Shown one piece after another: positions 1 to 36,810 of a stretch of DNA of 36,810 nt. Within the stretch, counting starts at the first letter, position 1. The number at the start of each line of letters is the position of its first letter. The stretch is taken from contig JAJYXE010000019.1 of the NCBI GenBank assembly GCA_021791145.1, positions 1 to 36,810 of the forward strand, read 5' to 3'. The notes beneath the pieces are model-generated. The model did no database searches, was not told the origin of the DNA, and saw only the letters and a program-made list of their open reading frames with translations. Source of the DNA: Actinomycetes bacterium (lineage in GTDB: Bacteria; Actinomycetota; Acidimicrobiia; Acidimicrobiales; RAAP-2). The translations under genes were made by a program, and so were the position numbers.

Positions 1-1
1 G

Positions 2-1417
2 ACGAGCCCCGACGAGCTGCTGCGCCTCGCCGCCCTCGCATCCGACGAGGCGACCCAGGACCCCATCGACCTCGCCGTCCTCGCCGCAGCCCGAGCCCGC
101 GGCCTTCCCGACGGATCGGCGAGGGAGACCTTCGTGCCCTTCGACCCGGCGACCAAGCGCTCGGAGGCGACCGTGCGCGAGGACGGCAAGGTCCTCCGGG
201 TGCTGAAGGGCGCCCCCGCGTTCCTGTCCGCGCTCGTGAGCGACACCGACCCGACCACGTCGGCCGACGTCGAGCGCCTCTCGGCAGGAGGCTCCCGGGT
301 GCTCGCGGTGGCGGCAGGCGACGGCGCGAGCCTCGAGCTCGCCGGCCTGGTCGCTCTGGCCGATCCGCCGCGCCCGGAGTCCGCAGAGCTGATCCGCCGC
401 CTCCATGCGAGCGGCATGAAGGTGCTGCTCGTGACCGGGGACGGCGAGGACACCGCACGGGCGGTCGCAACGAAGGTCGGCATCACCGGGGCGGTGGCCC
501 CTCCGGGGACCCTGCACGAGGGGGTCGACCCTGCGGCCATCTCCGGCTTCGAGGTCTTCGCCGGGGTGCTCCCGCAGGACAAGTTCACCCTGGTCGAGGC
601 GCTCCAGAAGTCGGGCCACGTGGTCGGCATGACCGGGGACGGCGTGAACGACGCGCCCGCCCTGCGCCAGGCCGACGTCGGCATCGCGGTCGCCGACTCC
701 ACCGACGTGGCCAAAGCGGCAGCCAGCCTGGTGCTGACGCGACCCGGCATCGGCGAGATCATGGCCGCCATCCAGGGGAGCCGGCGGATCTACGAGCGCA
801 TGAAGACCTTCGTGGTCACCATGCTGGCGCGCAAGATCGGCATCCCGGTCTTCCTGGCCGGCGGGGTCGTGCTCGCCGGCATCTTCGTCACGACGCCGGC
901 CCTCATCGTCCTGCTCATGTTCGGCACCGACATCGCCACCATGACGCTCTCGACCGACCAGGTCGTCCCCTCCGAGGGCCCCGACCGCTGGTCCGTCGCC
1001 TCCCTGGTCGCGACCGGCGCGGGGATCGGGGTGCTCCTCGTCGCCGCGAGCGCAGCCGTCTACCTGAGCAAGTACCTGTTCTCCCTGAGCCTGCACCAGA
1101 CCCAGACCCTCGCCTTCGTATGGCTGGTCTTCGGAGCCGCCCAGGCCATCTTGTACCTCATGCGCAACCCGCGCTGGTTCTGGCACCGTCCCTACCCGAG
1201 CCGCATACTGGCCCTCTCGAGCGTTGCCGACATCGTCGGCGTGGGCCTCATCGCTTGGTTCGGCTGGCTCACGGCCCCGATCTCCATCGGCCTCATCGCC
1301 GCCACCTTCGGCCTGGCGGCCGTCTTCCTCGTGGTCGCCGATCTCTTGAAGATGGCACTCGCGCACTTGGAAGAGCCGCGCCCGACCAGGACCCCCGGCA
1401 CCCTCGGCGCGCGATGA
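2..1417 (+). CDS. P-type H+-ATPase (P3A-like), C-terminal part, 5' end outside window
   Basis: The frame is open from the left edge, so the N-terminal membrane part, actuator domain and DKTGT phosphorylation site lie outside the window; 471 residues are visible. The start of the visible part carries the nucleotide-binding loop FVPFDPATKRSEA, typical of plasma-membrane proton ATPases. Further on are a P-domain motif (MKVLLVTGDGEDTA) and the hinge MTGDGVNDAPAL that coordinates Mg2+. The C-terminal half has about six hydrophobic helices, beginning near TFVVTMLARKIGIPVF. Known role of the family: ATP-driven proton (or cation) export across the cytoplasmic membrane. The stop codon overlaps the start of the universal stress protein gene (ATGA), so the two are probably co-translated. 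Ion specificity is inferred from overall resemblance only; a Ca2+ or other cation pump is possible. Confidence 0.9.
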   Translation, partial: TSPDELLRLAALASDEATQDPIDLAVLAAARARGLPDGSARETFVPFDPATKRSEATVREDGKVLRVLKGAPAFLSALVSDTDPTTSADVERLSAGGSRVLAVAAGDGASLELAGLVALADPPRPESAELIRRLHASGMKVLLVTGDGEDTARAVATKVGITGAVAPPGTLHEGVDPAAISGFEVFAGVLPQDKFTLVEALQKSGHVVGMTGDGVNDAPALRQADVGIAVADSTDVAKAAASLVLTRPGIGEIMAAIQGSRRIYERMKTFVVTMLARKIGIPVFLAGGVVLAGIFVTTPALIVLLMFGTDIATMTLSTDQVVPSEGPDRWSVASLVATGAGIGVLLVAASAAVYLSKYLFSLSLHQTQTLAFVWLVFGAAQAILYLMRNPRWFWHRPYPSRILALSSVADIVGVGLIAWFGWLTAPISIGLIAATFGLAAVFLVVADLLKMALAHLEEPRPTRTPGTLGAR

Positions 1418-2466
1418 CGACCGCCTCCACACGGCGCTCGTCCGAGCCGGCGTCCGCGGAGACGGTCAGAGATCCCGAGCCCGTGCGCACGAGCCCGGAG
1501 CGCGGCGAGGTGTTGGTGGGCGTCGACGGCTCGCCCGCCTCCCGCTCGGCGCTGCGGTTCGCCGCCGCCGAGGCACGGCTTCGGGGCGCGCGCCTCGTCG
1601 TCCTCACGGCGACGGTCGGCGCGGCGGTCGCCGGAGCGGTCGACGCGGCGACGAGCGCGACCGACATGGGCATGGCCTCGATGGCGACCGCGCTGATGGC
1701 GCCGGCGGTGCACGCCACCCTTCGTCACTTCCCCGCGCCGCTCGACCTCGCGCGCGACCTCGGCGAGGCGATGGTGCACCAAGAGCTGGGGGACGCGCCG
1801 CGGCTCGCCGTCCGAGTCGAGCCCTGCGACGGCGCTCCTGCCAAGGCTCTGGTCGAACGCTCCGCTTCGGCTGACCTCGTCGTCGTGGGCGCTCGGGGCC
1901 AAGGCGGGTTCGAGGGGCTGCGCCTCGGGTCCGTCGCCGATGAGGTCCGGCGGCACGCGTCGTGCACGGTGATCGTCGTCCACGAGACGTCGCAGCCCGC
2001 GGCCACAGCCCCGCACCCGACGGACGCTCCCCCGCGCCCGGTCGTCGTGGGCGTCGACGAGTCGCCCGGCGCCCGGCGCGCCCTGCGCTTCGCTCTGCGA
2101 GAAGCGCACCTGCGCGCCGCGAAGCTCGTGGTCGTGAGCGCCTACCGCCCGAGCGACCGCCTCGAGCTGGAGAGCCTCGCCGGGCCCCACGACGCCCCGG
2201 GGCCCGACCCCCAGCCGGCGCTGACGGCAATGTCGGCCGAACGCATGCTCGAAGGAGAACCGGGGGCGGCAGACCTCGAGCACGACCTGGAGATCACCGC
2301 GGGCAAGCCGTCGAAGGTGCTGCTCGACGCGGCCCGCCGGCTCGAGCCCTCGATGCTCGTCGTGGGAGCCCGGGGCCTCGGCGGGTTTGCTGGCCTCCTG
2401 CTCGGATCGGTCAGCGAGTCCGTCTCGCGGCACGCAAACTGCCCGGTGGCAGTCGTCCGCCGGTAG
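1414..2466 (+). CDS. Tandem-domain universal stress protein
   Basis: A 350-residue protein with two UspA domains. The first runs from about GVDGSPASRSALRFAAAEA to VVVGARGQGGFEGLRLGSVADEVRRHA. The second runs from VVVGVDESPGARRALRFAL to VVGARGLGGFAGLLLGSVSESVSRHA. Both keep the ATP-binding G-x2-G-x9-G(S) pattern, so this is probably an ATP-binding rather than ATP-free Usp. The ATG at 1414 overlaps the TGA of the ATPase, and the Usp fold begins about 28 codons later; an upstream extension of this frame only shadows the ATPase. In mycobacteria tandem Usps of this size belong to the DosR dormancy regulon, and DosR-like boxes occur elsewhere in this window. The exact role (regulating the pump or general stress signalling) is inferred from position. 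Confidence 0.93.
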   Translation: MTTASTRRSSEPASAETVRDPEPVRTSPERGEVLVGVDGSPASRSALRFAAAEARLRGARLVVLTATVGAAVAGAVDAATSATDMGMASMATALMAPAVHATLRHFPAPLDLARDLGEAMVHQELGDAPRLAVRVEPCDGAPAKALVERSASADLVVVGARGQGGFEGLRLGSVADEVRRHASCTVIVVHETSQPAATAPHPTDAPPRPVVVGVDESPGARRALRFALREAHLRAAKLVVVSAYRPSDRLELESLAGPHDAPGPDPQPALTAMSAERMLEGEPGAADLEHDLEITAGKPSKVLLDAARRLEPSMLVVGARGLGGFAGLLLGSVSESVSRHANCPVAVVRR

Positions 2467-2562
2467 GGACATCGGCCGCGCCCAGGCATCCAGCGCGGCG
2501 AGCGGCGATCGATCGACGCGCGTGACAGTGGGTCCGCACGGTCCATCCATGCCCGTCCATGG

Positions 2563-2976
2563 CTATACGGTGACGACCACCACGTTCTTGGTGCCGGACA
2601 TGCGTCGCACGCCCGCCAGGTCGCTCGAGAGCACGGTGATCCGGTCCTCCGGCGCCGCAGTGATGGCCGCCCCCAGATGGGCGTCGGCGACCGAGACCCC
2701 GAGTGCCGATCGGACGCCGGCGGCTCGATCGGCTGCCGGCGAATCGAGAGACAGGTCCGTCAACCCAACGAGGTTGAGGAGCACCGGGTGCCGATCCGTG
2801 CGGTCCCAGCCTGCCTCCACCCGGACCGCAGTGGGGACCGCGAGACGAACCGGCCGCCCTCGCATCTTGCGCCCGGCGAGCACGTCGAGGTGCGCCAGGA
2901 CCCGGCGGTGCTTGGCGTGCGCGGGGCCGGAGAGCGCCTGCACGGCCTCGTTGTCGAAGAGGACGAGGTGGCTCAC
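2563..2976 (-). CDS. PIN-domain ribonuclease toxin (VapC-like)
   Basis: A 137-residue protein beginning VSHLVLFDNEAVQALSG, where the first acidic residue of the PIN active site (LFDNEA, usually D-x-N/S-x-L) is visible. A central conserved acidic residue follows in the VRVEAGWDRT segment, and the C-terminal part reads VSVADAHLGAA and ITVLSSDLAGVRR, matching the remaining PIN acidic positions. PIN toxins cleave RNA using metal-binding carboxylates. The GTG start overlaps the stop of the upstream gene (GTGA), the usual arrangement of a toxin translated after its antitoxin. A longer start is possible but would lie inside the antitoxin. The cognate RNA target cannot be judged from sequence. Confidence 0.82.
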   Translation of the reverse strand: MSHLVLFDNEAVQALSGPAHAKHRRVLAHLDVLAGRKMRGRPVRLAVPTAVRVEAGWDRTDRHPVLLNLVGLTDLSLDSPAADRAAGVRSALGVSVADAHLGAAITAAPEDRITVLSSDLAGVRRMSGTKNVVVVTV

Positions 2977-3404
2977 GCGGCACTGCCCGTCGGAGGTCGC
3001 ACCAGCGCGCGGGCTTCGGCCCACAGCACGACGTCGTCGGGAGTCGCGTCATGGCGGCGCGCGACGAGCTCGTCGGCCGCACGGTGGAGCAGCTCGGGGG
3101 ACGCCGCCAGAGGATGGCCGTCGAGCTCGGCAGCCGCGACAGCAAGGTCTCCGAGGCGGGGCCGCGTGCCGGGATGTGCCGCGTAGTGCTCCTCGAGCGC
3201 TGCGCGCATGAGGACGCCTTCGAGCACGCCGCGAAGCGCCAGGGCGGTGAGCTGCGTGGTCGACGCAGCAGCCCCGAGCTCGCTGACCGCGAGGCTCGCC
3301 GCTTCGCGGAGTGCAGCGGGAAGACGCATCGAGGTGTTCACCGAGGCGCCCTCCGGCGCCGCCAGGAGCTCCGCCAGGCGATCGAGGACAGGCGACCGCA
3401 CCAC
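2973..3404 (-). CDS. Probable antitoxin of the PIN toxin
   Basis: A helical protein of 143 residues (GTG start) directly upstream of and overlapping the PIN toxin. The segment VNTSMRLPAALREAASLAVSE resembles the ribbon-helix-helix DNA-binding part of VapB-type antitoxins; the acidic, alanine-rich remainder would bind the toxin. In-frame start choices are TTG at 3410, GTG at 3404 and GTG at 3401. I prefer 3404 because a TACACT -10 element (3416 to 3411, minus strand) would put the transcription start at or next to it, giving a leaderless message with no Shine-Dalgarno sequence. A perfect 7-bp inverted repeat just upstream is a likely autoregulatory operator. Family assignment rests mainly on gene context. 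Confidence 0.72.
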   Translation of the reverse strand: MVRSPVLDRLAELLAAPEGASVNTSMRLPAALREAASLAVSELGAAASTTQLTALALRGVLEGVLMRAALEEHYAAHPGTRPRLGDLAVAAAELDGHPLAASPELLHRAADELVARRHDATPDDVVLWAEARALVRPPTGSAA

Positions 3405-3410
3405 GGGCAA

Positions 3411-3436
3411 AGTGTACCACGTCCATGTGGTACGCT
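3411..3436 (-). promoter_or_regulatory. Inverted-repeat operator and -10 of the toxin-antitoxin operon
   Basis: GTACCAC (3414-3420), six bases, GTGGTAC (3427-3433) form a perfect inverted repeat, extended by matching AG/CT at the outer edges. On the minus strand the downstream arm runs into TACACT, a plausible -10. Binding of the antitoxin here would block the promoter. Assignment as an operator is inferred from symmetry and position. Confidence 0.6.
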
Positions 3437-3473
3437 CCGTCGGCCGCGAGCCCCGTTTCCCGCAGACCGGGCT

Positions 3474-3501
3474 GGAGCCGACTCCACTTTCAGCCGGCTC
3501 C
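3474..3501 (-). terminator. Terminator-like hairpin after the UGA-containing oxidoreductase
   Basis: On the minus strand, GGAGCCGGCT and AGTCGGCTCC pair (ten base pairs including one G-T) around an 8-nt loop, just past the stop codon of the oxidoreductase. There is no U tract, as is common for high-GC actinobacterial terminators. The left arm is repeated upstream as part of the 15-bp tandem repeat. Confidence 0.5.
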
Positions 3502-3524
3502 CTTTCAGCCGGCTCCCTTTCAGC
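3487..3524. repeat. 15-bp tandem repeat carrying in-frame UGA codons
   Basis: The unit CTTTCAGCCGGCTCC occurs twice in full (3487-3501, 3502-3516) and once partly (3517-3524). Read on the minus strand it places in-frame TGA codons at 3522-3520, 3507-3505 and 3492-3490, so the oxidoreductase frame meets three UGAs 15 nt apart at its end. Most simply a duplication of a terminator arm. Confidence 0.8.
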
Positions 3525-4926
3525 GCCTCGGCTGCGGGGGCACGTAGCGGGGGTCGTGGATCGGCTTGGGCATCAGCGCGTGCTGGAGCGCCTGGGCGAG
3601 CCCCGGGAAGACCGACAGGGTGCCCGCGGCCTGGGACACGGTGAGACCTCCGGTCATGGCGAAGGCCATCCCTTGGATGAGCTCGGGCGATCCGGCTCCG
3701 ACGGCGTGCGCGCCGAGGATCCGCCCGCTGCCTGCCTCGGAGAGGATCTTCACGAAGCCCTCCGGCTCGCCGAGGACGTTGCCGACCGGGCAGACGTCCC
3801 GGTAGTCCTGGCGGTGCACCTCGACGCTGAGGCCCTGGTCGCGCGCCTGGCCCTCGGTCAGCCCCACGCCCGCGACCGGCGGCGTGAGACCGACGAGGTA
3901 GGGGACCACACGGTCGTCGAAGGCGGCCTGCTCGCCGCGCAGCGCGTTGCCGACGACCATGGTCCCTTGCTTGGTGGCGACCGGCGAGAGCTGGTAGGCG
4001 CCGGCGCGCACGTCCCCGATGGCGTAGATGTGGCCCACGTTCGTGCGCAACGTGGGGTCGGTGGGGATCCCGTGGCGGTCGTAGGCGACCCCTGCGGCCT
4101 CGAGGGCGAGGTCGTCGACCGCCGGCACCATGCCGGCCGCCAGGAGCACCCGGTCGGCCTCGAGCCGCAGCGGCCCGTCAGGCGCCGCCGCCTCGACGGC
4201 GATCGCTCCGCCCTGGCGGCTGAGGCGCTCGAGCCGGGTGGAGAGGTGCAAGGCGATCCCGAGCCTTTCCGCCATGGCCGCCACCTCGGTCTGGACGTCG
4301 TGGTCGACCCGCCCGAGCACGTGGTCGAGCAGCTCGACCACCGACACCTCGACGCCGACGCGGGCCATCATGAACGCGAACTCCATGCCGATCACCCCGC
4401 CGCCGATGACGACCAGGCGCCGGGGGAGCTCGCGCGCCTCGAGCAGCTCGACGTGCCCGTCGGCCAGCTCGATGCCCTCGACCGGGAGCTTGGGCAGCTT
4501 CGCCCCGGTCGCCACCACGATCGACGTGCCGTGGAGGACCCGGTCGCCCACGGCGACGGTGTGCGGGTCGACGAAGTGCCCTGCGCCGGCGACGAGGGCT
4601 GCCCCGCCGTCGATCAGCTCCTCGGGCTTCGGGTCGGCGCACGTCGCCACGATCGCCTGGGCGCGGTCGACGGCCGCGGCCCAGTCGACCTGCGGCTCGC
4701 TGATGCTGATCCCGAACTCAGAGGACCGGCGGAGCAGCCTGAGGATCTCGGTGACCCTGACCAGGGCCTCCTTGGGAATTCACCCGTAGTGGAGTCAGGT
4801 GCCGCCGATCTTGTCGGGCTCCACCAGCGCCACGCTCGCTCCGAGCGCCAGTGCTCGGCGCGCCGCCGCGCCGCCACCTGGCCCGGCTCCGAGGACCACC
4901 AGGTCGTAGCGCTCGACCGCGTCCAT
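3520..4926 (-). CDS. Pyridine nucleotide-disulfide oxidoreductase with UGA at both catalytic cysteine positions; candidate selenoprotein
   Basis: A 468-residue class I flavoprotein (dihydrolipoamide dehydrogenase / mercuric reductase family). Start ATG 4926 has a strong AAGGAGG site just upstream. In order: FAD-binding YDLVVLGAGPGGGAAARRA (about residues 7-25); redox motif GGT-UGA-LHYG-UGA-IPKEAL with UGA at codons 44 (4797-4795) and 49 (4782-4780); NAD(P)-binding VVIGGGVIGMEFAFMMARVG; second FAD motif YAIGDV; C-terminal dimer domain. The family motif is GGTCLNxGCIPxKAL, so both UGAs replace the disulfide cysteines exactly and nothing else in the frame is damaged. The C-terminal His-Glu dyad is absent (SVFPGLAQAL where dihydrolipoamide dehydrogenases have HxHPTxxEAL), so it is not a normal E3; in that respect it is closer to mercuric reductases. 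Divergent from an SQR-like gene. Likely read through by Sec insertion or Cys-inserting suppression; otherwise a pseudogene. Conventional gene calling would split it at about 4795 and begin the remainder near 4650. Confidence 0.85.
4750..4771 (-). promoter_or_regulatory. Candidate bacterial SECIS hairpin after the second UGA
   Basis: On the minus strand, 11 nt after the second UGA, GGCCCT pairs with AGGGTC (six base pairs, one G-U) around a GGUC tetraloop (4768-4753). Beyond an A-A mismatch, GG/CC pairs extend it to 4771-4750. E. coli fdhF also has its minimal SECIS 11 nt after UGA with GGU in the loop. The loop lies 17 nt after the UGA, within the window known for bacterial SECIS elements. 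Function is inferred. Confidence 0.6.
4768..4794 (-). promoter_or_regulatory. Weaker hairpin directly after the first UGA
   Basis: On the minus strand CTCC (after UGA 44) can pair with GGAG, enclosing an inner GGG/CCC stem whose UGAAUU loop contains the second UGA. It shares two bases with the stronger hairpin, so the two could alternate. A SECIS role for the first UGA is speculative. Confidence 0.3.
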
Positions 4927-5005
4927 CGAGCCTCCTTCCGCCATGGGCAGGTCTTCCTGGGCTGTCGCCCGTCGCAACCGTACGTCGGCCTCGGCCCGAG
5001 CACAA

Positions 5006-5019
5006 GGGACCATCGGCCC
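5006..5019. promoter_or_regulatory. DosR/DevR-like box between the UGA oxidoreductase and SQR
   Basis: GGGACCATCGGCCC matches the mycobacterial DosR consensus GGGACTWWAGTCCC at 11 of 14 positions. On the minus strand a TACGGT -10 follows at 4982-4977, which would centre the box near -42 of the oxidoreductase promoter, the usual activator position. On the plus side no convincing -10 is seen for SQR. The identity of the regulator is inferred. Confidence 0.5.
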
Positions 5020-5107
5020 TGGGCCGGCGCTGCGTGGGAGCAGAGACTCTTCGTCGGCACGGCTGGTCGCGCCGCCTGCGCGCACCGGGAGGACAGGAGG
5101 TAGGGCG

Positions 5108-6385
5108 ATGGCACAGCGGATCGTGATCCTGGGCGGCGGGACCGGGGGGACGCTGCTCGCCAACCGGCTGCGCCGCGCCTACGGACGGCGCGAGGCCAGC
5201 ATCGACGTGGTCGACCGGGACGACCGCCACATCTACCAGCCCGGTCAGGTGCCCGTCGCCTTCGGCATCAGCCAGCCGAAGGACATCGTGCGGTCCCGGC
5301 GGCGCCAGCTGCGGGCCGGCGTCGACTTTTACGAGACCGAGATCGACCACGTCGACCTCGAGGCGGACCAGGTGCACCTGGCCGGGGGCGACGTCCTCGA
5401 CTACGACGTGCTGGTGGTCGCCACCGGCGCCCGCCTCGCCCCCGAGGCCACGCCCGGCCTCACCGGGCCCGGATGGATGGACAAGGTGCTCACCTTCTAC
5501 GACTTGGAGGGCGCTGGCGCCCTGTCGGCAGCCCTCGAGCGCTTCGACGAGGGACGGCTCGTCGTCGGCGTCGTCGACATGCCCATCAAGTGCCCCGTCG
5601 CCCCCCTCGAGTTCTGCCTCTTGGCCGACTGGTACTTCACCGAGCGCCACGTGCGCGACCGTATCGAGATCACCTTCTTGAGCCCGCTGCCCAGCCTCTT
5701 CGCCGCCCCGATCGCCGACGCGAGCGTCGAGCGGCTCTTCGCCGACAAGCGGGTGGGCCAGGAGACCGACTTCCACATCGCAGAGGTCGACGGGGCGAAC
5801 GGGAGGATCGTCGACGCCGCCGGCCGCGAGGTCGGCTTCGACCTCGCGGTCGTCGTGCCGTCCTTCCGGGGCGCCGCCTACGTCGGGCGCTCCCCCGGGC
5901 TCGGCAACGAACGGGACTTCATCGAGGTGGACACGAAGACCCTGCAGTCGCCCGCGCACCCGAACGTCTTCGCCATCGGCGACGCGGCCGATCTCCCCAC
6001 CTCCAAGACCGGGTCGGTGGCGCACTTCGAGGGCGAGGTGGTCGTCCGCAACATCCGCCGGTTCCTGGCGGGCCAGCCCCCCGACGCCCACTACGACGGG
6101 CACGGCACCGGCTTCATAGAGACCGGCTTCCACAAGGCGATGCTGCTCGACTCCAACTACACCACCCAGCCCCTCCCCGGCCACTTCCCGACGGCCGTCG
6201 GCCTGCCGCTCCTGAAGGACTCCCGCCTGAGCCACCTGGCCAAGGTCGAGTTCCAGTGGTTCTACTGGCACTTCCTCCTCCCCGGACGCGACATCCCGGG
6301 GCTCGGCTCGGCCATGCCGACGCGCGGCAAGGCCAGGGTCGCCGACATCGACGCGGTGCCGTCCTCTCCGAGCACGCCCGGGTGA
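5108..6385 (+). CDS. Sulfide:quinone oxidoreductase-like FAD flavoprotein
   Basis: A 425-residue protein. The N-terminus carries the FAD-binding fingerprint RIVILGGGTGGTLLANRL. A second GD motif, FAIGDAADLPTSKTGSVAHFEGE, lies at about residues 290-310, and a C-terminal tail contains amphipathic aromatic segments that would dock to the membrane. One SQR cysteine position is recognisable in the PIKCPVAPLEF motif, but I do not see a convincing third cysteine near KTGSVAHFE. Polysulfide handling may therefore differ from classical SQR. Known family reaction: oxidation of sulfide to sulfur or polysulfide with electrons passed to quinone. The ATG at 5108 has a GGAGG site at good distance; a longer frame upstream is a shadow. 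It is divergent from the UGA-containing oxidoreductase, suggesting a shared redox or sulfur function. Confidence 0.85.
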   Translation: MAQRIVILGGGTGGTLLANRLRRAYGRREASIDVVDRDDRHIYQPGQVPVAFGISQPKDIVRSRRRQLRAGVDFYETEIDHVDLEADQVHLAGGDVLDYDVLVVATGARLAPEATPGLTGPGWMDKVLTFYDLEGAGALSAALERFDEGRLVVGVVDMPIKCPVAPLEFCLLADWYFTERHVRDRIEITFLSPLPSLFAAPIADASVERLFADKRVGQETDFHIAEVDGANGRIVDAAGREVGFDLAVVVPSFRGAAYVGRSPGLGNERDFIEVDTKTLQSPAHPNVFAIGDAADLPTSKTGSVAHFEGEVVVRNIRRFLAGQPPDAHYDGHGTGFIETGFHKAMLLDSNYTTQPLPGHFPTAVGLPLLKDSRLSHLAKVEFQWFYWHFLLPGRDIPGLGSAMPTRGKARVADIDAVPSSPSTPG

Positions 6386-6420
6386 GGACCGGGCTGCGGC
6401 GCGGCTGAAGCTCGAGATCG

Positions 6421-7026
6421 GTGGTCTCTCCGACGGCCCGAGACGCCCGCGCGGTCCCGGCGCGCCGGATCGTGCTGCTCGCGCGCCCAGGGGCGGGCAA
6501 GAGCACCCAGGCCGCGCTGCTCGCGACGCGCCTCGGCGTCCCCCACCTCTCCACCGGGGCGATGCTGCGAGACGAGGTCGCCTCGGGGTCCGCGCTCGGG
6601 CAGCTGATCGCCCCGGTGCTCGAGCGCGGCGACCTCGTGGCAGACGAGCTCGTCGTCCCCGTCATCGCCCAGCGCCTCGACACGGCGGCCGCCGCAGGGG
6701 GCTACGTCCTCGACGGCTTCCCCCGTGACCTCGCGCAGGACACGGCGTTCGCCGAGCAGCTCCCCGGCGCCGTCCAGCCGCAGGCCGTCGTCCTCCTCGA
6801 CGTGCCGGCCGAAGAGTGCCGCCGGCGCCTGCTCGCCCGGGCCGCACTGGAAGGGCGCAGCGACGACACCCCCCAGACGATCGAGCACCGACTCGCCCTC
6901 TTCGACACCGACCTCGTGCCGGTGATCGAGCGCTACGAGCGGCGCGGGCTCCTCGTGCGCGTCGACGGAGAGGCGGACCGCCACGTCGTCACCGGGCGGA
7001 TCCTCGACCGACTGGGGACCACGTGA
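6421..7026 (+). CDS. adk: Adenylate kinase, short form without LID domain
   Basis: A 201-residue nucleoside monophosphate kinase. The P-loop reads LLARPGAGKSTQAALLATRLG, the AMP-binding part LSTGAMLRDEV, and the central part YVLDGFPRDLAQ with the DGFPR motif. GRSDDTPQTIEHRL replaces the longer LID of other adenylate kinases. In housekeeping enzymes the P-loop begins GxPGAGKGT; here the first Gly is Ala and the Gly before the last Thr is Ser, so this may be a specialised second copy. Reaction: ATP + AMP to 2 ADP. The GTG start gives about 15 residues of extra N-terminus; an internal start is possible. It lies 35 nt after the SQR-like gene and overlaps the next gene (GTGA), so the three are probably one operon. 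Confidence 0.85.
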   Translation: MVSPTARDARAVPARRIVLLARPGAGKSTQAALLATRLGVPHLSTGAMLRDEVASGSALGQLIAPVLERGDLVADELVVPVIAQRLDTAAAAGGYVLDGFPRDLAQDTAFAEQLPGAVQPQAVVLLDVPAEECRRRLLARAALEGRSDDTPQTIEHRLALFDTDLVPVIERYERRGLLVRVDGEADRHVVTGRILDRLGTT

Positions 7027-8264
7027 GCGCTCGAACGGGCGGTGGACATGACGAGCCGCTTGCCCACGACCTGTTCCAGATCGTGTTCGTCGTGCTCTTC
7101 CCTGTGCCCGCTCCCCGGAACTTCGCCGGCTTCCCGCGCCCGGCCGACGGGATCGACCCGCTGCCCGAGGCCGCCGTGAAGGCGCGGATGGACCAGCTCC
7201 ACGACGTCCAGGCCGCCATCCTCGGAATGGAGTACCTCGAACGCCACCGGGTCACCCGCTGGCCGCTCGGACGAGTCCGGCTCCCCGAGGACGAAGGCAC
7301 CGGACCGACCGTCGCCGACGTGTTCTTGGTGACCCACACCGCCGGCGGGGCGCTGTGGGAGGCATGGATGGCGCCGCCCGACCAGCAGCTCGAGCCCGAC
7401 CGGTTCCTCTCGTGGCTGCGCTCCGACCACGAGAGCCCGGTCGCCGTGCTGCGCGAGGCGCTTGGCCGCCTCAGCCGTGAGCTCCTCTCGGGCGACGGAC
7501 CCGACGAGGGGTTCCCCTTCACGGTCCTACGCCTGCCTGGGGGCACTGCGCCCTTGGACGCCGTGGTCGCCGCGCACGCCGAGGACCTGGTGCGGGTCCT
7601 GTACCTCGACCGCTCGACGCTCGCGTTCAAGCGGCGGATCGTCGACGAAGAGCTCGCCCGCGACTTCTGCCTGCGCGAGGGAGGGATCTCGCTCGTCGCG
7701 GGACGGGGCGCCCTCGACCTTCGGGTCGGCGAGAGCGTGGGATCCGAGCCTTCGAGCGACACGGTCCTCGTCCCCCGCAGCGCGCTGCCGCTCCTCATCT
7801 CCATCGAGCTCCTGCTCGTCGAACGCGTGGTGCTCCAGATGTTCCTGCGCCAAGTCGCCGGTGGCGAGGTGCCGCAGTCCCTCTCGCACCTGCTCGAGCT
7901 CAAGACCGAGATGCTCGACGGACTGGCCGAGTACCGCGGCACCGTCGCCGAGTCCAACCGCTTCAGCGCCGAGGTCACCTCCTACGGCGAGAAGGTCCTC
8001 GGCCTCGACACCCTCTATTCGACGCTCACCGAGCGGCTCGAGGCCCTCACCTTCGACATCACGATGCGTTACCAGCAGAGCACCAACACCCTGCAGTTCG
8101 CCCTCACCGTCGTCCTGGGGAGCTTCCAAGCGGCGAGCGTCGCCGCGGTGATCGCCTCGGTCGCCTACCGACAGGGGCCGCTGCTCGTGCTCGCCTGGGC
8201 GGCCGGGACGGCCCTCGCCGCCGCCGCGTCCATCACGGCCCTCCTGCGCCGCCGGCTGCGCTGA
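7023..8264 (+). CDS. Unknown protein with two C-terminal membrane helices
   Basis: 413 residues, GTG start overlapping the stop of adk (GTGA). The family is not recognised. The first about 330 residues look soluble, with a long helical stretch (MLDGLAEYRGTVAESNRFS to ERLEALTFDITMRYQQSTN) that could form a coiled coil. Two hydrophobic helices follow (about residues 345-370 and 380-400), separated by a short loop, and the protein ends in RRRLR. The layout, a large soluble domain, a long helix and a terminal helical hairpin, superficially resembles CorA-like proteins, but no GMN motif is present. Co-transcription with SQR-like and adk genes is likely. Confidence 0.75.
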   Translation: MSARTGGGHDEPLAHDLFQIVFVVLFPVPAPRNFAGFPRPADGIDPLPEAAVKARMDQLHDVQAAILGMEYLERHRVTRWPLGRVRLPEDEGTGPTVADVFLVTHTAGGALWEAWMAPPDQQLEPDRFLSWLRSDHESPVAVLREALGRLSRELLSGDGPDEGFPFTVLRLPGGTAPLDAVVAAHAEDLVRVLYLDRSTLAFKRRIVDEELARDFCLREGGISLVAGRGALDLRVGESVGSEPSSDTVLVPRSALPLLISIELLLVERVVLQMFLRQVAGGEVPQSLSHLLELKTEMLDGLAEYRGTVAESNRFSAEVTSYGEKVLGLDTLYSTLTERLEALTFDITMRYQQSTNTLQFALTVVLGSFQAASVAAVIASVAYRQGPLLVLAWAAGTALAAAASITALLRRRLR

Positions 8265-8276
8265 CCACGGGCGCCT

Positions 8277-9155
8277 TCAGCCCGGGCCCTCGTCATAGCG
8301 GCGAGCCCAGGGGCCGGCGTCGCGCGCTCTTGCGCCGGTGGCGTCGAGGTCGGGGTCGTAGGGGCTCGTCGCCTCGACCGGCGGGCCGACGGACCGGTTG
8401 ACGGTGTCGGTGCGCCGGGCTTCGGCGAGGGCGGGAGGAAGGTCGAGGTGCTCGAGACGCCGGGCGTGGTAGTGGTCGCCGGGCGCGCTCGCGAGCAGCA
8501 CCTGGCGGACCCAGTCCCACTGCGCGGTCTCGTGGACGGCGAGCAGCTCGCGCTTGGTGCCTTCGTCGAGGTCTCCGAGCAGGGCGGCTTCCCACGCGCC
8601 GATGTGCTCGGGGAAGAAGCCGGGCTCCTCGCGCACCTCGAAGCACGCGCCGCTCGAGCGCACCTCCAGCTGGAAGCCGACCCCGAGGGTGTCGTCGAGG
8701 CGGTGGGTGCCGTAGCGGGCACGCCCGCCGGTCAGATAGGCGGCGACGTCGCCCAGGCACGGCGAATTCTTCGACACGACGACGAGGTCGCTTCGATCGA
8801 TCGGTGCGGTGCCGAAGGCGAGGTCTGCGAGGGCCCGCATGGCCCAGACGCCGCGCAGGAGCCCGTCGCAGGCGTGCCCGTGGAACAGGACCAGATCGGC
8901 GACCGTCACGGTCTTCGGACGCGGGTCGAGACGCCCCTGTGCGGATCGCGTGTCGATCACCTCGAAGCTCGGGAGGCCGGGGACCTCGAGCCACGCCGGT
9001 ACGTACCACCGCTCCCGCAGCGGGCGGCCCAGGTGCGCGGACGCTGTGGGCTGGTCGAGGGCGCCGGGCTGGGCGGCGGCTGTGGGTTGGGCGGCGGCTG
9101 TGGGTTGGTCGGCGGCTGTGGGTTGGTCGGCGGCTGTGGGCTGGTCCGCGGCCAC
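8277..9155 (-). CDS. FmdE-like protein with N-terminal hexapeptide repeats
   Basis: 292 residues. The central motif VLFHGHACDGLLRGVWAMRALADLAFG matches the FmdE family signature (HGHxCPGxxxG), but Pro is Asp here. SKNSPCLGDVAAYLTGGRARYG matches the second conserved block that follows it in that family. FmdE-type proteins bind metal through the His-Cys motif; the family was named from formylmethanofuran dehydrogenase but is widespread without it. The N-terminus is a QPTAAD-type repeat encoded by an 18-bp tandem repeat. The GTG start lies 4 nt after the DsrE-like gene, so it is the last gene of the arsenic operon, a context suggesting metalloid or thiol chemistry. Convergent with the gene ending at 8264. 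Confidence 0.7.
   Translation of the reverse strand: MAADQPTAADQPTAADQPTAAAQPTAAAQPGALDQPTASAHLGRPLRERWYVPAWLEVPGLPSFEVIDTRSAQGRLDPRPKTVTVADLVLFHGHACDGLLRGVWAMRALADLAFGTAPIDRSDLVVVSKNSPCLGDVAAYLTGGRARYGTHRLDDTLGVGFQLEVRSSGACFEVREEPGFFPEHIGAWEAALLGDLDEGTKRELLAVHETAQWDWVRQVLLASAPGDHYHARRLEHLDLPPALAEARRTDTVNRSVGPPVEATSPYDPDLDATGARARDAGPWARRYDEGPG
9075..9146. repeat. 18-bp tandem repeat (four units) coding QPTAAD/QPTAAA
   Basis: Four adjacent 18-bp units related to GGCGGCTGTGGGTTGGTC, with more degenerate copies on the left, encode the N-terminal hexapeptides of the FmdE-like protein. Length keeps the frame, so copy number can change without disrupting the gene. Confidence 0.85.
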
Positions 9156-9159
9156 CGGA

Positions 9160-9516
9160 TCAGAAGTTGAGGACGGTCGCGCCCTCGAGCGCGTAGCGGA
9201 CGTAGGCGTCGCGGGCGTACTGCAAGGCGATGCCCCGCTTGGTGAGCGCCTCCTCGGTCCCCGCGGCGCGCGCCGCGTTCAGGCACGCGCCGACGGAGAC
9301 GCCCGCCGCGACCAGCTCGTCGATCTGGCGGTTGTACTCGACGCGAGTCGGGTCCGCCGAGGTGTCGCTCAAGGCACCCTGGGCCGGCCCGAAGCAGTAG
9401 ACCTCGAGGTCCACGCCGCGCTCGGTGGCCACCTGCCGGACCCGCTCTGCGACGTGGGATCCCGCGGCGAGCGAGTCCTCGTCGGCGTGGAAGAGGTGGA
9501 TCACGACCTTGGCCAT
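9160..9516 (-). CDS. DsrE-family sulfur-relay-like protein
   Basis: 118 residues. The N-terminus, AKVVIHLFHADEDSLAAGSHVAERV, is the first beta-strand and helix of DsrE/DsrF-like folds. VEVYCFGPAQGALS and GVSVGACLNAARAAG provide conserved-position cysteines, the latter matching the reactive cysteine region of sulfur-carrying DsrE proteins. LEGATVLNF at the end is typical of cytosolic DsrE homologues. The ATG at 9516 is preceded by AGGAGG. It sits between arsA and the FmdE-like gene on the same strand. DsrE proteins move persulfide sulfur; a role in thiolated arsenic or sulfide handling is inferred from neighbours. Confidence 0.8.
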   Translation of the reverse strand: MAKVVIHLFHADEDSLAAGSHVAERVRQVATERGVDLEVYCFGPAQGALSDTSADPTRVEYNRQIDELVAAGVSVGACLNAARAAGTEEALTKRGIALQYARDAYVRYALEGATVLNF

Positions 9517-9604
9517 CGTCGGCCTCCTTGTGGGTGCTGGGACGTCTTCACTGCCCGCTCATGTCCTCTCATCGTGCCATCGTGCCTGCTCGTGCATCGG
9601 GGGT

Positions 9605-11365
9605 TCATGCGGACAGCGCGGCCGGCGAGGCGAGGAGCCGGGTCAGCGCCTCGACGCCCGATGGGGTGTCGGCGAGCATGGGCACCAGGGCCAGGCGAGA
9701 CGTGTACAGGGCGCGCACCTCCGAGAGCCGCTGTCGCTCAGCGGCAGCGCGCGCGCTGAGCAGCGGGTCGGTCGTGGCCGTCGCCGCGAGGCTCTGGTTC
9801 GCGACCCAGGCGAACGGCTCGATCCCGGCACGCCGCAGGTCCTCCTGGAGGGCCGCCGCCTCGTGGACGGGGGTGGCCTCGGGCACGGTGACGACGAGGA
9901 CCGAGGTGAGACCGGGATCGGTCAGCCGATCGAGCAGCGCCTCGACCTCGGGGGGCACGGCGCCGCCCTGGCGGCCGACCTCGCGGTGGTAGGCACGTGC
10001 CGCGTCGAGGAGGAGCAGGGTGTGGCCGGTGGGAGCGGTGTCGAGGACGACGAAACGCTCCGTGGCTCCCGCCACCGTGCGGGCGAAGGCCCGGAACACC
10101 GCGATCTCGGCCGTGCACGGTGAGCGCAGGTCCTCCTCGAGCACGGCTCGACCGGCGTCGTCGAGCATCGCACCGGCATCTGCGAGCACCTCGGCGACGT
10201 AGGCGGCGGTCTCGCGCTCGGGATCGATGCGGCTCACGGCGATGGTGCCCACGGCATCCTCGTCGGCGAGCACCGCGTCGAGATGGGCGGCGGGGTCGGT
10301 GGTGGTGAGCTCGACCGGGTGCCCGGCCCGTGCCAGCTCCACGGCGATCGCCGCCGCCAGCGTGGTCTTGCCGACGCCACCCTTGCCCATCGCGAGGACG
10401 AGCCCTCGCCCGCGCTCGGCCAGCTCGTCGACGAGGGCGCGAAGGGTCGTGGTGTCGGGCAGGGTCTCGCCCGGTACCTCGACCGGCGGGGTCGCGCCGT
10501 CGAGCAGCGCCCGCAGCGCGGGGACGCCGACCGGGCTGAAGGCGACGAGCGGCACCTCGTCGCGGGGCAGTCCGGCAAGCTCGGAGGGCAGCGTCTCGAG
10601 CGCGGCTGCAGCGCGCGAGGCGAGCGCAGCGGCCAGCGGGTCCTGCGAGCCCGGGGCGGAGAAGACCCCATTGACCACCAGCCGCTGGTTCCCGACACCG
10701 AGCGCGCCGAGCTCCGCCGCGGCACGCGCGGCCTCGCCGAGCGCCAGCGCATCGGGGCGCGACACCAGCACCAGCACCGTGCGCCCGGCGTCGGCCAACG
10801 TCGCCACCGCAGCCCGGTAGCGCTCGTGCTGGCTGTTCAGGCCCGACAGCGGACCGATGCACGAGGTGCCGAGCGTGCTCGTGTCGATGAACTCGCTCCA
10901 GGCCGCCGGCAGCGACAGCAGCCGCAGCGTGTGGCCGGTCGGGGCCGTGTCGAAGACCACGTGGTCGTAGGCGGCGGTGGTGTCGGGATCCGCCAGCAGC
11001 GCGCTGAACTCGTCGAACGCGGCGATCTCCACCGTGCAGGCCCCCGACAGCTGCTCTTCGACGCTGGCGACCGCCGACTCGGGCAGCACGCCGCGGTAGG
11101 GGCCGACCACGCGCTCGCGATAGGCAGCGGCAGCGGCCAGCGGGTCGATGTCGAGCGCGTCGAGGCCGGCCACGTCCGGCACCGGCGTGGGCGAGCCGCT
11201 GAGGGAGACCCCGAGCACCTCGTCGAGGTTCGACGCCGGATCGGTCGAGACGAGCAGCACACGACGCCCGGCATCGGCCAGGCCGACCGCGACCGCCGAG
11301 GCCGTCGAGGTCTTCCCCACCCCGCCCTTGCCGGTGAAGAACATGAAGCGCGGGGCGCTCGCCAT
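9605..11365 (-). CDS. arsA: Arsenite-efflux ATPase ArsA (two-domain)
   Basis: 586 residues made of two homologous halves. The first has P-loop FTGKGGVGKTSTASAVAVGL and signature FDTAPTGHTLRLLSLP. The second has P-loop GKGGVGKTTLAAAIAVELA and signature DTAPTGHTLLLLDAARAY. Cysteines appear in SGACTVEIAAF, GTSCIGPLSG and SPCTAEIAVF, positions that correspond to the arsenite/antimonite-binding site of ArsA. It would energise the ArsB carrier by ATP hydrolysis. I chose ATG 11365, 4 residues before the conserved FMFFTGKGG; the frame continues upstream for 63 codons without similarity. It follows the ArsD-AhpD gene on the same strand, matching the ArsD-to-ArsA metallochaperone pathway. Confidence 0.95.
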   Translation of the reverse strand: MASAPRFMFFTGKGGVGKTSTASAVAVGLADAGRRVLLVSTDPASNLDEVLGVSLSGSPTPVPDVAGLDALDIDPLAAAAAYRERVVGPYRGVLPESAVASVEEQLSGACTVEIAAFDEFSALLADPDTTAAYDHVVFDTAPTGHTLRLLSLPAAWSEFIDTSTLGTSCIGPLSGLNSQHERYRAAVATLADAGRTVLVLVSRPDALALGEAARAAAELGALGVGNQRLVVNGVFSAPGSQDPLAAALASRAAAALETLPSELAGLPRDEVPLVAFSPVGVPALRALLDGATPPVEVPGETLPDTTTLRALVDELAERGRGLVLAMGKGGVGKTTLAAAIAVELARAGHPVELTTTDPAAHLDAVLADEDAVGTIAVSRIDPERETAAYVAEVLADAGAMLDDAGRAVLEEDLRSPCTAEIAVFRAFARTVAGATERFVVLDTAPTGHTLLLLDAARAYHREVGRQGGAVPPEVEALLDRLTDPGLTSVLVVTVPEATPVHEAAALQEDLRRAGIEPFAWVANQSLAATATTDPLLSARAAAERQRLSEVRALYTSRLALVPMLADTPSGVEALTRLLASPAALSA

Positions 11366-11459
11366 CAGGCCACCGAGCACCCTTCGACCTGTCGAGTGAT
11401 GGTCCGTTGCAGCGGCGGCGCCCCGCGCCGTGGCGCCGGGGACCGCCGTCCCTTCCGGC

Positions 11460-12224
11460 TCAGCCACAGCAGCCCGAGGACGACTGGTTGGCGGCGACCC
11501 CGACGAGCGGCACGTCGACGGGCTCCGAGCTTCCGCCGCAGCACCCTCCGACACTCTCGGCTGTCTCGGCGGTCTCGTCGGGCTCCGAGCTTCCGCCGCA
11601 GCACCCTCCGGCGGTCTTTGCGGTCTCGGCGGTCTCCGCGGTCTCCGCGGTCGGCGCCGCGGAAACGGTGCCTGCAGCCGGCGCGCCCAGGGCGGCCGCC
11701 TCGGTGCCGAGCAGCTTGGCGGCGAGCTCCAGCACGGAGCGTGCGGGGGTGTCCTTCACCGTCTGGGCCAGCCGCACGGCCTCGGCCATCACGCCGGGCG
11801 CGACACCGAGGCGACGAGCCTGGTCGTAGTGGTACTTCAGGCATGGCTCGCAGTTCGCACCGATCGCTGCGCCGATCGCCACGAGCTCGGCCGTGACCGC
11901 GTCGAGACCCGCCGCCGCGTCGGTCCCGAAGGCCCAGGCCGCGAGCTCGGCGCGCGACGGATAGCGGCCCGACGAGCGCAGCGCGCCATCCACCACCACC
12001 GCGGGCAGCGCCTCGTCGCCGCGCTCGGCGAGCAACGCACGCACGAGCTCCTCGTCCGCGAAGGCCTTTGGCTCCTGGGACAGGTTGTGGCGCTCGACCA
12101 CCGCGCCCTGCTCGGAAAGCCACGCCAGATCGGCAGCGAACGCGGCGAGCGCCGGGTCGACGCTCGGACCGCACACCCCCGTCGAGCAGCACATCGGGGG
12201 ATCGAACACCTCGACCGTCGACAT
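11460..12224 (-). CDS. arsD: ArsD-AhpD fusion with cysteine-pair tail
   Basis: 254 residues in three parts. (1) An ArsD domain starting STVEVFDPPMCCSTGVCGPS, with the CC and C that bind As(III), to about residue 100. (2) An AhpD-like helical domain with the redox motif GANCEPCLKYHYDQARRLGV. (3) An Ala/Thr/Glu-rich tail with two copies of GGCCGGSSEP and a terminal SGCCG, giving three vicinal cysteine pairs. ArsD passes arsenite to ArsA; AhpD-like domains are thiol-disulfide peroxidase partners. ATG 12224 is preceded by GAGGAGG at ideal distance and gives the usual ArsD N-terminus; ATG 12251 would add nine residues and lies in the operator palindrome. The tail could buffer As(III) in a metallothionein-like way (inference). 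Confidence 0.9.
   Translation of the reverse strand: MSTVEVFDPPMCCSTGVCGPSVDPALAAFAADLAWLSEQGAVVERHNLSQEPKAFADEELVRALLAERGDEALPAVVVDGALRSSGRYPSRAELAAWAFGTDAAAGLDAVTAELVAIGAAIGANCEPCLKYHYDQARRLGVAPGVMAEAVRLAQTVKDTPARSVLELAAKLLGTEAAALGAPAAGTVSAAPTAETAETAETAKTAGGCCGGSSEPDETAETAESVGGCCGGSSEPVDVPLVGVAANQSSSGCCG
11520..11610. repeat. Imperfect 60-bp duplication in the ArsD-AhpD tail
   Basis: A 31-nt stretch starting at 11520 recurs exactly 60 bp later at 11580, encoding the two GGCCGGSSEP motifs. Internal duplication therefore created the extra cysteine pair. Confidence 0.85.
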
Positions 12225-12242
12225 CAGGACCTCCTCGAGTTC

Positions 12243-12294
12243 ATCGCTCATCGTCGATGAGCGATTACGATAGCAGATCGAAGCGTCGCCACAA
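12243..12294 (-). promoter_or_regulatory. arsD promoter with 23-bp palindromic operator
   Basis: Minus-strand promoter: -35 TTGTGG (12294-12289), 16-bp spacer, -10 TATCGT (12272-12267). A perfect palindrome, ATCGCTCATCG plus one base plus its complement (12243-12265), covers the expected transcription start, and arsD begins 19 nt further on. Likely ArsR operator repressing arsD-arsA-DsrE-FmdE (inference). Confidence 0.65.
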
Positions 12295-12321
12295 CCGCTC
12301 GGCGATCTCGTGGGAGGCGCC

Positions 12322-12360
12322 GGCTCAGAGTGAGGGCTCAGAGTGAGGGCTCAGAGTGAG
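12322..12360. repeat. 13-bp tandem repeat (three units) at the 3' end of arsR
   Basis: GGCTCAGAGTGAG is repeated three times head to tail; the last copy contains the arsR stop codon and the other two lie just downstream. No function is evident. Confidence 0.85.
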
Positions 12361-12725
12361 GCCATGGCCGCTTGCAGGGCGAAAAGGCCCGCGCGGTTCA
12401 GGCAATACGAGGTGCGGGGTCCTTCGATCTCGCCCTGGATCAACCCTGCCTCACGCAAGATCCGCAGATGCTCCGAGATCGTCGACTGAGCCAGCGGCAG
12501 CACAGCGACCAGGTCACCGGTCACGCACGCATGGCGCTCGGCCAGCAGGCGGATGATCCGCAGGCGCGCTGGATGACCGAGGGCCTTCGCCATGACCGCC
12601 AGCAGCTCGTCGTCGATCACCGGCGCGGCCACGCCCGCCACCGGCTCCGGTCCTCCTCCGGGAGCGCAGCAGGGCGCGTCGGAAGGCGCAAGCGTCGCCG
12701 TCCTCGACGTGGTGCTGAGACCCAT
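12351..12725 (-). CDS. arsR: ArsR-family arsenic-responsive repressor
   Basis: 124 residues from ATG 12725. A winged-helix domain with LAVMAKALGHPARLRIIRLLAERHACVTGDL and recognition helix PLAQSTISEHLRILREAGL ends with the wing GPRTSYCLNRAGL. The N-terminal extension holds DAPCCAPGGG, a cysteine pair that, with C in HACV, could form an As(III) site, as in ArsR proteins whose metalloid ligands are outside the classic ELCVCDL motif. TAGAAT at 12741-12736 is a good -10 and would start the message a few bases before 12725, so translation is nearly leaderless; ATG 12737 overlaps that -10 and is rejected. It is transcribed before arsD-arsA and divergently from the CBS-arsB-arsC genes. Confidence 0.9.
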   Translation of the reverse strand: MGLSTTSRTATLAPSDAPCCAPGGGPEPVAGVAAPVIDDELLAVMAKALGHPARLRIIRLLAERHACVTGDLVAVLPLAQSTISEHLRILREAGLIQGEIEGPRTSYCLNRAGLFALQAAMASL

Positions 12726-12735
12726 CTCGGCCCAC

Positions 12736-12741
12736 ATTCTA
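12736..12741 (-). promoter_or_regulatory. -10 element of arsR
   Basis: TAGAAT on the minus strand, about ten bases before ATG 12725. No clear -35 hexamer is seen. Confidence 0.45.
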
Positions 12742-12780
12742 CCGGCGTCGACTGCGCCGACCCGGGGTGCGAACATCACA

Positions 12781-12863
12781 TTGACAAGTCTCAATACTAC
12801 GAAGCTACGATGAATCGGCAACGAACGATCTCATCGTGGAGAACGAACGATCTCATCGTGGAG
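12781..12863 (+). promoter_or_regulatory. Promoter and twin 22-bp repeats before the CBS-arsB-arsC operon
   Basis: TTGACA (12781-12786) and TACGAT (12806-12811) are separated by 19 bp, a long spacer. Directly after come two perfect tandem 22-bp copies (12820-12841, 12842-12863). Each contains the dyad ACGAT-CTC-ATCGT, which shares the half-site CTCATCG with the palindrome before arsD. They are probably ArsR operators on the divergent promoter (inference). Confidence 0.6.
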
Positions 12864-12908
12864 TCGGAGCATGCCTCGAACGGCATTCACGTCGACGAGA
12901 CCCCGCGC

Positions 12909-13439
12909 ATGCAGGCCGGTGACGGAGACCAGCGCCGGCGACGAACGGTCGGCGAGACGAGCGCCCAGGCCGCCGGCGTGACGGCGGGCGACCTCATGGA
13001 CCCCCCGCCTGCGCCGGTCGAGCCCGGTGACGAGCTTCGCCGCGCCGTGCGGGTACTGCTCGACGCCGGCCTGACCGCCCTGCCTGTCACCGACGGCTCC
13101 GGCCGCCTGGTGGGCCTGCTGGACGAGGAGGACCTCCTGGTGCTGGCCGAGGACCGCCACGTGGTCGAGCAGGAAGCCGAGGTGGCCCGGTTCTGGCCCA
13201 TCGCCGGCGGGCGACGCGCCGCCAGGCACCTCCAGACGATCCAGGCGAAGCGCGTCTCGGAGGTCATGGCGCATCACCCCCCCTCCGTGCACATCTCGGC
13301 GCGCTGCGAGCACGCAGCCGAGGTCATGGCCGATCACCGCGCCGGGGTGCTCCCCGTCACCGACGACGAGGGCCGCGTGGCCGGGGTGCTCACCCGCCGC
13401 GCACTCATCGACGCCTGGTGGGCGGGGCGCCTGTGCTGA
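12909..13439 (+). CDS. Two-CBS-domain protein
   Basis: About 176 residues containing a CBS pair. The first CBS runs from [20 protein letters not shown] to [20 protein letters not shown]; the second runs from [20 protein letters not shown] to [23 protein letters not shown] pairs bind adenine nucleotides and regulate partner enzymes or transporters. The start is uncertain: ATG 12909 is in frame and downstream of the likely operator repeats, while GTG 12978 begins exactly at the first CBS motif. The C-terminus overlaps the start of arsB, so this protein is probably made together with the arsenite carrier and may sense energy state for it (inference). Confidence 0.82.
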
Positions 13440-14749
13440 GCCTGGGCGGAGCGTGGCTGACCTTCGCCGCGGTGGCGATCTTCGTCGCCACCTTGACCCT
13501 GGTGATCGCCCAGCCCAAGGGACTGTCGATCGGCTGGTCCGCCGGAGGAGGCGCGGCACTCGCGCTGCTCCTCGGTGTGGTGCACCTCGCCAACGTGGCC
13601 ACGGTGTGGGACATCGTGTGGAACGCCACGGCGACCTTCGTGGCGGTCATCGTCATCTCGCTCGTCCTCGACCGGATCGGGTTCTTCGAGTGGGCGGCGT
13701 TGCACATGCTGCGCGCGGCCAGGGGCAGCACGATCCGGGCCTTCGTCTTCATGATGGTGCTCGGCGCGGGGGTCGCCGCGCTGTTCGCCAACGACGGGGC
13801 GGCGCTGATCCTCACCCCGATCGTCTACGAGCAGATGCGAGCCCTGGGATTCGAACGCCGCCAGGCGTTGCCCTTCGTGATGGCGGCCGGGTTCATCGCG
13901 GACACGACCAGCCTGCCCCTGGTGGTGTCCAACCTGGTCAACATCGTGAGCGCCAACTACTTCCACATCGGCTTCACCAGCTACGCCGCGACGATGGCCC
14001 CGGTGGACTTGATCGCTTTCGCCGCGAGCGTCGGGGTGCTCTACGTCTTCTACCGCCGCTCCCTCCCCGCCCGCTACGACCTCGCGGCGCTCCCCCAGCC
14101 GCAGCGCGCGATCCGGGACCTCCGGCTGTTCCGGATCGGCTGGGTGGTCCTCGGCGTCCTCTTGGCCGGCTACCTCCTCTCCGAGCCGCTGCACTTCCCC
14201 GTCTCGGTCCCCGCAGCAGCCGCGGCGGTGGCGTTCCTCGGGCTCGCGGCACGTTCCGAGGCGCTCTCCAGCGCCAGGGTGCTGCGCGAGGCGCCGTGGA
14301 AGATCGTGGTGTTCTCCCTCGGCATGTACCTGGTCGTCTTCGGACTGCGCAACGCCGGCCTCACCGTCTACCTGTCCGACGCGTTGCGCGCTGCAAGCCA
14401 CGCCGGGCTGGTCCCCTCGTCCCTCGTCAGCGGCTTCGGTGCCGCCGGGCTGTCCGCGGTGATGAACAACATGCCGACGGTGCTCGTCGGCGCGCTGTCG
14501 ATCCACGGCGCGCACCTGGGCGGCCTGACGCGGACCGCTGCGGTCTACGGCAACGTCGTGGGCTCCGACCTCGGACCGAAGTTCACCCCGATCGGCTCGC
14601 TCGCAACCTTGCTGTGGCTGCACGTGCTCGAGACCAAAGGGATCAAGATCAGCTGGGGCCAGTACTTCCGCCAGGGCATCATCCTCACCGTCCCCGTCCT
14701 CGGCGTCACCCTCTTGGCCCTGGCCGGTTGGGTGACCCTCGTCCACTGA
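13433..14749 (+). CDS. arsB: Arsenite efflux carrier ArsB
   Basis: About 438 residues with roughly 11-12 hydrophobic helices. ArsB signatures of the ion-transporter superfamily are visible: [38 protein letters not shown], and [19 protein letters not shown] followed by [23 protein letters not shown]. It exports arsenite, alone as an antiporter or energised by ArsA, which is encoded divergently. The start is GTG 13433, overlapping the stop of the CBS gene; GTG 13418 in the same frame is an alternative adding five residues. No ACR3-type cysteine motif is present, so this is ArsB rather than ACR3. Confidence 0.95.
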
Positions 14750-14834
14750 CCAGACAGTCAAGCCGTCGAACGACCAGCGCAAGCGTCCAGTTGCCAGACG
14801 TGCGTGAAACCAGACCTGCGTGGAAGGAGCGCCC

Positions 14835-15293
14835 ATGAACCCTGCCGACCGGCATGCCGACGGGGACCCGTCGCCGACGAGCGTCCCCGTGGTCCTCTAC
14901 GCCTGTGTCCACAACGCCGGCCGCTCGGTCGCCGCGCGGGTGCTCACCGAGCACTACGCGCGCGGTCACGTCGAGGTGCGCTCCGCCGGCTCCGAGCCGG
15001 CGTCCTCGGTCGACCCCATGGTCGCGGCGGTGCTCGCCGAGCGGGGTCTGTCGACGGACGCCGAGGTGCCGACGCTGCTCACCAGGGCCGTCGTCAGGGA
15101 CGCCGACGTGGTGGTCACGATGGGGTGCGGCGAGACCTGTCCGGTGTTCCCCGGCAAGCGCTACTCGGACTGGGACGTGGACGACCCCGCCGGCCAGGGG
15201 CGCGCAGCAGTCGAACGCATCGTGGACGACATCGACCGCCGCGTCCGCCGGTTGCTCGGCGAGCTCGGGATACCGATACCGTCCGAGACATGA
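14835..15293 (+). CDS. arsC: Arsenate reductase, low-molecular-weight phosphatase type
   Basis: 152 residues. The catalytic loop is CVHNAGRSVAARVL (C-x5-R), followed by VRSAGSEPASSVDPMV. The C-terminal part VVTMGCGETCPVFPGKRYSDWDVDDPAGQ carries the two further cysteines and the DPAG motif of arsenate reductases of the LMW-PTPase family, close to the Corynebacterium/mycobacterial enzymes that use thioredoxin or mycothiol. It reduces arsenate to arsenite for export by ArsB. ATG 14835 has AAGGAG at the right distance; an upstream GTG at 14820 is less likely. The next gene downstream is the phosphate-type carrier. Confidence 0.95.
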   Translation: MNPADRHADGDPSPTSVPVVLYACVHNAGRSVAARVLTEHYARGHVEVRSAGSEPASSVDPMVAAVLAERGLSTDAEVPTLLTRAVVRDADVVVTMGCGETCPVFPGKRYSDWDVDDPAGQGRAAVERIVDDIDRRVRRLLGELGIPIPSET

Positions 15294-15306
15294 CCGCCGC
15301 CACACA

Positions 15307-15346
15307 GTTCACCCAACGTTCATCAAAAGATCACCAGAAGGACACC
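15307..15346 (+). promoter_or_regulatory. PHO box (PhoP direct repeats)
   Basis: GTTCACC, GTTCATC, GATCACC and a weaker GGACACC follow each other at exact 11-nt intervals (starts 15307, 15318, 15329, 15340). This is the arrangement of Streptomyces PhoP boxes (11-nt units with a conserved GTTCACC core). It lies about 105-145 nt before the MFS carrier and implies induction by phosphate starvation. Confidence 0.7.
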
Positions 15347-15451
15347 GGCAGTTCCTGGCCGGGTCATCCGTGCCGTCCAGGATGGTCGGCGTACCACCGC
15401 GGAGGGTGCGAAGGGTGCGGAGGATGAGGAGGATCACGCGCGTGCTCGGCG

Positions 15452-16945
15452 ATGCGACCGGGAGTGAAGGCTGTGGATGATCATGCGGCGTCGGTGACGG
15501 AGCTGTACCGGTCGCTCGACGAGGCCGAGGTGGGCCGCAAGCACTGGCTGACGGTGTTCACGGCCGGCATGGGGTTCTTCACCGACGCGTACGACCTCTT
15601 CATCATCGGCACGGTCACGGTGCTGCTCACGCCAATCTTCCACCTGAGCACCAACCAGATCTCACTGCTCAATTCGGCGTCGCTGCTGGCGTCGGTGGCC
15701 GGCGCGCTCACCTTCGGCAAGCTCATGGACCGCCTGGGCCGCAAGCGCATGTACGGCGTGGAGGTGGCGATCCTGGTCCTCGGCGCCGTGTTGACGGCGT
15801 TCTCGTGGAACTTCACTTCCCTGTTCATCTTCCGACTCGTCGTCGGCTACGGGGTGGGTGGCGACTACGCCACCTCGGCCGTGATCACCTCCGAGTACGC
15901 CAACAAGCGGTCCCGGGGGCGCCTCGTCGGCTCGGTGTTCGCCATGCAGGGCCTCGGGCTGCTCGCCGGGCCGGCCATCGCCTCGATCTTCCTCGGCGCG
16001 GGGGTGCCAGACGGGATCGCCTGGCGGCTCATGCTCGGTCTCGGGGCCATCCCGGCGGCCTCGGTGATCTACCTGCGGCGAAAGATCCGGGAGACCCCCC
16101 GCTACACGCTGAGCGTGAAGGGCGACGTGGCGACCACCGCCAAGACGGTGGAGTGGGTGACCGGCCAGCAGCCGGCGGCTCGGGTCAACGGCTCGAGCCC
16201 GGCCAGCTCTGCGAACCGCGCGCTCAGCACGCTCAAACCCAGCACCGGCGGCAGCGCCAACGGCAGCGCCAACGGCGTGAGGGCACGGCTCACCTCCAAG
16301 CCCTTCCTCCTGCGCCTGATCGGCACCGCGGGGAGCTGGTTCTTGATGGACATCGCCTTCTACGGCAACTCGGTCTCGAGCCCGCTCATCTTGAAGCTCC
16401 TCCAGCCCACAGGCACCCTCCTCGACCACACCCTCATCTCGCTCGCCATCTTCGCCGTCGCCGCCTTCCCCGGCTACTGGCTCGCCGTGTTCCTCATGGA
16501 CCGCATCGGGAGGAAGCGCATCCAGTGGCAGGGGTTCACGGTCATGGCTGCGGCCTTCGCGCTCATCTGGCTGCTCCCCGACGGTGCGAGCGCGGTCGGC
16601 GTGTTCCTGCCGCTGTTCGCCATCAGCTACTTCTTCGTCGAGTTCGGCCCGAACATGACCACCTTCGTCTATCCATCGGAGATCTTCCCGACCTCGGTGC
16701 GCGGCACCGGGGACGGCATCTCGGCCGCCGCCGGCAAGACCGGCGCGTTCCTCGGCGCCCTGCTGGTCCCCCACCTGCTCGCCTCCGTCGGGATCAGCGG
16801 GGTGATGGGGATCATGGCGGGGGTCTCGGCGATCGGGATCGTCCTCACCCTCGTGGCCCTGCCCGAGCCCAAGGGCCAGACCCTCGAGCTCGCTTCGGCC
16901 GAGAACAAGCCCGACCAGACGGTCTCCGCGGTGTCCGCCCGTTGA
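15452..16945 (+). CDS. MFS transporter, phosphate:H+ symporter type
   Basis: About 497 residues with 12 membrane helices. Motifs: GMGFFTDAYDLFIIGTVTVLL in helix 1 (typical of PHS-family phosphate carriers), GKLMDRLGRKRMYG (MFS loop 2-3), YGVGGDYATSAVITSEYANKRSRGR, and a long hydrophilic central loop rich in Ser, Gly and Asn. The later half has MDRIGRKRIQWQG and ISYFFVEFGPNMTTFVYPSEIFPTSVRGTG. The upstream PHO box fits phosphate uptake. Location after arsC makes sense because arsenate enters through phosphate systems; a more selective carrier would limit arsenate entry (inference). Start options are ATG 15452, GTG 15464 and GTG 15473, the last having GGGAG upstream. Confidence 0.88.
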   Translation: MRPGVKAVDDHAASVTELYRSLDEAEVGRKHWLTVFTAGMGFFTDAYDLFIIGTVTVLLTPIFHLSTNQISLLNSASLLASVAGALTFGKLMDRLGRKRMYGVEVAILVLGAVLTAFSWNFTSLFIFRLVVGYGVGGDYATSAVITSEYANKRSRGRLVGSVFAMQGLGLLAGPAIASIFLGAGVPDGIAWRLMLGLGAIPAASVIYLRRKIRETPRYTLSVKGDVATTAKTVEWVTGQQPAARVNGSSPASSANRALSTLKPSTGGSANGSANGVRARLTSKPFLLRLIGTAGSWFLMDIAFYGNSVSSPLILKLLQPTGTLLDHTLISLAIFAVAAFPGYWLAVFLMDRIGRKRIQWQGFTVMAAAFALIWLLPDGASAVGVFLPLFAISYFFVEFGPNMTTFVYPSEIFPTSVRGTGDGISAAAGKTGAFLGALLVPHLLASVGISGVMGIMAGVSAIGIVLTLVALPEPKGQTLELASAENKPDQTVSAVSAR

Positions 16946-16988
16946 TCTGCTCCCCCGGCCGTCGCACCGGGTCCGGCGGCCGAGACGC

Positions 16989-17027
16989 CCGACGCGTCGG
17001 TGCCGCAGGTAGATTGCGAGCTGGAGG
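16989..17027 (+). promoter_or_regulatory. Promoter/operator of the 2-oxoacid dehydrogenase operon
   Basis: A perfect 12-bp palindrome CCGACGCGTCGG (16989-17000) sits at the -35 position before TAGATT (17010-17015). A GGAGG ribosome site (17023-17027) precedes GTG 17034. A regulator binding the palindrome would compete with polymerase or activate it (inference). Confidence 0.5.
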
Positions 17028-17033
17028 TGCAAG

Positions 17034-18155
17034 GTGACGCACGCCTCGCGAGCCCTCTCGTACCCGGCTGACATGGAGCTTTGGGGCATTGACGCCCCGC
17101 TGAGCGTGCTCGACCCCGAGGGGCGTCGGACCGGGGCCACCAGCCCGAGGTACCCCGACGACCTTGCGGCGGACGAGCGCCGTCGCCTCCTCACCCACAT
17201 GGTGGTAACCCGCAGGCTCGACGCCGAGCTCGTGCGCCTCCAGCGTCAGGGACAGCTCGCCCTCTACGCCTCCTGCCTCGGTCAGGAGGGGGCGCAGGTA
17301 GGCGTCGCCGCGGCACTCGCGACCGGCGACTGGCTCTTCCCCCAGTACCGAGAGCTCGGGTTGTTCGTCGCCCGAGGCATCGACCCGGTAGGGATCGCCA
17401 TGATGTGGCGGGGTGCCTACCACGGCGGGCGCGGGTTGATCGACAAGAAGACCATGCCGATGTGCATCGTGGTCGGTGCTCACGCCCCGCACGCGGCGGG
17501 CTACGCGATGGGAGTGAAGCTCGACGGCGCGCCGGAGGTGGTCGTCGCCGTGATGGGCGACGGCGCGCTCAGCGAGGGCGACGTGCACGAGGCATGCAAC
17601 ATGGCGACCGTGTTCGATCTGCCGTGCCTCTTCGTCGTGCAGAACAACCACTGGGCGATCTCCGTTCGCTCCGAAGTGCAGACTCACAGCGCGACGCTCG
17701 CCCAGAAGGCGGTCGCCTATGGCATGCCCGGGGTGCGCTGCGACGGCAACGACGTCCTCGCCACGTACTCGGTCACCGCCGACGCCCTGCGCCGCATCCG
17801 GGACGGGGGTGGGCCGATGCTGCTCGAGCTCGTCACCTACCGCAGGGGCGCGCACACCACCTCCGACGACCCCACGCGCTACCGGGACGAGGCGGAGCTC
17901 GAGCACTGGAGCGCCCTCGACCCGATCGACCGCTACCGCCGCCACCTCGAGAGAGAGGGGCTCTGGGGAACCCCGGAGCAAGAAGCAGCCGACGGGGCAG
18001 CGGAGGAGGCTGCGGCGCGCCTGCGCGCCGAGGTCTACGACGCCCCCGATCCCCCCGTCACCGAGCTCTTCGACCTCGTCTTCTCGAAGCCCACCTCCGA
18101 GCTCGAGCGCCAGCGGGCCGAGCTCGAGTCGTCGCTCGGCTGGGACCAGCCGTGA
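17034..18155 (+). CDS. pdhA: 2-oxoacid dehydrogenase E1 alpha (pyruvate or branched-chain)
   Basis: 373 residues. Thiamine diphosphate motif VVVAVMGDGALSEGDVHEACNMATVFDLPCLFVVQNN (GDG to NN) and HTTSDDPTRYRDEAELEHW, the phosphorylation-loop region of E1 alpha chains. It decarboxylates a 2-oxoacid and hands the acyl group to lipoyl-E2. GTG 17034 with GGAGG fits. The HTTSDDPTRYR loop is shared by pyruvate and branched-chain enzymes, so substrate is not settled. First gene of a three-gene operon; the start of E1 beta overlaps its stop (GTGA). Confidence 0.9.
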   Translation: MTHASRALSYPADMELWGIDAPLSVLDPEGRRTGATSPRYPDDLAADERRRLLTHMVVTRRLDAELVRLQRQGQLALYASCLGQEGAQVGVAAALATGDWLFPQYRELGLFVARGIDPVGIAMMWRGAYHGGRGLIDKKTMPMCIVVGAHAPHAAGYAMGVKLDGAPEVVVAVMGDGALSEGDVHEACNMATVFDLPCLFVVQNNHWAISVRSEVQTHSATLAQKAVAYGMPGVRCDGNDVLATYSVTADALRRIRDGGGPMLLELVTYRRGAHTTSDDPTRYRDEAELEHWSALDPIDRYRRHLEREGLWGTPEQEAADGAAEEAAARLRAEVYDAPDPPVTELFDLVFSKPTSELERQRAELESSLGWDQP

Positions 18156-19129
18156 CCGCGACCACGATGGTCGGCGCCCTCAACGCGGCGCTCGCAGACG
18201 CGATGGAGAGCGACTCCAAGGTGCTCGTCTTCGGCGAAGACGTCGGTCGGCTGGGCGGAGTCTTCCGGGTGACCGAGGGCCTCTTCGAGCGGTTCGGGCC
18301 GGCGCGCTGCTTCGACACGCCACTTGCCGAGTCCGGGATCGTCGGGCTCGCCATCGGCCTGGCGCTGCGCGGGTACCGGCCGGTGGCCGAGCTCCAATTC
18401 GACGGGTTCAGCTACCCCGCCCTCGACCAGGTCATCAACCAGCTCGCCAAGTACCGACTTCGATCGGGCGGCCTCGTCGACCTCGGTGTCGTGGTGCGCA
18501 TCCCCTCCTTCGGGCGCATCGGGTCGCCCGAGCACCACTCGGAGTCCCCCGAGACGTACTACGCGCACACGGCGGGGCTGAAGGTCGTGTCCCCGTCCTC
18601 ACCCGCAGACGCGTACTCGATGCTGCGCGAGGCCGTCGAGTGTCCGGACCCGGTGATCTTCCTCGAGCCCAAGCAGCGGTACTGGGTGAAAGAGGAGCTC
18701 GACCTGCCGGTGCGAACGCCTCCTTTCGACCGCGCCGTCGTCCGGCGTGCCGGCGGCGACGTGACCCTCGTCGCCTACGGGGGCGCGGTGGCGGTGGCGA
18801 TGTCGGCGGCGGAGGAGGCCGCGTCCCAGGCATCGGTCAGCGTCGAGGTGGTGGACCTCCGCTCGCTGTCGCCGATCGACGTCGACACCGTGGTCGACTC
18901 GGTCAAGCGGACCGGGCGCTGCATCATCGTCCACGAGGCGCCGAGGACGCTCGGGATGGGTGCGGAGCTCGCCGCCCTCGTCCAAGAGCGCGCCTTCTAC
19001 CACCTCGAGGCGCCGGTGCTCCGCGCGACGGGCTTCGACACCCCGTACCCTCCGGCACGGCTCGAGACGCAGTGGCTGCCGGGCGTCGACAGGGTCCTCG
19101 ACGCCGTCCAAGCCGTCTGGTCCTACTGA
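18152..19129 (+). CDS. pdhB: 2-oxoacid dehydrogenase E1 beta
   Basis: 325 residues of the transketolase-like family: ALADAMESDSKVLVFGEDVGRLGGVFRVTEGL with the catalytic-site Glu, DTPLAESGIVGLAIGLALRGYRPVAELQF, and the C-terminal domain VSVEVVDLRSLSPIDVDTVVDSVKRTGR followed by a conserved HEAPRTLGMGAELAAL. It forms the alpha2beta2 E1 heterotetramer with the preceding gene product. GTG 18152 is the only start consistent with the conserved N-terminus; the same frame stays open upstream inside E1 alpha without meaning. Confidence 0.93.
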   Translation: MTATTMVGALNAALADAMESDSKVLVFGEDVGRLGGVFRVTEGLFERFGPARCFDTPLAESGIVGLAIGLALRGYRPVAELQFDGFSYPALDQVINQLAKYRLRSGGLVDLGVVVRIPSFGRIGSPEHHSESPETYYAHTAGLKVVSPSSPADAYSMLREAVECPDPVIFLEPKQRYWVKEELDLPVRTPPFDRAVVRRAGGDVTLVAYGGAVAVAMSAAEEAASQASVSVEVVDLRSLSPIDVDTVVDSVKRTGRCIIVHEAPRTLGMGAELAALVQERAFYHLEAPVLRATGFDTPYPPARLETQWLPGVDRVLDAVQAVWSY

Positions 19130-19144
19130 GGTAAGAGCTCGCAG

Positions 19145-20653
19145 ATGGAACGCGACTTCCTCCTGCCCGACGTCGGCGAGGGCCTCGAGAACGCCACGAT
19201 CGTCGAGTGGCACGTGGCCGAGGGGGCCGCCATCGAGCTGAACCAGCCTCTGGTCACGATCGAGACCGCGAAGGCCGCCGTGGAGCTCCCGTCGCCATTC
19301 GCCGGCAGGGTCACCCACCTCAACGCCGCCCCGGGCGACGAGCTGGCGGTGGGCGCGCTCCTGGCGCGTATCGACACCGGGGAGGGGGCGGACGCGGGCG
19401 CGGCGCCGATCACGAGTGCGAGCGGCGCTGGCACCCCCCCGAGCGGCGCGGGCCCTGGCGCCACCCGACCACAGGCTGGGCAGCCCTCGCGCGGCGCAGA
19501 TCAGGCAGCGGGGCGCGACGGCACCCACGAGCGCGCCTCTGGACGCGAGGCGCTGCTCGTCGGCTACGGGGCCGAGCCACCACAGCCCGCGCGCCGACCG
19601 CGGGACTGGTCGCGCACCATGCGGATGGAGGGTGTCCCGACCTCGGCCTCCGAGCCTCCCGCTCCGGCGAGCCCGCCGTCGGCCGCCCGCCCGATGGCCA
19701 AGCCGCCGGTCCGCTGGCTCGCCAAGTCCCTCGGCGTCGACCTGCGCAGCCTCCAGGCGACGGGCCCGCACGGCGAGGTGAGCCGCGACGACGTCGAGGC
19801 GGCCGCGTCAGCTCGCGCCGGGGTCGAGACGCCCGACTGGCGGGAAGAGCCCCGCCAAGGCGAGACCTTCGTTGGCCGGGCGCCCGCAGAGCAGCTCGGC
19901 GAAGAGCTCCCCGACGAGATCCCGGTCGTCGGCATCCGGGCCCGGATCGCCGAGCGCATGAGCCGCTCTCGCGCGCAGATCCCCGAGGCGACGGCAGGCC
20001 TCTGGGTCGACTGTGAGCGGCTCTTGGAAATGCGAGCCCTTCTCGACGACGAGCTCGAGCGCGCGAACCCAGCCCGGGCCGGCGGCGACCGGCACGACGA
20101 CCACCACCACCCTCGCCAGGAGCTGACGCCATTCGCGCTCTTGGCCTGGATGGTGCCGATCGCCCTGCGTGCGGCCCCGCTCCTCAACGCGAGCTTCGAC
20201 TCCGAGTCCAAGATGATCCACGTCCATCGGTCGGTGCACCTGGGCATCGCCACGTCCACCCAGCACGGACTGGTCGTTCCCGTCTTGCGCGAGGCGGACC
20301 GCCTGACCGTCGGCGAGTTCGCTGCTGAGCTCGCGAGACTCAGCCGTTCGGCCCGCGCCGGCACCCTCACGCCGAACGAGCTCGTCGGCTCGACCTTCAC
20401 GATCTCGAACTACGGCGCGCTCGGACTGGACGACGGCAACCCGGTCATCAACATTCCCGAGGCGGCCATCCTCGGCGTCGGCTCGATCGCGCCCCGCGCG
20501 GCCGTCCACGACGACGCGCTCGAAGTGCGCGCGACCGCCAAGCTCGTCTGTGCCTTCGATCACCGCGTGTGCGACGGCGCCGAGGCGGCGCGCTTCCTCC
20601 TCCGGCTCAAAGCCCTCGTCGAGCGCCCCGAGCGGGCGCTCGCCGCGCGCTGA
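19145..20653 (+). CDS. pdhC: Dihydrolipoamide acyltransferase E2
   Basis: 502 residues. One N-terminal lipoyl domain (FLLPDVGEGLENATIVEWHV, with lipoyl-Lys43 in IETAKAAVEL), a long Gly/Ala/Pro-rich linker, and a peripheral subunit-binding domain (PPVRWLAKSLGVDLRSLQATGPHGEVSRDDV). The C-terminal catalytic domain ends FDHRVCDGAEAARFL with the active-site His and Asp. A His-rich insert (HDDHHHHPRQE) sits within the catalytic domain. It carries the acyl group from E1 to CoA; the linker-bound domain normally recruits E3. No E3 gene is adjacent, and the UGA-containing flavoprotein at 3520 lacks the E3 His-Glu dyad, so E3 is presumably elsewhere. Confidence 0.95.
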   Translation: MERDFLLPDVGEGLENATIVEWHVAEGAAIELNQPLVTIETAKAAVELPSPFAGRVTHLNAAPGDELAVGALLARIDTGEGADAGAAPITSASGAGTPPSGAGPGATRPQAGQPSRGADQAAGRDGTHERASGREALLVGYGAEPPQPARRPRDWSRTMRMEGVPTSASEPPAPASPPSAARPMAKPPVRWLAKSLGVDLRSLQATGPHGEVSRDDVEAAASARAGVETPDWREEPRQGETFVGRAPAEQLGEELPDEIPVVGIRARIAERMSRSRAQIPEATAGLWVDCERLLEMRALLDDELERANPARAGGDRHDDHHHPRQELTPFALLAWMVPIALRAAPLLNASFDSESKMIHVHRSVHLGIATSTQHGLVVPVLREADRLTVGEFAAELARLSRSARAGTLTPNELVGSTFTISNYGALGLDDGNPVINIPEAAILGVGSIAPRAAVHDDALEVRATAKLVCAFDHRVCDGAEAARFLLRLKALVERPERALAAR

Positions 20654-20732
20654 CTGGCTGACTCCTCACGCTCGCCCGGCGCGGCCGCCTTCGCGACGAG
20701 CGCCGGAGGCAGGGAACGCATCGCATCCGCTC

Positions 20733-20753
20733 CCGGGGTTCACTGCTCCCCGG
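20733..20753. terminator. Terminator hairpin between pdhC and the MerR gene
   Basis: CCGGGG (20733-20738) and CCCCGG (20748-20753) enclose a 9-nt loop between two convergent genes, directly at the MerR stop codon. There is no U tract. Confidence 0.55.
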
Positions 20754-20755
20754 CC

Positions 20756-21340
20756 TTACAGTTCCGGGGGCCCACTCCTCGCCGCGGGCTGCTGCTCGCA
20801 CTGCTCGGCGACCGACGGCTCTTTGACCGAGCTGCGGTCCTGGTGCCGCCGGATCCTGGCGTCCAGCTGTTCGAGGAAGCCGCTCAGCAGCCCGATCTTC
20901 GCCTCGACTTGGGCTCGCAGGTCGAGGAGCACCTCGCCCGCCTCCTCGTGGATACGGCGCTGGTCGTCGTCGCCACCCTCGTAGAACCGTTCCCGCAGCA
21001 ACCGCAGGCGATCCTCGGCGGCGACGATGCGACGGATCTCTTCGAGATTGAACCCCATGAGACCCTGCAGCTCACGGATGCGCTGGATCCGCTCGACGTC
21101 TGCGTCGCAGTAGCGCCTGCTGGCCCCGGGGTGGTGAAGGTGCGGGCGGAGGAGCCCGACCTCCTCGTAGTAGCGCAGGGTCCGCTCGGAGATCCCGAGC
21201 CGGGCGGCCACCGCCCCGATCTTCAGGAGACCGTCGAGCTCATGGTCACTCCCGGCTTCTGCGGAGACGGCCGGTTCGACGGTCACGGTCTCGCTCGAGG
21301 CCGCCGCACCTGTCTCGTTGCGCTGGCCTTCACGCCTCAT
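20756..21340 (-). CDS. MerR-family transcriptional regulator
   Basis: 194 residues. After a short N-terminal arm, LKIGAVAARLGISERTLRYYEEVGLLRPHLHHPGASRRY is the MerR helix-turn-helix and wing, then DVERIQRIRELQGLMGFNLEEIRRIV and a long dimerisation helix. The tail contains a single cysteine and no metal-binding loop, so it is more like multidrug-type MerR regulators than metal sensors. ATG 21340 overlaps the last codons of the exporter gene, so the two are co-expressed; a longer frame upstream only shadows the exporter. It probably activates the exporter promoter, where a MerR-type dyad is present. Confidence 0.88.
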   Translation of the reverse strand: MRREGQRNETGAAASSETVTVEPAVSAEAGSDHELDGLLKIGAVAARLGISERTLRYYEEVGLLRPHLHHPGASRRYCDADVERIQRIRELQGLMGFNLEEIRRIVAAEDRLRLLRERFYEGGDDDQRRIHEEAGEVLLDLRAQVEAKIGLLSGFLEQLDARIRRHQDRSSVKEPSVAEQCEQQPAARSGPPEL

Positions 21341-23276
21341 GCCGCTCACCCGGGTGCAGCGCGGCCCCGCTCCGCCCCGATCTGCTGGAAGGCTCCGGTT
21401 TCGCGAGCGGGAAGGCGGGAGCGCCTTGGCGGGCGCCGTTCGTCTGGCGGTCGCCGTTCGTCTGGTGGTCGCCGTTCGTCTGGCGGTCGCCGTTGGCGCC
21501 AACACGCTCGGGCTCGAGGCTCTCACCGAGACGGAGCACCGCGGCGGTCGCGCTGCGCGCGCCGATGTCTGCAGCCTTCAGCTCGTCACCTTCCACGTAG
21601 TGGTACTTGCCACCCCGCAGCCACGAGGCCACTGCGGCGATAGCGCAGGCTGCGACCGAGAAGTCGAATGCTTCGCGCAAGCCGTTCATGAACGGGCCGG
21701 ACACGAGCTTGGGGAAGAAGCTCCGCCCGGTGAGGTAGACCGCGTGGGCATGGGAGAGGTGGCTGAGGGCCGGTCCGAGAAGCCGAGCCATCGGGTTGTA
21801 GCCCAAGAAGGCCGCGAAGAGCGCTCCGGTTGGCGGCAGATGGGACACCTTCGCCGCGGCCGCGGCGGGGATCCCTTGCGAGACGAGCCCGTGGTAGAGG
21901 CTCCCCGGCAGGCCGCTCGCGAGGCCGGTGATGATCAGGGTGAAGAAGATGCCGATGGAGAGCACCATGGCCGAGTTCTGGAAGGTGGCGGTCATCCCCG
22001 ACCCGGCACCGCGCTGGTTGGGGGGGAGGCTGTTCATGATGCCGGCCCGGTTCGGCGAGGCGAAGAGGCCCATCGCGAGCCCGTTGACAAGCAAGAGCAG
22101 CGCGAACCAGATGTACGAGAAGTTGGCGGGGAGCAGCTCCAAGAGCCCGAAGCTCGCCGCCGCGGCGATCATCCCGCCCGTGGCGAAGGGCCGGGCACCG
22201 AAGTGGTCCGACAGGAAGCCCGAGACCGGTCCCGCGATGAGGAATCCGGCAGTGAGCGGCAGCATGTAGATGCCGGCCCACAGCGGGGTGTTGGCAAAGC
22301 TGTACCCGTGCTGGGGCAGCCAGATGCCCTGCAGCCAGATGATCAGGATGAACATGAGGCCGCCTCGCCCCAGAGAGGCGAGCAGGCTGGCCACGTTGCC
22401 CGCGGCGAACGCCCGGATCCGGAAGAGCGGCAGCCGGAACATCGGGTTCGAGACCTTGGTCTCGATGTAGCCGAAGAGGCCCAGCATGACGATCCCGCCG
22501 ACGATGGCGCCGATCACCCACGGGTTGGTCCATCCCATCGAGTGCCCTCCGTAGGGCTCGATCCCGTAGGTGATGCCCACCAGCACGGCGATGAGGCCGA
22601 CGGCGAAGGTCAGGTTCCCCCACCAGTCGATGTGCGAGGCGGTGCGCACCCCCTTCTCGACCAGCTTGAAGTAGGCCCAGAAGGTGCCGAACACACCGAA
22701 GGGGACCGACACCAAGAACACCAGGTGCCATTCGACCGGGCCGAGCAGGCCGCCGAGGACCAGACCGAGGAACGAGCCGCCGATGGCGGCCACCTGGTTC
22801 ACCCCCAAGGCGAGGCCCCGCTGGTCGGGCGGGAAGGCGTCGGTGAGGATCGCCGAGGAGTTGGCGAAGAGCAACGCCCCTCCCACCCCTTGGAAGACGC
22901 GCATGACGATGAGCCACAGCGCGCCGGCGGGCCCGTGCAGCCAGGTGATGGCCAGCAGGATCGAGAACACCGTGAAGACCGCGAAGCCGAGGTTGTACAT
23001 CTTCACCCGGCCGAACATGTCGCCCAGGCGCCCGAAGCTCACCACGAGCACCGCCGTGACCACGGTGAAGCCCATCAGCAACCACAGGAAGTAGCTGGAG
23101 TTGCTCGGCGTGAGCGGGTTCAGCCGGATCCCCCGGAAGATGTCGGGCAAGGCGATCAGGATGATCGACTGGTTGATCACCACCATCAGCATCCCCAAGG
23201 TGGTGTTGGACAGGGTCAGCCACTTGCCCTTGTAGGGATCGGGAGAGACGGCGATCGTTGCGGTCTGACCGGGCAT
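21330..23276 (-). CDS. DHA2-type MFS multidrug exporter
   Basis: 648 residues with about 14 membrane helices. The MFS motif A region reads SFGRLGDMFGRVKMYNLGF, and motif C is recognisable in NQVAAIGGSFLGLVLGGLLG. MRVFQGVGGALLFANSSAILTDAFPPDQRGLALG is typical of the 14-TMS drug:H+ antiporter family. The C-terminus is hydrophilic and holds three QTNGD-type repeats from an 18-bp tandem repeat. The substrate is unknown. ATG 23276 follows the MerR-type promoter. It is co-transcribed with the merR gene. Confidence 0.92.
   Translation of the reverse strand: MPGQTATIAVSPDPYKGKWLTLSNTTLGMLMVVINQSIILIALPDIFRGIRLNPLTPSNSSYFLWLLMGFTVVTAVLVVSFGRLGDMFGRVKMYNLGFAVFTVFSILLAITWLHGPAGALWLIVMRVFQGVGGALLFANSSAILTDAFPPDQRGLALGVNQVAAIGGSFLGLVLGGLLGPVEWHLVFLVSVPFGVFGTFWAYFKLVEKGVRTASHIDWWGNLTFAVGLIAVLVGITYGIEPYGGHSMGWTNPWVIGAIVGGIVMLGLFGYIETKVSNPMFRLPLFRIRAFAAGNVASLLASLGRGGLMFILIIWLQGIWLPQHGYSFANTPLWAGIYMLPLTAGFLIAGPVSGFLSDHFGARPFATGGMIAAAASFGLLELLPANFSYIWFALLLLVNGLAMGLFASPNRAGIMNSLPPNQRGAGSGMTATFQNSAMVLSIGIFFTLIITGLASGLPGSLYHGLVSQGIPAAAAAKVSHLPPTGALFAAFLGYNPMARLLGPALSHLSHAHAVYLTGRSFFPKLVSGPFMNGLREAFDFSVAACAIAAVASWLRGGKYHYVEGDELKAADIGARSATAAVLRLGESLEPERVGANGDRQTNGDHQTNGDRQTNGARQGAPAFPLAKPEPSSRSGRSGAALHPGERHEA
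21441..21494. repeat. 18-bp tandem repeat (three units) in the exporter C-terminus
   Basis: Three units of CGTCTGGCGGTCGCCGTT (one base differs in the middle copy) encode NGDRQT/NGDHQT hexapeptides in the cytoplasmic tail. Confidence 0.85.
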
Positions 23277-23304
23277 GGGACTCCTCTGCTGACGCTCACC
23301 TCAG

Positions 23305-23341
23305 AAGATTCAGAGTACAAGGATCTTACGTCAACGTCAGC
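23305..23341 (-). promoter_or_regulatory. MerR-type operator/promoter of the exporter
   Basis: AAGATTC (23305-23311) and GGATCTT (23321-23327) form a dyad with one mismatch. On the minus strand a TTGACG -35 lies just upstream (23338-23333) and ATCTTC lies 19 bp further on, the stretched spacing that MerR proteins correct. The repeated ACGTCA nearby may help binding. Assignment is inferred. Confidence 0.5.
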
Positions 23342-23391
23342 ATCATGTGCGCGGGCCAGGCCGCCCTCGGGCGAGCCTTGGGCCGCCTGAG

Positions 23392-24072
23392 CTACCCTCC
23401 GGGCCCGAGGTCATCACCACGGGCCTCGAGTCGGCGGAGCTCGTCCCTGCCCCGGACCGCCTCCACGATGATCTCGACGCAGGTGGCGAGCGGGACAGCG
23501 GTGGCGTCGATCCACAGCTGATAGTGACGGTGGTCGGCGACGTCGGCGTGGTACAGGCGCTGGATGTAACGGTGACGGGCCGCGTCGGTGTGATGCTGCG
23601 CCCGCCGCGCCGTGCGCTCGTCCAGCCCTCCGACGTCCATCACCTGGGCGATGTCCGCCTCGACCGGACCGTCGAGGCGGACATGCAGCGCTCCGGGATG
23701 GTCCGCGAGCACGATCGCTGCGCCACGCCCGAGGATGACCGCCCCACGGCACGCCTCCCTGTGCAAGACCTCGGCGATGTGCTCCTTGTAGGCGGCCTCG
23801 TCGTGATGCGCGCCCATCTCGAGCGGGGGAATGCCGGCCCAGACCGTCCCCGAGGCGGAGAAGAACGAGAGCCAGTGGCTGAGCCCGCGTCCCAGCTCGT
23901 CCTCCATGGCGAGGACGCTCTCGGGGCGCTCGGCGAGATCGGCGGCGACCGAGGCGGGGATTGCCCTGTCCAAGAAGGCAACCCCGAGACGTTCGGCGAC
24001 CCGCGGCCCGACGAAACCGCCGCCGGCGCCGTACGCGGCCGAGATCGTCACGACCGGCTTTGCTGCGGCCAC
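23392..24072 (-). CDS. Cytidylate-kinase-like family protein
   Basis: 226 residues. The N-terminus, KPVVTISAAYGAGGGFVGPRVAERLG, is the glycine-rich phosphate-binding loop of cytidylate-kinase-like proteins (usual form EYGSGGREIA). The middle has CRGAVILGRGAAIVLADHP and the C-terminus the paired RxxYxxxLYxxD pattern (RYIQRLYHADVADHRHYQLWID) of this family. It is likely a nucleotide-binding or kinase-like protein whose substrate is unknown. The GTG start at 24072 has GGAGG five bases upstream; the frame continues to 24216 without similarity. It is transcribed towards the exporter but separated by 115 nt with its own 3' end. Confidence 0.8.
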   Translation of the reverse strand: MAAAKPVVTISAAYGAGGGFVGPRVAERLGVAFLDRAIPASVAADLAERPESVLAMEDELGRGLSHWLSFFSASGTVWAGIPPLEMGAHHDEAAYKEHIAEVLHREACRGAVILGRGAAIVLADHPGALHVRLDGPVEADIAQVMDVGGLDERTARRAQHHTDAARHRYIQRLYHADVADHRHYQLWIDATAVPLATCVEIIVEAVRGRDELRRLEARGDDLGPGG

Positions 24073-24695
24073 TCCACCTCCGATCCCGTGACGCGTCTCT
24101 GTCGGTGCCACTATGCCCGCCGGCTTGTGGCCGCACCGATCGACCGGCGGCCACGGGCAGTCAGAGGATGGGCGCGCGAAGATCCCGCGGCCAAAGCGCC
24201 CGGCGCCCTGGTGCATCCGGCCTCCCTCGACGCGCCTCGAGACGCCGAGCGAGCTCGCGGGTGCGGCGCCCGCTCCTGGCGGTCACCCCGCTCTCCTTGG
24301 TCGACGCGATCACGGTCCGGAGACTTCGAGCGGCGCACCGACGTGGCGGGCAGATCCGGGAGCAAAAAGGGGGCGTGGGCCCCTGCGACGAGCGCGGGGC
24401 GCGTGCTGGTGGCCCGGGGCCGGCTGTCCGTGCACGGCTGGACCGCGACTTTGATCGACGCAAGCAAGCCGTGGCCGGGAGTGGAGCGACGGATCGCGAA
24501 GGCGGGCACGACGATGCCCGCCGCTGGGTAGCATCGAGCTGGCCGTTTGGTCGGGCGTTGACCCGACTGCGCTGGATCTGGTCCTCGTTGAGCGTCTGGC
24601 CCTTCGTGGAAGGACACCGCTCATGGCGACGCTCATGGCGACAAGGTCGCCCCCGGCACCTGCGAGGCAGGGGCCCTGCGCCCCCAGCGACGCCC
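24073..24695. other. Non-coding stretch of about 620 nt
   Basis: No gene is supported on either strand: open frames here have arginine/proline-rich, shadow-like compositions and no ribosome sites. A strong hairpin, GGCGGGCA (24501-24508), 6-nt loop, TGCCCGCC (24515-24522), is the only clear structure. The stretch must contain the upstream regions of the cytidylate-kinase-like gene and of the first GAF-ANTAR gene. Confidence 0.6.
24501..24522. terminator. Strong 8-bp hairpin of unknown role
   Basis: Perfect 8-bp arms GGCGGGCA and TGCCCGCC with loop CGACGA and no U tract. It could terminate an unseen transcript or be a protein or RNA signal. Confidence 0.4.
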
Positions 24696-25394
24696 GTGGC
24701 TTCTGACCGGCTCCTTGGGATCCTGGGTCTTCTCGCCGGTGGCGATGGCTCGGGCGCTGCCCGGCTGTGCACGGTGGCTGCCGAGGTGACCGGGATGAGC
24801 GGGGCGGGGGTCATGCTGCTCGCCGACGGGCGACCGCAAGCATCGGTCTGCACCACCGACGAGGTGTCCTCTCTCATCGAAGAGGCCCAGTACACCCTGG
24901 GGGAAGGGCCGTGCGTGGACGCCCACGGCCTCGGCGAGGTGGTCTCCGAACCCGACCTCGGATCCCACGGCGCCCTGCGCTGGGTTTCCTTCTCGCGGCG
25001 CGCGCTCGGCGCCGGGGCCCGGGCGGTGTTCGGCTACCCGATCCGGATCGGCACCGTGCGGCTCGGCGCGCTCAACCTCTATCGCGACCGGATCGGGCCC
25101 CTCGACGACGACCAGCACGCCAACGCCCTGGTCATGGCCGACGTCGCGGCACGGGCGATCCTCGCCGCCCGAACCGACGCACCCCGTGGGACCTTCGGGC
25201 TCGACCCCGAAGAGGACTTCTGCTTCTGGGGAGTCGTGCACCAAGCAGCGGGCATGGTCTCGGTGCAATTGGACGTGCCCGTGGTCGACGCTCTGGTTCG
25301 CCTGCGGGCCCGTGCGTTCCTCACGGACCGCCTCGTCTCAGACGTCGCCCGCGACGTGGTCGAGCGGCGGCTCCGCTTCGACGGCGGCGGGTGA
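24696..25394 (+). CDS. GAF-ANTAR regulator (first of two)
   Basis: 232 residues. The GAF sensor domain spans about residues 10-140 (LCTVAAEVTGMSGAGVMLL, LGEGPCVDAHGLGEVV, VRLGALNLYRDRIGPL). A C-terminal ANTAR helix bundle follows, from about QAAGMVSVQLDVPVVDALVRLRARAFLTDRLVSDVARDVV. ANTAR domains bind paired hairpins in nascent RNA and prevent termination; GAF domains bind small ligands or haem. The GTG at 24696 is chosen because it starts just before the GAF domain; the frame remains open upstream without similarity. It is followed by a related gene at 25544. Confidence 0.85.
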   Translation: MASDRLLGILGLLAGGDGSGAARLCTVAAEVTGMSGAGVMLLADGRPQASVCTTDEVSSLIEEAQYTLGEGPCVDAHGLGEVVSEPDLGSHGALRWVSFSRRALGAGARAVFGYPIRIGTVRLGALNLYRDRIGPLDDDQHANALVMADVAARAILAARTDAPRGTFGLDPEEDFCFWGVVHQAAGMVSVQLDVPVVDALVRLRARAFLTDRLVSDVARDVVERRLRFDGGG

Positions 25395-25412
25395 GGAGCC
25401 CGGGCCTTCGGC

Positions 25413-25438
25413 TATCGTCCGCACGTATCGTCCGCACG
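25413..25438. repeat. 13-bp tandem duplication
   Basis: TATCGTCCGCACG occurs twice in direct succession just after the first GAF-ANTAR gene. No function is evident. Confidence 0.8.
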
Positions 25439-25496
25439 GGGGGATCTCCCGCTCCGCCGCCGGCTCTCCGCCGCCGGGTGCTCGCCGGGGTGCCGC

Positions 25497-25537
25497 GGGA
25501 CCATGGCCGCCTTGCAGCCGCATCGCACGAGTCAGGT
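25497..25537 (+). promoter_or_regulatory. DosR-like box and -10 of the second GAF-ANTAR gene
   Basis: GGGACCATGGCCGC (25497-25510) matches the DosR consensus at 10 of 14 positions. TCAGGT (25532-25537) follows after 21 nt, and the expected transcription start coincides with ATG 25544. The same box-to-start distance is seen at 35109-35156. Confidence 0.45.
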
Positions 25538-25543
25538 GTCGTA

Positions 25544-26278
25544 ATGCCGAACCAGACGCTGTTGATCCGCAGCCTCGTCGAGCTGGCCGACAACCTGGTC
25601 GACGACTACGACGTCGTCGACATCCTCAGCTTGCTCGCCGACCGCTGCGTCCACGCGCTCGGCGTCGACGCCGCCGGCGTCATGTTGGCCGCGCCGAGCG
25701 GGGCGCTCCAGGTGATCGCCTCCTCGAGCGACGCCATGCGCACCTTGGAGCTGTTCCAGCTCCAGTCGGACCAAGGACCGTGCCTGGAGGCCTACCGCAC
25801 CGGCACCCAGGTTGTGAACCTCGACCTCGCGGCCGTCGGCGGTCGATGGCCCCGTTTCGCTCCGCGTGCGGTCGCCGAGGGGTTCCGCTCCGCCCACTCG
25901 TTCCCGATGCGGCTGCGCCGCCGGACGCTCGGCGCGCTCAACCTGCTGCGGCGCGATCCCGGCGCGCTGGACGACGCGGACATCGCCGCCGCCCAAGCCC
26001 TCGCAGACATCGCCACCATCGCCATCATCCAGCACCAGGTCGTCATCGACGCCCAGACCCTCGCCAGCCAGCTCAGCGGGGCGCTCAACAGCCGCATCGT
26101 GATCGAGCAGGCCAAGGGCAAGATCGCCCAGGCCACCGGCAGCGACATGGACCATGCGTTCCGCCAGCTGCGGAGCCACGCCCGCAACCACAACCTGCGC
26201 CTTGCCGACCTGGCGTCGAGGATCGCCGAAGGCACCGTCGGCCCCGGCTCCCTCGACGATCTCCGACCGGATGAGTGA
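25544..26278 (+). CDS. GAF-ANTAR regulator (second of two)
   Basis: 244 residues. A GAF domain (SLVELADNLVDDYDVVDILSLLADRCVHALGVDAAGVML, with LQSDQGPCLEAYRTG and RRTLGALNLLRRDPG) precedes an ANTAR domain (LNSRIVIEQAKGKIAQATGSDMDHAFRQLRSHARNHNLRLADLASRI). That is a textbook ANTAR with the conserved VIEQAKG helix. It probably acts as an RNA-binding antiterminator responding to a small molecule. ATG 25544 appears leaderless, starting where a -10 at 25532 would initiate; no Shine-Dalgarno sequence is present. It may have arisen by duplication with the preceding gene, though the two ANTAR parts are quite diverged. Confidence 0.9.
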   Translation: MPNQTLLIRSLVELADNLVDDYDVVDILSLLADRCVHALGVDAAGVMLAAPSGALQVIASSSDAMRTLELFQLQSDQGPCLEAYRTGTQVVNLDLAAVGGRWPRFAPRAVAEGFRSAHSFPMRLRRRTLGALNLLRRDPGALDDADIAAAQALADIATIAIIQHQVVIDAQTLASQLSGALNSRIVIEQAKGKIAQATGSDMDHAFRQLRSHARNHNLRLADLASRIAEGTVGPGSLDDLRPDE

Positions 26279-26458
26279 CGGCTTTCTCCCAGGCGTGTCG
26301 CATTACCGCCCGCGCTCCGCCTGTGGGTGCGACCCCAGGCCGGCCCGACGCCAGACCGGCTGCGAATCGGGATAGGGTCTTCGCCCACAAGAAGAAGTTC
26401 CGGCTCAGCGTTGCTCCGGACCCGGTGGCGCTCTCCGACGACTCCGGGAAGAGAGCTC

Positions 26459-27505
26459 GTGCAAACCACCACCACCACCACCGACGCTTCGAACGTCGAC
26501 TTTCGCCGACTTGCCCTGGAGGTCCGCGCGGCCCGGCTCCTGAACCGGCGACCGGGCTACTACCGCGCGAAGATCGGCCTCACCCTCGCAGCCTTCGCCG
26601 CGGGCTGGGCGGCCTTCGTCTTCGTCGGCGACTCGTGGGCGACGCTCGGGCTCGCGGCATTCTTGGGGGTGATGTCCACTCAATTGGGTTTCATCGGCCA
26701 CGACGCCGGGCACCAACAGGTGTTCGGCTCCCGACGAGCGAACCGACTGCTCGGGCTGGTGGTCGGCAACCTCCTGATCGGCCTGTGCTACGGATGGTGG
26801 GTCCCCAAGCACAACGCGCACCACGCCCACCCCAACGAGGTGGGCCGCGATCCCGACATCGGTGACGGCCTCGTCGCGCTCGCGCCCACCGAGGGACAGG
26901 GCATAAAGCGGCGGAGCCTCGCCTGGCTGCTCGCGCGCTGGCAGGCGCCGCTCTTCTTCCCCCTGATGGTGCTTCGGAGCCTCGGCATGCACGTGTCCGG
27001 AGCCCAGCATCTTCTTCGCCGACGCGACCGGACGGCGGCGATCGAGGCGCTTGCGGTCGCTTCCCACTTGGCGCTCTTCTTGACGGTGGTCCTGGTGGTG
27101 CTGAGCCCACTGAAGGCTCTTGCATTCGTCGCCGTGGAGCAGGCGGTGTTCTCCTTTTACCTGGGTTGCAGCTTCGCCCCCAACCACAAGGCGATGCCGA
27201 TCATCCCGGCCGACGCGGCGATCGGATTCGCCGAACGCCAGGTGGTGACCGCCCGCAACATCGCCGGCGGACGACTGACGGCCTTCGTGCTCGGTGGCCT
27301 CAACTACCAGATCGAGCACCACCTGTTCCCCTCCATGCCTCGTCCCAACCTGAGGCATGCGCAGCGCCTCGTCAGGGAGTTCTGCGAGGCGAACGAGCTC
27401 GGCTACTGCGAGACCAGCGTGTCGGAGTCGTTCCGCCGGATCGTCCGCCACCTCCAATCGGGTGGCCAGGGCACCGTGCTTGCGGTCGCGACGGCGCGAA
27501 CCTAG
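26459..27505 (+). CDS. Membrane fatty acid desaturase
   Basis: 348 residues with four hydrophobic helices in two pairs. The three histidine boxes are present: HDAGH (in GFIGHDAGHQQVFGS), HNAHH (WVPKHNAHHAHPN) and QIEHH (NYQIEHHLFPSMPRPNL). The last box with Gln in first position is typical of front-end or linoleoyl-type desaturases rather than plain delta-9 enzymes. It introduces a double bond in membrane lipid acyl chains using di-iron and O2. GTG 26459 follows GAGAG; upstream codons lack similarity. The stop overlaps the stop of the convergent STAS fragment through a shared CTAG. Confidence 0.92.
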   Translation: MQTTTTTTDASNVDFRRLALEVRAARLLNRRPGYYRAKIGLTLAAFAAGWAAFVFVGDSWATLGLAAFLGVMSTQLGFIGHDAGHQQVFGSRRANRLLGLVVGNLLIGLCYGWWVPKHNAHHAHPNEVGRDPDIGDGLVALAPTEGQGIKRRSLAWLLARWQAPLFFPLMVLRSLGMHVSGAQHLLRRRDRTAAIEALAVASHLALFLTVVLVVLSPLKALAFVAVEQAVFSFYLGCSFAPNHKAMPIIPADAAIGFAERQVVTARNIAGGRLTAFVLGGLNYQIEHHLFPSMPRPNLRHAQRLVREFCEANELGYCETSVSESFRRIVRHLQSGGQGTVLAVATART

Positions 27506-27765
27506 GCGGACAGCACAGGGCCAGCCCCGGTAGGCGAGCCCGGACGGCCCGCTTGAGCGGCTGCCGCCTCTGCCACGCTGTCGTGAAGGACGAACACCGC
27601 GTCGAGGCCGACGAGCTCGATCACCCGTCGCGGCAGCCGGTGCGGGCACACGAGGTCGAACCAGGTGCCACACGCGATCGCCCGCTGGCGGGCTTGGAGC
27701 ATCGTCGTCAATCCCGCCGCCACCAAGAAGCCGACACCGGTCAGGTCGGCGATCACCCCGTTCAC
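27502..27765 (-). pseudogene. Truncated STAS domain (C-terminal half)
   Basis: 87 residues beginning VNGVIADLTGVGFLVAAGLTTMLQARQRA and ending IELVGLDAVFVLHDSVAEA, i.e. the central strand, helix with the usual phosphorylated-Ser region (here VAAGL in place of DSAGL), and C-terminal half of an anti-sigma-factor antagonist. The first about 40 residues of a STAS fold are missing, and the upstream frames on this strand do not supply them. Replacement of D and S by V and A also removes the regulatory Ser. It is likely a remnant, though a short expressed protein cannot be excluded. Confidence 0.6.
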
Positions 27766-28001
27766 ACCGTGAGACCCAGACCCGGGGCCGCGATCCCGAC
27801 GGGGACGCTCTTTTGTGCAGAGGGGATCGGCCGGCCGACGGCTGTCGCGAGTTGCAGACCCGTCTCGTCGCGTGCTGAAGGACCGCCGGCCATCGGGACG
27901 AGGCCTCTCGTCGCTGCCACCGTCATCGCTCTCCTCTCCGACCCATAATGCTGGCGCGTCAGTGCAACTCGGTGCGTCGATTCCGAGAGCGACCTGCGGC
28001 C

Positions 28002-29219
28002 CTATCTGCTCGCGGCGGAGCGGCCACTGCTGCCAGAGGCAGGGGGACCTGAGCGGACCGAAGGGGGTTCCTTCATCGACGCAGCCACCAGTCGGAGGAA
28101 TTGCGCGTCCGAGATGATCGCGAGCTGCTGGCCGTTGCGGATGCGCTGGTGAGCCTCGCGCAACGGGGTGCGCCCATCGTTCCTGTTCGCCACCGACACC
28201 CCGACGACCAGGATCGTCGTGTTGGCGTTGACCGACTCCTGCGAGAAGCCGCCTGCTCTGCGGACTGCGTCGAACGCCCGCGCCCGCGTCATGCCGTCGA
28301 GGGCTCCGGTGAACGCAACGTGCTGCTCTCTCAGCGATCTCGGGCGACCCGCGGCAGCGACCGGCTCACCGTTGAGCGCCGAGAGGGCCTCTCGCGCGTC
28401 GACGAAACGCTGGGCGCCACGGGCGAGCGCATCCCAGAGCCACGCCTTGAGCTCATCGGATGCATCCAGATCACGGAGCAGCTTGCCTGTCGGACCGGCG
28501 AGATTGAACGCGTCGACGACATCTCCGGTGAGAAGCGTCATCGCCAGCAGGGCCACTTGGTAGACGTCCGCAGAGGAATTCCAGAAGCGAACCGCGTAGG
28601 CGGACGTGTCAGCGGTGCCGCGCACTCGCTCAGCCGAGGCGGTCACGAGGTCCGGGGGGATGTACGCCCGTGGGGCTGCTCCCTCGAGCTGCACGCGGCC
28701 GGGTCTGAGGCTCTGCTTGGCAAGACCGAAGTCTCCGAGCAGCAGTCGCCTGCGCGAGATGAAGACGTTCGACGGAGTGATGTCGCCGTGGCAGATCCCC
28801 CGCGAGTGCATCAGCGAGAGCACGCCCAGCAGCTCGCCCAAGCCCTTCCGTACTGCACCCTCGGGCCAAGGCAGCCTTCGCTCCTCGGCCGCCGTCTGGA
28901 CGGTCCCCTCGTCCATCCAGTCGAAGACGAGCACGTACTTCGGCGGAGAACCGCGCTGGCGAGGCAAGGAGAAGGCGTCGCGCATCGGCACGATCCCGCT
29001 TCGATCTGCGAGAAGACTGCCGAAGTACGATTCGCCATGCCAGATGACGGGATCGGTCATGACCTTGAGACAGACGTCCCCCGCGCCTCGACTCCGAGAG
29101 CCGAGCACGATGCCCCGGTAGATCTTGCCGAGGCCGCCTTCGGCGAGCTTGGGCGACTCGATGCGGTAGCGACGACCGGTGCAATCGCTTCGGAGTACTT
29201 CGCCCTTCCCCATCCTCAT
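28002..29219 (-). CDS. Ser/Thr protein kinase fused to a C-terminal BRCT domain
   Basis: About 405 residues. Kinase domain: glycine loop LAEGGLGKIYRG, ATP-anchoring Lys in VCLKVM, catalytic loop ICHGDITPSNVF (HGD instead of HRD), metal motif GDFGLAK, and YIPPDLVTA in the activation segment. A BRCT domain follows (about residues 300-385: EQHVAFTGALDGMTRARAFDAVRRAGG, then TTILVVGV, and ISDAQFLRLV), the same layout as BRCT domains of bacterial DNA ligase. The Ser/Arg/Pro-rich end is disordered. BRCT domains bind phosphopeptides or DNA ends, suggesting a DNA-damage or nucleoid target (inference). Start candidates: ATG 29219, ATG 29213 and GTG 29285; 29219 lies a little after AGGGGG. Confidence 0.88.
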   Translation of the reverse strand: MRMGKGEVLRSDCTGRRYRIESPKLAEGGLGKIYRGIVLGSRSRGAGDVCLKVMTDPVIWHGESYFGSLLADRSGIVPMRDAFSLPRQRGSPPKYVLVFDWMDEGTVQTAAEERRLPWPEGAVRKGLGELLGVLSLMHSRGICHGDITPSNVFISRRRLLLGDFGLAKQSLRPGRVQLEGAAPRAYIPPDLVTASAERVRGTADTSAYAVRFWNSSADVYQVALLAMTLLTGDVVDAFNLAGPTGKLLRDLDASDELKAWLWDALARGAQRFVDAREALSALNGEPVAAAGRPRSLREQHVAFTGALDGMTRARAFDAVRRAGGFSQESVNANTTILVVGVSVANRNDGRTPLREAHQRIRNGQQLAIISDAQFLRLVAASMKEPPSVRSGPPASGSSGRSAASR

Positions 29220-29290
29220 CGCACGGGCAGACCCCCTGCGAGCAGCTCGCCTTGGGCGGCGAAGCGGCGTGATGGGGTCAACCACACCGA

Positions 29291-29593
29291 ATGGGGGACG
29301 AGAGAATGCACGAGCTGGTAGAGGGGACCGCTGATACCGAGAGTGGTTCGGGAGGAAGACCGGACCGGGCGGTCGGTCGCCAACCGAGGCACACCGACAT
29401 CGTGGCGCGCGCCCTGCAGGGCGAGCGGGTACGCCTCACCATCTACGACAATGGCGTTCCGCGCCGGAGGGTGCTGAGAGCCGGCACCATCGTTCGCGAC
29501 TGTGACGGCCGTCACTGTCGTATCTGCCGGGTCACCGAACACGGTTGGCACGAGCTCTCGCGCGAAGGACGTCCCTTGGCTGTGTCCTCATGA
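29291..29593 (+). CDS. Small unknown protein
   Basis: 100 residues from ATG 29291, or 95 from ATG 29306. The second half, VARALQGERVRLTIYDNGVPRRRVLRAGTIVRDCDGRHCRICRVTEHGWHELSREGR, has the look of a small folded beta-rich domain with a CDGRHC pair that could bind metal. No family recognised. It is divergent from the kinase-BRCT gene and its stop overlaps the convergent small gene at 29588. Coding support is moderate: composition is less arginine/proline-skewed than neighbouring shadow frames. Confidence 0.5.
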   Translation: MGDERMHELVEGTADTESGSGGRPDRAVGRQPRHTDIVARALQGERVRLTIYDNGVPRRRVLRAGTIVRDCDGRHCRICRVTEHGWHELSREGRPLAVSS

Positions 29594-29761
29594 GCCGCGG
29601 CGGATCATCCGGGCCATCTTCAGGTTGATCCGGACGAAGCGCCAGAGCTGCCAAGGGATGAAGGTGCGCAGGAACACCGTCCAGCGGGTGGGACGGGTCA
29701 CGGTTGGCAGCTCCTCGGCGCTCGGGACGGACGGGGGCTCGGTGTCGGGCACGGCTGTCAC
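29588..29761 (-). CDS. Small amphipathic protein coupled to SQR
   Basis: 57 residues, GTG start overlapping the SQR stop (GTGA), so it is translationally coupled. The N-terminal half is acidic and Pro-rich; the C-terminal half, TVFLRTFIPWQLWRFVRINL, continues as KMARMIRRGS. It is a single hydrophobic/amphipathic helix with a positively charged end, suited to lying on or in the membrane next to SQR. I do not recognise a named family; a role in membrane attachment or quinone-site assembly of SQR is inferred from coupling alone. Confidence 0.7.
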   Translation of the reverse strand: MTAVPDTEPPSVPSAEELPTVTRPTRWTVFLRTFIPWQLWRFVRINLKMARMIRRGS

Positions 29762-31212
29762 TCCGGCACGAAGGACCAGCCGGGGTGCAGCCGGGCCTTG
29801 TAGAGGAACAAGTGGTGCAGGAGGATCTTGGTCCAGTGCCCGGCCAGGCCGATCTCGCCGAAGGTCTTGGTCATGTCCCTGCCGTAGTCGGGATACCGGG
29901 CGAAGTCCGGGACGATGGGGAAGACGGTCATCGAGGCGGCGGTGCCGGTGAAGGGGTTGGCGCCCGCCGACGCCACGCAGGCCGCGCCCATCTCCGCCAT
30001 GGACGCCGTGGCCGTCGGTCCGGGGGCACCTCCCAGCATGTCGACGATGCTGCGGGCCACCACCTTGCCGATCTGGGCCGAGGGCATGCCGGTGCGGGGA
30101 GGTGCCGGGGAGATGACCGTGCCGTTGGGGCTCGTGTGGGGGCGGGAGATGGCGTGCGGCGGGGCGAAGGCGATGCCGGCGGCAAAGAGGTTCGGGTAGG
30201 CGGGCGACTGGTAGGTGCGCGGCCAGTCCTGCGGGGCCCACGCCTCGAACGGCTTCGCCTCGTAGTCGGCGTCCACCCGCATGAAGCCGTTGGGCAAGAA
30301 CACCCGCTGGGTGATGTCCGTGCCGCTGCGGTCGACGGCCGTGAGCCCTACGCCGGAGAAGGGGGGCAGCAGCATGGCGAAGTCGAACCCCTGCTCGCGC
30401 TGAGCCCCGTCGAGCGTCTCGTAGCGCACCGAACGCGGCTCCACCGTGTCGACGTGGGCTCGGGTGATCCAGCTGATGCCTCTCTCGGCGAACAGCGACG
30501 CAGTGAAGATGGAGGACGGGATGACATAACCGGCCCGGCGGAGGTGCATCCCGGCCATCCCGAAGTCGCCGAGCTCGTACTCGTTGGTGATCCAGACGAT
30601 GTCCGCCTTGTCCCGCACCTTGCGGGTCCGCAGCTCGAACTCGAGGTTGACGACGTACTCGAACGCTGCGCCCTCGCAGGTACAGGCGCCGTGACCGGTC
30701 CCCACCAAGAAGCGCTGGCGCTCCCCCCGGCGCATGCGCTCGACCGCCTCGTCGAGCGCTGCTGACGTCTGCACGGCATGGTCCACCGTGCACACCGAGA
30801 GGCTGTTGGCCTCGGGACCGAGCCCCTCGGTCAGGTCGAAGCGCAGCCGCGGGCCGGTGGCATTGACCAAGAAGTCGTAGTGCACCTTCTCCAGGGCGTC
30901 GGAGGAACCCTGCTCCACCGGCGCGACCGTCACGTACGGACGGGGGTCGTGGTCGTCGCCTTCGGGATGGAGGGCTCGGGCAGCGGCCCGGATGAACTCG
31001 ATCCCGTGGCGCTCGTACACCGGGGCGAGGGGGAAGACGACCTTGGCCGGGCTCATCAAGCCGACGCCGACCCAGATGTTCGATGGGATCCAGTTGTAGT
31101 CCGGGTTGGGCGACACCACGGTGACGGTGTCGCTGGCCGGGAGCCACTTGCGCAGGAACGAGGCCGCGGTGTGCCCGGCGATCCCTGCCCCCAGCACCAC
31201 CACGCGGCTCAT
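29758..31212 (-). CDS. Sulfide:quinone oxidoreductase-like flavoprotein (second)
   Basis: 484 residues. FAD fingerprint SRVVVLGAGIAGHTAASFLRKW, the segment YNWIPSNIWVGVGLMSPAKVVFPLAPVYER typical of SQR, and two cysteines in the middle (TGHGACTCEGAAFEYVV) matching the redox-cysteine region of SQR. NLFAAGIAFAPPHAIS is the second FAD contact. The C-terminal end is aromatic and amphipathic (GHWTKILLHHLFLYKARL), consistent with membrane docking. It oxidises sulfide and reduces quinone in known relatives. It belongs to a different SQR subgroup from the gene at 5108. ATG 31212 is chosen from the FAD motif; the ribosome site is weak. A Fur-type regulator lies upstream and the small coupled gene downstream. 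Confidence 0.88.
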   Translation of the reverse strand: MSRVVVLGAGIAGHTAASFLRKWLPASDTVTVVSPNPDYNWIPSNIWVGVGLMSPAKVVFPLAPVYERHGIEFIRAAARALHPEGDDHDPRPYVTVAPVEQGSSDALEKVHYDFLVNATGPRLRFDLTEGLGPEANSLSVCTVDHAVQTSAALDEAVERMRRGERQRFLVGTGHGACTCEGAAFEYVVNLEFELRTRKVRDKADIVWITNEYELGDFGMAGMHLRRAGYVIPSSIFTASLFAERGISWITRAHVDTVEPRSVRYETLDGAQREQGFDFAMLLPPFSGVGLTAVDRSGTDITQRVFLPNGFMRVDADYEAKPFEAWAPQDWPRTYQSPAYPNLFAAGIAFAPPHAISRPHTSPNGTVISPAPPRTGMPSAQIGKVVARSIVDMLGGAPGPTATASMAEMGAACVASAGANPFTGTAASMTVFPIVPDFARYPDYGRDMTKTFGEIGLAGHWTKILLHHLFLYKARLHPGWSFVPE

Positions 31213-31316
31213 CTGCCAGTCCTGGCGGAACGTGGCCGGGTTGCGGTCACCGGGTCGAACGCGTCCTTTGGACCCGCATGCGCTACACGCTACGGACGTC
31301 GGGGGCGGTGCGAATA

Positions 31317-31330
31317 GGGACGAAGGTCCC
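31317..31330 (-). promoter_or_regulatory. DosR-like box upstream of the second SQR gene
   Basis: Minus strand GGGACCTTCGTCCC, a perfect GGGAC/GTCCC dyad matching the DosR consensus at 12 of 14 positions, about 105 nt before ATG 31212. TAGCGT at 31292-31287 may be the -10. Regulator identity is inferred. Confidence 0.5.
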
Positions 31331-31447
31331 GTCGGGGCGACCTCGGTCCAACGGCGCGCTCTTCGCTCCGTCGCCACACCAGTACCCCCGTGCCACCGCC
31401 ACTCCGCACGCTGGAGCTCTTCGGGGTCCCTTCCCGTCAGGCGCAGC

Positions 31448-31918
31448 TCAGGCGCACGCGGCGCAGCGACCCAGTATGGCGAAGTGACGTGGGTCGATGG
31501 AGAAGCCGAGCCTCGCCTTCGCGCTGCGGGCAAGACCGCGGAACATCTCGTCGGGGGCCTCGATCGCGGCCCCGCACTTCTCGCAGATGAAATGGGCGTG
31601 GGCGTAGGAAGCAAGCTGGTAGGTGGCAGGGCCGTGTCCGAGATGGGTGTGCACCGCGACCCCGAGGCGCTGGAGGTCCTCCAGGTTTCGGTAGATGGTC
31701 GAGATGTGCACGTCCGGCGCCCGGGCCTGGACCGCCTCGGCCAGCTCCTCCGCGCTCAGGTGGCGGTCCGACTCGAAGAGCACCTCCAGGAGCAGACGGC
31801 GTGAGGGCGTCGCGCGCCCGCCCCTCGATCGCACCAGGGCCAGGACGTCGTCCACCGTCGTGACATCCACGGTCTCGGCGTCGCTCGGCGCGAGTGGCTT
31901 GCTCACGCCACCCAGCAT
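31448..31918 (-). CDS. Fur-family metalloregulator
   Basis: 156 residues. Winged helix with ATPSRRLLLEVLFESDRHLSAEELAEAVQ and recognition helix DVHISTIYRNLEDLQRLGVAV. The metal-binding domain has HTHLGHGPATYQLA, YAHAHFICEKCGAAIE and a second CxxC at the very end (ILGRCAACA), giving the structural zinc site of Fur/Zur/PerR proteins. The sensed metal (Fe, Zn, Mn or peroxide) cannot be read directly. GTG 31906 is an alternative start to ATG 31918. TATGCT overlaps the ATG, suggesting a leaderless start at the GTG. It lies 235 nt upstream of the SQR gene on the same strand. Confidence 0.88.
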   Translation of the reverse strand: MLGGVSKPLAPSDAETVDVTTVDDVLALVRSRGGRATPSRRLLLEVLFESDRHLSAEELAEAVQARAPDVHISTIYRNLEDLQRLGVAVHTHLGHGPATYQLASYAHAHFICEKCGAAIEAPDEMFRGLARSAKARLGFSIDPRHFAILGRCAACA

Positions 31919-31927
31919 AGAAGCCCG

Positions 31928-31935
31928 TCACGTGA
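31928..31935. promoter_or_regulatory. TCACGTGA palindrome before the Fur-family gene
   Basis: An 8-bp perfect palindrome ten bases before ATG 31918, near the presumed -10. It is a possible autoregulatory site but does not resemble a canonical Fur or Zur box. Confidence 0.3.
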
Positions 31936-32060
31936 TGCGGGGGACCTGCGCTTGCGAGCAGTTCGCAGCAAGGAGCAGAATGCTGGTGGATCCCTGTCCC
32001 CGCAGTGCTGCGGTAGGTCGTCGCTCGACGCACCACCGCCGACCGAGAAGGAGCTGCCCC

Positions 32061-32213
32061 ATGGCCGTGACGGAGGCGGCGACGTCCTCGAGGTGGGTCG
32101 CGCAGGCGCGGGTCGTGCCCAGGAGCGATTGGCGGCGGGCGAGCACCACGTTCTCCACCGCGCCGCAGCTCGAGCGCGGGCGCGAGGGGAGAGCTTCCCT
32201 CAGCGTCGGGTGA
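32061..32213 (+). CDS. Possible small open reading frame (50 residues)
   Basis: ATG 32061 follows a GAAGGAG ribosome site and the frame ends just before the permease start at 32218. The product (MAVTEAATSSRWVAQARVV...) is basic, Ser/Thr-rich and has no recognisable domain. It could be a leader peptide for the permease or chance. The rest of the 31919-32217 interval contains no other gene. Confidence 0.3.
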   Translation: MAVTEAATSSRWVAQARVVPRSDWRRASTTFSTAPQLERGREGRASLSVG

Positions 32214-32217
32214 TCTG

Positions 32218-33723
32218 ATGCCTCTCGACGAAGACGTCGAGGTGAGCCCAGAGCGCCACCTGCGCCAGTCGTTCCACATCTGGGATCTCGTGCCCCTGTC
32301 GGTCTCGAGCGTCGGCCCACTGTTCTCCGTCGCCGCAACCGGTGGGGTCATGGCAGCGCAGGCGGGATGGTGGACGCTGCCGGCCATAGGCATCCTCGCC
32401 CTGCCCTTCATCGTGTCGAGCTTCGTGTTCCGGCTGCTCAACCGCCACTTCCCCCACGCCGGGGCCTCGTACCATTGGTCGGCACGCATCATCGGCAGGA
32501 AGGCCTCGCGCTACCAGGCGTGGATCCTCATCTTGGCCTACTTCTTGTCGATCCCTCCCATCGCCATCCCGGCGGGCGCCTACACCCTCGCGCTCGTCGC
32601 GCCGCACTACCGTGCGCCCGCGGGGGTGCAGATGGCGATGACCCTCTTCTGGATCGCCTTTGCCGCCGTCCCGCTCCTGCTCGGTGCGAAGCCGACTGCG
32701 CGCATCACCCAGGTCTTCTTCTCCGTGGAGATGCTCTCACTCGCGGCCTTCGGGGTGCTCGGAGCGCTCAATTGGCATCGGATCGCCGTCCCGATCCATT
32801 TCGGGAAGCCACCGATCGGCGGCATCCTCATCGTCGCGGTGATCGCCGCCACCATCCTCGACGGCTGGGAGATCGACAGCTACGCCGCCGAGGAGTCCCA
32901 GCGACCCCGTCACCACCCCGGAGTAGGCGGGATCGTCGGTGCCTTCGGGGCATTGCTGTTCTACGCGGTGCTCTACCCGCTCATGTTGGGCGAGACGCCG
33001 ATGCACCTGTTGGCGAACTCCACCGACCCGCTCACCGTGTGGTCGCACCGGCTCGTACCCGGGGCCCCTTGGGCGATGCTGCTCCCGATCTTGCTGTCGA
33101 CCGCAGGCGGGTTGTGGCTCACGAGCTTCATCCTGATCCGGGCCCTCTACGCCATGGGAAGGGAGCGACTCATCCCCTCGAGCTTCGGCAAGCTCAACCG
33201 GCACGACGTACCCCATGTCGCGACCTTGATTGCGCTCGGCTCGGCCGTCGTGGTCGTCGGTCTGCAGCTGTTCGTCTCGTCGCTCGGCTCCTTCTTCAAC
33301 CTCGTGCTCTCCGGCGCCGGCTTCTTCCTGCTCGCTGAGTTCTTCTTGGACTCGGTGACCGCGACGGTGTTCCTCACCACCGGGCACAAGCGCCTTCCCG
33401 ACGTGCAGCTCCAGCCGCACTCCCACCGGTTGCTGACCGTTGGTGCGATCTTCTCCAGCCTGGTCATGGGGGCGCTCCTCGTTGCGTTCTTCATCTATGG
33501 CCCAAGGGCAATCGGCGGGGGGGTCGATCAGACCTTCGCCATCCTGATCGGGATCGGCTTCGCTTTCGCCTGGTGGACCGGACGCCGGACCTCGTCGACC
33601 TTCCACTTCGCCGGCAAGGACGTCTTGACCGAGGGCCCGCTGTCGTCGCCGGGACCTCCGCCACGGCACCGAGGGCATCGAGAAGAAGGTGTTGGCCGGG
33701 GCGGCGTGGCGGACGGAGCGTAA
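32218..33723 (+). CDS. APC-superfamily amino acid/amine permease
   Basis: 501 residues, about 12 membrane helices. The N-terminus LRQSFHIWDLVPLSVSSVGPLFSVAATGG is the conserved first helix of APC transporters, followed by FRLLNRHFPHAGASYHWSARIIG, the usual (P)xAGGxYxW region. Helix 6 contains ATILDGWEIDSYAAEESQRPR, typical of amino acid/GABA/choline permease homologues. LIRALYAMGRERLIPSSFGKLNRHDVPHVA is the loop 8 signature. The C-terminal tail is hydrophilic and Gly/His-rich. The substrate is unknown. The ATG at 32218 is preceded by weak GGGTGA. Confidence 0.9.
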   Translation: MPLDEDVEVSPERHLRQSFHIWDLVPLSVSSVGPLFSVAATGGVMAAQAGWWTLPAIGILALPFIVSSFVFRLLNRHFPHAGASYHWSARIIGRKASRYQAWILILAYFLSIPPIAIPAGAYTLALVAPHYRAPAGVQMAMTLFWIAFAAVPLLLGAKPTARITQVFFSVEMLSLAAFGVLGALNWHRIAVPIHFGKPPIGGILIVAVIAATILDGWEIDSYAAEESQRPRHHPGVGGIVGAFGALLFYAVLYPLMLGETPMHLLANSTDPLTVWSHRLVPGAPWAMLLPILLSTAGGLWLTSFILIRALYAMGRERLIPSSFGKLNRHDVPHVATLIALGSAVVVVGLQLFVSSLGSFFNLVLSGAGFFLLAEFFLDSVTATVFLTTGHKRLPDVQLQPHSHRLLTVGAIFSSLVMGALLVAFFIYGPRAIGGGVDQTFAILIGIGFAFAWWTGRRTSSTFHFAGKDVLTEGPLSSPGPPPRHRGHREEGVGRGGVADGA

Positions 33724-33755
33724 CGTCCCGATCGCTCGACTCGTGGCGGCGGGGC

Positions 33756-35060
33756 TCAGTGGCTGCGAGTCGGCGCTCTCTCGGCGTAGAGCGCCATCAC
33801 TGTCGCGATGGTCGCCGGATCGGTGCTGGGCCACGGACCGACGCGGTCCCCTGCGGCCGTCGTCAATTCACTCGGTGTGGCCGGCGTCTTCGGCAGCGCG
33901 CTCAGGAACTCGGTGACGCTCGCCGACTCGTCGCCCTCGTGGTGCCGGAAGCTCGCCAGCAGCTCCTCGACGTTGCCTTCCACGGCGTCGGCATGCTCCC
34001 GATACGACTCGACGGGATCGGAGCGGACTTTCAAGAGCTCGTCCAGCTTCTTCGACAACTCTGCCCGCCGCTTCGTGCCCTCCTCGTAGCGGTCCGCGAA
34101 CGGCCCACCGCCCGGCAAGGAGCGCAGGAGAGGGCACAGCGTGCCGGAAAGCACCGAATCGTGAATCGAGACGACCACCTCGAGCCGGCCCAGGGACTCG
34201 ACGCGCTGGCTGACGGTCCTGGCCGCCGCCAGCTCGTCGATGATCTCGTCCACGGCACGGTCGTAGCTCCCGAGCACTTCGCCGATCGAAGGGACGGTGC
34301 CGTTCCCGCTGAGCCACGGGGCGCGCGGACCCACCTCATCCCACACATGGCGTCGAGGGAGCGGCGGCGCGAGCCCGTGACGGACCGGCTCGGGGTCCCG
34401 CGGCACCCAGCGCTCCTGCATCCCGGCCTCGGTCCGGCTCGCAGGCGTCGTGGCGTGCTCCTCACGGCGAGCCCCAGGAACGTACCTCCAGCCGTGATGG
34501 GTGTCTACCCACTCACGGTACTTGTCGATGTACCGGTACAACGCCTTGTACAACCCGGACTGTTGGGCGTGGCGATGCGCGAACGTCGGCGCCCGTCGCA
34601 CCTCCAAGGCCATGCGCGCGGCCAGGACGTCTGGATCGGTGATGGCTCCCGACGACTCGAGCACCTGCGCCACCTCTACCGTCTCGATCTCCGTGTGGCG
34701 TCGTAGGCTCGCCTCCAGCTCTGTGAGGATGCGCTCGATCTCCGGACCGCTCGCGGCATAGACATTGCGCGCCGCCACACCGATCGTGAGCGCCTGGAAG
34801 CTCTGGAGGAGCTTGTTGCGCTCGTTGCAGCCTTCCCGAAGGCGCTGCGCGACCTCGTCTCCCTGGGGCAAGCTGCTGAGCAGTGGGCACAGCGCACTGG
34901 CCACCACTGAATCGTGCACCGTGATCACGCGACGCAGCCGGTAGAGGAGCTGGACCTTCTCGGTTCCCGTCGATGCACCGAGGGTGTCGGCGAGAGCCGC
35001 CTCAACTTCCTGGTCGTAACTGGCGAGCAGCTCGAGCAGGGGTTTGGTGGGCGTCTGCAT
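33756..35060 (-). CDS. Duplicated hemerythrin-like helical protein
   Basis: 434 residues with two homologous helical domains joined by a linker of about 90 residues. Domain 1: LLASYDQEVEAALADTLG, ITVHDSVVASALCPLLSSL, LRRHTEIETVEVAQVLESS. Domain 2: VLGSYDRAVDEIIDELAA, VSIHDSVLSGTLCPLLRSL, FRHHEGDESASVTEFLSAL. The pattern matches HHE/hemerythrin-like proteins (DHxxV, HxxxEExxxxP, EH, HHxxEE), but several iron ligands (first His, Glu of the second helix, His of the third) are replaced. Oxygen or iron binding is therefore doubtful. Both domains keep HDSV and CPLL. ATG 35060 has GGAG six bases upstream; ATG 35066 is adjacent to it and less likely. It is divergent from the DosR-like-controlled small gene. 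Confidence 0.75.
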   Translation of the reverse strand: MQTPTKPLLELLASYDQEVEAALADTLGASTGTEKVQLLYRLRRVITVHDSVVASALCPLLSSLPQGDEVAQRLREGCNERNKLLQSFQALTIGVAARNVYAASGPEIERILTELEASLRRHTEIETVEVAQVLESSGAITDPDVLAARMALEVRRAPTFAHRHAQQSGLYKALYRYIDKYREWVDTHHGWRYVPGARREEHATTPASRTEAGMQERWVPRDPEPVRHGLAPPLPRRHVWDEVGPRAPWLSGNGTVPSIGEVLGSYDRAVDEIIDELAAARTVSQRVESLGRLEVVVSIHDSVLSGTLCPLLRSLPGGGPFADRYEEGTKRRAELSKKLDELLKVRSDPVESYREHADAVEGNVEELLASFRHHEGDESASVTEFLSALPKTPATPSELTTAAGDRVGPWPSTDPATIATVMALYAERAPTRSH

Positions 35061-35108
35061 GATCATCTCCAGCCTCTGCTCCTCCGTCCTCGACCATCGT
35101 ACTCTCGC

Positions 35109-35149
35109 GGGACTTTCGCCCTCCTGGCGCAGATGCCATGGCCTAAGGT
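35109..35149 (+). promoter_or_regulatory. DosR-like box and -10 of the small gene at 35156
   Basis: GGGACTTTCGCCCT (35109-35122) matches the DosR consensus at 12 of 14 positions. TAAGGT (35144-35149) lies 21 nt later, placing transcription start at ATG 35156 (leaderless) and the box centre near -40. Confidence 0.55.
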
Positions 35150-35155
35150 CCTCGT

Positions 35156-35368
35156 ATGTCAGACATCCAGGCGCCTTCCGACAGGACGTGGCATTACCAC
35201 TTCACGCGGCCCGGCGGAGAGGAGCTCGAGAAAGGTGACTTCACCGGCGACGAGGCCGCCATCGCCCGCGGACGGGAGCTGTCCACCGCGAGGATGGAGC
35301 CCGTCGTGGTGGAACGGTTCGGCATGGTCTCGTGGCACTACGTCGACGAGGTGGACGAGCGACCCTGA
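35156..35368 (+). CDS. Small conserved-looking hypothetical protein
   Basis: 70 residues: DRTWHYHFTRPGGEELEKGDFTGDEAAIARGRELS then a beta-hairpin-like VVVERFGMVSWHYVDEVDERP. Its regular alternation and acidic composition resemble small single-domain actinobacterial proteins, but I do not recognise the family. It is probably leaderless, its ATG lying at the predicted transcription start. The promoter has a DosR-like box, so it may belong to a hypoxia/NO regulon, as many small proteins do in mycobacteria (inference). Confidence 0.75.
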   Translation: MSDIQAPSDRTWHYHFTRPGGEELEKGDFTGDEAAIARGRELSTARMEPVVVERFGMVSWHYVDEVDERP

Positions 35369-35681
35369 TCGCTCCGCGGCCGGATCGTTCGCAGCCCGCC
35401 GGCTGACGTCACCTCGTCTCGCGCCCGAAGCGGATCCCGGGCCTGGTACGCTTGCCCCACCGGTGGCGTCAGCCAGCGTGGCCTGTTCGAGAGATCCCCG
35501 AGTCGGCCGGATCCGAACGGAGCCCCTCCATCCATCACGATCGCAGTAGACGCCCGAGCGAGTTCTGCTCCACCCTTGCAGCCGTCGTTCACGTCGCTGA
35601 CGCCGCGGGTAGTCGAGGGCAGCGTACGCCGAGACCCCGAGGGCTCCTCGGTGCGCGTGCCTGCGCGGAAGCGGACCCCCG
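35369..35681. other. Non-coding interval of about 310 nt
   Basis: No convincing gene or RNA is seen. GGTACGCT at about 35446 could be an extended -10. Open frames on either strand are arginine-rich shadows. Confidence 0.5.
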
Positions 35682-35981
35682 GTGGTGACGTCTGCAGCAT
35701 CGGATCTCTCCTGCGTCCTCTGCGGCGAGCCGGCCACGGGCGCAAGGGAGCCACCGCGCCGGACGCTGGCTCGGGGCCTCGACCCGGCCGATCCGTCGTA
35801 CTCGGTCACGGTGATCCTGCCTGACATCGCGCTCTGTGCTGAGCACTTTCTCGAAGTCGGCCAGGGCGCACGACTTGTCGGGTGGTGCGACGACCACCGC
35901 TGCCGGACCTACGGAGCGCTCGGCGAGGTCTCCGCGTGTGGTCACCCCTACGAGAGGCTGGATGCGCGCAAGCGGTCCTGA
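35682..35981 (+). CDS. Small cysteine/histidine-rich protein
   Basis: 99 residues from GTG 35682 (GTG 35685 also possible). Potential metal ligands come in groups: [29 protein letters not shown] and [10 protein letters not shown], suggesting one or two zinc-ribbon or treble-clef-like sites. The segment [18 protein letters not shown] looks like a beta-strand leading into the second knuckle. No named family is recognised. It lies 50 nt upstream of the cold shock gene on the same strand and could share its transcript. Confidence 0.65.
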
Positions 35982-36031
35982 CCCGCTCATCCCAACATCT
36001 TGACGAAACAGAGAAGAAAGAGAATGAGGAC

Positions 36032-36235
36032 ATGGCAACTGGAACGGTGAAGTTCTTCAATAGCGACAAGGGCTTCGGCTTCATCACCCCGACCAGCGGG
36101 GAGAAGGACGTCTTCGTGCACTACTCCAACGTGGTAGGAGACGGCTACAAGACCCTCGAGGAGGGCCAGCAGGTGGAATTCGACCTGGCCCAGGGTCGCA
36201 AGGGCCCGGAGGCGCAGAACGTGCGGGTGCTGTAG
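36032..36235 (+). CDS. cspA: Cold shock protein (CspA family)
   Basis: 67 residues, the full family length. The RNA-binding motifs RNP1 (KGFGFI) and RNP2 (VFVHYS) are intact in [20 protein letters not shown] and [11 protein letters not shown]. It binds single-stranded RNA or DNA and melts structure in the cold or during stationary phase. ATG 36032 follows GAGG. A hairpin suited to termination follows the stop codon. Confidence 0.96.
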
Positions 36236-36245
36236 CCCAGCTCTC

Positions 36246-36260
36246 CCGGAGGGGCTCCGG
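36246..36260. terminator. Terminator hairpin after cspA
   Basis: CCGGAG, GGG loop, CTCCGG: a perfect 6-bp stem ten bases after the cspA stop and before the convergent nrdJ remnant. There is no U tract. Confidence 0.5.
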
Positions 36261-36279
36261 CGACCGGCGGCTCACCCGC

Positions 36280-36687
36280 TCAGAACTCGCACACGTGCCC
36301 TTCGCACCCGCCGCTGTAGTCGTCCGCGATCTCGATCGACGCACCCCGAGCGCCAGGGCCGCGCGTGAGCACCTGATCTGAGCGCGAGCCGTCCCGGTAG
36401 ATCGTGATGCCCTTCACCTTGGACTCCCAGGCCTTGAGGTACGTCGCGCGCACATCGGCGACCGTCGCCTCCGAGGGCAGGTTGACGGTCTTCGCCACCG
36501 CTGCGTCGACGTGGCGCTGGACCGCCGACTGCATCGAGAGGTGCCATTCCGGCGAGATCTCCAGCGCGGTCACGAACGCGGCCCGCACCTCGGCGGGGAC
36601 CTCCCGCAGCTGGCCCGCGGCACCGGTGCGGTCGATCTCCGCCATGAGCTCTTCGGAGTAGAAGCCCTTTCGGCGCGCGATGCGGAG
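36280..36687 (-). pseudogene. nrdJ: 3' remnant of class II ribonucleotide reductase
   Basis: About 136 codons in frame without a proper start: RRKGFYSEELMAEIDRTGAA, ISPEWHLSMQSAVQRHVDAAVAKTVNLP, VKGITIYRDGSRSDQVL and a C-terminal GGCEGHVCEF with a redox CxxxxC. These are the last helices and C-terminal tail of adenosylcobalamin-dependent ribonucleotide reductase, an enzyme of 600 or more residues. Going upstream, similarity stops about 14 codons before the first Met and the frame meets TAA at 36690-36688. The catalytic domain is absent, so the gene is truncated, probably by insertion or rearrangement. A short protein from ATG 36645 would not be a functional reductase. Confidence 0.75.
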
Positions 36688-36758
36688 TTATAACCGGAAG
36701 TTGTGGATCCGCGATCTCGTGAACGGCGCGACGTACCCTCCAAGTTGAACCAACGAGT

Positions 36759-36810
36759 CCGCCGGATGACGCCGGCGGGGAGGGATACGCCAATGCTCAA
36801 GCTAGTCCAT
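36759..36810 (+). promoter_or_regulatory. Upstream region and first codons of a gene leaving the window
   Basis: ATG 36793 (MLKLVH...) follows GGGAGG at good distance and continues past the right edge. A perfect inverted repeat CCGCCGG, six bases, CCGGCGG (36759-36778) directly precedes the ribosome site. Because the neighbouring nrdJ is cut off here, the gene may belong to an inserted element (inference). Confidence 0.4.

Follow-up and report, generated by a model that had tools for sequence, protein, structure and literature searches.

Two UGA codons at the catalytic cysteine positions of a flavoenzyme homologue point to a probable diselenide centre encoded near arsenic genes

Results

A disulfide-oxidoreductase gene with two in-frame UGA codons

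The window, by which we mean the whole 36,810-nucleotide stretch of actinomycete DNA analysed here, carries on its minus strand a pyridine nucleotide-disulfide oxidoreductase gene (3520..4926). Translated from the ATG at 4926, it comprises 468 codons and a TGA stop (3522-3520), and its only in-frame UGAs are codon 44 (4795..4797) and codon 49 (4780..4782), in the context GGT-UGA-LHYG-UGA-IPKEAL. By translation and alignment these are the positions of the first and second catalytic cysteines, and we predict selenocysteine (Sec) at each. A Shine-Dalgarno-like AAGGAGG (4931..4937, minus strand) stands 4 nt before the ATG. Pfam places Pyr_redox_2 at residues 7-321 and Pyr_redox_dim at residues 341-450; both domains of the class I pyridine nucleotide-disulfide oxidoreductases, and their shared fold, are present in the protein, which when read through is predicted to fold with a mean pLDDT of 94.3. 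The GGTCxxxxC redox pair of class I enzymes is UGA/UGA here, and the motif is matched only if Sec is counted as Cys.

Much of this had been described in a sequence-only reading of the same DNA, and it held up: translation agrees with two UGAs in an otherwise intact 468-codon frame, the strong ribosome site is the AAGGAGG at 4937-4931, four bases from the ATG, and the dinucleotide-binding and dimer domains correspond to the two Pfam matches. UGA is, as that reading also stated, a normal stop nearby, where the open reading frames (ORFs) ending at 1417, 6385, 7026 and 8264 all terminate in TGA. It had further argued that two such hits were unlikely by chance and had proposed an alignment of homologues across the UGAs. 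Both positions are Cys in all 63 ordinary homologues aligned, and the identical codons are UGA in two further assemblies (see below), in line with that argument. When the window was scanned by composition for in-frame TGA with coding-like sequence to either side, two places came up: the double-UGA pair and the boundary of the pyruvate dehydrogenase genes for E1-beta and E2. The latter was rejected as a recoded site, being a true stop between genes.

Divergent from the oxidoreductase gene is a sulfide:quinone reductase-like gene (5108..6385, plus strand; the ORF is also given as 4943-6385). Its best NCBIfam match is NF049943, a selenoprotein subtype of type III sulfide:quinone reductase (SQR), at 489.6 bits, below the cut-off of 525, and the matched stretch is free of in-frame UGA. 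About 5-7 kb from the double-UGA gene lie genes for the arsenical pump-driving ATPase ArsA (9605..11554, minus strand; above the NCBIfam cut-off) and for an ArsD metallochaperone fused, according to domain matches, to an AhpD-like (CMD) domain with a CxxC (11460..12251, minus strand). Beyond them are genes for an ArsB arsenite pump (13418..14749, plus strand) and for an arsenate-reductase-like (ArsC) protein of the low-molecular-weight phosphatase fold (14820..15293, plus strand; below NCBIfam cut-offs). The ars cluster is followed by pyruvate dehydrogenase-type E1-alpha, E1-beta and E2 genes (17034-20653, plus strand); an ordinary E3 combining the two oxidoreductase domains was not seen among the window ORFs scanned.

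The double UGA recurs in two phyla

Two further members of the family were found among the best 80 loci of a scan of GTDB contigs. One, in an Actinomycetes MAG (locus L001, genome G001), is 87% identical to the window protein; the other, in an Acidobacteria MAG (locus L002, genome G002), is 54% identical. Both have UGA at codons 44 and 49, and apart from the double UGA neither frame contains an internal stop. These genes thus display one hallmark of bacterial selenoproteins, an in-frame UGA that aligns with the cysteine of homologues and is conserved between organisms.

The L001 locus shares synteny with the window, at 84.9% over 4552 bases, and gives no test of a link to arsenic genes, because it stops short of the ars region. 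At the L002 locus, an ArsR-type regulator gene, an arsD-AhpD fusion, arsA and an osmC-like gene lie directly upstream of the double-UGA gene on the same strand, and the ars genes of this locus and the window match at 66-69% at the DNA level. The two ArsD-AhpD fusions (11460-12251 on the minus strand of the window; L002:2954-3703) carry Cys-Cys pairs towards the C-terminus, ending in GCCG or GTCC at the stop. Homologues of the fusion occur in metagenomes and MAGs, with both domains present among the matches listed.

The 31 database members found here are all recorded as N-terminally shortened proteins. The 27 proteins closest to the window protein are 95-48% identical to it, are 352-436 aa long and start downstream of both UGAs. 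A profile search recovered 31 members at 562-693 bits, every one starting after both UGAs, and a 210-aa fragment at 372 bits whose start likewise lies later; in the 120 matches listed, an ordinary homologue comes next at 289 bits, and none is a Cys/Cys member of the family (8000 candidates were scored per protein search). In a tree of 95 sequences, the window protein, L001, L002 and 28 of the 31 database members form one clade (support 1.0, branch 0.53), and the window's own sub-clade holds 16 of the 31 tree members. By alignment, 27 of the 28 database members in the tree start at window residue 61 or beyond; the aligner put the other, P0247, in the wrong place, and its LGEFGI start fits window residue 68 by eye. 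The three members left out of the tree (P0005, P0008 and P0019) start at about window residues 75-86; P0019 is the product of L002, and P0008 is nearly that of L001. The UGAs were read as DNA in three genes, those of the window, L001 and L002, and we infer that the other 29 database members, some of them on short contigs, also have the double UGA.

The distribution of the gene is patchy. Among 397 genomes searched around G001, and among 397 searched around G002, it was present only in G001 and G002 themselves, each of which was included in its own set. Viral contigs yielded ten relatives at 24-32% identity and no family member, and plasmid records yielded at least 5000 matches, those listed all being below 60% identity.

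A predicted SECIS hairpin within reach of both UGAs

A hairpin, GGCCCU-GGUC-AGGGUC (4753..4768, minus strand; loop 4762-4759), is the predicted SECIS element of the window gene. In the window, L001 and L002 alike, its loop lies 17 nt past UGA 49 and 32 nt past UGA 44. L001 and L002 share one sequence, GACCCU-GGUC-AGGGUC, and the window version has one G-U pair. The bSECIS model as given in PMC13188914 has a loop of 3-9 nt, a stem of 4-16 bp, a G in the first two positions, a spacing of 16-37 nt and a minimum free energy of at most -7.5. The hairpins of L001 and L002 satisfy every one of these rules, with a loop size, G position and spacing that suit both UGAs; the window hairpin by itself reaches -7.4 kcal/mol against the threshold of -7.5. 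When the 65 nt from UGA 44 onwards are folded it is outcompeted, with a pair probability of 0.01, against 0.87 for the 35 nt that start at UGA 49.

With random synonymous codons, the exact hairpin arose in 3.0% (window), 3.3% (L001) and 0.7% (L002) of trials, and any qualifying hairpin serving both UGAs in 6.7-9.1%. Among 65 ordinary Cys/Cys genes, a qualifying hairpin (stem of at least 6 bp) reached the second codon in nine, both codons in one and occupied the family's place in none, in a control that is not GC-matched, many of its genes coming from low-GC genomes. For this sample, each of 67 of the 80 loci supplied one gene, the other 13 being without a motif match; at locus L003 another gene of the locus was used, and the single-UGA gene described below was not retrieved there.

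Codon conservation was compared pairwise. L001 and L002 have identical codons at 130 of 257 shared residues, and the longest run of identical codons in the gene, codons 48-58, lies on the hairpin, as does the longest run between the window and L002 (codons 55-59). Between the window and L001, a pair too close for this comparison, the longest run (codons 299-315) lies away from it. A second small hairpin around UGA 49 (of the type GGG-UGAAUC-CCC, in all three genes) was set aside, having 3-4 base pairs. Our prediction is of one SECIS hairpin serving both UGAs; the energy of the window hairpin, the folds that compete with it in the longer segment and a weaker hairpin of similar kind in a single-UGA gene described below, from a genome in which no Sec machinery was found, tell against it.

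Purifying selection on both sides of the UGAs

In the one pair analysed, the window and L001 (dS 0.27), dN/dS is 0.05 for codons 1-43 (2 non-synonymous and 13 synonymous changes), 0.285 for codons 45-70 and 0.33 after codon 70. In this pair the stretch before the first UGA is maintained as protein, and purifying selection acts both before and after the UGAs.

Selenocysteine machinery in the host genomes

The sequence-only reading had proposed a search for Sec machinery, and the two MAGs gave different answers. The Acidobacteria MAG has a full set: a tRNA-Sec with a UCA anticodon (67.4 bits), SelB (300 bits), SelA (529 bits) and SelD (365 bits), the SelD gene (L099) having an in-frame UGA of its own at the catalytic position. 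In the MAG that contains L001, searches for SelA, SelB, SelD and tRNA-Sec gave nothing above cut-off, and the 48 tRNAs identified include no UCA anticodon; another four weak matches to tRNA models lie outside this set. This MAG is incomplete and mixed, since no tRNA-Cys or tRNA-Asn was seen whereas tRNA-Tyr occurs three times and other tRNAs are also duplicated.

SelA is above cut-off in 226 of the 397 genomes of the search around G001, although G001 itself is without it. SelB was found in 28 of 61 genomes and in 28 of the 30 that are SelA-positive, leaving two without a SelB seen. The two genes are often directly adjacent (contig 16 of G050 and contig 48 of G043 are examples), and the loss of a single contig could therefore remove both. 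The first six relatives listed (G004-G009), in an order that may reflect kinship, have neither SelA nor SelB.

Comparison with known families

Among NCBIfam models the window protein is nearest to dihydrolipoyl dehydrogenase and mercuric reductase, and it falls below cut-off in all 25 models listed (of 37 matched). Against dihydrolipoyl dehydrogenase (TIGR01350; structural references M. tuberculosis Lpd 3ii4/2a8x) it scores 330 bits, the cut-off being 408.8. Unlike that enzyme, the family has UGA at both Cys codons; the base His is replaced by Phe 440 in 27 of 27 family members; the conserved Lys 53 is replaced by Gln or Glu (3/3); and the window protein has F-P-G instead of His-Pro-Thr and additional cysteines at residues 96 and 379. 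Mercuric reductase (MerA; TIGR02053) belongs to the same superfamily and likewise stands in a metal-resistance setting, and the solved MerA 5x1y is also without His at the base position (Tyr in the alignment), yet the window protein scores 313.6 bits against a cut-off of 454.45. MerA has a C-terminal vicinal Cys pair, which the window protein lacks, its last cysteine being residue 379 of 468; the window gene also differs in its UGA codons and in having ars rather than mer neighbours.

PMC13188914 (2026) counts, by its own tally, 119 prokaryotic selenoprotein families, among them a single-Sec type III SQR. Its Table 1 includes an FAD-dependent oxidoreductase of the CoA-disulfide reductase type (motif UGxP), which belongs to the same superfamily and combines FAD with Sec, but has one Sec and another motif; the window protein matches CoA-disulfide reductase (TIGR03385) only from residue 138, at 76 bits against a cut-off of 578.8. 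Two-Sec bacterial proteins in that table are a Prx-like protein (UxxU), TsoB (UxxxxU) and NF041115 (UxxU, 'putative mercuric reductase'). The spacing of four residues in TsoB equals that in the window protein, but the table describes these proteins as peroxiredoxin-like, rhodanese/DsbD-like and metal-binding rather than as flavin disulfide oxidoreductases. A flavin disulfide oxidoreductase with Sec at both redox positions is absent from Table 1 of PMC13188914, and within that table the earlier remark that no described member with both positions recoded was known still stands. The double-UGA flavoenzymes are very likely a new selenoprotein family.

A different disulfide-oxidoreductase gene, in Jeotgalicoccus marinus DSM 19772 (L003:9995-11356), carries a single UGA, at the first of the two catalytic Cys positions. 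It is flanked by IS21 genes and MerB/MerA, and has a similar but weaker hairpin (-4.4). In this genome tRNA-Sec, SelA and SelD were searched for and none was above cut-off, nor was a UCA anticodon present among the tRNAs read; none of eight other genomes of the genus has the gene at E <= 1e-100. Though the site is striking, this is probably a recently broken gene.

Discussion

Our analysis suggests that the window gene encodes a flavin-dependent disulfide-oxidoreductase homologue in which both active-site UGAs are likely read as Sec, giving a predicted diselenide centre; we put the probability of this reading at roughly 0.85. On sequence evidence, site-specific recoding of both codons is strongly supported, because the double UGA recurs in two phyla, a hairpin stands at the same place each time and purifying selection flanks the UGAs. 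Sec at both positions is favoured by that same recurrence together with the Sec system of the L002 genome, the shared hairpin and the selection on codons 1-43; the lack of sel genes in the L001 MAG, the lack of SelA and SelB in G004-G009 and the patchy distribution of the gene weigh against it. The earlier proposal, recoding as Sec or as Cys through a suppressor, thus stands as regards recoding, with Sec preferred, whereas the suppressor found no counterpart among the 48 tRNAs of the L001 MAG.

Insertion of Cys at both UGAs, whether by a tRNA-Cys with a UCA anticodon or by a SelB-dependent non-canonical tRNA, would yield an ordinary disulfide enzyme. Both kinds of tRNA occur in nature, Cys would evidently work at positions where all 63 ordinary homologues have it, and the L001 MAG shows no Sec genes; yet none of its identified tRNAs has a UCA anticodon, the Sec system of the L002 genome is canonical and includes a UGA-containing SelD gene, and suppression leaves unexplained why all three genes should have a hairpin at one and the same place. 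We therefore regard this as very unlikely. The absence of sel genes from G001, and of SelA and SelB from G004-G009, bears as well on the idea that the diselenide enzyme works in Sec-using hosts such as the Acidobacterium, while Actinomycetes without Sec decoding have merely acquired the gene and make a 43-residue fragment. The patchy distribution would suit such horizontal transfer. Against this, at a dS of 0.27 the window and L001 keep a dN/dS of 0.05 upstream of UGA 44 and of 0.33 beyond residue 70, the window's sub-clade looks too diverse for a set of dead genes, and Sec machinery is common in other relatives of G001, which makes an acquired, silent gene similarly improbable.

That the gene is a pseudogene, contains sequencing errors or is translated from a start codon past the UGAs appears extremely unlikely, even though the database copies of all 31 members use a downstream start. 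Three assemblies are hit at exactly both catalytic Cys codons and at no other, and both a pseudogene and a late start are disfavoured because codons 1-43, preceded by a ribosome site, are under purifying selection in the pair compared. A late start would moreover cost the protein its first FAD-binding motif and the two redox positions, whereas the read-through form is predicted to fold at a mean pLDDT of 94.3.

With Sec at both positions as the preferred reading, a ribosome arriving at UGA 44 would meet SelB and Sec-tRNA on the hairpin, its loop 32 nt downstream; four codons on it would reach UGA 49, now 17 nt from that loop, and the hairpin would be used again. In the finished enzyme, electrons would pass from NAD(P)H through FAD to the Sec44-Sec49 diselenide, and from Sec44 to the substrate. 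A selenolate requires no deprotonating base, which would fit the loss of the base His of dihydrolipoyl dehydrogenase in all aligned members; this loss is not specific to selenium, since 15 of the 63 ordinary homologues lack the His too.

The ars neighbourhood common to the window and L002 suggests that the enzyme may keep arsenic-handling thiols, for example those of ArsD fused to its AhpD-like domain, in reduced form, or may reduce arsenic species. AhpD- and OsmC-type proteins draw on an electron supply of the lipoamide-dehydrogenase type, and a role as electron donor is plausible for that reason. We give about even odds to the fuller picture, of a flavoenzyme family in which the disulfide of the DLD/MerA fold is wholly replaced by a diselenide, decoded through one SECIS element, engaged in arsenic detoxification and carried between phyla with ars genes.

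The disulfide centre common to glutathione reductase, lipoamide dehydrogenase and mercuric reductase is textbook material. If our reading is correct, a natural version in which both sulfurs have become selenium would offer a test of two things, the contribution of selenium to flavin-disulfide chemistry and the ability of such an enzyme to manage without the catalytic histidine. It would also provide a compact example of a single SECIS element decoding a pair of UGAs only 12 nt from each other, and would connect the biochemistry of selenium with the detoxification of arsenic.
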